Assembly (NCBI GenBank): GCA_903925015.1
Contig: CAIYDY010000065.1
Span: forward strand, 1 to 45,762
Length of the DNA: 45,762 nucleotides
Direction: 5' to 3'
From: an uncultured Acidobacteriia bacterium
Lineage (GTDB): Bacteria > Acidobacteriota > Terriglobia > Bryobacterales > Bryobacteraceae
Positions 1-45,762 of this stretch are shown here, piece by piece. The translations under genes and the position numbers were made by a program. Each line of letters starts with the position of its first letter. The stretch's first letter is position 1. A model generated the notes under the pieces. The model had not been told where the DNA came from. It saw nothing but the letters and a program-made list of their open reading frames with translations, and made no database searches.

Positions 1-1625
1 ACCTGCCACGTGCCGTGGGCGCGCTCCTCCAAGTTCAGGACGCCATCGTAGATCCAGGCGTCGGAATTGCCGTTCACGGTGTTGTTGAGGCGGGCTCCCT
101 TGTCGCTGGGGGCATCCATGGTGGGCAGGCCGGCGAGGACGGCACCGATGGGGCGGTCGTCCTGCATGGCGGGCATGTAGTGGTCGATCTCGTAGGCGGC
201 GATTTTGCCATCCGCGCCGAGGCCGATCTTGACGTCGGAGTACCCGGCGGCTGACTGGGTGGACCACTGGAAGTCCTCGTCGCGCATCCATTGGACGCGA
301 ACGGGACGCCCGAGTTCCTTGGCGAGAATGACGGCTTCGTCCTCGGCACCGGCGTTGCCGCCGTTGGAGCGGCCATAGTGTCCGGGGCCGGAATAGGTTT
401 TCACCACCACATTGTCCACGGGGAGGCCGAGCATAAGCGCCAATTGGCCACGCAACGCCTGGGGATTCTGGTTGTGGGTGTGGACGGTGATACTGCCGTC
501 CGGGCGAATTTCGGCCATCGCCATGGTGGGTCCGAGCGGGGCATGCTTCATGTACGGCATTTCGTACGTGCCGGCATGCTTTTTGGGAGCCGACTCCATG
601 GCGGAATTTACATTGCCCGCGCTTTTGGCGCTGCGGCTGGTAGTGGCGGACTTCCAATCGGCATCCTGGCGGAAGTAGCGGAACAGGTTTGCGGTGCCGG
701 GGAGGCCCTTCCACGGAGACCATTTCGTGTCGCCCGCAACTTGGCGGGAGGCCTGGATTGCCTCCCACTCGGTGGGTGCAACAACACCCACCAGGTTGCC
801 CTTGACGACGACCTGGGAGTTCTGGAAGCGCTTTTTGTCCAACTGTCCGACGGAGACCAGCTTGGAGCCGAGCGTGGCGGGGTGCACCATGCGTGCATGG
901 AGCATGCCGGGGACGCGGACGTCGGTGACCCAGGTCTCCTTGGCCATCACCTTGGAGGGGATGACGCTGTTCTTGAACGACTTGCCGACGATGGAGTACT
1001 GGGCGACCGGTTTCATGGGCGGATTGCCGCTGACCACGAGGCCGAACATGCTGGTCAGGTCACCCGTAACCGGGATGGTCAGTTTGAGGCTTTGGTCCTT
1101 GACCAATTCGCCGTAGGTGCTGGACTTGCCGCCGCCGGAAACAACTCCGGCGCGGGTGGTGATTTGTTCCTTGGGGACGCCGAAACGTTGCGCGGCGAGT
1201 TCGAGAATCGCTTGGCGGGTATACGCCGCCGCTTTCCGGAGGTTGCCGACGCCGCGTCCGAGAAGGTCGAAGGTGCCGGACCCGTCCGGCGTGGTGTCGG
1301 TGTCGCCCGCTACGACGGTGGTGATGCTTTCGTAGGTGGCATCAAGCTCTTCGGCGACGATCTGGCGGTAGGCGGTGTAAACCGAGCTTTGGCCGAAATC
1401 GCATTTGCCGGTGCGGATGAGAATGGTGTTGTCGGCGTGGATCTCGATCCAGGACTCCGGCAGGCCGGCGTTCATGGAGTTGCCGGTGGTGGCGGCGGCG
1501 GCAAGATCCGCGTGGAGGAAACCGATTCCGGCAATCAGTGCTCCGCCGGTTTTCAGGAAGCCGCGACGGTTGAGTTCCGAACCTTGATTGAGCTCCAAAC
1601 CTTGGATGTTTGTTTTGTTGCTCAC
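1..1625 (-). CDS. Molybdopterin-binding subunit of a xanthine dehydrogenase/isoquinoline 1-oxidoreductase family hydroxylase (3' end outside window)
   Basis: Large catalytic subunit of a molybdenum hydroxylase that oxidises aldehydes or N-heterocycles and passes electrons to the neighbouring [2Fe-2S] subunit. About 541 residues are visible; the C-terminus lies beyond the left edge. I read the start as GTG, whose bases overlap the TGA of the upstream subunit gene (GTGA), so the two are translationally coupled. A twin-arginine signal with an NRRGFLKTGG core sits near residue 20, followed by a short hydrophobic stretch, so the folded cofactor-loaded enzyme is probably exported by Tat. Downstream residues include the GQSSVYTAYRQIVAEELDA and GTFDLLGRGVGNLRKAAAYT segments typical of the IorB-like, single-chain large subunit. 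The substrate cannot be told from sequence; the YqhC-like divergent regulator hints at aldehydes. Family assignment is firm, substrate is inference. Confidence 0.92.
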   Translation of the reverse strand, partial: MSNKTNIQGLELNQGSELNRRGFLKTGGALIAGIGFLHADLAAAATTGNSMNAGLPESWIEIHADNTILIRTGKCDFGQSSVYTAYRQIVAEELDATYESITTVVAGDTDTTPDGSGTFDLLGRGVGNLRKAAAYTRQAILELAAQRFGVPKEQITTRAGVVSGGGKSSTYGELVKDQSLKLTIPVTGDLTSMFGLVVSGNPPMKPVAQYSIVGKSFKNSVIPSKVMAKETWVTDVRVPGMLHARMVHPATLGSKLVSVGQLDKKRFQNSQVVVKGNLVGVVAPTEWEAIQASRQVAGDTKWSPWKGLPGTANLFRYFRQDADWKSATTSRSAKSAGNVNSAMESAPKKHAGTYEMPYMKHAPLGPTMAMAEIRPDGSITVHTHNQNPQALRGQLALMLGLPVDNVVVKTYSGPGHYGRSNGGNAGAEDEAVILAKELGRPVRVQWMRDEDFQWSTQSAAGYSDVKIGLGADGKIAAYEIDHYMPAMQDDRPIGAVLAGLPTMDAPSDKGARLNNTVNGNSDAWIYDGVLNLEERAHGTWQ

Positions 1626-2149
1626 TTCGCACCCCCTTTGGTCATGAGCGTTGAGGCCAGCCGCACGGCATCGACGATGGCGGAATAGCTGCCGCATCGG
1701 CAAAGGTGGGGCGACGGACCGGAGGTTGTGAACGCGGCCTTGATTTCGGGGACGGTGGGGTTCGGGGTCTTTTCGAGAAGTTCGGTGGCCTTGATCATCA
1801 TGCCGCTCTGGCAGAAACCGCACAGGGGCGTCTGTTCCTCGATCCACGCCTGCTGGACCGGGTGGATGGTGCTTTCGGCATCGGATGCGGAGAGGTGTTG
1901 CTGTTTGGCCCAGCGGGCCGGGAGACCTTCCAGTGTGGTGATTTCCTTGCCTGCGGCAGCGGAAGCGGGGGTGATGCAGGCCCGGATTTCCTTGCCATCC
2001 AGCAGCACGGAACAGGCTCCGCATTGGGCCAGTCCGCAGCCGAACTGCGGGCTGGTCAGTCCGAGCTCATTCCTGAGGACATACAGCAGCGGGGTATCGA
2101 CGGAAGACTCTATCTCGCGCTTTTTTCCATTTACAGTGACGGTCAGCAT
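1622..2149 (-). CDS. [2Fe-2S] iron-sulfur subunit of molybdenum hydroxylase (IorA-like)
   Basis: Small electron-transfer subunit, 175 residues, the usual length for this family. The N-terminal plant-ferredoxin-like cluster uses C38, C43, C46 and C58 (GCGLAQCGACSVLLDG). The C-terminal four-helix cluster uses C110, C113, C150 and C152 (CGFCQSGM and LCRC). It relays electrons from the molybdenum centre of the next gene to an external acceptor; no FAD subunit is encoded here, which matches the two-subunit IorAB type that donates to a cytochrome or quinone. It starts with ATG and is first in a two-gene operon, overlapping the large subunit by four bases. It has no Tat signal of its own, so co-export with the large subunit is likely. 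The 98 bases to the divergent AraC-type gene should hold both promoters. Confidence 0.95.
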   Translation of the reverse strand: MLTVTVNGKKREIESSVDTPLLYVLRNELGLTSPQFGCGLAQCGACSVLLDGKEIRACITPASAAAGKEITTLEGLPARWAKQQHLSASDAESTIHPVQQAWIEEQTPLCGFCQSGMMIKATELLEKTPNPTVPEIKAAFTTSGPSPHLCRCGSYSAIVDAVRLASTLMTKGGAK

Positions 2150-2247
2150 AAACCTCTCGTATTGAGCTTACGTCGGCGGGGTGCGGGGACGGTAGCCCGA
2201 TCCTTCCAGGTTCTTGCCTATTTCTCTTGCTGGCTTATGATGGAGCA

Positions 2248-3147
2248 ATGACGTCGGAATTGAGGGCCCAGTTGTGCCGGATGATCGCCAAGTTTGTGGG
2301 GACGGCTGAGCGACTACCGACCGCAGTGCCGAGACTCTCCCTGCACCGCCGGACCGGACCGACCGAGCCGTGTTCGGTCACCTACGAGCCGAGCGTCATT
2401 GTCATCCCGCAGGGGAGCAAGAGGGTGGACTTGGGACGGACGTCGTTCATTTACGACCAGTCGCGATACCTGCTGACTTCCGTGGATTTGCCGATTGTGA
2501 GCCGCGTGGTGGAGGCGAGCGAGTCCGAGCCTTGTTTGGCGATGATGCTGAAGCTGGATATCCCGCTGGTTCGGGAGTTGCTGGGCCAGGGGGAGGTCCA
2601 AGTTCCGTTGACGAGCACTTCCGATCGGCCTGCCATGGGAACGGCGGAATTGACACCGGAGATTCTGGATGCCTGTTGTCGACTGGTGGGGCTGCTGGAA
2701 CGGCCCCTGGATATTCCGTTCATCGGGGGACTGATCGAGCGTGAAATTGTTTACCGGGTGCTGCAGGGGCCGGAGGGCGCGAGATTGCGTGCCATCGCCA
2801 CTTTGGGCGACCAGAGCCACCGGACCGCCAAGGCGATCGCCTGGCTGCGGTCGAACTACGTAAAGCCTGTGAAAGTGGAGGAGCTGGCGGAGGTTGCGGG
2901 CATGGGGGTTTCGACGCTGCACCACCACTTCCGGGCCATGACATCGATGAGTCCGGTGCAGTATCAGAAGAACTTGCGGTTGCAGTCCGCACGGGCTCTG
3001 ATGTTGGTGGACGGCCTGGATGCGGCCAGCGCCGCGTTCGAGGTCGGGTATGAAAGCGCGACCCAGTTCAGCCGGGAGTACAGCCGGTTTTTCGGTCAGC
3101 CACCAATGCGGGATGTCCGGACGCTGCGGGTGGCCAACGCGGCTTAG
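2248..3147 (+). CDS. AraC-family transcriptional regulator with AraC_N domain (YqhC-like)
   Basis: DNA-binding regulator of 299 residues. The N-terminal half has the AraC_N fold seen in YqhC-type regulators (CSVTYEPSVIVIPQGSKR, then YLLTSVDLPI). The C-terminal half carries two helix-turn-helix motifs: VEELAEVAGMGVSTLHHHFR followed by YQKNLRLQSARALM, then AAFEVGYESATQFSREYSR. I chose the ATG giving MTSELRAQL; an in-frame TTG seven codons upstream has no better ribosome site, and GGAG lies just before the chosen ATG. It is divergent from the molybdenum hydroxylase operon, so it probably controls that operon. YqhC in E. coli responds to aldehydes, and an aldehyde-oxidising target would suit it, but the inducer is inference. 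No DNA-binding sites were identified with confidence. Confidence 0.93.
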   Translation: MTSELRAQLCRMIAKFVGTAERLPTAVPRLSLHRRTGPTEPCSVTYEPSVIVIPQGSKRVDLGRTSFIYDQSRYLLTSVDLPIVSRVVEASESEPCLAMMLKLDIPLVRELLGQGEVQVPLTSTSDRPAMGTAELTPEILDACCRLVGLLERPLDIPFIGGLIEREIVYRVLQGPEGARLRAIATLGDQSHRTAKAIAWLRSNYVKPVKVEELAEVAGMGVSTLHHHFRAMTSMSPVQYQKNLRLQSARALMLVDGLDAASAAFEVGYESATQFSREYSRFFGQPPMRDVRTLRVANAA

Positions 3148-3164
3148 AGTGCCAAACGGGGCGG

Positions 3165-3194
3165 TTGACACGGCGGCAAATCCTTCACTACACT
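3165..3194 (+). promoter_or_regulatory. Near-consensus sigma-70-type promoter for the small exported protein
   Basis: TTGACA (all six consensus bases) is followed after 18 bases by TACACT (four of six). The predicted transcript start falls near 3201, giving a leader of about 40 bases before the ATG. It is among the best promoter matches seen in the window and lies in the gap after the AraC-family gene. Confidence 0.55.
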
Positions 3195-3201
3195 GCCTAT
3201 G

Positions 3202-3216
3202 TGGCACCGAGTGCCA
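3202..3216. promoter_or_regulatory. Operator-like inverted repeat at the transcript start
   Basis: TGGCAC-CGA-GTGCCA is a perfect 6+6 bp dyad with a 3 bp spacer. It sits a few bases downstream of the -10 element, overlapping the expected +1, where a bound repressor would block initiation. Its right arm overlaps the second copy of the 11 bp direct repeat. The binding protein is unknown; the upstream AraC-type regulator is a possibility but its family normally uses direct repeats. Confidence 0.4.
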
Positions 3217-3241
3217 AACAAGCCTGAGGATCACCGATTTC

Positions 3242-3616
3242 ATGAAAAGAATACTTGCGTCCCTGCTTTTGGCGGGCACGGCGATTGCGACGGCTGCGGA
3301 TGCGCCTTCGATTGCGGGAAAATGGCTGCTGCATTTGTCTGTGGCTGACCGCGAGGTCAACATGACATGCACTTTCGCACGGGAAGGCGACGATCTCAAG
3401 GGCAGCTGCGGTTCCGACCGCGGGACGGCTGAGATCACCGGGAAGATCGACGGAAACAAGGTGACCTGGACCCAGAAGACTACCGGCGGCGAAAACGGCC
3501 CGATTACGCTTCAGTTCCGGGGCGCGCTCAACTCGGCCACTGATATGAAGGGGTTTGTGACCGTGGCCGAGTACGGAATCGAAGGCCAGTTCACGGCCAC
3601 ACCGGACGCGAGCTAA
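3242..3616 (+). CDS. Small exported protein of unknown function
   Basis: A 124-residue protein whose first 19 or so residues (MKRILASLLLAGTAIATAA) form a standard Sec signal peptide with an AxA-type cleavage site. The mature part reads as short beta strands: SIAGKWLLHLSVADREVNMT, TCTFAREGDDLKGSCGS, then EITGKIDGNKVTWTQKT and ITLQFRGAL. This resembles small lipocalin-like or immunoglobulin-like periplasmic folds often seen in Acidobacteria, but I cannot name the family. Two Cys could form a disulfide. The start follows a clear promoter, and longer in-frame extensions run back through it and are unlikely to be translated. It is monocistronic, with a strong hairpin downstream. Gene call is confident, function unknown. 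Confidence 0.85.
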   Translation: MKRILASLLLAGTAIATAADAPSIAGKWLLHLSVADREVNMTCTFAREGDDLKGSCGSDRGTAEITGKIDGNKVTWTQKTTGGENGPITLQFRGALNSATDMKGFVTVAEYGIEGQFTATPDAS

Positions 3617-3686
3617 AAATCCCGGAAAAACTTTGAGAAAAATCCGCCGCCCACGCACTATCTAGTTAAGCAACACGAATGCTCCT

Positions 3687-3724
3687 CCCGGGGCCACATG
3701 CCTCTCCTCCGAGTAGGCCCCGGG
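3687..3724. terminator. Bidirectional terminator-like hairpin
   Basis: CCCGGGGCC at 3687-3695 pairs perfectly with GGCCCCGGG at 3716-3724 across a 20-base loop. It sits between two converging genes, the small exported protein and the redoxin, ending 10 bases before the redoxin stop. There is no T-run on the plus strand, but on the minus strand it follows the stop of a five-gene operon, so it may end both transcripts. Confidence 0.55.
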
Positions 3725-3734
3725 CTTCCCCCCC

Positions 3735-4238
3735 TTACTTCAGCAGCTTTTCAATCTCGGCGGCCAAGCCTTCCGGCGTGATCAGCTTTTCCTCGTCAGC
3801 CTCGAAATCATTCCGGATAATCCCCATGCGGTCGATCAGGAACACGTGTGGAAAATGCACCTGCGGGTTCGAAGGTGTCACTTTCAGATACGACATGATC
3901 ACCTGGCCGCTGTCGAAGAGTACGGGCCAAGTCAGCTTGTGGTCGCGGGCGAATTTTTCCGCCATGTCGCGGTTGTCGGGCATGGTGACGATCGAAAGTA
4001 CTCCGATCTTGTCGCCGAATTTCGCTTTCGTCACAGCCAGGTTGTCTGCCAACTTGCCGCACGCGGGGCATGTTGTGGACATGATGTCCAGCACCAGCAC
4101 CTTGCCGATGTAGTCTTCCCGGTCGTGCTGCTGGTAATGGTTGTCCGCCAGGGAGAAGCCGGGCGCGCGGCGGCGGGAATAGTCCCCCGCCGCCACCACC
4201 ACGCCGGCCATCAGGATGGAAATCAGGATGGTTTTCAT
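3735..4238 (-). CDS. TlpA/ResA-like thiol-disulfide redoxin (periplasmic)
   Basis: A 167-residue thioredoxin-fold protein of the AhpC/TSA-Redoxin group. An N-terminal signal sequence (MKTILISILMAGVVVAAG) places it outside the cytoplasm. The active site is C57-P-A-C60 in IMSTTCPACGKLADN, and a cis-proline region is seen at VHFPHVFLIDR. It probably reduces or oxidises disulfides, for example on c-type cytochromes or cell-surface proteins. It is the last gene of the uvrA operon, 17 bases after the mtnA stop, and its ATG has no obvious Shine-Dalgarno, so it may depend on coupling. The link to methionine salvage or DNA repair is not obvious and may be only positional. Confidence 0.88.
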   Translation of the reverse strand: MKTILISILMAGVVVAAGDYSRRRAPGFSLADNHYQQHDREDYIGKVLVLDIMSTTCPACGKLADNLAVTKAKFGDKIGVLSIVTMPDNRDMAEKFARDHKLTWPVLFDSGQVIMSYLKVTPSNPQVHFPHVFLIDRMGIIRNDFEADEEKLITPEGLAAEIEKLLK

Positions 4239-4255
4239 GGTTCTGTTTACTCGCT

Positions 4256-5284
4256 TTAACTGTTGGCGAGCGTGCGCAGTGATTCCTCGAACGGGGCACG
4301 CGCAACGCCCTTTTCCGTTATGATAGCCGTGACGTAGCGATTCGGGGTTACGTCAAACGCTGGATTCCGCACTTCGGTGCCGGTTGGAGCCACTTGGACG
4401 CCGAAGACTTGGGTCACTTCGGAAGCCCCGCGCTCCTCAATTGGAATCAAGTCGCCGGATGACAGCGTCAGGTCCAACGTGGAAATCGGAGCGGCCACGT
4501 AGAACGGCACGCCGTTTTCCTTGGCCAGAACCGCTACCGAATAGGTCCCGATCTTGTTCGCGACGTCGCCGTTGGCGGCTATGCGGTCCGCACCAACCAC
4601 CACGCAGCCGATCCGGCCGGCCTTCATGAAGTGTCCGGCCATGTTGTCGGTGATCAGGGTGGTGGGAATGCCGTCGTGCTGCAATTCCCAGACCGTCAGC
4701 CGTGCGCCCTGTAGGAATGGACGGGTCTCGTCGGCAAACACATCTATGTTCTTGCCCGATTCGATTGCGGCCCGGATCACGCCCAGCGCAGTACCGTATC
4801 CGGCAGTCGCCAAGGCTCCGGCATTGCAATGGGTGAGAACGGTCTTGCCGTCCGGAACCAGCGGAGCACCGTGGCGGCCCATGGCGCGATTGATCTCGAT
4901 GTCCTCCACCCGGACCAGCTTGCTCTCCTCGATCATCCGCGCACTGATTTCGGCATGGGGCAAGTGCCGGATTTCCTGATAGAGGCGGTTCATCCGGTCA
5001 ATCGCCCAGAAGAGGTTGACGGCGGTTGGCCGCGTTCCGGCCAGTTCCTTGGAAATGGTCTCGACTTGGGAATCGAGGTCGGCCGGGTTGGCCTTTTCCA
5101 CACCAATCGCCATGCCCATTGCGGCGGCGACGCCGATTGCCGGGGCGCCCCGGATGATCATCGTGCGGATGGCGTCGGCAACCTCCTTGTAGTCACGGCA
5201 GGTGACGTAGGTCTCCACGGATGGCAGGCGGGTCTGGTCGATCATGACCACGCCTTCGTCGGTCCAAAGAATGGTTTCTATCAT
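4256..5284 (-). CDS. mtnA: Methylthioribose-1-phosphate isomerase (methionine salvage)
   Basis: Converts 5-methylthioribose 1-phosphate to 5-methylthioribulose 1-phosphate in the methionine salvage pathway. At 342 residues it is the normal family length. Signature segments are all present: [13 protein letters not shown] (45-57), the catalytic cysteine C153 in [15 protein letters not shown] (185-189), and the catalytic aspartate D233 in [10 protein letters not shown] followed by NKIGTY. The frame stays open far upstream through the preceding gene, but the family begins at [10 protein letters not shown], so I take that ATG. It overlaps the stop of the CPBP gene by four bases (ATGA), showing translational coupling. 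No other methionine-salvage gene is in view. Confidence 0.96.
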
Positions 5285-6000
5285 TTTGAGCTTGTTTGAA
5301 TGGCTTGGATCAATACAGCAAGGAATGGGAGCGCGTTGTAGGCAACGTGGCTGATGGCGGAGTCCCGGGTGGAGCCGGTGATGTGCCGGACAACGCCGAA
5401 CCCGAAACCGGCGATCGTGATCAGGACCGCGCTCTGCCACATGTTGGCATTTTGTGCCAAATGCACGGCGCCGAAAAACGCCGAGGTGATCAGGATACCC
5501 GGGAAGACTCCAGCCAGCTGGATCATGGCGGGCTGCACCAAGCCCCGGAAGAACAGTTCCTCCACGACGGGACCGACTGTGACGCCGAAACCGATGATGG
5601 CCAGCCGACTGGCCCAGCCACTGTCCAGCAGCTTGTTGAACGGGGTTTCGACATCGGGAGTTCCCAGCAGCCCCTGCACCGCGAAACTGAGGAAGAAGAG
5701 GCCGAGTCCGATTCCGGCGAACGATTGCGCATGGAACGCTGTCCGGGTGAATGCCAGTGACCGTCTTAGCGGTTTCCGGGCTGCAAAACAAAATACTTTG
5801 ATCACCGTGAACATGGCCGCATAGGCCACGAACTCCTCGGCAACTTGGACGTAGCCAGTCTTGGCTTTGTCCCCGATGGCACCCACAACGGCGTTCCCAA
5901 CCAGCGCCAATGAAACAATAAAGACCGCAACTGCAACCAGAATCTCCCCGAACCCCCAGAAAGGAGTCTCCGGTTCGGCCAACACCAAAGGCTCGTTCAC
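5281..6000 (-). CDS. CPBP-family intramembrane metalloprotease (CAAX/Abi type)
   Basis: A 239-residue multi-pass membrane protein with about six to seven hydrophobic segments. The CPBP motifs are complete: E147-E148-xxx-R152 ([10 protein letters not shown]), H180 in FGAVHLAQN, and H218 with N222 in ISHVAYN. These are the residues that form the metal site in Rce1-like proteases. Bacterial members cleave or sequester membrane partners in bacteriocin immunity, signalling or envelope maturation, and the substrate here is unknown. The start is GTG, overlapping the stop of the previous gene (GTGA), and its own stop overlaps the mtnA start (ATGA). Conservation of the whole active site suggests a working enzyme. 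Confidence 0.92.
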
Positions 6001-6947
6001 GGGAGGTCCCCTTCGATTAGAGCCGCAGCCAGTAGGGGGATCATGAGTTCATGGTGGCCGGTCAACGAGTATCCCCTGCCGCCAGACCCGGCGTGGGGCC
6101 GTTCCACGACATTCGCTCTTGGCCGGTAGTGCTGCAGAAAGTCCATGTTTACGGTGGTGAACCCGCGAACTTCGCACCCGAGATTCCGCACGCAGGACAA
6201 CGCCTTGAGGAACACTTCCGGCATCACCACGGCCGAGCCCGCGTTGATATAGACACCGCCGCCGTTCAGTTCGGCCACGATCCCGCAGAATAGGCGGAAA
6301 TCATGGTGCGCAGCAGCCCCAAGCACCGGGGCATTCACGGCAGGGTGGGTGTGGGGCGTATCGGTGCCGACGGCAACGTGGACCGTAACGGGCACATTCG
6401 AGCGCCAGGCCTGAACCAACAAGCTGGCGGGGGCATGTTCGGCTGGTGACAGGCGTTCCAAGGCTTCGCCCAAGGCCTCGCCGATGCCCCGGTCCGGCGA
6501 CAGGGCAGAATTCCACTCCCGACCGGTCTCCTCGGCTGAGCCGAAGCGCCCATCCGGCAGCACCGCTTCCACGTCCTCGCTGGTGTGGCCAGCCAGTGCA
6601 ATCTCAAAATCGTGGATGGAGGCCGACCCGTTCATCGCGAACGCCGTGGCATAGCCGCGCCGCATCAGATCGATCAATACGGGGGCTAGCCCGCATTTCA
6701 CCACGTGGCCGCCCATGCCCCAAACCACCGGTTTTCCAGCCTCCTTCGCGTTGCGGATTGCCGAGACCACGTTTCGGAAGGAATCCCCCGCCAGAATGTG
6801 GGGAAGGCTGTCGAGTAGGCCTGCGACCCCGGACCCGGGTTGGTACACCTTCGCGAAATCGGCCTGTTTGACCTTGCCGCCCCGGGCCAACAAGGAAACG
6901 GTGCTCAAACCGGACAGATCGACCGGTTGTACCTTGTAGCCGCTCAA
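5997..6947 (-). CDS. Uncharacterised deoxyhypusine-synthase-like Rossmann protein
   Basis: A 316-residue soluble protein with glycine-rich segments that look like a DHS-like NAD/FAD-binding fold: [18 protein letters not shown] (74-91), [16 protein letters not shown] (105-120) and [18 protein letters not shown] His-rich stretch, [13 protein letters not shown], could bind metal or phosphate. The characteristic lysine motif of true deoxyhypusine synthases was not seen, and bacteria generally lack hypusine. Similar proteins occur widely in bacteria without a known role, from memory. It starts with TTG, overlapping the uvrA stop as TTGA, and its stop overlaps the next start, so it is locked between uvrA and the CPBP gene. 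Gene is certain, the fold guess is moderate, the function is unknown. Confidence 0.85.
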
Positions 6948-9706
6948 GCAGCGGTCTCCGGTTTCATGAGTTTGCGCAGCGCCTCGGCGGTAAAGCTTTT
7001 CTTTGACTTCATCACCGTTTCCGGCGTGCCGCAGGCAACAACACGGCCGCCGTCCTCGCCTCCGTCAGGGCCCATGTCGATAATCCAATCCGCCGTTTTC
7101 ATCACGTCGAGGTTGTGCTCGATCACCAGTACAGTATTGCCCAAATCCACCAGCCGTTGCAGCACTTCCAGCAATTTCCGCACGTCCTCGAAGTGCAGGC
7201 CGGTGGTCGGCTCGTCCAGCACGTAGAGGGTCTTGCCCGTTTGCTTGCGGCTCAGTTCCTTGGCCAGCTTGATCCGTTGCGCCTCGCCGCCGGAAAGCGT
7301 GGTGGAGGACTGGCCAAGATGGATGTAGCCCAGACCCACGTCCAGCAGGGTCTGCAGCTTAGGCCGGATCTGCGGGTTGGTTTCCAGAACGGGCAGAGCT
7401 TCTTCCACAGTCAATGCCAGCAGTTCCGCAATCGACAGCCCCTTGAACCGCACCTGCAGGGTCTCAAAGTTGTACCTCTTGCCCCGGCAAACGTCGCATT
7501 CGACGTAGACATCGGGCAGAAAGTTCATCTCGATGCGCTTCATGCCGTCCCCGGTGCACGCCTCGCATCTGCCACCCTTTACGTTGAAGCTGAACCGGCC
7601 GGGCTTGTAGCCGCGTTCCCGCGATTCCGGCAGCAGGGCGTAGAAGTCCCGAATCGGGGCGAAGATGCCCGTGTACGTGGCCGGATTCGACCTCGGGGTC
7701 CTGCCGATCGCCGACTGGTCGATCCGGATCACCTTATCGATGTTGGCGACCCCTTCCATGCCAGTATGTGCACCGGGCGTCTCATGGGAGCCATAGACTT
7801 CCTTGGCCAGGGCCCGGTACAGGATGTCGTTCACGAGCGTCGACTTTCCGCTCCCCGATACCCCGGTCACACAGATTAGGCACCCCAGCGGGAACTCCAC
7901 ATCGACGGACTTCAGATTGTGCTCGGTCGCGCCTCGGACCTGAATTGAGGTGCCGTTGCCGGGCCGCCGGACTTTCGGTACCGCGATTCCCATTGTTCCG
8001 GCCAGGTACTGCCCTGTGAGGGAGCGGACGTTCGCCCGGATCTCGTCCGGAGTGCCCGCACCGACCAACTCGCCACCCAGCCGCCCCGCGCCAGGGCCGA
8101 GATCGATGACGTAATCCGCCCTCTCGATGGTCTCTTGGTCGTGCTCCACCACCAAGACGGTATTGCCCATGTCGCGCAGGGAGGTCAGGGTGTCCAGCAA
8201 ACGGTCGTTGTCGCGGGGATGCAGCCCGATCGACGGCTCGTCCAAAACGTAGAGCACGCCGCGGAGCTTGGAGCCGATCTGGGTGGCGAGGCGAATCCGC
8301 TGGGCTTCCCCGCCGGAAATCGTTGAAGCTGAGCGGTCCAGACTTAGGTAGTGCAGTCCGACCGACTCCAGGAATTCGAGACGCCGGGTGATTTCCTCGG
8401 CCACGCGTCCGGCGATTTGCTTCTCGCGGTCCGTGAACTCCCAGGATTTCGCGGTCAGCAGAGCGCGAGACAGAGGCATGCCGGTAAATTCCGCGATTGA
8501 GACGCGCTTCACCCTGACAGCCAGGCTGCCGGGCCGCAGCCGCTTGCCGCCGCAGGTTCCACACGGAACGGGCGACATGTACTCGCTGACAGACTCGCGG
8601 TAGTCGGCCGACGCACCATTGTAGAGCTCCTGCAGGATTGCGAGTATTCCGGGAAAATCACCCGAGCCGGAAAGCAGCTTCTCCTGGGTGGCACGGGGAA
8701 TCTGCTCCCACGGGGTCTTGAGTTTGACGCCGAGCTCCTTGGCTGCATCCTGAATCTTGAAAACCAGGACGCTTGAGCCCGCGGCGGGCCCCAGAGCCCC
8801 TTCCAGCAGAGGTTTCGATGGTTCCGCGATGATTTTGTCGGCGTTGAAGGCCCAAGTGCTGCCCAATCCCGAGCAGGTTTCGCATGCGCCGTAGGGGCTG
8901 TTGAACGAGAACGACCGTGGTTCCAGCTCGGGAACGCTCGACCCGCATTCCGTGCAAGCAAGCTTCCTGGAATACAGGCGTTCGTCGCCGTCCACGACCG
9001 AGATCAGCACCAAGCCATTGGCAAGCTTGGTGGACGTTTCAATCGAGGCCTCCAAGCGCTTTTCAATGCCGGGTTTTACCAGCAGGCGGTCCACAATGAC
9101 TTCGATTGTGTGGTTGCGCCGCTTGTCGAGGTCGATCGTGTCCTCCAAGGACCGGATGACGCCGTCGATGCGGGCTTTTACGAAGCCTTGGCGGGCGAGT
9201 TTTTCAAGATCCTTCTTGAACTCGCCTTTGCGGCCGCGGACCACCGGTGCCAACACCAGGATTTTGTCCTCCGGGCGTAGCGAAAGCACGTGCTTCAAGA
9301 TCTGTTCGGTGGTTTGCCGCGAGATCTCGTTTCCGCAAACAGGGCAGTGGGGGACGCCGATCGACGAGTAGAGCAGGCGCAAATAGTCGTAAATTTCGGT
9401 AATGGTTCCTACAGTACTTCGAGGGCTTTTCCCCGTAGTTTTCTGATCAATGGAAATGGATGGACTCAATCCTTCGATCGAATCCACGTCGGGCCGCTCC
9501 ATTTGATCGAGGAACTGTCTGGCGTAGGTGGAAAGCGTTTCGACATAACGCCTCTGACCCTCGGCGTAGATCGTGTCGAAAGCGAGCGACGACTTCCCGG
9601 AGCCGCTCAAGCCGGTGATCACCGTCAGGCTGTTGCGCGGAATCCGGACGCTGACGTCCTTCAAATTGTGTTGCCGCGCACCCGAAACTGAAATTTCTTT
9701 CAACAT
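6944..9706 (-). CDS. uvrA: UvrA, excinuclease ABC subunit A
   Basis: DNA-damage-recognition ATPase of nucleotide excision repair, 920 residues, slightly shorter than the usual 940 or so. Two ABC ATPase cassettes are complete: Walker [10 protein letters not shown] at 32-40 and GVSGSGKST in the second half, two signature motifs ([10 protein letters not shown] and [10 protein letters not shown]), and Walker B segments [13 protein letters not shown] and [13 protein letters not shown]. Zinc ligands are visible at CTECGSS with CETCSGLG, and at CEACTGDG with [10 protein letters not shown]. It works with UvrB and UvrC, which are not in this window. It leads a five-gene operon with a DHS-like protein, a CPBP protease, mtnA and a redoxin. 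No clear Shine-Dalgarno precedes the ATG. A dyad rich in TTTGT/ACAAA lies in the divergent upstream region. Confidence 0.98.
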
Positions 9707-9729
9707 CTTGTTACAATTTGCCCGCGGAG

Positions 9730-9749
9730 TTTGTCAAAATATATACAAA
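9730..9749. promoter_or_regulatory. AT-rich dyad between uvrA and the zinc-ribbon gene
   Basis: TTTGT at 9730-9734 and ACAAA at 9745-9749 form an inverted repeat in a short (61 bp) divergent intergenic region. A second TTGT-T-ACAA palindrome sits at 9708-9716, right against the uvrA start. A LexA-type operator is conceivable because uvrA is often SOS-controlled, but I do not know the box used in this phylum. The A/T richness also suits a simple promoter (TATACA). Confidence 0.25.
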
Positions 9750-9767
9750 TATCGCTGGAGGAGCGAA

Positions 9768-10166
9768 ATGTCCAAGTGCGCCCGATGCAGCAATGAAACA
9801 TCCAGAAGACGCCGCAACCCGTGGCAGCGGATCTTTTACCGGGCCGTCATTGGCTGCGACTTCTGTGGCGAACGTGTTTTCATCCCCCGTTCGACATTCG
9901 GCTTCCTTCAGCGCTACAGCCAGTGCCCGCAATGCGGAACCCGCGACCTTTCGAAATTGCGTTCGCGTGACCATGTGGAGAAGATGAACCGCAATCCGCT
10001 CCGGATGCTGCTCGGATTGGTTGGCGCTCCTCTCTACCACTGTACCTTTTGTCGATTGCAATTCCGGGATCCGCGCAAACGTTCCCCGGAGGTGGCAAAG
10101 TTCAAGTCGGGAAAGGGCGCACGGTCCAATGATGATAGCGGGTCCGTCCTGAATCTAGTGGCTTGA
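9768..10166 (+). CDS. Double zinc-ribbon protein of unknown function
   Basis: A 132-residue basic protein with four CxxC knuckles: C4/C7, C30/C33, C53/C56 and C92/C95. C30/C33 with C53/C56 look like one ribbon (CDFCGERVFIP to CPQCGTRD), and the outer pairs could form a second. There is no signal peptide; hydrophobic residues around 78-90 (LRMLLGLVGAPLY) are too short to be sure of a membrane segment. A strong GGAGGAG ribosome site fixes the start. It is divergent from uvrA with only 61 bases between start codons. The family is not recognised. The fold points to nucleic-acid or protein binding, but nothing more can be claimed. It converges on the KDG-kinase gene. Confidence 0.85.
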   Translation: MSKCARCSNETSRRRRNPWQRIFYRAVIGCDFCGERVFIPRSTFGFLQRYSQCPQCGTRDLSKLRSRDHVEKMNRNPLRMLLGLVGAPLYHCTFCRLQFRDPRKRSPEVAKFKSGKGARSNDDSGSVLNLVA

Positions 10167-10181
10167 TAGGGACGGGCGGGT

Positions 10182-11216
10182 TTACCGTTGTACCCGGCCG
10201 GACCCGTCGCCTTTCAACAAGGTCTTCACTTCGTCGAGCGGGAACCGGCTGAAATCCCCAGGCAGCGAATGCTTGAGGCAAGACGCCGCAACCGCGAACT
10301 CCAAGGCTTCCCTCTTCGTCCCCAAAGCGTTTAGCCCGTAGATCAATCCACCTGCGAAAGAATCGCCGCCCCCCACCCGGTCCACGATGTGTGTTATTTC
10401 GTAGTGCCTGCTGCGGATGAATTCCTGACCGTCATAAAGACATGCCGACCAGCCGTTGTGCGATGCGCTGTGGGATTCGCGCAGCGTGATCGCGATTGTT
10501 TTCACATTCGGGTGGGCGTCCAGAACCTTCGCCGCCAAGGCTCGGTAGACGTCCTCGTCCAACTTCCCGGAATGCACGTCGACATCGGCTTGAATGCCTA
10601 GGGCAGCCTGGCAATCCTCCTCGTTGGCGATCACGACATCGACATATTTTACGAGCTCACCCATCACTTCATGGGCGGCCTTACCCCACTTCCAGAGGTT
10701 CTTCCGGTAGTTCAGGTCGCAAGAAACCGTAATCCCCTTTTCCTTCGCTACGCGGACAGACTCCAGCGCGAGAGCGGCAGCGGACTCGCTGATGGCGGGC
10801 GTAATGCCCGTCGTGTGGTACCAGCCGGCACCCTCGAAGACCGCGTTCCAATCGATATCGCCGGGTTTGGCGAGCGCGATCGAGCTGTATTCCCGGTCGT
10901 AGACGACTTTGGAGGCGCGCTGGTTGGCACCGGGCTCCACAAAGTAGATGCCCATCCGTCCCTTGCCACGGACAATCTTCGAGGTGTCGACATTGAAGCG
11001 CCGCAATTCCCCAACCATGGCGTCAGCGATCGGGTTGGAAGGGATCACGGTGCAAAACGACGCGGGCCAGCCGAAACCAGCAACCGACACGGCGACATTC
11101 GCCTCGCCCCCGCCCCAGGTGGCGACGAAGGACGGACTCTGCAGGAACCGCTCGAATCCGGGAGGGGCGAGGCGCAGCATGATCTCGCCGAAAGTGACTA
11201 CGGTTTTGTTGGGCAT
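10182..11216 (-). CDS. kdgK: PfkB-family sugar kinase, probably 2-keto-3-deoxygluconate kinase
   Basis: A 344-residue ribokinase-fold kinase. It starts with the typical [15 protein letters not shown], has the [15 protein letters not shown] substrate-binding loop (35-49), and ends with [13 protein letters not shown], where D285 is the catalytic base and the GGGD forms the anion hole. The GEIMLRL and YDREYSSIA segments are characteristic of KDG kinases, which phosphorylate 2-keto-3-deoxygluconate in hexuronate and Entner-Doudoroff-type breakdown. It follows the uracil-DNA glycosylase gene by 26 bases in the same direction. The nearby BDH2-like dehydrogenase supports an acid-sugar context. Other PfkB substrates cannot be excluded. 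Confidence 0.88.
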
Positions 11217-11242
11217 CCGAAATTACTGTTTACCACGGTCGA

Positions 11243-11947
11243 CTACAACAACTCCGCGGCTACCAAGAACACGTCGTCCAGCATCCGCTGTGTCAGGCGT
11301 CCGGTCGAGGTGTTCTGCTGGCTGGGATGGTAGGAGCAGAGCAGCTTCGGGGTCAGTTGGTTGTGCAGCACGTTGTGCCCGAAGGCGTACCCTGCCATGC
11401 TTGGGATCGCTCCCCGGTCTTTCTGGATTCCCAACCATGCGTCCGTCGCGATCCGCCCCAGCGTCACCACGACGCGCACGTTTGTGAGCAGCTCCAACTC
11501 CCGGTAGAGGAATGGGCGGCAGTGCCGCAACTCCTCCGGCAATGGCTTGTTGTCCGGAGGAGCGCAATGTGCCGGTGCGGTGATCCATGCGTCCTTCAAG
11601 ACCAGTCCGTCCCCCGCCGAAATACTTTCCGGTTGCGAGGCGAATCCGGCCCGGTAGAGTGCGCGGTAGAGGAAATCGCCCGACTTGTCGCCGGTGAACA
11701 TGCGGCCCGTTCGATTCGCGCCGTGGGCACCGGGTGCCAGTCCCACGATCAGCAGCCGCGCCGCCGGATCGCCGAACGAGGGCACAGGCTTGCCCCAATA
11801 CTGCTGGTCCTTATACGCCCTGCGTTTGACCCGCGCGACTTCGACGCAATGCGCGACCAGCCTCTGGCAGCGGTTGCAGCCCACAATCTCGCGGTTTAGC
11901 GCCGACAACCCATCCGGACCCGTGGCAACGGAATTGCTACAATTCAC
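11243..11947 (-). CDS. Family 5 uracil-DNA glycosylase (UdgB-like, [4Fe-4S])
   Basis: Removes uracil and other deaminated bases from DNA to begin base-excision repair. Cysteines C24, C27, C128 and C143 are placed to hold a [4Fe-4S] cluster (CNRCQRLV, APAHCAPP and RHCRPF). Motif A reads GLAPGAHGANRTG, lacking the usual polar catalytic residue, and motif B is SYHPSQQNTS; both are typical of family 5. The start is uncertain: GTG gives VNCSNSVATG and 234 residues, while a TTG 13 codons later would be closer to family N-termini. The frame continues upstream through the divergent dehydrogenase gene, which is certainly spurious. If GTG is used, only three bases separate it from the divergent ATG. 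Confidence 0.92.
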   Translation of the reverse strand: MNCSNSVATGPDGLSALNREIVGCNRCQRLVAHCVEVARVKRRAYKDQQYWGKPVPSFGDPAARLLIVGLAPGAHGANRTGRMFTGDKSGDFLYRALYRAGFASQPESISAGDGLVLKDAWITAPAHCAPPDNKPLPEELRHCRPFLYRELELLTNVRVVVTLGRIATDAWLGIQKDRGAIPSMAGYAFGHNVLHNQLTPKLLCSYHPSQQNTSTGRLTQRMLDDVFLVAAELL

Positions 11948-11950
11948 CCG

Positions 11951-12712
11951 ATGAGTATACCTTTTCGACTCGACGGGCGCATCGCCCTCGTAACCGGCGG
12001 CGCCAGTGGAATTGGCGAGCAGACCAGCCGCATTCTCACAGCCGCAGGCGCCTCCGTCATCATCGTGGACATTGACCGTGCCAAGGCCGAGGCCTTGGCC
12101 GCCGAGCTGCCGGGCGCATCCGTGCGGATTTTCGACATCACCAGCGAAGCCGCCGTTCGCGACGGGATCGCCGGTATCGAGAGACTCGACATTCTCGTGA
12201 ACAACGCCGGAATCGGGTTGGTCGGCGGGTGCGAGGAGACCGAACTCGATGACTTCGATCGCATCTTCCGCGTCAATGTGCGGGGTCTTTATCTCGTGAC
12301 CAAGTTCTGTCTTCCCTTGCTCCGGGACGCCAGCCGTTCCATTCCGGGTTCGATCGTCAACATCGGGTCCGTGGCAGGCTTGGTCGGGGTGAAGAGGCGC
12401 TTCGCCTACTGCGGCACCAAAGGCGCGGTTGTCGCCATGACGAAGCAGTTGGCGGTGGACTACCCGGTGGGGCTGCGCGTGAACTGCATCGCGCCCGGCA
12501 CGGTGGACACACCCTTCGTCGAAGGCTACATTGAGAAGTACCACAGCCACGAAAAGGACAAGGTGCGGGCCGAACTCAACCAGCGCCAACCCGTTGGACG
12601 CCTGGGCAAGCCCGACGAAATCGCCTACCTCGCGCTCTATCTCTGCTCGGACCAGGCCGCATTCGTCAATGGCGCAGTGGTTTCAATCGACGGCGGATGG
12701 ACGGCAGCCTAG
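11951..12712 (+). CDS. Short-chain dehydrogenase/reductase, BDH2/2-keto-3-deoxy-acid-sugar dehydrogenase-like
   Basis: A 253-residue NAD-dependent classical SDR. The cofactor motif TGGASGIG is at 15-22, an aspartate at position 40 favours NAD over NADP, NNAG is at 84-87, and the catalytic set is S140, Y153 and K157 (YCGTK). The C-terminal part (CIAPGTVDTPFVEGY, then LYLCSDQAAFVNGAVVSIDGG) resembles human BDH2 and bacterial 2-keto-3-deoxy-L-fuconate/rhamnonate dehydrogenases. With a KDG kinase 700 bases away on the other strand, a role in acid-sugar breakdown is plausible, but the substrate is inference. It is divergent from the glycosylase gene with almost no intergenic space, and is followed by a hairpin. 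Confidence 0.92.
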   Translation: MSIPFRLDGRIALVTGGASGIGEQTSRILTAAGASVIIVDIDRAKAEALAAELPGASVRIFDITSEAAVRDGIAGIERLDILVNNAGIGLVGGCEETELDDFDRIFRVNVRGLYLVTKFCLPLLRDASRSIPGSIVNIGSVAGLVGVKRRFAYCGTKGAVVAMTKQLAVDYPVGLRVNCIAPGTVDTPFVEGYIEKYHSHEKDKVRAELNQRQPVGRLGKPDEIAYLALYLCSDQAAFVNGAVVSIDGGWTAA

Positions 12713-12736
12713 CAGCCCGGGCAGTCCCCGGAAAAA

Positions 12737-12778
12737 TATCGGCAGGGGGTGTAAACTTCTTTCCGCAACCTGCCGATA
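12737..12778 (+). terminator. Terminator-like hairpin after the SDR gene
   Basis: TATCGGCAGG (12737-12746) pairs perfectly with CCTGCCGATA (12769-12778), a 10 bp stem with a 22-base loop, starting 25 bases after the stop codon. The tail (ATAATAG) is A/T rich but has no long T-run, so termination may be weak or Rho-assisted. Confidence 0.5.
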
Positions 12779-12831
12779 ATAATAGGGTTGAGAAAAGTGA
12801 CGGTCCGGTGTCGGAAAGTGGGCTTGCAGTA

Positions 12832-12860
12832 TTGACCCCGAACATCGAAACATGCAAAAT
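12832..12860 (+). promoter_or_regulatory. Possible promoter for the PBP-type transpeptidase
   Basis: TTGACC (five of six) and CAAAAT (four of six) are separated by 17 bases, about 77 bases upstream of the GTG start. It lies in the 224-base gap between the dehydrogenase gene and this one, after the terminator-like hairpin. Moderate match only. Confidence 0.35.
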
Positions 12861-12936
12861 TGAATAGTCTGGTTGCTCCCCGGACTCCCGCTGTACCGCT
12901 CCTGGTAACCTCCGCGCCGTTTGAGGTGTCTAAAAA

Positions 12937-14247
12937 GTGCATTTGTCTTATCAAAGTTGCGCTTCCGTAGTTCGCAGCGTTGCCTGCTTGGCCTTTAGCC
13001 TTGCGCTGGCCGGGGGGATCGCCTCCGCAGTGCAGGATTCGGCCAAGGATGGCGTTGCTGCGTCCCCGTCCAAGAAGGCCGGAACCAAAAAGGCCGCTCC
13101 GAAGTCCCGCAAGCCCGTCGCGAAAAAGGCGGCAACCGCCGCCAAGCCGGTCGTGGCCGCAAAGCCAGTCCAACCGAAACAGCCTGTTGTCACCAAAAAT
13201 ATTGTTCCTAAGGTCGCTGCTACGGCGGTTGTCGGCAAGACGAACGGCAAGACCTCTGTTCGCCGCCGTGGCTGGGTCCAAACTTGGGACGAGCCTGTTT
13301 ACAAGGACTCGGTGGTGGGCGACCGCACCGATGGCGAGGATTTGGTGGTCCGTGCAGCTGCCGTCGAAGCACTGGGCCCGCTGAACGGTTCCGTGGTGGT
13401 GGTGGACTCTTCGACCGGTCGCGTCTTGACCATGGTCAACCAGCAACTGGCGTTGGGTGCGGGCTATATTCCCTGCTCCACCGTCAAAGTTTCCGTAGCA
13501 CTTGCCAGCTTGAAGGAGAGCATGGTTCCCCGGATTGTCCCCGCGCGCTTCTTCAGCAAGCACTCGATGGATTTGACCGATGCGCTGGCCTTCTCCAACA
13601 ACGCCTACTTTGCGAATTTGGGGGTCAAGCTGGGATACGACCGTTTCAGCCACTACGCCCGCATGTTCGGTTACGGCGAAAAAGCCGGTCTCAATATTGA
13701 GGGCGAACACGCCGGGTATTTTCCTCCTGCTCCGCCCAAGAACGGCGGCATGGGCATGCTGACCAGCTTTGGCGAAGAGATTTCCCAGACCCCCTTGGAA
13801 TTGGCCGGTCTGATGACCGCCGTTGCCAATCGCGGCACCCTTTACTGGTTGCAGTATCCCCGCTCCGAGGAGGAAGTTCGCGATTTCCAGCCCCAGGTAA
13901 AGCGCCGTTTGGAGATCGGGGCTCTGGTTGACGACATGAAACCGGGCATGCGCGGAGCAGTTGAATTCGGAACGGCTCGGCGCGCCAAACAAGATCAGGA
14001 AATTTACGGCAAGACTGGTACTTGCAGCGAAGGCCGCACCAGGCTTGGATGGTTCGGCTCGTTCAACGAAGGCAGCCGGAAGTTGGTGGTCGTCGTCATG
14101 TTGACCGGTGGACGCCAGACAATCGGTCCGCTTGCCTCTGGGGTAGCAGGTGAGGTATATCGCATTCTGGACAACCAGAAGTATTTCCGGTCGCCGATGC
14201 CCGCCCTCACGCCCGCAACATTGTTGCCCTATCAGGTCTACCGCTAA
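12937..14247 (+). CDS. Penicillin-binding transpeptidase-domain protein
   Basis: A 436-residue serine D,D-transpeptidase. All three active-site motifs are intact: S181-T-V-K184 (nucleophile and base), S220-N-N222, and K359-T-G-T362. A hydrophobic N-terminus (residues 12-31) anchors or exports it, and a Lys/Ala/Pro-rich tether (about 42-95) links it to the catalytic domain, probably to cross the envelope. There is no glycosyltransferase domain and no large class B pedestal, so it is a compact stand-alone enzyme; class D beta-lactamase-like proteins share this fold. The start is GTG with a GAGG site ten bases upstream. It converges on the receiver-like gene with 8 bases between stops. It probably cross-links or trims peptidoglycan. 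Confidence 0.88.
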   Translation: MHLSYQSCASVVRSVACLAFSLALAGGIASAVQDSAKDGVAASPSKKAGTKKAAPKSRKPVAKKAATAAKPVVAAKPVQPKQPVVTKNIVPKVAATAVVGKTNGKTSVRRRGWVQTWDEPVYKDSVVGDRTDGEDLVVRAAAVEALGPLNGSVVVVDSSTGRVLTMVNQQLALGAGYIPCSTVKVSVALASLKESMVPRIVPARFFSKHSMDLTDALAFSNNAYFANLGVKLGYDRFSHYARMFGYGEKAGLNIEGEHAGYFPPAPPKNGGMGMLTSFGEEISQTPLELAGLMTAVANRGTLYWLQYPRSEEEVRDFQPQVKRRLEIGALVDDMKPGMRGAVEFGTARRAKQDQEIYGKTGTCSEGRTRLGWFGSFNEGSRKLVVVVMLTGGRQTIGPLASGVAGEVYRILDNQKYFRSPMPALTPATLLPYQVYR

Positions 14248-14255
14248 ATTCGGAC

Positions 14256-14720
14256 TTAGACAATCCGTCGCAAACTCAGTCCGATCCTGCGGTCGGCACG
14301 CTCGCCGAGCAATTCAGCCACACCTGCGATTACGTGGGAGATATTCGCGGCACTCATCCGCACGATTCCCTCTTGCCACGCATTGGCATTGTCTTCGCCG
14401 ATCCCGCTTACTTTGGAGTAGAGCAGGGCCGTGGCTGGATCGGACTCCCGCTGCCGGGCATATTTCAGCAGCGCGGGTCCATCCCCGCCAGGCAGATCCG
14501 CCATCACCAGTTCGTAGTCGCCGGTTTCCAGTCGCCGGGTTCCCTCATCCAGGGAATCCGCGAGGTCCACGTCATAGCCCGCAGCCTCAAGAATCGATTT
14601 CAGTGTCAGGCGGGACGCCGCATCGGCATCCGCCAGCAAGATTTTCGCGATACCCCGGGCGAAGAAGGGAAGGAATTGCCCCGCTGTAGAGCCTACAACT
14701 TCAATAGAATGAGCGTTCAT
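14256..14720 (-). CDS. Degenerate response-regulator receiver protein
   Basis: A 154-residue stand-alone receiver-like domain without an output domain. The CheY-like start is seen at AKILLADADAASRLTLKSIL (25-44) and the phospho-acceptor would be D75 in YELVMADLPGGDGPALL. The acidic pair is altered (D31-A32), the switch Thr is replaced by Ser (S102, LLYSK), and the conserved C-terminal lysine is missing where VRMSAANIS is found. It may therefore bind a partner without normal phosphorylation. About 25 extra residues precede the domain, so an internal start cannot be excluded. No histidine kinase is nearby. Confidence 0.8.
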   Translation of the reverse strand: MNAHSIEVVGSTAGQFLPFFARGIAKILLADADAASRLTLKSILEAAGYDVDLADSLDEGTRRLETGDYELVMADLPGGDGPALLKYARQRESDPATALLYSKVSGIGEDNANAWQEGIVRMSAANISHVIAGVAELLGERADRRIGLSLRRIV

Positions 14721-14780
14721 CCGTTGCTTTCGATTTCCATGTTAAAGCAACTCGACAAGAATTGACAGGAAAAAGAAAGG

Positions 14781-14814
14781 GTACTAGTTCCGATTGGTCC
14801 TATAACCAAAGTAC
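14781..14814 (-). terminator. Possible terminator downstream of the SGNH esterase
   Basis: On the minus strand, AGTAC...GTACT and an inner TTGGT...ACCAA give a bulged stem, followed by a pyrimidine-rich tail (CCTTTCTTTTTCC). It starts 12 bases after the esterase stop. The stem is short and asymmetrical, so this is tentative. Confidence 0.3.
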
Positions 14815-14825
14815 TTGAACCCGGC

Positions 14826-15560
14826 CTATTTGTGTAACCGCGTCTTGTCGAGCTTTGCCAAAACAGGCTCCAGGTACGTCATCGCGGTCTTGGCCACCAG
14901 TTCAGCCCCAACCACGTTGGGATGGATGCCATCCGGCTGCATCAACGCCGGGTTTCCCCCGACACCATCCAGCAGGAACGGAATCCGAACGAGGCGGAAC
15001 TCCTTCGAGACATCCGAGTAGATATTGTCAAACGCCGCGATATATTCCGGTCCATAGTTGCGGGGCAGGGTCATGCCAGCCACCACGACCTCGGTGCCGG
15101 TGGCTCGCAATGCCTCCACCATCTTCCGCATATTCTTGGCCGATTCCGTCACAGGCTGACCACGCAGTCCGTCATTCCCGCCGAATTCCAAGATCACCAC
15201 CGCCGGGTGGACCGCGATCACCGACTGGAGGCGTTCCACCCCGTCGGCCGTGGTATCGCCGCTGACACCCAGATTCACGATCCGGAACTGGTATCCGGCG
15301 GCATCAATCAGCCGTTGCAGGTCGTCCGGATAGCTCTTCCCCGGTTCCACGCCGAAACCGGCCGAGATGCTGTCACCAAACGCCGCGACCACGGGCCGGG
15401 AATCGCTCAGCAGCTGCTGAGGCTCCGAACTTGCCGTTACCGGTACCGCCGGGGCGGCCGTCTTTTTCGGCTCCGACCCGCCGCAGCCAGCCATCCACAA
15501 AGTGAAAGAAACCCCAAGGGCCGCGCGAAGCATCAATCGAGTGCACACTGCCATAATCAT
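14826..15560 (-). CDS. SGNH-fold arylesterase/lysophospholipase lipoprotein (TesA-like)
   Basis: A GDSL-type serine hydrolase of about 244 residues. Block I is AAFGDSISAGFGVEPG with the nucleophilic serine, block II is NLGVSGDTTADG, block III is LEFGGNDGLRG, and block V is PDGIHPN with the catalytic Asp-His pair. The N-terminus is hydrophobic and ends in MAGC-GG, a lipobox, so it is probably a lipid-anchored envelope enzyme hydrolysing esters, thioesters or lysophospholipids. The start is uncertain: ATGs give MIMAVCTRLM, MAVCTRL or the shorter MLRAALGVSF, which looks most like a lipoprotein signal. It is divergent from an ABC ATPase gene, the same order as tesA and ybbA in E. coli. Confidence 0.9.
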   Translation of the reverse strand: MIMAVCTRLMLRAALGVSFTLWMAGCGGSEPKKTAAPAVPVTASSEPQQLLSDSRPVVAAFGDSISAGFGVEPGKSYPDDLQRLIDAAGYQFRIVNLGVSGDTTADGVERLQSVIAVHPAVVILEFGGNDGLRGQPVTESAKNMRKMVEALRATGTEVVVAGMTLPRNYGPEYIAAFDNIYSDVSKEFRLVRIPFLLDGVGGNPALMQPDGIHPNVVGAELVAKTAMTYLEPVLAKLDKTRLHK

Positions 15561-16308
15561 GACAGACGCAGTCCACATTTCGTCCCTAGGAGTTCCCATC
15601 CCGCCCTCCGCTTCCGCACCAGCCATCATCGAAATTGTCCATCTGACCAGGACCATCGATACCCCGTCCCACCGCGTCGAAATTCTGCGCGGCATCGATC
15701 TGGCGATCCCCAAAGGCCAGTTCGCCGCGATCATGGGGCCTTCGGGCAGCGGCAAGAGCACCCTACTGGGACTTCTCGCCGGGCTCGATACCGCCACCAG
15801 CGGCCAAGTCCTGTTGGATGGCGTGGACATCACCGGCCTCACGGAGGACCAGATGGCGGAGGTCCGTGGACGCAAGATCGGCTTCGTCTTCCAGTCCTTC
15901 CAGCTCATTCCAACGCTGACGGCTGAGGAAAATGTTCTGCTCCCTGCCGAACTGGCCGGCGTAGGGGCCGAAAATGAAAAGCGAGCCCGCGAACTGCTGG
16001 AGCGCGTCGGCTTGTCGGAACGCATGGACCACTATCCGGTTCAGCTGTCCGGAGGAGAACAGCAGCGTGTCGCCCTCGCCCGAGCCTTTGTCACGAAGCC
16101 TCCGATCCTCCTCGCAGACGAGCCCACTGGAAATCTCGACGGCAAGACCGGCCAGCAGGTGCTGGATTTGCTTCTCGAACTCAACCGGGTCGAGGGTACA
16201 ACGCTCGTCCTGGTAACGCACGATCCGGGACTGGCCGCCCATGCCGACCGCATCATTACCCTCAAGGACGGCCTGGTCGCCAGCGACGTCTTGAAGGCCA
16301 AGGCCTAG
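15559..16308 (+). CDS. ABC transporter ATP-binding protein (YbbA/LolD-like)
   Basis: A 249-residue ATPase subunit of the MacB/LolD class. Walker A is GPSGSGKST at 60-68, the Q-loop is FVFQSFQL, the signature is LSGGEQQRVALARA, and Walker B is ILLADEPTGNLDGKT, followed by the H-loop TLVLVTHDPG. It powers the FtsX-type permease in the next gene, six bases downstream. The start codon shares its CATG with the start of the divergent esterase, so the leader regions overlap completely. By analogy with ybbA/ybbP and tesA, the trio could handle lipophilic molecules at the inner membrane. That is inference from the conserved arrangement. Confidence 0.94.
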   Translation: MTDAVHISSLGVPIPPSASAPAIIEIVHLTRTIDTPSHRVEILRGIDLAIPKGQFAAIMGPSGSGKSTLLGLLAGLDTATSGQVLLDGVDITGLTEDQMAEVRGRKIGFVFQSFQLIPTLTAEENVLLPAELAGVGAENEKRARELLERVGLSERMDHYPVQLSGGEQQRVALARAFVTKPPILLADEPTGNLDGKTGQQVLDLLLELNRVEGTTLVLVTHDPGLAAHADRIITLKDGLVASDVLKAKA

Positions 16309-16314
16309 TTCTCC

Positions 16315-18873
16315 ATGGCCATGATCCATTCCTACTGGACAGCAGCCAAGATTGCCTGGAGGGAAACGCGCGCGTCGTCCGGTCGCTTCGCGTTTGTCAT
16401 CTTGGCGGTTGCAGCGGGCGTTGGGTCTCTGACCGGCGTCCGGGGCTTTTCGCAGGCCTTCCACACCGTTCTCCAGCGCGACGCCCGCGGATTCATGGCC
16501 GCTGACATGACGGTTCGGACGTTCCAACTGCCGGACGAAAAGCAGACGGCCACCATGGACCGCCTGACCGGGCTCGGAATCCGGCGAACTCAGATCACGG
16601 AGACCCTGACGATGGCGTCCCCTGGACCGGATACAGCCCCGATGCTGGTCTCAGTGAAGGCGGTCGACCCGGAGGCCTACCCGTTTTACGGTGTCATCAG
16701 CCTCAATCCGCCCGGCAGTCTGCGAGCGGTGCTGCAACCCGACGCCGTAATCGTCTCGGACGGTGTCCTGCTCCGGCTGAACAAGAAGCTCGGCGATACG
16801 GTGCGAATCGGTGGCCAACCCTTCCGTCTCGCCGCCGAGATCGTCAATGAGCCCGACAAAATGACGGGGAGCCTGAACGTGGGCCTGCGCATCATGATGT
16901 CGCGGGTCGGGCTGGAGCGAACCGGCTTGATTATTCCGGGCAGCCGTGCGTCCGAACGATTCCTATTCAAGCTTCCACTGACGCAGTCGATCGGCGCGGT
17001 TCGGGCCGAGCTCAAGAAGGTGTTTGCCGAGGGCCTGATTGCGGACTACACCGAAGCTCATCCGCTGATCGAGCAGGGCCTAAGGCAATCCACAACGTTT
17101 CTTTCGTTGGTTAGTCTGGTAGCACTGGTCATCGGGGCATTGGGTGTCGCCACGGCGATTCAAGCGCATCTCCAACAGAAAATGGATTCGATTGCCGTGA
17201 TGAAGTGCCTCGGCGCAAAGTCCTCGCAGATCCTGCGCATCTACTTGATCCAAACAGCCGGACTCGGTTTTGTCGGAGGCCTCATTGGGATTGCTGTTGG
17301 AAGCCTGATCCAGATGGCATTCCCCTATTTCCTGGAGCGCTATTTCCAGGTAGCCAACGTGCCGCGTTTCGACCCGCTCTCGGCCTTCCAAGGCATGCTG
17401 GTCGGACTGTTGACGGTGCTGCTTTTCACCGTGCCTCCGTTGCTGGGGATCCGCAAGATCCGTCCGGCGCTGATTTTCCGCCGTGAGATGGCTGCCCCGC
17501 GCCGTACCGCCCGCCAGTGGTTGCGGGACACGCTGGAGCCGGTGATCTCCGCCGTCGTCATTTTGGCGTTCGTGGGCCTGATTGCAGCTTGGTTGAGTGA
17601 CAATGCCCAGACCGGCCGCTATTTCGCTTTCGCTATCGCTGCTGCCATGGTTGCTCTGGCGATCGTCGCGTGGGTTCTTCTCCGTTTGCTGCGCATTTTG
17701 GGTCGCAACCTCCCGCGTGCCAGCGGTCCAGTCCTGCGACAGGGCATCGCCAATTTGTACCGTCCGGGCAACCACGCAGGTGCAGCCGTGATGGCATTGG
17801 GGGTGGGCGTCATGTTTACCCTGACGATCTGGATCGTGCAGCGCGGATTGCTGAAAGACATCATCCGGACGGCCCCTCCGGGCATGCCGAATGTTTACCT
17901 GCTGGATATTACGGCCGCCTCCAAGGACGCAGTGTACTCCTTGTTGGAGAAACAGGCGGGACTTGAAGGGAAGCCCGAAATGATCGGGGCCGTTTCCGCC
18001 ACCATCCAGTCGGTGGATGGCACCCCGCTGGTGCGCGAAAAATTGCAGGGGATGGCGCGGCGCTACGCGCGCACCGTCACTGTTTCCACAGCTTTGGTGG
18101 AACCGCCGTTTACCCAGATTCTCTCCGGAGCGTGGTGGGAGGCGAATGCCCACCCTGCGGAAGCCCAAGTCTCGGTTGGCGACCAAGCCGCGCGCCTGCT
18201 CAATGTACACGTCGGTTCCAAGATCGTCTGGACCACCCCCCAGCGCACCTTCCAATCCACTGTGGTGGCCGTTCACAAGAGCGAATCGGTGCGTCTTTCG
18301 GCGCGGATTGAGTTTTTCCTGACGGCGGGTGCGCTTGACGGCTTGCCCGCCATCTATTACGGCGGCGTCCGGGCCGCACCGAAGTTTGTGCCTGGCATCC
18401 AGAAGTCTCTGTACGAGACTTTTCCGACTGTCACTGTCATTAATATGGCCGAGGTTCTGGATACCATCCAAGGCATTGTCGATCAGATTTCGGTGGTCGT
18501 TCGCTTCATCTCGTTCTTCTCGATTCTGGCCGGTGCCGTGATCCTTGCGTCCAGCGTTGCCGGTACCCGGTTCCGTCGCATCCGGGAAGTCGTGATTCTG
18601 AAGACCCTGGGTGCGAGCCGCCGACGGATTGCCGAGATTTTCTCGGTGGAATTCTTCGTGATCGGTACCGTGGCCGGGCTGATGGGCGGCCTGTTGGCAG
18701 TCGGATTTGCCTGGGCCGTGCTCAACCGACTGCTGCGGGCGAATGCGCCGCCTGACTGGCTGGCATTGGGTGTCGCTGTTTTGGGCACCGCCGTCCTTGC
18801 TGTTGTGACCGGCTGGGCCGCCAGTTACCGCACCTTGGGTCAAAAACCGCTGGAGATTCTGCGGGACGAATGA
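16315..18873 (+). CDS. FtsX-like ABC transporter permease (YbbP-like, 852 aa)
   Basis: A large inner-membrane permease with a transmembrane segment near residues 24-44, a periplasmic domain, a first FtsX domain (TTFLSLVSLVALVIGALGVA, then AVMKCLGAKSSQILRIY), a central membrane region (about 410-510), a second periplasmic domain, and a second FtsX domain at the end (VVILKTLGASRRRIAEIF). The duplicated FtsX layout and size match YbbP, the partner of YbbA. It is mechanotransmission-type or lipid-extracting rather than a classical importer. The ATPase gene stops 6 bases upstream, and its own stop overlaps the next start (ATGA). Two adjacent ATGs are possible starts. Confidence 0.93.
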   Translation: MAMIHSYWTAAKIAWRETRASSGRFAFVILAVAAGVGSLTGVRGFSQAFHTVLQRDARGFMAADMTVRTFQLPDEKQTATMDRLTGLGIRRTQITETLTMASPGPDTAPMLVSVKAVDPEAYPFYGVISLNPPGSLRAVLQPDAVIVSDGVLLRLNKKLGDTVRIGGQPFRLAAEIVNEPDKMTGSLNVGLRIMMSRVGLERTGLIIPGSRASERFLFKLPLTQSIGAVRAELKKVFAEGLIADYTEAHPLIEQGLRQSTTFLSLVSLVALVIGALGVATAIQAHLQQKMDSIAVMKCLGAKSSQILRIYLIQTAGLGFVGGLIGIAVGSLIQMAFPYFLERYFQVANVPRFDPLSAFQGMLVGLLTVLLFTVPPLLGIRKIRPALIFRREMAAPRRTARQWLRDTLEPVISAVVILAFVGLIAAWLSDNAQTGRYFAFAIAAAMVALAIVAWVLLRLLRILGRNLPRASGPVLRQGIANLYRPGNHAGAAVMALGVGVMFTLTIWIVQRGLLKDIIRTAPPGMPNVYLLDITAASKDAVYSLLEKQAGLEGKPEMIGAVSATIQSVDGTPLVREKLQGMARRYARTVTVSTALVEPPFTQILSGAWWEANAHPAEAQVSVGDQAARLLNVHVGSKIVWTTPQRTFQSTVVAVHKSESVRLSARIEFFLTAGALDGLPAIYYGGVRAAPKFVPGIQKSLYETFPTVTVINMAEVLDTIQGIVDQISVVVRFISFFSILAGAVILASSVAGTRFRRIREVVILKTLGASRRRIAEIFSVEFFVIGTVAGLMGGLLAVGFAWAVLNRLLRANAPPDWLALGVAVLGTAVLAVVTGWAASYRTLGQKPLEILRDE

Positions 18874-19541
18874 TTCCCTTTGCATTCCTTCTTTCGTTGG
18901 CGGTTCCGGCGCTGCATTTCGACATCACCGATGCGCGTGGAAAGAAGCCTGCAGGCGTCTCGGTCGAAGCGGGAAGTCCCGACCACGACGGCTGGGTTCC
19001 GTTGAGCCTTTCGGTAAAAGTAAAAGGAAAATCGAATCCGGTTTACGTTCTGATCTGGCCGTTGGAAGGTTTGGCGAAGGTCGCGGACGGACCCGGCGAT
19101 ACACCGGTAATGGTGATCCAGTCGGGCGACTCGGGGGTTCTGGCCAGTCCACGGGCGGTGACCGCTTTGGCAGTTGCCAAACTTTTCGGCCATCCGGTCG
19201 AAACTGGGCTTGATGGCGTCGCATTCGATAAGGCTGTCACTGCTCTGACATTATCGGAAGACCCCTTTGCGAAGGGGGTGGCGCTTCTTTCCGGGGGCAA
19301 GGCTGTTGAGGCTGCAGAGCCGTTGGCTCGGGCTCTCCGCGAGCGGGAGCGGCAGTTGACGCGGGTTCCATCGGAAATCTATCCCGCTGCTGTGCTTCTG
19401 GGGAAGGCGTTGCTGGCTGCTGGCAAGTTTGATCCAGCTGCTGTGGCATTCTTGAAGGCGCTGCAATTGAGACCGACCGATGAGGTTGCAGTACTTCGGA
19501 GGGAAGCACTGGCCAAGGCTGGTAAGGAACTGGCTCGGTAG
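18870..19541 (+). CDS. Exported protein with TPR-like C-terminal helices
   Basis: A 223-residue protein coupled to the FtsX permease by an ATGA overlap. The first 15 or so residues are hydrophobic (MIPFAFLLSLAVPALHF) and look like a signal peptide. The middle has no recognised motif. The C-terminal third has two helix pairs resembling tetratricopeptide repeats: FAKGVALLSGGKAVEAAEPL and YPAAVLLGKALLAAGKFDPA. It is likely an extracytoplasmic accessory of the ABC/FtsX system or of the esterase. No enzyme motif is seen. The gene is convincing from coupling and codon pattern; the role is inference. Confidence 0.82.
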   Translation: MIPFAFLLSLAVPALHFDITDARGKKPAGVSVEAGSPDHDGWVPLSLSVKVKGKSNPVYVLIWPLEGLAKVADGPGDTPVMVIQSGDSGVLASPRAVTALAVAKLFGHPVETGLDGVAFDKAVTALTLSEDPFAKGVALLSGGKAVEAAEPLARALRERERQLTRVPSEIYPAAVLLGKALLAAGKFDPAAVAFLKALQLRPTDEVAVLRREALAKAGKELAR

Positions 19542-19612
19542 GGCGGACGTATGATTCCACCGAGTGGCGATTCATTGGCCAAGGACCTAGACTGGAGGCT
19601 GGGGGGAGATGG

Positions 19613-20494
19613 ATGTTTCCAAAATATAGCCGGGTCTTGAGCCTTTGCGTGCTCGTCACGCTGCCATTGGCTGCGCGCAAGCCTGGGGATTTGCCGAAAC
19701 CGGGCCTGAACATGTTTAGCCGCGACCAGGACCAGCAGCTTGGTGCGGAGGCGGCAAAAGAGGTCCGGACGAAGTACAAGACGCTGGACAACAAGTTCCT
19801 GCAGGATTACGTCAAGCGCGTGGGCGACCGGTTGGCTGCCACCAAGGAAGCAGCGGAGAGCAAGTTCCCGTTCACCTTTACCTTCATCGTGGAGCCGACG
19901 GTCAACGCTTTCGCGCTGCCGGGCGGGCCAATGTTCATCCAGACGGGCCTGTTCCCCGCCCTCGACAACGAGGCTCAACTGGCCGGGGTGATGGCGCACG
20001 AGATGTCCCACGTGATCCTGCGGCATGGCACTCATGAGGCCACCAAGGCCAAGGGTGTCGGGCTGGTAGCTTCATTTATCGGCGCGGCAGCCGGAGACGG
20101 CATGATGGGCGGCATGATGAAGGAAGCTGTTTCCCTGGGCGCAAATACATGGATGCTGCACTATTCGCGCGAAGCGGAAAGCGAGGCGGATGCCCTGGGT
20201 GCATTTATGATGGCCGAGGCGGGTTGGGACCCCATGGAGCTCGGCATCTTTTTCACCAAGCTAAATCAGGCAGGTGCCCAAAGACCGATGGAGTTCCTTT
20301 CTGACCATCCCAATCCAGACCACCGGGAAGCCGCCATCGAGGCCGAAGTGAAAGCCATGCCAACACGCACTTACGGCTATGAAACCGGTGATTTTGGGAA
20401 GGTGAGGCAGTTCATCGTGCCTTCAGCGCAGGCACCAACACAAAAAGGCGCTCCTGTTAAGCAGGTAGCGCCGACAAAAAAGAAGGGAAAGTAG
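19613..20494 (+). CDS. M48-family zinc metallopeptidase, exported
   Basis: A 293-residue gluzincin. HEMSH at 129-133 provides two zinc ligands and the catalytic Glu, and the SREAESEAD segment (185-193) supplies the third ligand. The N-terminus (residues 5-21) is a signal sequence, so the enzyme acts in the periplasm like BepA/LoiP-type proteases that clear misfolded outer-membrane proteins. No C-terminal TPR domain is present; instead it ends in a Lys/Pro/Gln-rich tail. A strong purine-rich site (GGGGGGAGATGG) precedes the ATG. A hairpin follows the stop codon. Confidence 0.93.
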   Translation: MFPKYSRVLSLCVLVTLPLAARKPGDLPKPGLNMFSRDQDQQLGAEAAKEVRTKYKTLDNKFLQDYVKRVGDRLAATKEAAESKFPFTFTFIVEPTVNAFALPGGPMFIQTGLFPALDNEAQLAGVMAHEMSHVILRHGTHEATKAKGVGLVASFIGAAAGDGMMGGMMKEAVSLGANTWMLHYSREAESEADALGAFMMAEAGWDPMELGIFFTKLNQAGAQRPMEFLSDHPNPDHREAAIEAEVKAMPTRTYGYETGDFGKVRQFIVPSAQAPTQKGAPVKQVAPTKKKGK

Positions 20495-20505
20495 AGGCGG
20501 CTGAT

Positions 20506-20543
20506 CCGTGGAACCGGGCTCAAAGCGCTGCCGGGTTCCACGG
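20506..20543. terminator. Hairpin between converging genes
   Basis: CCGTGGAACCGGGC (20506-20519) pairs with GCCGGGTTCCACGG (20530-20543) with one mismatch and a 10-base loop, a 13 of 14 bp stem. It begins 12 bases after the M48 stop and ends 10 bases before the stop of the small basic protein on the other strand, so it could serve both. There is no T-run. Confidence 0.55.
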
Positions 20544-20552
20544 ACGGGTAGC

Positions 20553-20678
20553 TTACGCGGCTTTTTGAGGAGCCACTGCGGCGAGTTCTGCTCTGAGGGC
20601 CCTGGACTTCAGCCTCTTCGCGAGCTTTTGCTTCCGCTGCCTGTTGTGCCGGGCTTTGTCGCCATTACGTACGGACAT
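20553..20678 (-). CDS. 41-residue highly basic protein (VRNGDKAR type)
   Basis: A very short gene: ATG, 41 codons, TAA. The product begins MSVRNGDKARHNRQRKQK and continues with alternating Lys/Arg and Ala/Leu, giving an amphipathic, strongly basic helix with about 14 Lys/Arg. From memory, small proteins with this N-R-x-G-D-K-A-R start recur in Acidobacteria, usually unannotated or hypothetical. A purine-rich AGGGGA lies directly before the ATG and GATAAT just upstream, which could be a promoter giving a very short leader. The composition suggests RNA, ribosome or DNA binding. The overlapping plus-strand reading frame is Cys/Pro-rich and unlikely. Function unknown. Confidence 0.7.
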   Translation of the reverse strand: MSVRNGDKARHNRQRKQKLAKRLKSRALRAELAAVAPQKAA

Positions 20679-20734
20679 TCCCCTATTATCGCTTGTCCGG
20701 GCCTGCCGTGCACGTTTTTTTTCGCGCGAAGTTG

Positions 20735-21127
20735 TTAAAAAGCGCCCGGTGTAGGAACGACGAGGGGCGATGGGGGAAGATAGGTGCCTCTTAGGGTCAC
20801 GCCATCACTGTTGGTTGCGGACCGGATCGCGATCCATTCGGCCGCGACAAAGGCTCCGAGAATTCCCACCACCGGGGCCAATTCCGGCTGTGCAACGGCG
20901 ATTCCCCCCATGATCTGGAGTGCGGTGCCCGCGAGATCGTTCGCACCAGCCAGTTTTGCGATCCCTTGGGAGTTCAGGTGGACTTTGTAAACTGCGGGAA
21001 ACACGCGGACCGAGCCACTGCCGTCAGGAAGATCGAAGGCTGAAAGCTGTGTGGCATTTTCCAGACCATGAACCGCTTGGCCCGCCACGCCACTGATTCC
21101 ACTTGCGATACTGCTGAAGAAACTCAT
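20735..21127 (-). CDS. Small Gly/Ala-rich protein of unknown function
   Basis: A 130-residue protein with a good ribosome site (AGAGGAC six bases before ATG). The N-terminal part is Ser/Gly rich (MSFFSSIASGISGVAGQAV), the middle has a beta-like stretch (SVRVFPAVYKVHLNSQGI), and residues 62-100 are a Gly/Ala/Ile-rich hydrophobic segment (LAGTALQIMGGIAVAQPEL, then PVVGILGAFVAAEWIAI). The C-terminus is Pro rich. There is no cleavable signal. The Gly-zipper look recalls small membrane-active or bacteriocin-like proteins, but I cannot support that function. It is upstream of the 41-residue basic gene on the same strand, 56 bases apart. Confidence 0.75.
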   Translation of the reverse strand: MSFFSSIASGISGVAGQAVHGLENATQLSAFDLPDGSGSVRVFPAVYKVHLNSQGIAKLAGANDLAGTALQIMGGIAVAQPELAPVVGILGAFVAAEWIAIRSATNSDGVTLRGTYLPPSPLVVPTPGAF

Positions 21128-21285
21128 TGTGATGTCCTCTTTTTCTTGGGTTGGGCCCGTATGCCTTTCCCCACCTCAAAGGCGCTGGCGAGGAGAAAGC
21201 GCGCCAGCATTTTTCGCAATATTTTTCGGGCGGGTCCGGATTGAGCATCGACGGTTGTCTTCTCGGGGATGCTAAACTGCGGCGA

Positions 21286-22716
21286 GTGAAATCCACCCGG
21301 TTACAGACGGCGCTCCTGGTTGCGCTGCTGGCGATTGTCGGCGCGGCAATCGTCGCCTACTCGCAATTGAGAGCCTTCGCGTGGGACGAAGGTTTCCACA
21401 TCGTCACCGCGCAGCTGATCCTGCGTGGAAAGCGTCCGTACTTGGATTTCTGCTTCTCCCAGACTCCGTTGAATGCCTACTGGAATGCCTTCTGGATGTC
21501 GATCTTCGGCGATTCGTGGCGGACGGTGCACGCGGCTGCGGCGGTGTCGGCATCCTTGGCGACGGCGGTTACCGGATGGTTCGTGCTACACCGGTTTCCC
21601 GAGCCCGAACGGCGGATACCGGGGGCTTTCCTTGTGGCCGTGCTGATGGGTCTGAACGTGGTGGTTTTCCGGTACGGCGGGATCTCGCAGGCCTATGGGC
21701 TGTGCCTAGTGCTGCTGGTTTCGGCCTACTGGTGCGCTGTGGTGGCCGTGGAAAGCGGTAAGGTGTCTGCCGCGATGCTGGCCGGTCTATTTTGCGCCGC
21801 GGCTGCGGGTTCCAGCCTGCTGACCGCTCCGGCCGTGCCGATCCTGTTTGCGTGGATCTTGGTGAACAGTGCTGGCGGCGCAAGGGTGCGGAAGCTTGGC
21901 GCATTTGTCGGTGGAGCCTTGGTTGCGCTCAGCCCCGTCCTTTGGCTGTTCGCGCAAAACCCGAAGCAGGTGTGGTTCGGCATTGTTGACTACAACCTGA
22001 AGTACCGGTTGGTGGACTGGCCTCCGCCCGACGCGAACCGGCAGAATCTGGAAGTAGCCATGGCGTGGATCGGATCGGGTCCGGCCCTTGTGCTGATCCT
22101 GCTGGGGATTGCCGGGTTCCGGGCCACCCGCCGAGCCGAATTGCGGCTTTGCGGCTGGCTGGCGGCGGGCTTGGGCCTGTACATCGGTGCCGCAGTCCGG
22201 CCCACATTCCCGCAGTATCTGGTTTTCACAGTACCGTTCCTCGCTATTCTGTCGGTGGCCGGTATTGCGGACCAGTGGCCGAACCGGAAGTGGGCACCGG
22301 TGCTGGTTGCGTCTTTCCTAGTGGTATTCGGGCTGGGCAAGAGCCTGTACGACGAGCGCGACGACTCAACCTGGCAGGATTTCGAGCGCGTGGCTCTGAA
22401 GGTTGACGAGGTAACTCCAAAGGGTGCCATGCTGATGGCCGACGAGGTTGTGTACTTCCTGACCAAACGCACGCCTCCGGAAGGCAACGAGGAGCGCAAT
22501 TCCCATAAGCTGGAATTCGGCAAGGCGGATGCCAAGCTGTACCACATCCGCCCGCAATCGCAACTGGACCGGGAGGCCCTGTCAGGCGTATTCGCCACCC
22601 TGGAGACCTGCGAGGACGAGGACTACATCGCCGAAAAAGGCTTCGCCAAGGTCTTCGCCAAGAAGGCCGAGGTGGAAGGCTGCACGGTTTTCTGGGACTA
22701 CAAGGGTCGCAAGTAG
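21286..22716 (+). CDS. GT-C-like multi-pass membrane glycosyltransferase
   Basis: A 476-residue membrane protein with roughly nine to eleven hydrophobic segments. After the first segment comes AFAWDEGFHIVTAQLILRG, which matches the acidic motif after the first membrane helix of GT-C enzymes such as PMT/ArnT, and FCFSQTPLNAYW follows. The C-terminal 110 residues form a soluble domain (VDEVTPKGAMLMADEVVYFL). It probably transfers a sugar from a polyprenyl-phosphate donor on the outer face of the membrane; donor and acceptor are unknown. I chose the GTG giving VKSTRLQTALL, since the frame upstream is soluble and unlike the family. Its stop is one base from the stop of the converging DUF711 gene. 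Confidence 0.82.
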   Translation: MKSTRLQTALLVALLAIVGAAIVAYSQLRAFAWDEGFHIVTAQLILRGKRPYLDFCFSQTPLNAYWNAFWMSIFGDSWRTVHAAAAVSASLATAVTGWFVLHRFPEPERRIPGAFLVAVLMGLNVVVFRYGGISQAYGLCLVLLVSAYWCAVVAVESGKVSAAMLAGLFCAAAAGSSLLTAPAVPILFAWILVNSAGGARVRKLGAFVGGALVALSPVLWLFAQNPKQVWFGIVDYNLKYRLVDWPPPDANRQNLEVAMAWIGSGPALVLILLGIAGFRATRRAELRLCGWLAAGLGLYIGAAVRPTFPQYLVFTVPFLAILSVAGIADQWPNRKWAPVLVASFLVVFGLGKSLYDERDDSTWQDFERVALKVDEVTPKGAMLMADEVVYFLTKRTPPEGNEERNSHKLEFGKADAKLYHIRPQSQLDREALSGVFATLETCEDEDYIAEKGFAKVFAKKAEVEGCTVFWDYKGRK

Positions 22717-22717
22717 G

Positions 22718-23992
22718 CTACTTGCGCGGCGTCCCAGGCAGCGGTTGGATGGTCGCGTTGGCGAGTTGGCCGCCAAACTCGGTCATTTCGCCGGCCTTGC
22801 GACCGGGCGCGGGCAGCAGGCGGGTGGCGAGCGGCTTGTTCCATCGGTACGCAAGGGTCGCGACGTCACCCACAATCCGGGCGATTGCCGCCTCGCTGGT
22901 GTCGCCGGCCAACGGCACGGTATCGACGCCACCGGCGCAGACGGCCGAGTAGGCGAGGATCGAGTCCAGCCCGTACGTACCCTCGGTCCAGCGGCGGGTG
23001 AGGGTGGTTTCCTCCAGAACCGGAATCATCAGGCCGGAGTAACCTGTCTGCTTCACAGGGACGGCCTTCACTGCGCGCGTGATGATCGCCGAGGCCGTCT
23101 CGGTGCCTGGAGAGCCGAACGGGCCGCCCACGAAGGATTCCACGGCTGTGCCGATGGAGATGGCTCCGCCTGGCGCAGGGGTGGGATCGATACCCGCGTA
23201 GGTCCAACCGGAACCGGTGGACGCCTTCATTGCCGCCGCTTCGACGGCCTTGGCGTGGACCGACAGCGCCTCGGTGAGCGCCTTTTCGGCGGTGCGGGGA
23301 TCTTGGTTCGAGGCGAAGACGTCCATGACGACATTCGCGGATTCCAGGCCGATCGCGAACTGGCGGGGTCCGGCCGGATGCCAGGCGCCGGGGTAGAAGG
23401 GGCCGTAGGGTTTCAACATCGATATGGCACCGAAGTTGAAATTGCCCTGGCCGTGCGGGCTTCGTTCGCCCACGGACTTGATGACACGGGCGGCTTGGCG
23501 GACGGCGTTCCAGTAGATGCCGTCCTCGCCGGCCGTGACCAGGTTCGAGACGAGGCGGTTGCCGGGGGTGGAAAGAACGTCGATGAGCAGGTCGACGGGC
23601 TCGGTCGGGTCGGTATCCTTGCGCATGGCGGGACCGATGTTCGGGTTGAAACCCAGTTTGGTGGACAGGTCGTTGATGTCACGCAGGAGCTTGAGGGCGT
23701 CGGCACGGGACAGACCCTTGGTGTATTCGGGAAACGGCTGGGTGGAGATGCGGATGCCGGCGACGTCGTACCCGGCGGCTTTGACGGCCTCGCGAACCTT
23801 GGAGAGGAACTGGACGGTTTCCGCGAGCTGGGCGGGATAGTTTTTGGCGTCAATGGTGACGAAACCGGTGATGGCCCGGACTTTGGGCTTGGCAGCGGGA
23901 GCGGCAGAGAGGACGGTGCCTGTAGGTAGAAGCGCCGCAAGAAAGAGGGCTGAGAGGGAGCGGGCCGAAAGGAAACGGAGGATCGGTGGCAT
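22718..23992 (-). CDS. DUF711 (UPF0210) family protein with signal peptide
   Basis: A 424-residue protein with an N-terminal hydrophobic signal (SLSALFLAALLPTGTVLSAA) followed by the DUF711 body: RAITGFVTIDAKNYPAQ, GIRISTQPFPEY, SFVGGPFGSPGTETASAI and CAGGVDTVPLAGDTSE. The family has solved archaeal structures but no firm biochemical role, from memory. Cytoplasmic members usually have no signal, so an exported version is a small oddity. The frame extends upstream with no family similarity; the chosen ATG gives MPPILRFLSARS. It is monocistronic and converges on the GT-C gene with a one-base gap. Confidence 0.86.
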   Translation of the reverse strand: MPPILRFLSARSLSALFLAALLPTGTVLSAAPAAKPKVRAITGFVTIDAKNYPAQLAETVQFLSKVREAVKAAGYDVAGIRISTQPFPEYTKGLSRADALKLLRDINDLSTKLGFNPNIGPAMRKDTDPTEPVDLLIDVLSTPGNRLVSNLVTAGEDGIYWNAVRQAARVIKSVGERSPHGQGNFNFGAISMLKPYGPFYPGAWHPAGPRQFAIGLESANVVMDVFASNQDPRTAEKALTEALSVHAKAVEAAAMKASTGSGWTYAGIDPTPAPGGAISIGTAVESFVGGPFGSPGTETASAIITRAVKAVPVKQTGYSGLMIPVLEETTLTRRWTEGTYGLDSILAYSAVCAGGVDTVPLAGDTSEAAIARIVGDVATLAYRWNKPLATRLLPAPGRKAGEMTEFGGQLANATIQPLPGTPRK

Positions 23993-24121
23993 TTGTATTA
24001 GGGTAGCGCCACCGGTGGTTTTGGCAACTTGGAGCTTGGCTGAATTCTTTACATTTCTCCTGGTTCCGTGGCCTAGAGGAAAGGCACAATCGGGCCGATG
24101 AGTCTTATGTAGGAACCAACC

Positions 24122-24664
24122 ATGAGCATTTCGATTGGACGCGCACAAGGCGGACCCGACCCGGCCGCCCTCCAACAACTACGGTCGCAGGTCGCGGCGA
24201 AGCTGTTCCAGGAAGCCGATACGAACAAGGACGGCAAGATTACCCAGGATGAGTTGACGAACGCAGTTCAGGCGCACGGAGGTGCGAAAGGACAGGATGT
24301 CGCTTCATTGTTCAAGAAACTCGATTCGGGTGGAAAGGGCTACATCACCAAGCAGGATATTGAGGACGGTTTGTCGAAGCTCGGCCCGCCGCCGGGTGGC
24401 GGTCCGGGGGGGCCTGGTGGGCCCGGTGGGGACTCGGGTGATGGGGACGGCAAAGCTGCGGGTGCAGCGGCGAAAACCACCACATCCTATGATCCGGCTG
24501 ATACCAACCAGGACGGTACTGTCAGTGCCCAGGAACAGCTTCAGTATGCGTTGAAGCACTATAGCGCCCAAAATCAAGCGGGGACCGGAGGCGGCGCAAC
24601 TATTGCCGCAGCCGGGGCCGCAGCCGGGGCCGCAGCCGGGGCCGGAACAATCACGTACGCGTAG
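24122..24664 (+). CDS. EF-hand calcium-binding protein with Gly- and Ala-rich low-complexity parts
   Basis: A 180-residue protein with three calcium-binding loops: DTNKDGKITQDE (33-44, canonical), DSGGKGYITKQD (68-79, ends in Asp, weaker) and DTNQDGTVSAQE (127-138, canonical). A Gly/Pro-rich linker (GGGPGGPGGPGGDSGDGDG, about 92-110) separates the second and third loops, and the tail is an AAAG repeat. No signal peptide is visible, so it may be cytoplasmic or leave by another route. It likely acts as a calcium sensor or buffer. The pairing is odd: loops one and two form a normal pair, and the third is alone. Monocistronic, divergent from the DUF711 gene. Confidence 0.88.
   Translation: MSISIGRAQGGPDPAALQQLRSQVAAKLFQEADTNKDGKITQDELTNAVQAHGGAKGQDVASLFKKLDSGGKGYITKQDIEDGLSKLGPPPGGGPGGPGGPGGDSGDGDGKAAGAAAKTTTSYDPADTNQDGTVSAQEQLQYALKHYSAQNQAGTGGGATIAAAGAAAGAAAGAGTITYA
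24605..24640 (+). repeat. 12-bp tandem repeat, three perfect copies, inside the EF-hand gene
   Basis: GCCGCAGCCGGG is repeated three times without a mismatch and followed by a partial copy. In frame it encodes the Ala-Ala-Ala-Gly tail repeat. As a multiple of three it can expand or contract without a frameshift, so copy number may vary between strains. Confidence 0.85.
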
Positions 24665-24938
24665 TGCTGCGAGTATGGGCAATTGCGCCAAACTTCGCTC
24701 GGGATGGGCTGGTTTTTCGGAGGCACAGGGCAACTGCAGAAGCGGCAAGGGAGGCGCCACTCCTCGCGTGGCCCTGTATTCACTTGGCTGGTACGACGAC
24801 TTACTTCCAATCCCACTGGAGGGGGAAATCCTGGGAAGCCGCTCTTTGGCCATGCATCGCCCCCAAGCATTTTCGTCATCCGGTCTCGAAAGTTGGCCAA
24901 TTCGCCCGGCGCAATTCCGCGTCGGCACGTACACGCTG

Positions 24939-26492
24939 CTAGAGCATCGCCTCAATCAGGAACGGCCCCCTCCGGCCCAGCGCTTCTCGGGCGAGTTTAG
25001 CGAATTCCCGTGCCGTGGTGGCTCGGGCCGATTCCATGCCCATGCCTGTGGCCAGCTTCACGAAATCCAAATCGGGACGGCTGATGTCGATCATCGATTC
25101 GGCCAAGCTGCCGAATCCGTTGGCTCCGGTGCGGCGCATTTCGATGTCCAGAATCCGGTAGCGCCGGTTGGCCAGGATCACCACCGTCACATCCAAGTTC
25201 TCCCGCACCATGGTCCACAACGATTGCAGGGTGTACATGGCTGAACCATCGGCGTCCAAGGCAACGACTTTCCGGTCCGGGCACGCCACGGCCGCACCGA
25301 CGGCCAAAGGAAGGCCCTGGCCGATGGAACCGCCGGTTACGGGCATGGAGTCGTGCGGGGGGGCGGAACGCAACGCGGTGAGAATCGGAACCGCGGAGGA
25401 AACGCATTCGTCGGAAACCAGCGCGTTTTCGGGGAGCAGTGCGGCGACGGTCCGCCCGAGTGCTTCTAGGGTTAGGGGTGCGTCGTCGTCGGCAACTTCG
25501 AGGGGTGGGGTGTGGGACAACTGCGCGGGACCCGCGCCGCAAAGATCCGCCAACGCCTCCAGCGCCAACGTTCCATTGTCCTCCCTGCGAGCCAAGACCG
25601 TGGTCAGGCTCGAATCCGGCACCATGTAGCTTGGAATACCGGGGTAGGCGAAGAACGATACCGGAACCTCCGATTCCACCAACACCAGGTTCAGAGTGTC
25701 GGCGAAAAACGGCAGCGCGCCCTCGGGGAAATAGGGCACGACTCCCGGCTGGAAGCGGCCGCGACCGGTCGACATCTTCCCGGCATTGCGAGCGATTCCG
25801 AACTTGGCGCCGGTCTTCACGGAAATCCGGTGTGCGGCATCAAGGGCACGGGGGTTGACCGCCATACCGCCCAGCAGGATCATGGTCCCGGCCAGCGGCA
25901 GCAGTTCGGCGACCCGACGAAGGACGGCGTCGTCCACCGGCGCGGGTGCGGTCAGGGAGGCCTGTACGCCCGGCAATCCGCCCTCGGTCCAGGAATGGTC
26001 CGCAGGCACAATCAGCGTCGCCACGGAGCCAGGAGGCCCCCAAGCGGCTGCGATAGTTTCGGAAACTCCCACACCGACATCGGCTGGCCCAGTGCTGGTA
26101 CGCACATAGGAGGAAACCGTGCGCGCGAAAGTCGCGATGTCCGAACTGAGCGGGGCGTCCACCCGCAAATGCGGTGTCGCATGTTCGCCGACGATGTTCA
26201 CCACCGCCGACCGGGCCTTCCGCGCATTGTGGAAGTTGGCCAGGCTGTTTCCCAGACCGGGCCCCAAATGCAGCAGCGTCGAGGCAGGACGGCCGAGCGC
26301 GCGGGCATACCCGTCCGCCGCTCCCGAACAAACGCCCTCGAAAAGGCACAAAATTCCGCGCAGACCCGGCACGCGGTCCAAGGCCGCGACGAAGTGCATT
26401 TCCGAGGTCCCCGGATTCATGAAACACGTATCTACGCCGTTCAACAAAAGCGTCCGCAAAAGACTTTCCGCTCCGGTCACTGCTGGCAGCAT
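24939..26492 (-). CDS. Thiamine-diphosphate-dependent enzyme, acetolactate synthase large-subunit/benzoylformate decarboxylase type
   Basis: A 517-residue ThDP enzyme with the three-domain layout of the family. The activating Glu is E52 in CLFEGVCSGAADGYARALG. The central domain is GTMILLGGMAVNPRALDA. The cofactor-binding motif is DADGSAMYTLQSLW starting at 413 and ending at the Asn of VVILANR about 27 residues on; the first Gly of the usual GDG is Ala here. It resembles the stand-alone acetolactate-synthase-like proteins rather than IlvB itself, so decarboxylation or carboligation of a 2-keto acid is likely, but the substrate is unknown. It is divergent from the beta-oxidation gene with five bases between start codons. 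Confidence 0.9.
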   Translation of the reverse strand: MLPAVTGAESLLRTLLLNGVDTCFMNPGTSEMHFVAALDRVPGLRGILCLFEGVCSGAADGYARALGRPASTLLHLGPGLGNSLANFHNARKARSAVVNIVGEHATPHLRVDAPLSSDIATFARTVSSYVRTSTGPADVGVGVSETIAAAWGPPGSVATLIVPADHSWTEGGLPGVQASLTAPAPVDDAVLRRVAELLPLAGTMILLGGMAVNPRALDAAHRISVKTGAKFGIARNAGKMSTGRGRFQPGVVPYFPEGALPFFADTLNLVLVESEVPVSFFAYPGIPSYMVPDSSLTTVLARREDNGTLALEALADLCGAGPAQLSHTPPLEVADDDAPLTLEALGRTVAALLPENALVSDECVSSAVPILTALRSAPPHDSMPVTGGSIGQGLPLAVGAAVACPDRKVVALDADGSAMYTLQSLWTMVRENLDVTVVILANRRYRILDIEMRRTGANGFGSLAESMIDISRPDLDFVKLATGMGMESARATTAREFAKLAREALGRRGPFLIEAML

Positions 26493-26497
26493 ACTAT

Positions 26498-28612
26498 GTG
26501 GTTGTGAACGAACTGGTAAAGCTGTCCCGTAGGGACGAGATTGCGATTGTCACGATTGACAATCCGCCCGTGAACGCGTTGAGTCCGGGAGTGCCCGAGG
26601 GCATCCTGTCATGCATCGAGGAAGCCGCCGCGAACGGGTCAGTAAAGGCGATTGTCGTGATCGGGGCGGGTACGACCTTCATCGCGGGCGCGGACATACG
26701 GGAGTTTGGAAAGATCGTGGCGGGAGAGGCTGCGGCATCGAACCTGCCCGAAATCATCTGCAAGATTGAGGACTGCCCCAAGCCGGTCGTGATGGCGCTG
26801 CACGGGACCGCGTTTGGCGGCGGGTTGGAGGTCGCCATGGGCGGCCACTTCCGCGTGATGGCGGCGGACGGACTGGTTGGCCAGCCGGAAGTCAAAATCG
26901 GGCTGATCCCCGGCGCTGGCGGCACACAACGGCTGCCGAGGCTGGCCGGGATCGAATTGGCGCTGGAAATGTGCGTCTTCGGGGAACCGATCGGCGCGAA
27001 GGCTGCGTTTGAGTCCGGGTTGGTGAACCGCATCATCGATTGCAACGGGCGGGAGGGCGACCTCTTGGAAGGTGCCATCGCCTTCGCGCGCGAGGCTATC
27101 CACAAGCCGATGTCGAAAACCCGCGACCGGCGGGGGAAGTTGAAGGATGTCGATCCCCGGTATTTCTCCGCCGCCATCGATAAGGCCAACGCCACCCGGA
27201 GGGGCCAAGTCGCGCCACTGGAAGCCGTGGATGCTGTCGAAGCGTCGATCCGGCTGTTCGATCGCGGTATGGAGATGGAGCGCGAGGCTTTCGTGCGCTG
27301 CCTGCACTCGCCGCAATCGAAAGCCATGATCCACGCATTCTTCGGCGAGCGCACCGTGGCCAAGATTCCCGACATCGGCAAGGATGTTCAGACCTACAAG
27401 ATCAGGAAGGCTGCGGTAGTGGGGGCGGGGACCATGGGCGGCGGTATCGCGATGAACTACGCGAACGCCGGAATACCCGTGATTTTGAAGGAGACGGACC
27501 AGAAGGCGCTCGACAAGGGGATTAACACGATCCGGTCCAACTACGCCAATTCCGTGCGCAAGGGGCGCTTCGACTGGGCCGAGATGGAGCGCCGGATGGC
27601 CTTCATTACGCCGCAGACCACCTACGACGGGTTTGAGGACGTCGACGTGGTCACGGAAGCCGTGTTCGAGGGCATGGAGCTAAAGAAGCAAGTCTTCGCC
27701 GAACTGGACGCCATCGCGAAGCCCACCTGCATTCTGGCCTCGAACACATCGACGCTCGACATCGACGAGATTGCTTCGGCAACGAAACGACCCCAGATGG
27801 TGGTTGGACACCACTTTTTCAGCCCGGCGAATGTGATGCGGCTTCTAGAAGTGGTGCGCGGCAAGGCGACCAGCAAGGAGGTCATCGCGACGTCGATGGC
27901 GCTCGGCAAGAAGCTCAAGAAGGTGGCGGTGCTGGCGGGCAATAGCCGGGGCTTTATCGGCAACCGAATGGTGCACGTCTACCTGCGGGAAGCGCAGTTC
28001 CTGTTGGAGGAGGGCGCAACGGTGGAGGAAATCAATTCCACGCTGTACGACTTTGGTTTCGCCATGGGGCCGCTCGCTATGACGGACTTGGCCGGAATCG
28101 ATGTAGGCTGGCGGATCCGGCAGGAGTCCAAACACTTGGAGAAACCGGGTGTGCGGCGGCCGATGATTGCCGACAAGCTGTATGAGATGGGCCGGTACGG
28201 GCAGAAGACGTTCCGAGGGTTTTCGCGATACGACACCCATCGCGTGGCCACCGCCGACCCGGAAATTCCGCACGTTGTGGCGGAAGCGACTGCGGGGATG
28301 GGAATCGAACAGCGGAAGATTGATCGGTCAGAGATTCTGGACCGCTGTTTGTATGCCCTGGTCAACGAGGCGGCCAAGTTGCTGGAAGAGGGTGTGGCGC
28401 TGCGGGCGGTCGACATCGACATTGTCTACCTGAACGGCTATGCATTCCCGGCGTGGCGGGGCGGGCCTATGTTCTACGCCGATTCGGTCGGGCTGCCGCA
28501 GGTCCTGGCACGCATCGAGGAGTTTGAAAAGCAGCATGGGTCCGATCTTTGGGCTCCGGCACCGTTGTTGAAGCGTCTGGCGGAATCCGGGGGCAAGTTC
28601 AGCGCATCATGA
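26498..28612 (+). CDS. Bifunctional enoyl-CoA hydratase/3-hydroxyacyl-CoA dehydrogenase (FadJ/peroxisomal MFE1-like)
   Basis: A 704-residue fusion enzyme of fatty-acid beta-oxidation. The N-terminal crotonase domain has the oxyanion-hole segment AGADIREF (63-70) and catalytic glutamates E111 (FGGGLEVAMGG) and E131 (QPEVKIGLIPGAGGTQRLP). The dehydrogenase domain has GAGTMGGGIA at 309-318, SNTSTLDI, and the catalytic His in GHHFFSPA (437-444), then the C-terminal 3HCDH domains (NRGFIGNRM-like GFIGNRMVHVYL). It hydrates enoyl-CoA and oxidises the product with NAD. The start is GTG; a second GTG two codons on is possible. It overlaps the next gene by ATGA. No thiolase is nearby. Confidence 0.95.
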   Translation: MVVNELVKLSRRDEIAIVTIDNPPVNALSPGVPEGILSCIEEAAANGSVKAIVVIGAGTTFIAGADIREFGKIVAGEAAASNLPEIICKIEDCPKPVVMALHGTAFGGGLEVAMGGHFRVMAADGLVGQPEVKIGLIPGAGGTQRLPRLAGIELALEMCVFGEPIGAKAAFESGLVNRIIDCNGREGDLLEGAIAFAREAIHKPMSKTRDRRGKLKDVDPRYFSAAIDKANATRRGQVAPLEAVDAVEASIRLFDRGMEMEREAFVRCLHSPQSKAMIHAFFGERTVAKIPDIGKDVQTYKIRKAAVVGAGTMGGGIAMNYANAGIPVILKETDQKALDKGINTIRSNYANSVRKGRFDWAEMERRMAFITPQTTYDGFEDVDVVTEAVFEGMELKKQVFAELDAIAKPTCILASNTSTLDIDEIASATKRPQMVVGHHFFSPANVMRLLEVVRGKATSKEVIATSMALGKKLKKVAVLAGNSRGFIGNRMVHVYLREAQFLLEEGATVEEINSTLYDFGFAMGPLAMTDLAGIDVGWRIRQESKHLEKPGVRRPMIADKLYEMGRYGQKTFRGFSRYDTHRVATADPEIPHVVAEATAGMGIEQRKIDRSEILDRCLYALVNEAAKLLEEGVALRAVDIDIVYLNGYAFPAWRGGPMFYADSVGLPQVLARIEEFEKQHGSDLWAPAPLLKRLAESGGKFSAS

Positions 28613-29568
28613 TTCGGGTGCGATTCATCGTCTTTGCCTTTGTCTTGTCATGCGCCCTGTTGGACCATGCGGCAGCTGCGACTCCCACGCCCATGGTGGT
28701 CTACCAAGCGAGGGTGGCTTCGATGTCGGGCGATACGGCCGGCGCGCGCAAGGTATTGAAGCAGTACCGCGACGCCGTCGGCGTGACCGCGGAGTACATC
28801 GAAGGACTCTCCTGGGTGGCGCGCGGAGAATTGGGTGCGAACCATTATGCGGCGGCGGAGGCGACGGCCGGAGAGGTGCGAACGCTGGTTCTCGCCAAGT
28901 TGACCGGGCGCAAACTGGACGCCGAGCCGAGCCTGCCGATGGCGTTGGGGGCTTCCATCGAGGTTCAGGCGCAGGCCGCAAAGGCGACCGGACGCCGCGA
29001 CCAGGCTGTGGGATTCCTGCGGGCGGAAGCGGAGAAGTGGCGGGGCACGTCGATTGTGGCCCGCATCCGCAAGAACTTGAACCTGCTGACGCTGGAGGGG
29101 AAGCCCGCCCCGGCACTGGAGACTTCGAAGGTCGTCACGGGTCCGGCTGCGAAACCCTTGGAGCAACACCGGGGCCATCCGGTGCTGCTCTTTTTCTGGG
29201 CGCATTGGTGTTCGGACTGCAAGAACCAGCTCGCGGTGATCCGGCAGTTGCAGGCCAAGTACGGCCCCAAGGGGTTGGAGGTGATCGCTCCGACACAGCA
29301 TTACGGCTATGTGGCGGGCGGCGAGGATGCGCCTCTGGACATGGAGACGCGGTATATCCAAGCCGTCTACCAGCAGTTCTACGCCAGTTTGGGCAAGGTG
29401 GAAACGCCGCTCAGCGAGAAGAATTTCGAGAACTACGGGGTTAGTTCGACTCCGACACTGGCGTTGGTAGATGGACGGGGTATCGTCCGCATGTACAACC
29501 CGGGCAACGTGTCGTATGAGGTTCTGGCGGCGAAGGTCGAGGCTGCGCTGAAAGTTGTGGCTCGGTAG
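28609..29568 (+). CDS. Exported TlpA-like thioredoxin-fold protein with helical N-terminal domain
   Basis: A 319-residue protein with a signal peptide (IVFAFVLSCALLDHAAAA). Residues 30-160 are Ala-rich helices of tetratricopeptide-like appearance (AGARKVLKQYRDAVG, QAVGFLRAEAEKW). Residues 165-319 form a TlpA/thioredoxin domain with the active site C201-S-D-C204 in FFWAHWCSDCKNQL and a cis-Pro in YGVSSTPTLALVD. It probably reduces periplasmic disulfides. The ATG overlaps the stop of the beta-oxidation gene (ATGA). That coupling is surprising for a periplasmic protein behind a cytoplasmic metabolic enzyme. A perfect hairpin starts at its stop codon. Confidence 0.9.
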   Translation: MIRVRFIVFAFVLSCALLDHAAAATPTPMVVYQARVASMSGDTAGARKVLKQYRDAVGVTAEYIEGLSWVARGELGANHYAAAEATAGEVRTLVLAKLTGRKLDAEPSLPMALGASIEVQAQAAKATGRRDQAVGFLRAEAEKWRGTSIVARIRKNLNLLTLEGKPAPALETSKVVTGPAAKPLEQHRGHPVLLFFWAHWCSDCKNQLAVIRQLQAKYGPKGLEVIAPTQHYGYVAGGEDAPLDMETRYIQAVYQQFYASLGKVETPLSEKNFENYGVSSTPTLALVDGRGIVRMYNPGNVSYEVLAAKVEAALKVVAR

Positions 29569-29609
29569 GTAGACCCAAGGAGGCCTGTGCCTGTGGGCTC
29601 GGGTCTACC
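29568..29609. terminator. Perfect 9-bp hairpin between converging genes
   Basis: GGTAGACCC (29568-29576) and GGGTCTACC (29601-29609) are exact complements across a 24-base loop that holds a smaller AGGC/GCCT stem. The left arm starts on the last base of the TlpA-like stop, and the right arm ends 13 bases before the cytochrome P460 stop. Likely a shared terminator; no T-run. Confidence 0.55.
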
Positions 29610-29622
29610 CATTTGCGTCGGA

Positions 29623-30219
29623 CTACTTGGCCGTCATGATCGGGTAGAACTGTACCCAGGTCAGGTCCGTCTTGGACGCCCCGGCAATGTGGCAACTAGC
29701 GCATTCCTCCTTGGACGCTTCCTTGGCAGCGGCGGAATACGGCTGGGCATGGTGTCCAAAGTTGAAAAAGCCCCAGTTTCCCGTCTTCGAGTAGCGCTTG
29801 CTGTCTTTCACGGTCACATCCAGGCCGTTGAAGGCGCCTTCGAAGAAGCCGCGGCCCGAGGCCTCGTCGGCGGACCCGTCGGGATGCGTGGAATTCCGCA
29901 ATAGCGCCAATTCCTTCACCAGAATCGTCCCTTCCGGAAACACTCCGGTCTTCTTGTAAGCCGCCAGTTTCGCCGCCTCCACATACACGTTATGGAATTC
30001 CGGGAATCCGGCCTTGCCACCGTTCAAGGCGTTGGGAGTGACCGTCGCGCCGATGAAAACCCAGTCACGGTAGTTCTTTGGAATTTCGAGCTTCCCGTCC
30101 GACGTGTATGTCGGACCGTTCCCGGCCGCGCTGACTGGAGCCGCCGAAGTGGCCGAGTAGATCACAGCGCTGGTTGCCGCCAGAAGCACACCAGCCAATA
30201 TTCTCTTTTGCAATGTCAT
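29623..30219 (-). CDS. Cytochrome P460-family protein, exported, c-type heme
   Basis: A 198-residue protein with a signal peptide ending near SAAPVSAAG. The family region is KLEIPKNYRDWVFIGATVTP and FPEGTILVKELALL, and the heme attachment site is C173-A-S-C176-H177 near the C-terminus. P460 proteins oxidise hydroxylamine or nitric oxide in nitrifiers and related bacteria, via a heme cross-linked to a lysine; whether that cross-link forms here cannot be seen. The gene lies 65 bases downstream of the anti-sigma factor on the same strand, so the ECF sigma factor upstream may control it. A GGAG site lies about ten bases before the ATG. Confidence 0.9.
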   Translation of the reverse strand: MTLQKRILAGVLLAATSAVIYSATSAAPVSAAGNGPTYTSDGKLEIPKNYRDWVFIGATVTPNALNGGKAGFPEFHNVYVEAAKLAAYKKTGVFPEGTILVKELALLRNSTHPDGSADEASGRGFFEGAFNGLDVTVKDSKRYSKTGNWGFFNFGHHAQPYSAAAKEASKEECASCHIAGASKTDLTWVQFYPIMTAK

Positions 30220-30284
30220 GTTTTTCGTCTCCGTTCAACTGGGAGACGCTGTGGCGGGCGGATGTCTTACCCCGCGTTTTGCAT

Positions 30285-30530
30285 TCATTCGGATTTCATG
30301 GCTTGCACCAGAATCCGCATTTCCTCCAGACAGGCTGGGCAGCGATCCAGATGCTCGGAGACGGGACGAAGGGATTCCGGTATGGCGGTACCGTTCAAAT
30401 GGTAGTCTGCGAAGGCCGCGAAGAACTCCAAGCAGTCGTCGCACCCCAATTCGTGCGGCAGCACGGACATGGCCATCCCGACAATCCGGTTGAGTTGGGA
30501 CCAGCGGTCCGAATGTGAATCTGCGTCCAT
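30285..30530 (-). CDS. Zinc-binding anti-sigma factor (ZAS type)
   Basis: An 81-residue soluble protein. The zinc motif H60-xxx-C64-xx-C67 (SEHLDRCPACLEEM) is the ZAS signature, and C30/C33 (LGCDDCLEF) add two more cysteines. Such proteins bind and inhibit their cognate ECF sigma factor and release it on oxidation. There is no transmembrane helix, so the signal is sensed in the cytoplasm, probably redox or metal. It starts 5 bases after the sigma factor stop, with GGAGGT as ribosome site, the usual coupled layout. The downstream cytochrome P460 could be a target. Confidence 0.87.
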   Translation of the reverse strand: MDADSHSDRWSQLNRIVGMAMSVLPHELGCDDCLEFFAAFADYHLNGTAIPESLRPVSEHLDRCPACLEEMRILVQAMKSE

Positions 30531-30535
30531 CGTCC

Positions 30536-31141
30536 TTACCTCCCGCCCAACACTTCCAGAACATGCGCCTCGGACCACCCCGTCCGCAAGATCGCTTGCC
30601 GCAGCCTGACCCGCCCGTCGTAAACCACCTTGTAGAGCGCGTTCCGGTTGGTGCCAAGTCGTATGGCGATCTCCTCGGGCGGCACGTCGGCAAGCTCCGC
30701 CAGAATCGCGTCCCTCTGGCGCGGCGTCAGGCTGTCGGCAATCGCTGTTCGGACCACCGCCATCAACTGTTCCCGCTCGTAGCCTTGGCTGGCCGGGATC
30801 TCAGTGCTGGTGGGCAAGGAGGATCGCCCCGCAGCCGACATTTCGTCCAGGGAAACGTCCTTCCAACGCGCCCTCCGCAGCTCGCTGAGGGCCAGTCTTG
30901 TGGCGATGGACATCGCCCACGTGGTGAAACGGCTGTCGCCGCGAAAGGTTTCGAGCCGCTTCAGAATCAGAACCAGCGCCTCCTGGACTGAATCCTGCAC
31001 GAGAATCGAATCGGGACCGGATTCATGGAACGCCCGCGCCAGTCCCGCGACCAAGATGCTCCGTAAATCGGTGAGCGCCTGTTCGCGGAACGGACCCTCA
31101 CTGCCGAGGTCGTCGACCCACTGACTTTCCGTTCGCTGCAT
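30536..31141 (-). CDS. ECF-family RNA polymerase sigma factor
   Basis: A 201-residue sigma factor with region 2 (LVQDSVQEALVLILKRL, then FTTWAMSIATRLALSELRR) and region 4 (LTPRQRDAILAELADV, then EIAIRLGTNRNALYKVVYDG). The region 4 recognition helix and the GTNRNALYKVVYDGR segment resemble sigma factors paired with short zinc anti-sigma proteins. I take the ATG giving MQRTESQWVDD; the open frame extends a further 33 codons upstream without family sequence. The anti-sigma gene follows five bases later. The promoter it recognises is not identified. Confidence 0.9.
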   Translation of the reverse strand: MQRTESQWVDDLGSEGPFREQALTDLRSILVAGLARAFHESGPDSILVQDSVQEALVLILKRLETFRGDSRFTTWAMSIATRLALSELRRARWKDVSLDEMSAAGRSSLPTSTEIPASQGYEREQLMAVVRTAIADSLTPRQRDAILAELADVPPEEIAIRLGTNRNALYKVVYDGRVRLRQAILRTGWSEAHVLEVLGGR

Positions 31142-31217
31142 TCTGGAGACGCAATCTGGTGGTCGGGATACGGAAGAAATGATCTTCCATATCCAGCATG
31201 GAGGTTTGAGGCTGGGC

Positions 31218-32495
31218 CTAGTGGGCTGCGTCTTCCCCAAACACTCCGAAGGGGAGGTTGCCGTCGGAGTCGAACGGGAGGTCGTGGGATTCGGCCAGGA
31301 TCTCCAGCAGGGGATTAGCCTCGATTTCGGCGCGCATGTTGTCGCTCATGGCGATCGGGCTCAGCTCCAAGGTGTTCTTGATCCAGCAGAGGCGCGTCTC
31401 GGCGATGTCGTGCTTGCCCACCGTGCGGGCGATCCGCTCGATGCACTCGCGGTCGGAATTCCAGTGGATCGGGATCTTGGCTGCGGAGGGGGTGGAGGCC
31501 GTCAGGGCGTTGATCCAAGTGGGGTTGGTGTCGAGCTTGGCGAGGAGGCGGTCATGCACCACGTCGGCAAGTCCCAAACCCACGCCGTTGCCGTAGCTCT
31601 TGTTGCTCAGGTCCCGGAGGAAGATCCGCTCGATTTTCGGGGTATTCGGCCACGGGTTGTATTCGCCCTGGGTGCCTCGGTTGGAGACCTTGGTGTCCAT
31701 GCCGGCACCGCTGATGTGCTTCCCGATTTCGTCGATCATGAGCACGTCGATGTCGCAAGGCAGGCCGGGGGCCCAGCTCTTGCAGATTTCGAGGAGTTCC
31801 TCCTCCATCTGGAGCATCTTGTCGACAGGCAGTGCCGCTAGGCGGGCGGTGTTGTGGTACGCGTCTTCCAGGATTGCGATGCCGCCGAGGATCTTGCCGG
31901 AACCCAGAACCTGCTTGCCGACGGAGCGGATGACGGCCTCCATGCCCAGTTTGTAGGCGTGGGTGTGGTAATTCTTGGCACCGGACCACTTGCCGAGGCC
32001 GATGCCCATCATCTTGAACAAACCGCTCTCGATCTTTCCGGCGAAGTCCGTGTGCTGCTTCACGCGGCCGACCAGCATGATGCCGTCAGCTTCGGAGGCG
32101 TACTTGTCGAGGAAGGCTTCGATGCCCTCGGGGGTGCGTCCGAGCGAGATCACTTCGAGCGAGCTTTTCACGGGGCAACCCATGGTGCCTTCGTGGATGC
32201 CGTAATGGGCGAGGACGTCGGCCTGGCCTTCTGCCGTTGCCGCGCCGTGGCTGCCCATGGCTGGGAAGATGAAGGGGTTCATGCCCTTGGACTTCCAGTA
32301 ATTGACGACCGCGCCGACAATCTTGTCGATGTTGCTGATGCCCCGGCTACCAACACCGATGGCGACCGATGCGCCCGGCTGCAGGTTGTTGCCAAACCCG
32401 GCACTTCCAAGCTCGTTCTGGACAGTGCGAGGAATATCCGAGAGGCTGCGGTCCGGAAAGTTCTGCTTGACAAGGAGCATGCGGGGGAGGGACAT
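31218..32495 (-). CDS. LarA-like (DUF2088) lactate racemase-domain protein
   Basis: A 425-residue protein of the LarA N-terminal-domain superfamily. Characteristic segments are GVGSRGISNIDKIVGAVVNY, PAMGSHGAATAEGQADVL, GRVKQHTDFAGKIESGLFKM and IGLGKWSGAKNYHTHA. Lactate racemase uses a nickel-pincer cofactor made by LarB/C/E; none of those genes is visible here, and many LarA paralogues act on other hydroxy acids or are uncharacterised. It may racemise a short 2-hydroxy acid, but that is only family inference. It is divergent from a lipoprotein gene, and upstream of the sigma factor by 76 bases on the same strand. Confidence 0.83.
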   Translation of the reverse strand: MSLPRMLLVKQNFPDRSLSDIPRTVQNELGSAGFGNNLQPGASVAIGVGSRGISNIDKIVGAVVNYWKSKGMNPFIFPAMGSHGAATAEGQADVLAHYGIHEGTMGCPVKSSLEVISLGRTPEGIEAFLDKYASEADGIMLVGRVKQHTDFAGKIESGLFKMMGIGLGKWSGAKNYHTHAYKLGMEAVIRSVGKQVLGSGKILGGIAILEDAYHNTARLAALPVDKMLQMEEELLEICKSWAPGLPCDIDVLMIDEIGKHISGAGMDTKVSNRGTQGEYNPWPNTPKIERIFLRDLSNKSYGNGVGLGLADVVHDRLLAKLDTNPTWINALTASTPSAAKIPIHWNSDRECIERIARTVGKHDIAETRLCWIKNTLELSPIAMSDNMRAEIEANPLLEILAESHDLPFDSDGNLPFGVFGEDAAH

Positions 32496-32582
32496 AAGGA
32501 CCGATTATATCAATTGGATATTCAAGCAGTGGGTTTTCAAGGAGCTTGCTAACTGGCGGTGGGCTGAGGCGTCGAAAGGCAC

Positions 32583-33374
32583 ATGAGAGTTCCACAGAGC
32601 ATCGTATTTATCCCACTCGCCCTCGCCGCATGCAGTTTGCACGGGCAGTCCCAGACCATGACCTGCAAGGACCAATGGCGGGGCAAGGGCAGCAACTTCT
32701 GCGAAGTGCGCGAGAGCACGATTGCGTCCATTGCCACGCTGAATGTGAATGGACGCACCAATGGAGGGATCAGCATCAAGGGCGCGAACCGCTCGGACAT
32801 TCTGGTACGGGCAATGGTGCAGGCGGGCGGGGACACGGAGGCGGAGGCGAAATCGACGGGGGCACAAGTGATCGTAAACACGTCGGCGGGGTCCGTGGAG
32901 GCGAATGGGCCGGTGAAGGGCAACTGGTCGGTGTCCTATGAGATTTTCGTGCCGTCGAAGACGAACTTGATGCTGAAGGCCAATAACGGAGGGGTGGCGG
33001 TGTCGGGCGTCGAAAGCACGATCGAATTCCACGCGGTCAACGGCGGAGTGAGCCTGAAGGATGTCGGCGGCTACGTGCACGGGGAGACGGTGAATGGCGG
33101 GCTGAGTGTGTCAGTGGCGGGCGACAGATGGGTCGGACAGGGTCTGGATGTGGCGACGAAGAACGGCGGCGTATCGGTGAATGTGCCCGAGAAGTTCTCG
33201 GCGCTGTTGGATCTTGCGACGGTCAACGGCGGGGTCAGCGTGCGGTTGCCGAATGCGCCGAAGGCGGTGGGAGGGCGGTTGAACGGGACGCTGGGGTCGG
33301 GCGGTCCGCAACTCCGGATCCGGACGCAGAACGGCGGGGTTAGTGTGGGGGGAGCGGGGGCCCGGAAGGTCTAG
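32583..33374 (+). CDS. DUF4097-type lipoprotein with NGGVS repeats
   Basis: A 263-residue protein with a lipobox (LAAC, Cys at 17), so it is probably lipid-anchored. After a short spacer the body is a run of beta strands separated by turns in which NGGV or NGGL recurs at intervals of about 18 to 25 residues: NNGGVAVSGVES, NGGVSLKDVGG, NGGLSVSVAGD, NGGVSVNVPEK, NGGVSVRLPN, NGGVSVGGAG. This is the pattern of right-handed beta-solenoid adhesin-like proteins, and no enzymatic residues are apparent. It could bind a surface polymer or be a structural spacer. It is alone, divergent from the LarA-like gene across 87 A/T-rich bases. Confidence 0.85.
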   Translation: MRVPQSIVFIPLALAACSLHGQSQTMTCKDQWRGKGSNFCEVRESTIASIATLNVNGRTNGGISIKGANRSDILVRAMVQAGGDTEAEAKSTGAQVIVNTSAGSVEANGPVKGNWSVSYEIFVPSKTNLMLKANNGGVAVSGVESTIEFHAVNGGVSLKDVGGYVHGETVNGGLSVSVAGDRWVGQGLDVATKNGGVSVNVPEKFSALLDLATVNGGVSVRLPNAPKAVGGRLNGTLGSGGPQLRIRTQNGGVSVGGAGARKV

Positions 33375-33395
33375 GCCCACGCCAATCCCATGCGA

Positions 33396-33740
33396 CTACC
33401 CAGCGTAGGCCCTCCAAGATGAATCCTCCACTTCGGCTTCCGGCAGGACGCGGACGGGAACGGTCATCGTGCCTTCCACTCCCACCAGCGTGAGGTAGGG
33501 GACGTAGGACGAAGGGAAGCGGTGGTGGGCTGTGAATCCGGCCAGCTTTTGCGAGTGCTGGCCGGTCCACGCCCGGACCGCGATGACCAAGTCGGGGGCC
33601 TTGGACAGCTCGTCGAGTTGGAATCCGTAGTTGAATTCCGGGGCGAAGCCCTTCACGGTCAGGACGATTGTTCCGTGGTCGGCGGGTCCACGGAAGATCG
33701 CCTTCGCGGACTGGAACGGTTGCAGGACGTAGGTCGCCAT
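33396..33740 (-). CDS. Conserved-looking hypothetical protein
   Basis: A 114-residue protein without signal peptide or membrane segment. It reads as alternating beta strands: GTIVLTVKGFAPEFNYGFQL, DLVIAVRAWTG and PYLTLVGVEGTMTVPVRVL. No motif or family is recognised. It starts at ATG (an in-frame TTG lies one codon upstream) and stops 21 bases from the stop of the converging lipoprotein gene. It is downstream of the M28 peptidase start region only on the opposite side, so no operon link is evident. Coding potential is supported by the absence of better alternatives; function unknown. Confidence 0.6.
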   Translation of the reverse strand: MATYVLQPFQSAKAIFRGPADHGTIVLTVKGFAPEFNYGFQLDELSKAPDLVIAVRAWTGQHSQKLAGFTAHHRFPSSYVPYLTLVGVEGTMTVPVRVLPEAEVEDSSWRAYAG

Positions 33741-33800
33741 CAATAGGCATAGCGTAAAACACCGGCCAAAACAGCCACGTCCTGCAATCTTTCTTGCAAA

Positions 33801-35912
33801 CTACTGGTTTGGCTTCAGTTCAAATTCGCCGGTCTTGGCCGCACCTTCGAAGAACTCGATCACCTTGGCAACGTCGTGGGGGCCGTATTCGGCGCTGAGG
33901 GCGTTACGGATGTCGAGAATGCTGCGCTTGCCGTCGGCGAAACCGCGCATTTCCATGGCATCGTATTGGCGGCGGGAGGCTTCGGCCGGATCCGGGGCCG
34001 GGGCGGTTGGATCGGGGGCTGCTCCCTGGGCACCGCCTCCACCACCTCCGCCGCCGCCTTGCGGGGCGGGCTTGAGACGGACGGGGACGAGTTTGGCGGC
34101 CTTGGCCTCGTCGGCGGTTGAGGCCTTGGCCGAGACGTCGGCTCCAACGAACGACGCGTACTGCTGGAGCCGCGCCAGATCGGAGGCTTCGCCGCTCTGC
34201 GCGAACGCCTTGGCCAATGCCTCGATCTTCATCTTGCCGGGGGCGTCGGCCAGGGTGGCAGCGGAACGGATTGCCTCGGCTTCACGAATGTATGCTTGGC
34301 GGACCAGGTTGACGGCTTCGGCGTAGGAGCCACCGTCACCCAGCATCTGGAGGGCAAGGCCGAGTTGGACGCCAGTGCGCTGGGCGGCCTGGCCCATGGT
34401 GACTTCGGCGATGCGCATGGCACCGGCATCGGTTGCACCGGCCATGGTGCTCATGGAGGCGACACCGATGAATGCGGCTCGCTTGAGCTGGGTGGGGTCG
34501 GCGTTGTAGATGCGGTCCTCGCTGGTGTGATAACCGACGTCGGGCCAGTTGTTGAGCAGGATGGCGGGGACGCCGAAGCGCAGGAACGCGGAGTGGTCGC
34601 TGGAGCCGTAATGCTTGTCGATGTTGAAGTAGAAGGGGTCGTGGGTGCCCTGGGGGTCGATGATGGGGTAGCGGAAGCTGTAAGCGATGCGGCGGTTCTG
34701 GACCTTTTCGCGGTTGGTGTCGCCGACGTATTCGAAGAACTGCTGGGGAACCTCATTGATGAAGTGGTTGAGGGAGTAGGGCGTGCGGAAGAGGTGGAGG
34801 CTGTTGTGGTTCTTGGTGACGTCCTCGCCGACCATGTCCATGGAGATGGCGGCGACGATGCGCTTGGTCTCCTCGGGGTAGCGCTGGAGGTATGCTGTGG
34901 TGCCTTGGATTTCCGGCACCCAGAGGAAACGCACGGTGCGTTTCGGGCGGGGCAGGACTCCGTCGTCGATCAGCTTCTTCCACGCGCGGGCGACTTCGAG
35001 GGCGGTGGCGCAACCGGAGGCGTCGTCGAGGGCCCCCTGCTTGGCGATGCCTTCGAAGAGGTGGCCGGTCATGGCGATTTCCTGGTCGGACTCGCCAGTT
35101 CCCTTAATGATGGCGGTCGGGACCTGCATGTCGGCGTCGTACTCGGTGGCCTTGACCACGATTTTGACGTTCATGGACTCGTGGGCTTCGAGACGGTCGG
35201 CCAGTTCGGTGCCGATCCGGTGGGAGAGGATGAGGCCGAAGGTGGTTTTCTGGCCTGCTCCACCGCCGCGTCCGCCGCCGCCGAGATTGCTCCAACCGAC
35301 TTCGTCGGGATGGTCGATCGGCTTGCCGGTTTCATTGGCGAAGGAGACCACACCCGCGGCACCGAATTCGCGAACGGCGAGATTGTGGACCCTGCCGACG
35401 GCTCCGCTGGCGAGGACGACCTTGCCCGCGACGTTCTTATCCACGTAGTCGCGCTTGTCGGTGCCCTTGCCGACCCAAACGAGTTCGGCGGTGACGTCGG
35501 TCGACTTGCTGCCGGGGGCAAGCGAGGCGGCGATGTCGCGGTAGCTGCTGACGAGGCGCTTGGAACCGTCCTTGGAGAGGAGCCACATGTCGCCCTGCTC
35601 GCCGTCCCAAGTCTTGGTGGGGAGCTTGAAACGCTCGATGTGGACGTCCTCGAGACCGTACTGCCTGGCCATCTTCTCGATGTAGGCCGCTTCGCGGTAG
35701 GTGGTTTTGTATTCCTCGGCAAGGCGGTCGCGCTCGTAGCCGGCCAGTTCGATGATGTGCTGGAACGCGAGGGTTCCGCTGACTTCGTTGGCGATGGCTT
35801 CGAGGGTCGACTGCGGGATGAGGGTTTTCGGGTTCGGCTCATCCTGTGCGATGGCAGTGCCCATGGTGCCGACAGCGATAGCGAGCAGGAGACAAGTTAT
35901 GCGGGACTTCAT
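33801..35912 (-). CDS. Exported M28-family peptidase with PA domain
   Basis: A 703-residue secreted protein: signal peptide (CLLLAIAVGTMGTAIAQ), a protease-associated domain (about 130-250) and an M28 zinc domain (about 275-500). Visible metal-site residues are H284 (TGHLFEG), D296/D297 (LDDASG), D359 (SMDMVGED) and H462 (YHTSED). At the usual EE-x-G motif the sequence is PEIQGTT, with only E334, so one zinc ligand may be absent. A nine-glycine run and Pro/Ala-rich segment precede the C-terminus, followed by a helical domain. It may cleave amino acids or peptides outside the cell. It lies 21 bases after the ABC permease, so it is probably the last gene of the sigma/FecR operon. Confidence 0.9.
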   Translation of the reverse strand: MKSRITCLLLAIAVGTMGTAIAQDEPNPKTLIPQSTLEAIANEVSGTLAFQHIIELAGYERDRLAEEYKTTYREAAYIEKMARQYGLEDVHIERFKLPTKTWDGEQGDMWLLSKDGSKRLVSSYRDIAASLAPGSKSTDVTAELVWVGKGTDKRDYVDKNVAGKVVLASGAVGRVHNLAVREFGAAGVVSFANETGKPIDHPDEVGWSNLGGGGRGGGAGQKTTFGLILSHRIGTELADRLEAHESMNVKIVVKATEYDADMQVPTAIIKGTGESDQEIAMTGHLFEGIAKQGALDDASGCATALEVARAWKKLIDDGVLPRPKRTVRFLWVPEIQGTTAYLQRYPEETKRIVAAISMDMVGEDVTKNHNSLHLFRTPYSLNHFINEVPQQFFEYVGDTNREKVQNRRIAYSFRYPIIDPQGTHDPFYFNIDKHYGSSDHSAFLRFGVPAILLNNWPDVGYHTSEDRIYNADPTQLKRAAFIGVASMSTMAGATDAGAMRIAEVTMGQAAQRTGVQLGLALQMLGDGGSYAEAVNLVRQAYIREAEAIRSAATLADAPGKMKIEALAKAFAQSGEASDLARLQQYASFVGADVSAKASTADEAKAAKLVPVRLKPAPQGGGGGGGGGAQGAAPDPTAPAPDPAEASRRQYDAMEMRGFADGKRSILDIRNALSAEYGPHDVAKVIEFFEGAAKTGEFELKPNQ

Positions 35913-35933
35913 TGCATGCCAGTATCGCATGGA

Positions 35934-36782
35934 TTACTCGGTGCCGTAGCCGATTTCGAGGCGGCGCGCGCGGATGGCGGCCCAGACAACGACGAACGCG
36001 GCCAGAAGAACCAAGTTGGAGATCGCCATTGCTGCGGGGGCGGGGTCAATGTCGAATAGAAGCAGGTTCCAGACCCCTCCACCGTTGGCTCGGGGTGGGG
36101 GAAGCGCGATGGGACAGATCGATTTCAGCCAATAGATAATGCTGAGTTTCTTCAGCATGGCGGGGAGGATGCCGTTGAGGCTTTCCCAAACCAGGATGAC
36201 GGCGGCTGGAACCAGCGGATTCTTGTAGCGCACACCGGCCCAGAGGAAGACGGCACCATACCCGACGCAGGCGAGCGCGGCAGCAGTGAGGTAGGAGATC
36301 AGATGCGAGGTGCCGTTTCCAGCACCCATGTAACCCGCCAGAAGTTCGGGGGAGTAGTGCGCGAACATTCCCACCCACTGGACCACGACCGCGCCGCAGA
36401 AGATGGCGATGGAGGCGACCAGCCCGGAGACGAATTTGCCCGCAACCAGGACTTCGCGGCGGACCGGGGCCAGCATGTAGTAGTGGAGGCTCTTGTCGAG
36501 CATTTCGCCCCGGATCAGGTTCATGAAGATGCCGACGCAGCCGAAGAAGATGGCGATGCGGAGGTAGAAGAACTGGAAGATATTGGCGAAGACGTTGATG
36601 TCGTCGCCAAGTTGGTGGTTGTTGTCGCCGCGCGCAAACAGCCAATGGCCGACCATGGGGAGCGCCGGGCTCAGGGCGAGGAGGTAGATCCAGAGGCCGC
36701 GGCGGGAGAAGAAAGTCTTCGCGAGGTCGATGCGAACGATGGCCAGGATTTGGCGGTTCCGATTGGTGGTTGCTGGGCTCAT
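35934..36782 (-). CDS. ABC-2-type transporter permease (second pair)
   Basis: A 282-residue inner-membrane protein with about six hydrophobic segments, for example [39 protein letters not shown] and [14 protein letters not shown]-like [17 protein letters not shown]. Cytoplasmic stretches carry the ABC-2 look ([20 protein letters not shown]), which is where the ATPase docks. Its partner is the ATPase directly upstream, with which it overlaps by ATGA. It probably exports a lipid, polysaccharide or peptide; the substrate is unknown. It is the last of four ABC genes in the operon. Confidence 0.9.
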
Positions 36783-37708
36783 TTCGTACTTTCTTCCGAC
36801 CCGATCAGGTACTCGTAGACGGACTGGGCGTCGTCGTCGGCAGGGGCGACGGATTCGATGGTGATTCCGGTCAAGGCGATATGATTCAACAACTTGTAGA
36901 AGCCTTCGGCGTGCCGGGTACGGACGAGGAGTCCGGCACCATCGGCGTGGACCTTGGCTTCGACAACCTGTTCGTGGTCGAAGAGGCGGGAGGCGAGGTA
37001 CTTGGGCCGGTCGCAGCGGATCAGGACCTGCATGGGCTGGTCGAGAATTTCGTCGCGGACGCCCTTGATCTGGCCCTCGGCGACGACATAGCCTTGGCTC
37101 ATCATGATCACGTGGTCGGAGATCAGGTCCACCTCATGGAGGATGTGGCTGGAGATGATGACGTGGCTGCCCTCGGCTCCAAGTTGGCGGAAAAGGGCGA
37201 TGGTTTCGGCGCGCGCGAGGGGGTCGAGGCCGTTCAGGGGCTCGTCGAGGATCAGCACCTGAGGGCGGTGGGCGATTGCCTGGGCGAGCTTGATGCGCTG
37301 GCGCATGCCCTTGCTGTAGCCCGCGATTTTGCGTTCGGCGGCTTCGCGGAGGCCGGTGCGTTCGATGGCCTCCCAGGCGAGGCGCTCGGTGTCGGCGGGA
37401 CTGTAGCCGAACAGGCGCAGGTAGCAATGGACGAACTGCCAGCCGGTGAGGCCGGACGGAAACCCGTCGTACTGGGTGGCGTAGCCGACGGTCCGGAAGT
37501 AGCGTTCGGGGTCCTTGGGGGAGAGGCCATGGACGACGATGCTGCCCCGCGTGGGCTGGAGCAGGCCCGCGAGCATGTTCATCAGCGTGGTCTTGCCGGA
37601 GCCGTTGGGGCCTACGAGGCTGGTGATGCCGGGCGGGATGACGAGGTTGACCTTGTTGACACCGAGGACCTCGCCGTAGAATTTGCTGACGTTTTCGATG
37701 GCAACCAT
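36779..37708 (-). CDS. ABC transporter ATP-binding protein (second pair)
   Basis: A 309-residue ATPase. Walker A is GPNGSGKTT at 33-41, signature [15 protein letters not shown], Walker [15 protein letters not shown], and the H-loop [11 protein letters not shown]. About 80 C-terminal residues form an accessory domain ([20 protein letters not shown]). It powers the overlapping permease gene downstream. The frame is open far upstream through the first permease, but the family starts at [12 protein letters not shown], whose ATG overlaps the first permease stop as TAATG. Sequence is clearly different from the other ATPase of the operon, so the two pairs are not a recent duplicate. Confidence 0.94.
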
Positions 37709-38565
37709 TACGCGACCTCGCAGACCCGCAGCTTGCGGTTGATCAAAGCCAGCAACATGGCGCAGAAGACGACGAGGGCGACGCCGGCGGCAGGCCCCGA
37801 AATGGGATCGTTCTCTTTCGATTGGCGGAGAAGGTCTCCGGCGACGGTGGAGATCAGGTGTTGGAGGTCGAGATAGAGGCCGTTGTCGGTCCGCATGACG
37901 TTGTTGATGACGGCACCGAAGCCTTTTCCGGCGGCGAAGACGGCCAGGACGAGGGCTCCGGCGACGATGCGCCAGCGGACGAAGGCGGACATGGCGAGGC
38001 CGAGGAGGACGAAGACCGCGATCAGCACGAGGCCGGTGATGAGAACACCGGTTCCGAGGTACAGGTTGTCCTCGAACCACTTGTAGCCGACGAGTTCGGA
38101 CTGGACGCCGAAGAGGATGAGGCCGGGAATCAAGGTGATAGAGGCGATGAGCGAGCCGAGCACCATGCCTTTGCCGAGGATGTACTCGGCGCGGGAGAAG
38201 GGGCGGCTGAGGTAGACCGAGAGTGCGCCGTTGGTGAGGTCGGGGGCTACCAGGCCGGGTCCGACAAAGGCTGTCATAAGGCCCGCGAGGACGCCCTGAA
38301 CACTCAGGAAGTTCATGAAGAAGCTGCCGTTGACCTTGACGAAGCCGACCTTTTGGCCAACCATGGCGAGCACGGTGGCGTTCTGGTTTAGGTACAGGAA
38401 GAGCAGCAGGATCAGCGGCACGAAGAAGCAGCCGACATAGCCGATCAACAGGAAGCGGGACTTGAAGATCGACCGGAAAGCGTACCGTTGGAGGACGAGG
38501 AACCGGAAGGCGGGGTGGGTGAGGGTACCCGCGTAACCTTTATAAGTGCGTTTATAGACGGCCAA
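37708..38565 (-). CDS. ABC-2-type transporter permease (first pair)
   Basis: A 285-residue membrane protein with six or so hydrophobic segments, the first after a basic start ([19 protein letters not shown]), then [20 protein letters not shown] and [20 protein letters not shown], the cytoplasmic loop typical of ABC-2 permeases. The start is TTG directly after the ATPase stop (TAA-TTG), and the N-terminal KRTY segment, as I recall from related proteins, supports it. It pairs with the ATPase upstream; a TAATG overlap leads into the second ATPase. Substrate unknown. Confidence 0.9.
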
Positions 38566-39483
38566 TTATTTTTCCATCGCTTTCAGGAAGATGTCCTCAA
38601 GGCTGTCGCGGCGGTAGTTGAGACGGCGGAGTTGGACGTCGCGGTCTGCGGCGAGGCGGTAGATGTCGCGGATTTCGATGCCCTCGGGGAGTACCGTCTT
38701 GATTTTGCCGAGCGCATTGACTGAGCAGGCGCAGCCGAGGCGCTCGATGGCGTCGGCGAAGGTGCCGTCGTCGCCTTCGGTTTCAATTTCGACAAAGCGC
38801 CGGTTGGAGGAGCGTTCCTCCTCCAGATTGGAGTGGTGGACGACCTGACCGGCCTTGAGGATGACGGCTTCCTCGCAAGTCTCCTCAATGTCGCGCAGGA
38901 GGTGGGAGCAGATGACGAGGTGCATGGTGCCGAGAGCTCGGATCTCCTGGATGATTTTGATCATGCGGAGGCGGGCCTGGGGGTCGAGGCCGTTGGTGGG
39001 CTCGTCGAGGATCACCAGTTTTGGACCGTGGACGATGGCTTGGGCCAGTTTCGCCATTTGCTTCATGCCGAGCGAGTAAGCCCCGAGGGGGCGGTAGCGG
39101 GCTTCGCCGAGACCGACGTAGAAGAGGGCCTCGTGGGCGCGTTCGAGTGCCGCATCGGAGGGAAGTCCGGAAAGTTCGGCGGCCATGCGGACGAAGGAGA
39201 TGGCCGGCATGTCGGAGATAAAGCAGTCGTTTTCCGCCATGTAGCCGATGTCGGCGCGGATTTGGCGGGCGTGGGTCTTGACGTCGAGGCCGAAGACCTT
39301 GGCTGTGCCGGATACGGGCTTCCAAAATCCGAGCAGGGTGTTGATGAGCGTGCTCTTCCCCGCCCCGTTGGGACCGAGGAGGCCGACGGTGCGTCCCCTC
39401 AGTTCCAGGTTCAGGCCGCGGAGGATTTCGCGCTTGCCCAAGGTGACGCGGAGGTTGTCCAAGGCGATTACGGGTGTGGTCAT
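38566..39483 (-). CDS. ABC transporter ATP-binding protein (first pair)
   Basis: A 305-residue ATPase of the CcmA/NatA type. Walker A is GPNGAGKST at 37-45, signature [15 protein letters not shown], Walker [16 protein letters not shown], and the H-loop SHLLRDIEE. The C-terminal 80 residues form a regulatory domain. It pairs with the next permease. Its ATG overlaps the stop of the FecR-domain gene (ATGA), and its own stop abuts the TTG of the permease, so expression is tied to the sigma/FecR genes. Confidence 0.94.
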
Positions 39484-41984
39484 TTGGTTCCCCCGGTATT
39501 CCTAACGACGCCAGTGGCGTTGCCGAGCAGTTGGAAGGGGCCGGAGCCGCTCATGGCCAGCATGGATTCGATGCTCATCCCGAAGAGGCTGCCGGTTGCG
39601 GCCATGTCGATCTTGTCGGAACCGGCCCAGAAGCAGATGGCACCGGGGGCGTCTGTGGTTTTCATGGCGTTCAGCGCTCCGGCCGGCGCGCCCTTCAGGG
39701 TTGTGCTGAAGAGTAGGTCGGCGATCGGTGCTAGCGTATCCCCCAGGTGGTGGTAGACGACGGCCGAGAAGTCGGTGGAGGCGGACCGGGGCAGCTTGGC
39801 CCGGAAGGCTGCCGATTTCGGCAGGGTGAAGCCGGTCTGGCGGTTCTGGATGGCCCGGGAGAGCAGTTCGCGGTTGGCGGCGGCCACCCAGTAGCCATCA
39901 ACGTAGGTCCAATCGGCTTCCCATGGGAGCTTTTCGAACTTCAGTTGGTAGAAGATGCGGCCTTCGGTTTCGGTCTGGGTGAGCAGCATTTTGCCGGTGC
40001 GTTCCTTGTCCCCTGTTTCGTTGAAGCGCTGCACGAGCTTGGAGACAGCCGATTGCAGGCGTTCGGGGTAGTAGACCTCGGCTGCGATCTTCCAACTGGG
40101 CATGGGGAAGATGGGGCCGTCGAGGGCGACGGTGACTTCGCCACCGAAGGCCGAGGCCATTTCGCGGTCGAGGTCGCTGTTTTCGCCGGAGGGCTTCTGT
40201 CCGGGCTCCTTCTGTCCGGTGAGCCGCCCAGCCATTGCAACGATGTCATCGACGATGGTGGAGGCGTTCTTGAGCAGCATCGATACCGAGAACTGGGCAT
40301 CGGGGGATACGAAATCGAGCGAGCCCATCGGTCCGGGTGCGGAGAGCCAGGCCGCGACTCCCTTGCGGTTTTGGGCAAAGGTGACCGATGCGCGGTTTTC
40401 GGTTTCGCCGCCCACGGAGCGGCTTTCGGCCACCAGGAAGCGGACGTCGGAGAGGCCAGCCACGCCGGTTCCAAAAGCGGGCATCCGGGCGAGATCGGCA
40501 CCGGCCAGCCAGCTGGCACCTTGTTTATAGGACGGAACGAGGCGCTGGTAAAGCTGGGTTTGGGCGAAACCGGCGTTGTTGCCGATCAGGGCCAATTCCG
40601 CAGGATCGCCAGCGGCGGCGAACAGGCCGTTTTCGAAGGTCATGTGTCCGTCAAAGACCTCCTTGGGGAGCTTTTGCTGCAGGTATGTGTCGAGGCCGGG
40701 CTTGGTCAGCTGGGCGAGGATGATCGGGGAGCCCTTGCGCCCGCGGGTGGCGATCACAATCTCGTTGCCGATGAAGGCGCTGGCGGTGGCGAGACCCTGG
40801 ACCGTCGCTTCGAGGCCGTCGCGGTCCTTCGCCTTGAGACTGTTCCACCATGCGGCCATAGGCTCGCTGGTTTGCAGGCGCTGGTGGAAGATGGAGCTGG
40901 CCTGGGAGACGGCTCCGCCGAGGTTGGGAATCGTGGCGACGGCGGTCACGTCGGCCGGGAGCAGCGGCAGCAGGTCGGAACCGTAGCGGGCCGGAGCGGC
41001 TGGAATCGCAGCGATTTCCTTGCGGACATCGGCGAAATCTTTTAGGAGCGCGAGGTAGCTGTCGGACTTGCGGCTCCACTCGAACGCTTCTCGGACGGGC
41101 GCGGCGGCCATTTCGGAGTTGGTGGCGGTTGTGTCGCCCCGGTGCAGCACGTCGTGCTTCTTGCCGTGGTCCACCCAGACGGTGCCCTCGACCACGGCGA
41201 CACGGGACCCCTGGGTACCGGTATCGACCGCGAAGACGGTGCCCTTCACCTGGACGTCGCAATCGGAGGTAGCGACCCGGAGCGATCCGGAGCGCTGCTT
41301 GGCAGCTTCGACAATGATTTTGCCCATCGCGAGATGGACGGTGGATCCGGCCCAAGTTCTGGTAACGGAAATTTGACTGCGTTGGTTCAACTCAACACGC
41401 GAGCCGTCGTTCAGCCGGAGGACGGCGGAGGAGCTGCGGGAGGTGCGGACGATGTCGTTTTCGCCGAGGGTGGCACCGGGGGCGAGCGGGGAGAGGCTGG
41501 CTCCGGCAACCTTGTAGATCTCACCGTCGACCACTTCGACGGTGGCTCGCGGGCCGCCGCCCATGGCCGGGAACTGCATCAGGCCGAAGTAGGAGACGGT
41601 GCCGGTGGTGAGAAGCGCGGCGGCGGCGATGGCCCAGCCCGCGTACTTGGGCATGGTGGCCTTGCGGGGACGGAATTCGAGGACGTTGCCGTTACCTCGG
41701 GCGTTGGCCAGTGCTTTCCGGCAGGCGACGCATTCGCGGGTGTGGACTTCGAAGAGCAGCTTGCGGCCGGGGTCGAGAGACCCGGCGATGTAGGCCGGGA
41801 TCAGGGCGACGAAATCGGCGCAGGAGCGTAGGGCACCTTGGGGTGCACCGGGGTGGGGGGCACCATTCGCGGACAAATCAGCTACTGGAAACAGGCGGGC
41901 ACGAACGCGGGATGCGGCCAGTTCCACTTCGGCGGCCGTGGGTTCGGCACCCGAGATTTCCTTCATCAGTTTGTCGATACTCAT
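39480..41984 (-). CDS. Zinc-finger/FecR-domain membrane anti-sigma-like protein with long extracytoplasmic tail
   Basis: An 834-residue fusion. Residues 50-95 hold a zinc-finger anti-sigma motif (C55, then H81-xxx-C85-xx-C88). A transmembrane helix follows at about 114-133 ([20 protein letters not shown]). Residues 148-290 are a FecR domain ([31 protein letters not shown]). The remaining 540 or so residues resemble the DUF3352-type repeats ([41 protein letters not shown]-like [17 protein letters not shown]) and should lie in the periplasm. It likely holds the upstream sigma factor in check and senses an envelope signal through the tail. It overlaps both neighbours by four bases (ATGA). Confidence 0.85.
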
Positions 41985-42499
41985 TTGACACCTCCGAGAC
42001 GTTCCAATTCCTTCTGCAGTTGTTTTCTGGCGCGGTGCAGGGTGACGGCCACGACGAGCGTGGAGACGCCGAATTCCTGCGCGATTTCGCCGTTCGAGTA
42101 GCCCTCGATGAAGCGGAGGGCGAACATTTCCGCCGTACGGGCTCCAAGTGTGGCCATGGCGAGGCGGAGGACTTCGCGGAGGTCCGCGTTGTCACCGACC
42201 GCATGGGGCTCGGGAGCCTTGTCGAGGGGCACGTTGGCCCGTGAGCGGAGCTCCAACAGGTTGATCGACGCGTTCACGGCCGCACGGCGCAGGTAGGCTT
42301 CGGCGTTTTCCATGAGTTCGACGGCGAGGTCGCGGCCGGCCAGACGGAGAAAAACCGTCTGGAGGACATCCTCGGCGTCGGCGGCGTTGCCGGTCACCTT
42401 GTAGGCGGCACGGAACACCATGGCATGGTGGGCGTCGAAAGCGCGTTCGAGCGCGGTGATGGGCACGGAGCGGATTTGTTCTCCAATCGCCAGTTGCAT
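41981..42499 (-). CDS. ECF-family RNA polymerase sigma factor, first gene of ABC/FecR operon
   Basis: A 172-residue sigma factor. Region 2 is AFDAHHAMVFRAAYKVTGN followed by AEDVLQTVFLRLAGRD, and region 4 is LGARTAEMFALRFIEGYSNG with the recognition helix EIAQEFGVSTLVVAVTLHRA. It heads a run of overlapping genes, the next being its probable zinc-finger/FecR inhibitor. The layout suggests autoregulation, but no promoter match can be assigned. In the 148 bases upstream there is an A/T-rich patch around 42544-42553 (GTAATAATTA) that may hold the start site. No Shine-Dalgarno is evident. Confidence 0.9.
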   Translation of the reverse strand: MQLAIGEQIRSVPITALERAFDAHHAMVFRAAYKVTGNAADAEDVLQTVFLRLAGRDLAVELMENAEAYLRRAAVNASINLLELRSRANVPLDKAPEPHAVGDNADLREVLRLAMATLGARTAEMFALRFIEGYSNGEIAQEFGVSTLVVAVTLHRARKQLQKELERLGGVK

Positions 42500-42647
42500 T
42501 CACACGGGTAGACCGGTGGGGGTGGCTGGAATTACAGGGGTCGTAATAATTATCGCGGGTGTGGGGGAGGAGGCCGGTGGAGCGCCTGTCCGCTGTCAAG
42601 CCGGTTGCAAGGGCACCCTTATGTCGCCGAGTGGTGCGGTCTGTCGG

Positions 42648-43050
42648 CTACCAGATGGTTTCGACATTGGACGCCCGTATCCTGCCGTCACGGGTGACGA
42701 GCGGGAAGCCGAGAACGAGGGCCGTGGCGGCGATGACGCGGTCGGGGAGGTCGGGGACGGCGGTGCGGGCGATCTCCTTCAGGCGGAAGGCGATGTCGAC
42801 CGTGAGTGGTGCGACGCGAAAGGCGGACTGCGGGGCGCTCAGGGCGAAATCCAGCCGAACCATCGACAGTGGCTCTATCCTACCCTTCTCCAATCAAGTA
42901 CGTGGCTTCGGCGATGCATATAGTCGGGATGAAGATGGGGCGACCGGAAGCCGTTGCTTGGTCCAAAGCTTGAGAGGCTCGCGGAGAAAGCCTCGGATCG
43001 TCGGCCAAGTACCACAGAACCGCGTGGGTATCGACGACCAAGCCGGTCAC
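42648..43050 (-). pseudogene. vapC: VapC-type PIN-domain toxin, broken by one extra base
   Basis: A PIN-domain ribonuclease of the VapC family in two frames. The first half gives VVDTHAVLWYLADDP and IAEATYL, then ends at TAG soon after. The second half, shifted by one base, gives EKGRIEP, then DLPDRVIAATALVLGFPL and VTRDGRI. Removing one G of the GG pair at 42890-42891 restores a single 133-codon frame with all four PIN acids (D7, E48, D103, D121). The span of 403 bases is exactly one more than 134 codons. GTG start overlaps the antitoxin stop. Likely an inactivated toxin, or a sequencing error, or a phase-variable site; the sequence alone cannot say. Confidence 0.82.
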
Positions 43051-43280
43051 TTGAAGAACTCTTCGCGGGGAAAGTTGCCCCACATCTCCTTGCGGGCTTC
43101 GGCGATATCCTCCTCGGAGATCGAGATGCCCAAGTCTTTCCAGAGACCTCGCATGTTCGTCAACGGCCTGCGTGGCTTGGAGGCGAGGAAGTCGGCGAAG
43201 TCGACCACCTCCTGCTGCTTGTCGAGAGGCAGTTCACGGAGTTTCGCGACCAAGGATTCTTCCAGTGTGGAAACGACCAT
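43047..43280 (-). CDS. vapB: VapB-like antitoxin (DUF2281 type)
   Basis: A 77-residue protein directly upstream of the PIN-domain toxin, overlapping its start by four bases. It begins MVVSTLEESLVAKLRELPLD and contains the helical QEVVDFADFLASKPR segment seen in DUF2281-type antitoxins, with an acidic/aromatic C-terminus (KEMWGNFPREEFFK) that would sit on the toxin. It presumably neutralises the PIN toxin and may repress its own promoter. With the toxin frameshifted, the antitoxin stays intact, which is the safe outcome for the cell. Confidence 0.82.
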   Translation of the reverse strand: MVVSTLEESLVAKLRELPLDKQQEVVDFADFLASKPRRPLTNMRGLWKDLGISISEEDIAEARKEMWGNFPREEFFK

Positions 43281-43384
43281 ACAGGTAGTGTAGCGCGGAA
43301 AACGGCCCTTGCCTTGCATCACCCGCGGGCGGGGTGACGTCCGGCGTGGGGGATAATCAAGGTTCGCGCCAGAAGGTCCAGTCG

Positions 43385-44509
43385 ATGGAAAGCCCCCAGG
43401 AGATTTTGCCACTTGTCCGGCCTTCCGGACCGCCTCTCTACTACAGTCGGGAGAGCTTTGCGGAGATTCCTCTGCCGGGCCGGATGGCAGATTACCCGGA
43501 ACTGCGGTACATGGGCTCCAAACACAGGCTCCTGCCGTGGATCCACGGAGTGCTGCGAACGTTGGATTTCGAGACGGCGGCGGACCCTTTCGTCGGGAGT
43601 GGTTGCGTGGCCTATCTGTTGAAAGCCATGGGCAAGCAGGTAGCTGCATCCGATTTCCTCAATTTCCCGGCGGTGATCGCCGAGGCGACGGTTGCCAACA
43701 GCAGTTGGCGGCTTGACGAAGCGGCGGTGCAAACCCTGCTGCGGCAACGACCGGGCGGGCCAACCTTCATTGAGGATACGTTCGGCGGGATTTTCTACGG
43801 GCTGGACGACCTGCGGTTCCTGGACCGGGTTTCGGGCAATCTCCACGAACTGGACCACGAGCACCAGCGGGCGCTGGCCAAGGCCGCACTGATCCGGTCG
43901 TGCCTCAAGAAGCAGCCCCGCGGCGTGTTTACCGTGTCCGGGGATCTGTCCCACTATGACGACGGGCGGCGCGATCTGCGATTGACGCTTGAGGAACATT
44001 TCCGAGAACAGATCCAAGCGTTCAACCGTGTGGTTTTCGACAACGGCAAGAACAGCACGGCAAAGAGGGCGGATGTGTTTGGAACCGTTCCGGACGGGGC
44101 CGCGGCGGAGGTTGATCTGGTGTATCTGGACCCGCCGTACGTGCCCCGCGCCGACGACAACTGCTACATGAAGCGGTACCACTTTCTGGAAGGGCTCTCC
44201 TGCTACTGGAAGGACCGTCGGATCATGGAGACAACCAAGGTCAAGAAGATTGAGAAGCCGTTTACGCCGTTCAGCTACCGCAAGACGGCAGTAGCGGCGT
44301 TCGACCAACTCTTCCGCAGGTATCGCAATAGCATCATTGTTCTTTCGTACAGCTCGAATGGATTCCCTGACCGGGAGGAACTAGAAATCCTGCTGCGCCG
44401 GTACAAATCGACGGTGACTGCATATGAAAAGCCACACCGGTACCACTTTGGAACCCATACAGGGGTTGCGAGGGCATCGGTCGATGAGTATCTGATCGTG
44501 GGCAGCTAG
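43385..44509 (+). CDS. D12-class N6-adenine DNA methyltransferase (type II R-M)
   Basis: A 374-residue methyltransferase. The AdoMet segment RYMGSKHRLLPWI (41-53) and motif I DPFVGSGCVAYLL (67-79) precede the catalytic motif IV LDPPY (248-252), the order of Dam/EcoRV/DpnII-type alpha-class enzymes. The target-recognition part lies between motif I and DPPY (about 100-240). It methylates adenine at an unknown site to protect against the nuclease gene 23 bases downstream. AAGG sits eight bases before the chosen ATG; a GTG 17 codons upstream is possible. The pair lies between a toxin-antitoxin locus and mutS, an accessory-island look. Confidence 0.9.
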   Translation: MESPQEILPLVRPSGPPLYYSRESFAEIPLPGRMADYPELRYMGSKHRLLPWIHGVLRTLDFETAADPFVGSGCVAYLLKAMGKQVAASDFLNFPAVIAEATVANSSWRLDEAAVQTLLRQRPGGPTFIEDTFGGIFYGLDDLRFLDRVSGNLHELDHEHQRALAKAALIRSCLKKQPRGVFTVSGDLSHYDDGRRDLRLTLEEHFREQIQAFNRVVFDNGKNSTAKRADVFGTVPDGAAAEVDLVYLDPPYVPRADDNCYMKRYHFLEGLSCYWKDRRIMETTKVKKIEKPFTPFSYRKTAVAAFDQLFRRYRNSIIVLSYSSNGFPDREELEILLRRYKSTVTAYEKPHRYHFGTHTGVARASVDEYLIVGS

Positions 44510-44532
44510 CCGGGAGGAGGGGCGGAGGATCC

Positions 44533-45369
44533 ATGCAGATCGTCGAGCAGAAACTGGAGGACATTGCCGGAGCGCTGAGCACGCTTGAGGCCCCATGGCA
44601 GGACGAGCATGCAGTCGAGGTGATCACGCGGATTTGTGCCGTTCCAGCCAAGCTCGAATACTCGGACGAGGATGTTGCGGCGCTGTTCGAAGGGAATTTC
44701 AGGGCGGGCTTTACGATTGCCCAGTTGTTTCTCGGAATCTCCAAGGATGAATTGCAGGACAGGCTGGGAGCCATCCTTGGCCCGGGCCGTATTGGATCAA
44801 AAAGCTTTCAGGCGAACCCAGCCGAGTTCATCGCGGCACTGGGCGAGTTGGAATTGCCAGCCGCCATGGCGGCTGCGGTAAATTTCAGACCGGCGTGGAG
44901 CGATATTTTGGTTGAGCGGTTACGGAGCGGCCGGGGCAAGGCGATCCAGGGTCAAAAACGGGGTCGCGGGTTGGAGGATTTTACAGAGGCCTTGGTTCGA
45001 GGCGTGTTTGGCGACAAGTTCGAATCCCGCTGCCAATTTACCGGGCTTGGGAACGCCACCGAGAAGTGCGATTTCGCGATTCCCGACCGCCATAAGCCCC
45101 TGATTTTGATCGAAGCGAAGGGCTACGGGGCGACGGGGTCGAAAATGACCGATGTCGTCGGGGATGCCAACAAGATCATCCGGGTAAAGCGGCCCGACAT
45201 TCCATTCATTTTGGTGACGGACGGCATCACGTGGATGCGGCGCATGAGCGACTTGAAGAAGCTGGTCAAGTTGCAGAACGAAGGCAGCATCATGCGGATC
45301 TATACGACGAAGATGGCCGGACAGTTTGAATCCGACCTGCTGCAATTGAAACGGGAATACGGAATTTAG
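44533..45369 (+). CDS. Type II restriction endonuclease, PD-(D/E)XK-like
   Basis: A 278-residue protein directly after the methyltransferase with a strong GGAGG site. The likely catalytic core is CD180FAIPD with ILIE194AK196GYG, a PD-(D/E)XK pattern, followed by [14 protein letters not shown] and [19 protein letters not shown]. The N-terminal 130 residues are helical and may bind DNA. Position next to a methyltransferase and the motif support a restriction nuclease, but I do not recognise its specificity or a named relative. The two genes are probably co-transcribed. The nuclease following its methylase is the order that lets protection come first. Confidence 0.8.
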
Positions 45370-45412
45370 ACAATCCAATAGCGCTCAACTGTTACGATGG
45401 CCGGTGTTACCC

Positions 45413-45762
45413 ATGACGCCCGTTCAAGACCAAGCCCTGACTCCCGTGATGCGCCAGTACAACGCCGCCAAGGAGCAGGTGCCGGGGGCGCTGCTGATGT
45501 TCCGGCTGGGTGACTTCTACGAACTCTTCTTCGAGGACGCCATAACGGCTGCCCGTGAACTGGAAATCACGCTCACCGCCCGCAACAAGGACAAGGGCAC
45601 GCCGGTTCCGATGTGCGGGGTTCCGTACCACTCGTCGGAAGGCTATGTCGCCCGGCTCATCGGCAAGGGCTACCGGGTGGCCATTTGCGAACAAATGGAG
45701 GAGGCCGGACCCGGAAAAAAGCTCGTCCGGCGCGAAGTCACGCGGATCTTCACCCCCGGCAC
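45413..45762 (+). CDS. mutS: MutS, DNA mismatch recognition protein (5' end only)
   Basis: The first 116 residues are visible; the gene continues past the right edge. The N-terminal mismatch-binding domain is intact, with [17 protein letters not shown], containing the F-x-E motif (FYELF) that stacks on the mispaired base, and [16 protein letters not shown]. The start ATG begins [11 protein letters not shown]; an upstream ATG is out of frame. MutS scans newly made DNA for mismatches and recruits MutL. It follows the restriction endonuclease gene by 43 bases on the same strand, so read-through is possible. Confidence 0.97.

Follow-up and report, generated by a model that had tools for sequence, protein, structure and literature searches.

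A small basic protein gene family of Acidobacteriota with a predicted leaderless start in one lineage and RNA-gene neighborhoods in others

Introduction

Several ribosomal proteins, bTHX, bS22, and bL37 among them, are very small and rich in Arg and Lys, and in cyanobacteria the gene for the small, basic ribosomal protein bS21 (rpsU) is found paired with an rbp gene. Synechocystis Rbp1 is an example of the RNA recognition motif (RRM) proteins of cold adaptation (PMC9333190). Leaderless genes, which carry a TANNNT box near position -12, were reported in three of three Acidobacteria genomes, at an average of 13.3% (PMC3160421).

Here, we describe a 41-codon gene in a 45,762-nucleotide stretch of DNA from an uncultured Acidobacteriia bacterium (the whole stretch analyzed, hereafter the window) that resembles each of these systems in part. 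Its product is like bTHX, bS22, and bL37 in size and Arg/Lys content, but none of these families turns up when 59 members are compared with Pfam and NCBIfam at E ≤ 1. It is small and basic like bS21, and one genome from its class has an S21 gene just behind an RRM gene, a position that in other genomes the small gene occupies near RRM genes; unlike bS21, which is universal in the good-quality genomes surveyed (46/46), the small protein occurs in 18/46, and the two share no profile similarity beyond controls. The likeness to Synechocystis Rbp1 belongs to an RRM gene near the small gene in other genomes (judged from its sequence, the product at locus L096 combines one RRM-like part with a Gly-rich tail), not to the small protein itself. 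Compared with the surveyed leaderless genes, box position and, at 23 of 42 loci of the window's taxonomic family, box consensus are alike, whereas the window's own box, GATAAT, is not a strict TANNNT.

Results

The open reading frame list places an ATG-to-TAA frame of 41 codons at exactly 20553–20678 on the minus strand (ATG at 20678, TAA at 20553–20555). Its product, MSVRNGDKARHNRQRKQKLAKRLKSRALRAELAAVAPQKAA, has 13 Lys/Arg against 2 Asp/Glu residues and a computed pI of 12.0, and AlphaFold2, given a 59-row alignment, predicts one helix spanning residues 3–39 (mean pLDDT 86.7, pTM 0.52); a single predicted helix of this kind says little about the binding partner. Its amphipathicity is moderate, with a hydrophobic moment that reaches 0.40 at most over the scored stretches, and its sequence has no hydrophobic signal-like start. 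The original prediction of a short frame with a strikingly basic, helical product thus describes this frame well, with the addition that the strand, which had been left unstated, is the minus strand. Chance frames are common in this DNA: 82 frames of at least 25 aa overlap positions 18000–23500 in the list, and the plus strand over 20553–20678 is likewise open, within a 76-aa frame at 20508–20738.

Codon-level comparison singles out the minus-strand frame. Of 22 close pairs of loci picked by eye, the 15 disjoint ones were pooled, giving pS = 0.34, pN = 0.077, and pN/pS = 0.23, with a ratio of 0.13 over codons 2–32 and 173 of 289 changes at third positions; one pair, L146/L153, reaches a ratio of 0.61. 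Over the same 15 pairs the five other frames give 1.34, 1.74, 1.38, 0.40, and 2.37. The value of 1.38 belongs to the in-phase antisense frame on the plus strand, in which no selection is seen, and that of 0.40 to another antisense frame, presumably because its third positions coincide with those of the small frame. Substitutions thus respect the codons of the minus-strand frame, which is also conserved in relatives. Either a missing frame in relatives or codon-blind substitutions would have refuted the original proposal, and neither is seen: the small frame is a genuine protein-coding gene.

Relatives were found by several searches. Among 61 genomes, the protein was detected in 19 by a single-sequence search and in 20 by a profile search, the window's own genome included in both counts; one of the 20 is doubtful, a hit in G060 with E = 0.0014 that falls within a 585-aa frame. 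In the 46 good genomes it is present in 18 (one doubtful) and without a match in 28, and within the genus the profile search found no match in 7 of 19 genomes. Three broader searches scored partial sets of first-look candidates (at most 17 per genome for the phylum, 58 for the family, and 33 for the class), and their counts are therefore lower bounds: at least 39 of 121 genomes of the family, at least 54 of 200 of the class (E ≤ 0.001), and, for the phylum, 25 of 396, or at least 20 of 396 after removal of five matches judged to be chance (L040, L042, L043, L044, and L045), the remaining 20 including the window's own genome and L038. A scan of named genomes with a pattern built from acidobacterial members, the one search that covered other phyla, confirmed 105 of 184 stretches, and the 80 of the 105 that were listed are all Acidobacteriota by title; none of 73 viral stretches matching the pattern was confirmed. 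The proposal that similar short N-R-x-G-D-K-A-R proteins recur in Acidobacteria is borne out by these relatives across Acidobacteriota genomes. Two genomes hold more than one match: G019 has two (L007 and L020) and G563 has three.

In the 59-row alignment, M1, S2, and G6 are invariant, and conservation runs from a shared start codon through an MSxxNGDKAR-like beginning; the overall consensus is roughly MSxxNGDKARxxRxRKxKxxRRxxxRxLRxxL. The 148 profile hits among 153 loci reduce to 120 distinct loci when those with identical gene plus 40 nt of upstream sequence are counted as duplicates, and to 119 without the truncated L038. All 119 start with ATG except L025 (TTG) and L073 (GTG), and their products are 34–93 aa long (median 48) with net charges of +4 to +15 (median +11). 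Searching with the 59 members returned only scattered weak matches and no convincing one in Pfam or NCBIfam, the best (0.026 in Pfam; 0.0058 in NCBIfam, to an aminotransferase) being judged chance; no convincing relative was found among solved structures (two hits, both weak, at E = 0.71 and 4.8), and literature searches for the letters NGDKAR and NGDKSR found no paper. Judged by these literature searches and by Pfam and NCBIfam, the family is apparently undescribed, and a major soil phylum gains with it a conserved protein family not covered by any curated model.

Upstream of the start codon, the window reads GCGATAAT-AGGGGA-ATG. A purine-rich ribosome-binding site had been proposed here, but AGGGGA (20679–20684, minus strand) lies directly against the ATG, and in the sister locus L003, whose product is identical at 39 of 41 residues, it is replaced by GAAGTA; we therefore reject it as a Shine-Dalgarno (SD) site. 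L003 retains both GCGATAAT and a further block, AAAAAAAACGTGCACGGC (20705–20722, minus strand; also in L002, with one extra A), and further upstream the window and L003 show little resemblance. Because the -10-like box is kept while AGGGGA is changed, it is the box, not the purine run, that is the conserved element, and the run can be read as the spacer between box and start. The box itself, GATAAT (20685–20690, minus strand), lies 6 nt before the ATG, at 12 nt from the start, is kept in the window, L002, and L003, and is predicted to drive a transcript with little or no leader. The case illustrates a pitfall: a purine run that abuts an ATG can pass for a ribosome site although, on comparison with relatives, a -10 box is the better reading. 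Within the AAAAAAAACGTGCACGGC block, GTGCAC is separated from GATAAT by 17 nt, as is usual for a -35 element, but fits TTGACA poorly; it may be a -35 element or an operator. The arrangement GTGCAC-N16..18-GATAAT is found once in each of three genomes, only at the small gene (backwards control, 0). In G000 it is absent from the upstream stretches inspected, which cover two of the three cold-shock genes, two of the three RRM genes, and the gene for S21. A shared promoter regulon was rejected because the arrangement is single in all three genomes.

Across the window's family, TGNTANNNT with its TA 10–18 nt before the start is found at 23 of 42 loci (0.15 expected), 16 of them with the TA at exactly 15 nt, and a GATAAT-type box at 11–12 nt is found at 9 of 23 tested loci (0.009 expected), the window included and none of them among the 23 TGNTANNNT loci. 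It should be noted that both patterns were written after the upstream sequences had been viewed, so that the expected counts flatter the result and are a guide rather than a fair test. Both patterns together place a -10-like box 11–17 nt before the start at 32 of 42 loci, most of which therefore look leaderless. SD-like words occur at 9 of the 42, above the background of 5.6% per shifted window; two loci (L012 and L069) have both an SD-like word and a -10-like box, and of the ten with neither box, seven have an SD-like word. Among the 77 other loci (all those not known to belong to the window's family, some of them titled Bryobacterales), 57 have an SD-like word, against a background of 3.9%, and in the 54 that could be scored for distance the word lies 6 nt from the start in 29 and 5–8 nt in 46. 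Seven of the other loci (L085, L087, L089, L097, L106, L137, and L138) have an extended -10 element; these are titled Bryobacterales, Bryobacteraceae, Candidatus Solibacter, or unplaced Acidobacteria. The family offers a natural case of orthologs of one small gene that seem to be translated by two routes, SD-led at some loci and leaderless at others.

The small gene had been placed between two converging, hairpin-bounded genes. Only one neighbor converges on it, an M48 peptidase gene at 19613–20494 on the plus strand (PF01435, E = 3.2e-28), which also lies downstream in L002 and L003 and is matched in 10 of 19 genus genomes; the upstream neighbor, a 130-aa frame at 20735–21127, shares the minus strand with the small gene, has no match in Pfam (E ≤ 0.01), and was found in 2 of 19 genus genomes, its own included. 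Between the small gene and the M48 gene, at about 20504–20545, lies a hairpin of -27.4 kcal/mol (z = -4.2); L003 has one of -32.7 kcal/mol (z = -4.3) with a different arm sequence. The window hairpin has no immediate T run and may serve as a shared terminator of the two convergent genes. A search of 1.5 kb to either side of the window copy found no RNA or cold-shock gene, and loci of the window's family have no partner gene that is widely shared.

The picture differs at other members. The flanks covered, which extend at most 3 kb per side and often 1.5 kb or less, contain an RRM gene at 41 of the 119 loci (weak matches, only 44–46% identical, at L147 and L152), a cspA-type gene at 26, and a DEAD-box helicase gene at 17 (weak matches at L065 and L087). 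Nearly all RRM and cspA-type neighbors are outside the window's family; within it, besides the weak DEAD-box match at L065, RNA or cold-shock neighbors are found at only 2 of 42 loci: L064, where a cspA-type gene ends about 20–30 nt upstream of the small gene, and L008, where RRM and cspA-type genes lie within about 1.2 kb. A common order is cspA (opposite strand, upstream), the small gene, the RRM gene, and a DEAD-box gene (opposite strand, downstream), and at the six loci for which the gap frames were inspected, a frame resembling a response-regulator receiver lies between the small gene and the RRM gene; at L096, the sole locus run against Pfam, this frame matches PF00072 with E = 0.0021, below the cut-off. 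A cluster of cspA-type, small-protein, receiver-like, RRM, and DEAD-box genes recurs outside the window's family at L096, L112, L126, L132, L139, L141, and others. Genomes hold 0–8 RRM genes (61 genomes) and 0–5 cold-shock genes (23 genomes), so chance neighbors should be rare. The cluster of cspA, RRM, and DEAD-box genes looks like one inherited arrangement, so that the loci share ancestry and are not independent. For the earlier suggestion that the protein could bind ribosomes or nucleic acid, the RNA-gene neighborhoods of other members give indirect support, and the lack of such a neighbor at the window copy speaks against; the neighborhoods offer a testable functional lead.

Discussion

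We favor, with a probability of about 0.6, the reading that the 41-codon frame belongs to a genuine family of small genes, leaderless in the window's lineage, that encodes an accessory RNA- or ribosome-binding protein of cold or stress adaptation. In the window's lineage, the gene would be transcribed on its own from the -10 box that ends 6 nt short of the ATG, giving a leaderless mRNA predicted to end near the hairpin shared with the convergent M48 peptidase gene. The product, modeled as a single long basic helix that opens with the conserved MSxxNGDKAR, would then most probably act as an accessory factor on RNA or ribosomes in the cold or under stress, alongside RRM and cold-shock proteins. 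A more specific version, in which the family is an Acidobacteriota ribosome/mRNA stress factor that sat ancestrally in the cold-shock RNA cluster and moved to a single-gene leaderless unit in the window's lineage, where the small protein could still be made when SD-led initiation is impaired, is speculative, and we consider it improbable as a whole.

Other functions can be weighed against the same data. An Acidobacteriota-specific ribosomal protein or subunit accessory, comparable in kind to bTHX, bS22, or bS21, would suit the length, charge, and one-helix prediction, the RRM genes that flank 41 of the 119 loci, and the gene order in genome G058, which gives no match to the small protein and has an S21 gene just downstream of an RRM gene. 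We nevertheless consider such a role unlikely. Since bS21 is present in 46 of 46 good genomes and the small protein, with one doubtful case, in 18, its distribution is too patchy for a core ribosomal protein, and no ribosomal model is among the Pfam or NCBIfam matches of the 59 members at E ≤ 1. Kinship with bS21 was also sought directly, with 25 acidobacterial bS21 sequences picked by motif (from L164–L166, L183, L184, and 20 further stretches), and is not supported: the profile comparison reaches 11.7 over 5 columns, less than the 15.5 of the reversed control and barely more than the 8.5–11.4 of five column shuffles. As to G058, the S21 gene in question (L184, G058:C282:7000-9000) comes immediately after an RRM gene whose product is Gly-rich, and that genome, in which the small protein finds no match, has a second S21 gene elsewhere. 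A DNA-binding, nucleoid-type, or regulatory peptide is about as doubtful a candidate as a ribosomal protein: an Arg/Lys-rich helix suits DNA as well as RNA, and the six displayed loci have the response-regulator-like frame after the small gene, but the members show no convincing DNA-binding match (weak single hits, such as Tnp_DNA_bind at 0.27 in Pfam), and the recurrent neighbors found are RNA genes.

Far less probable is a secreted cationic antimicrobial or toxin-like peptide, which the small, basic, moderately amphipathic product would allow; against it stand the lack of a hydrophobic signal-like start, the invariance of M1, S2, and G6 in 59 rows, the absence of a partner gene common across the window's family, and the 0 of 73 viral stretches confirmed. 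The least credible reading of all is a chance open frame or antisense artifact. The abundance of frames of 25 aa or more around the locus, the open plus strand, and the antisense ratio of 0.40 would be in keeping with it, but the small frame is conserved across the family from the same start codon and is under purifying selection, and we give this reading almost no weight. The accessory RNA- or ribosome-binding protein of cold or stress adaptation remains our preferred reading.

A further observation concerns synonymous change along the gene. In ten leaderless-type pairs picked by eye, window versus L003 among them, pS is 0.22 and 0.25 in codons 2–20 against 0.46 and 0.54 later, and in nine of the ten it is lower in codons 2–26 than in the remainder. 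Eight SD-type pairs, likewise picked by eye, give 0.26, 0.49, 0.27, and 0.38 in four bins, with no clear trend. The low early synonymous change could reflect a constraint at the 5' end of the mRNA, or chance in short sequences.
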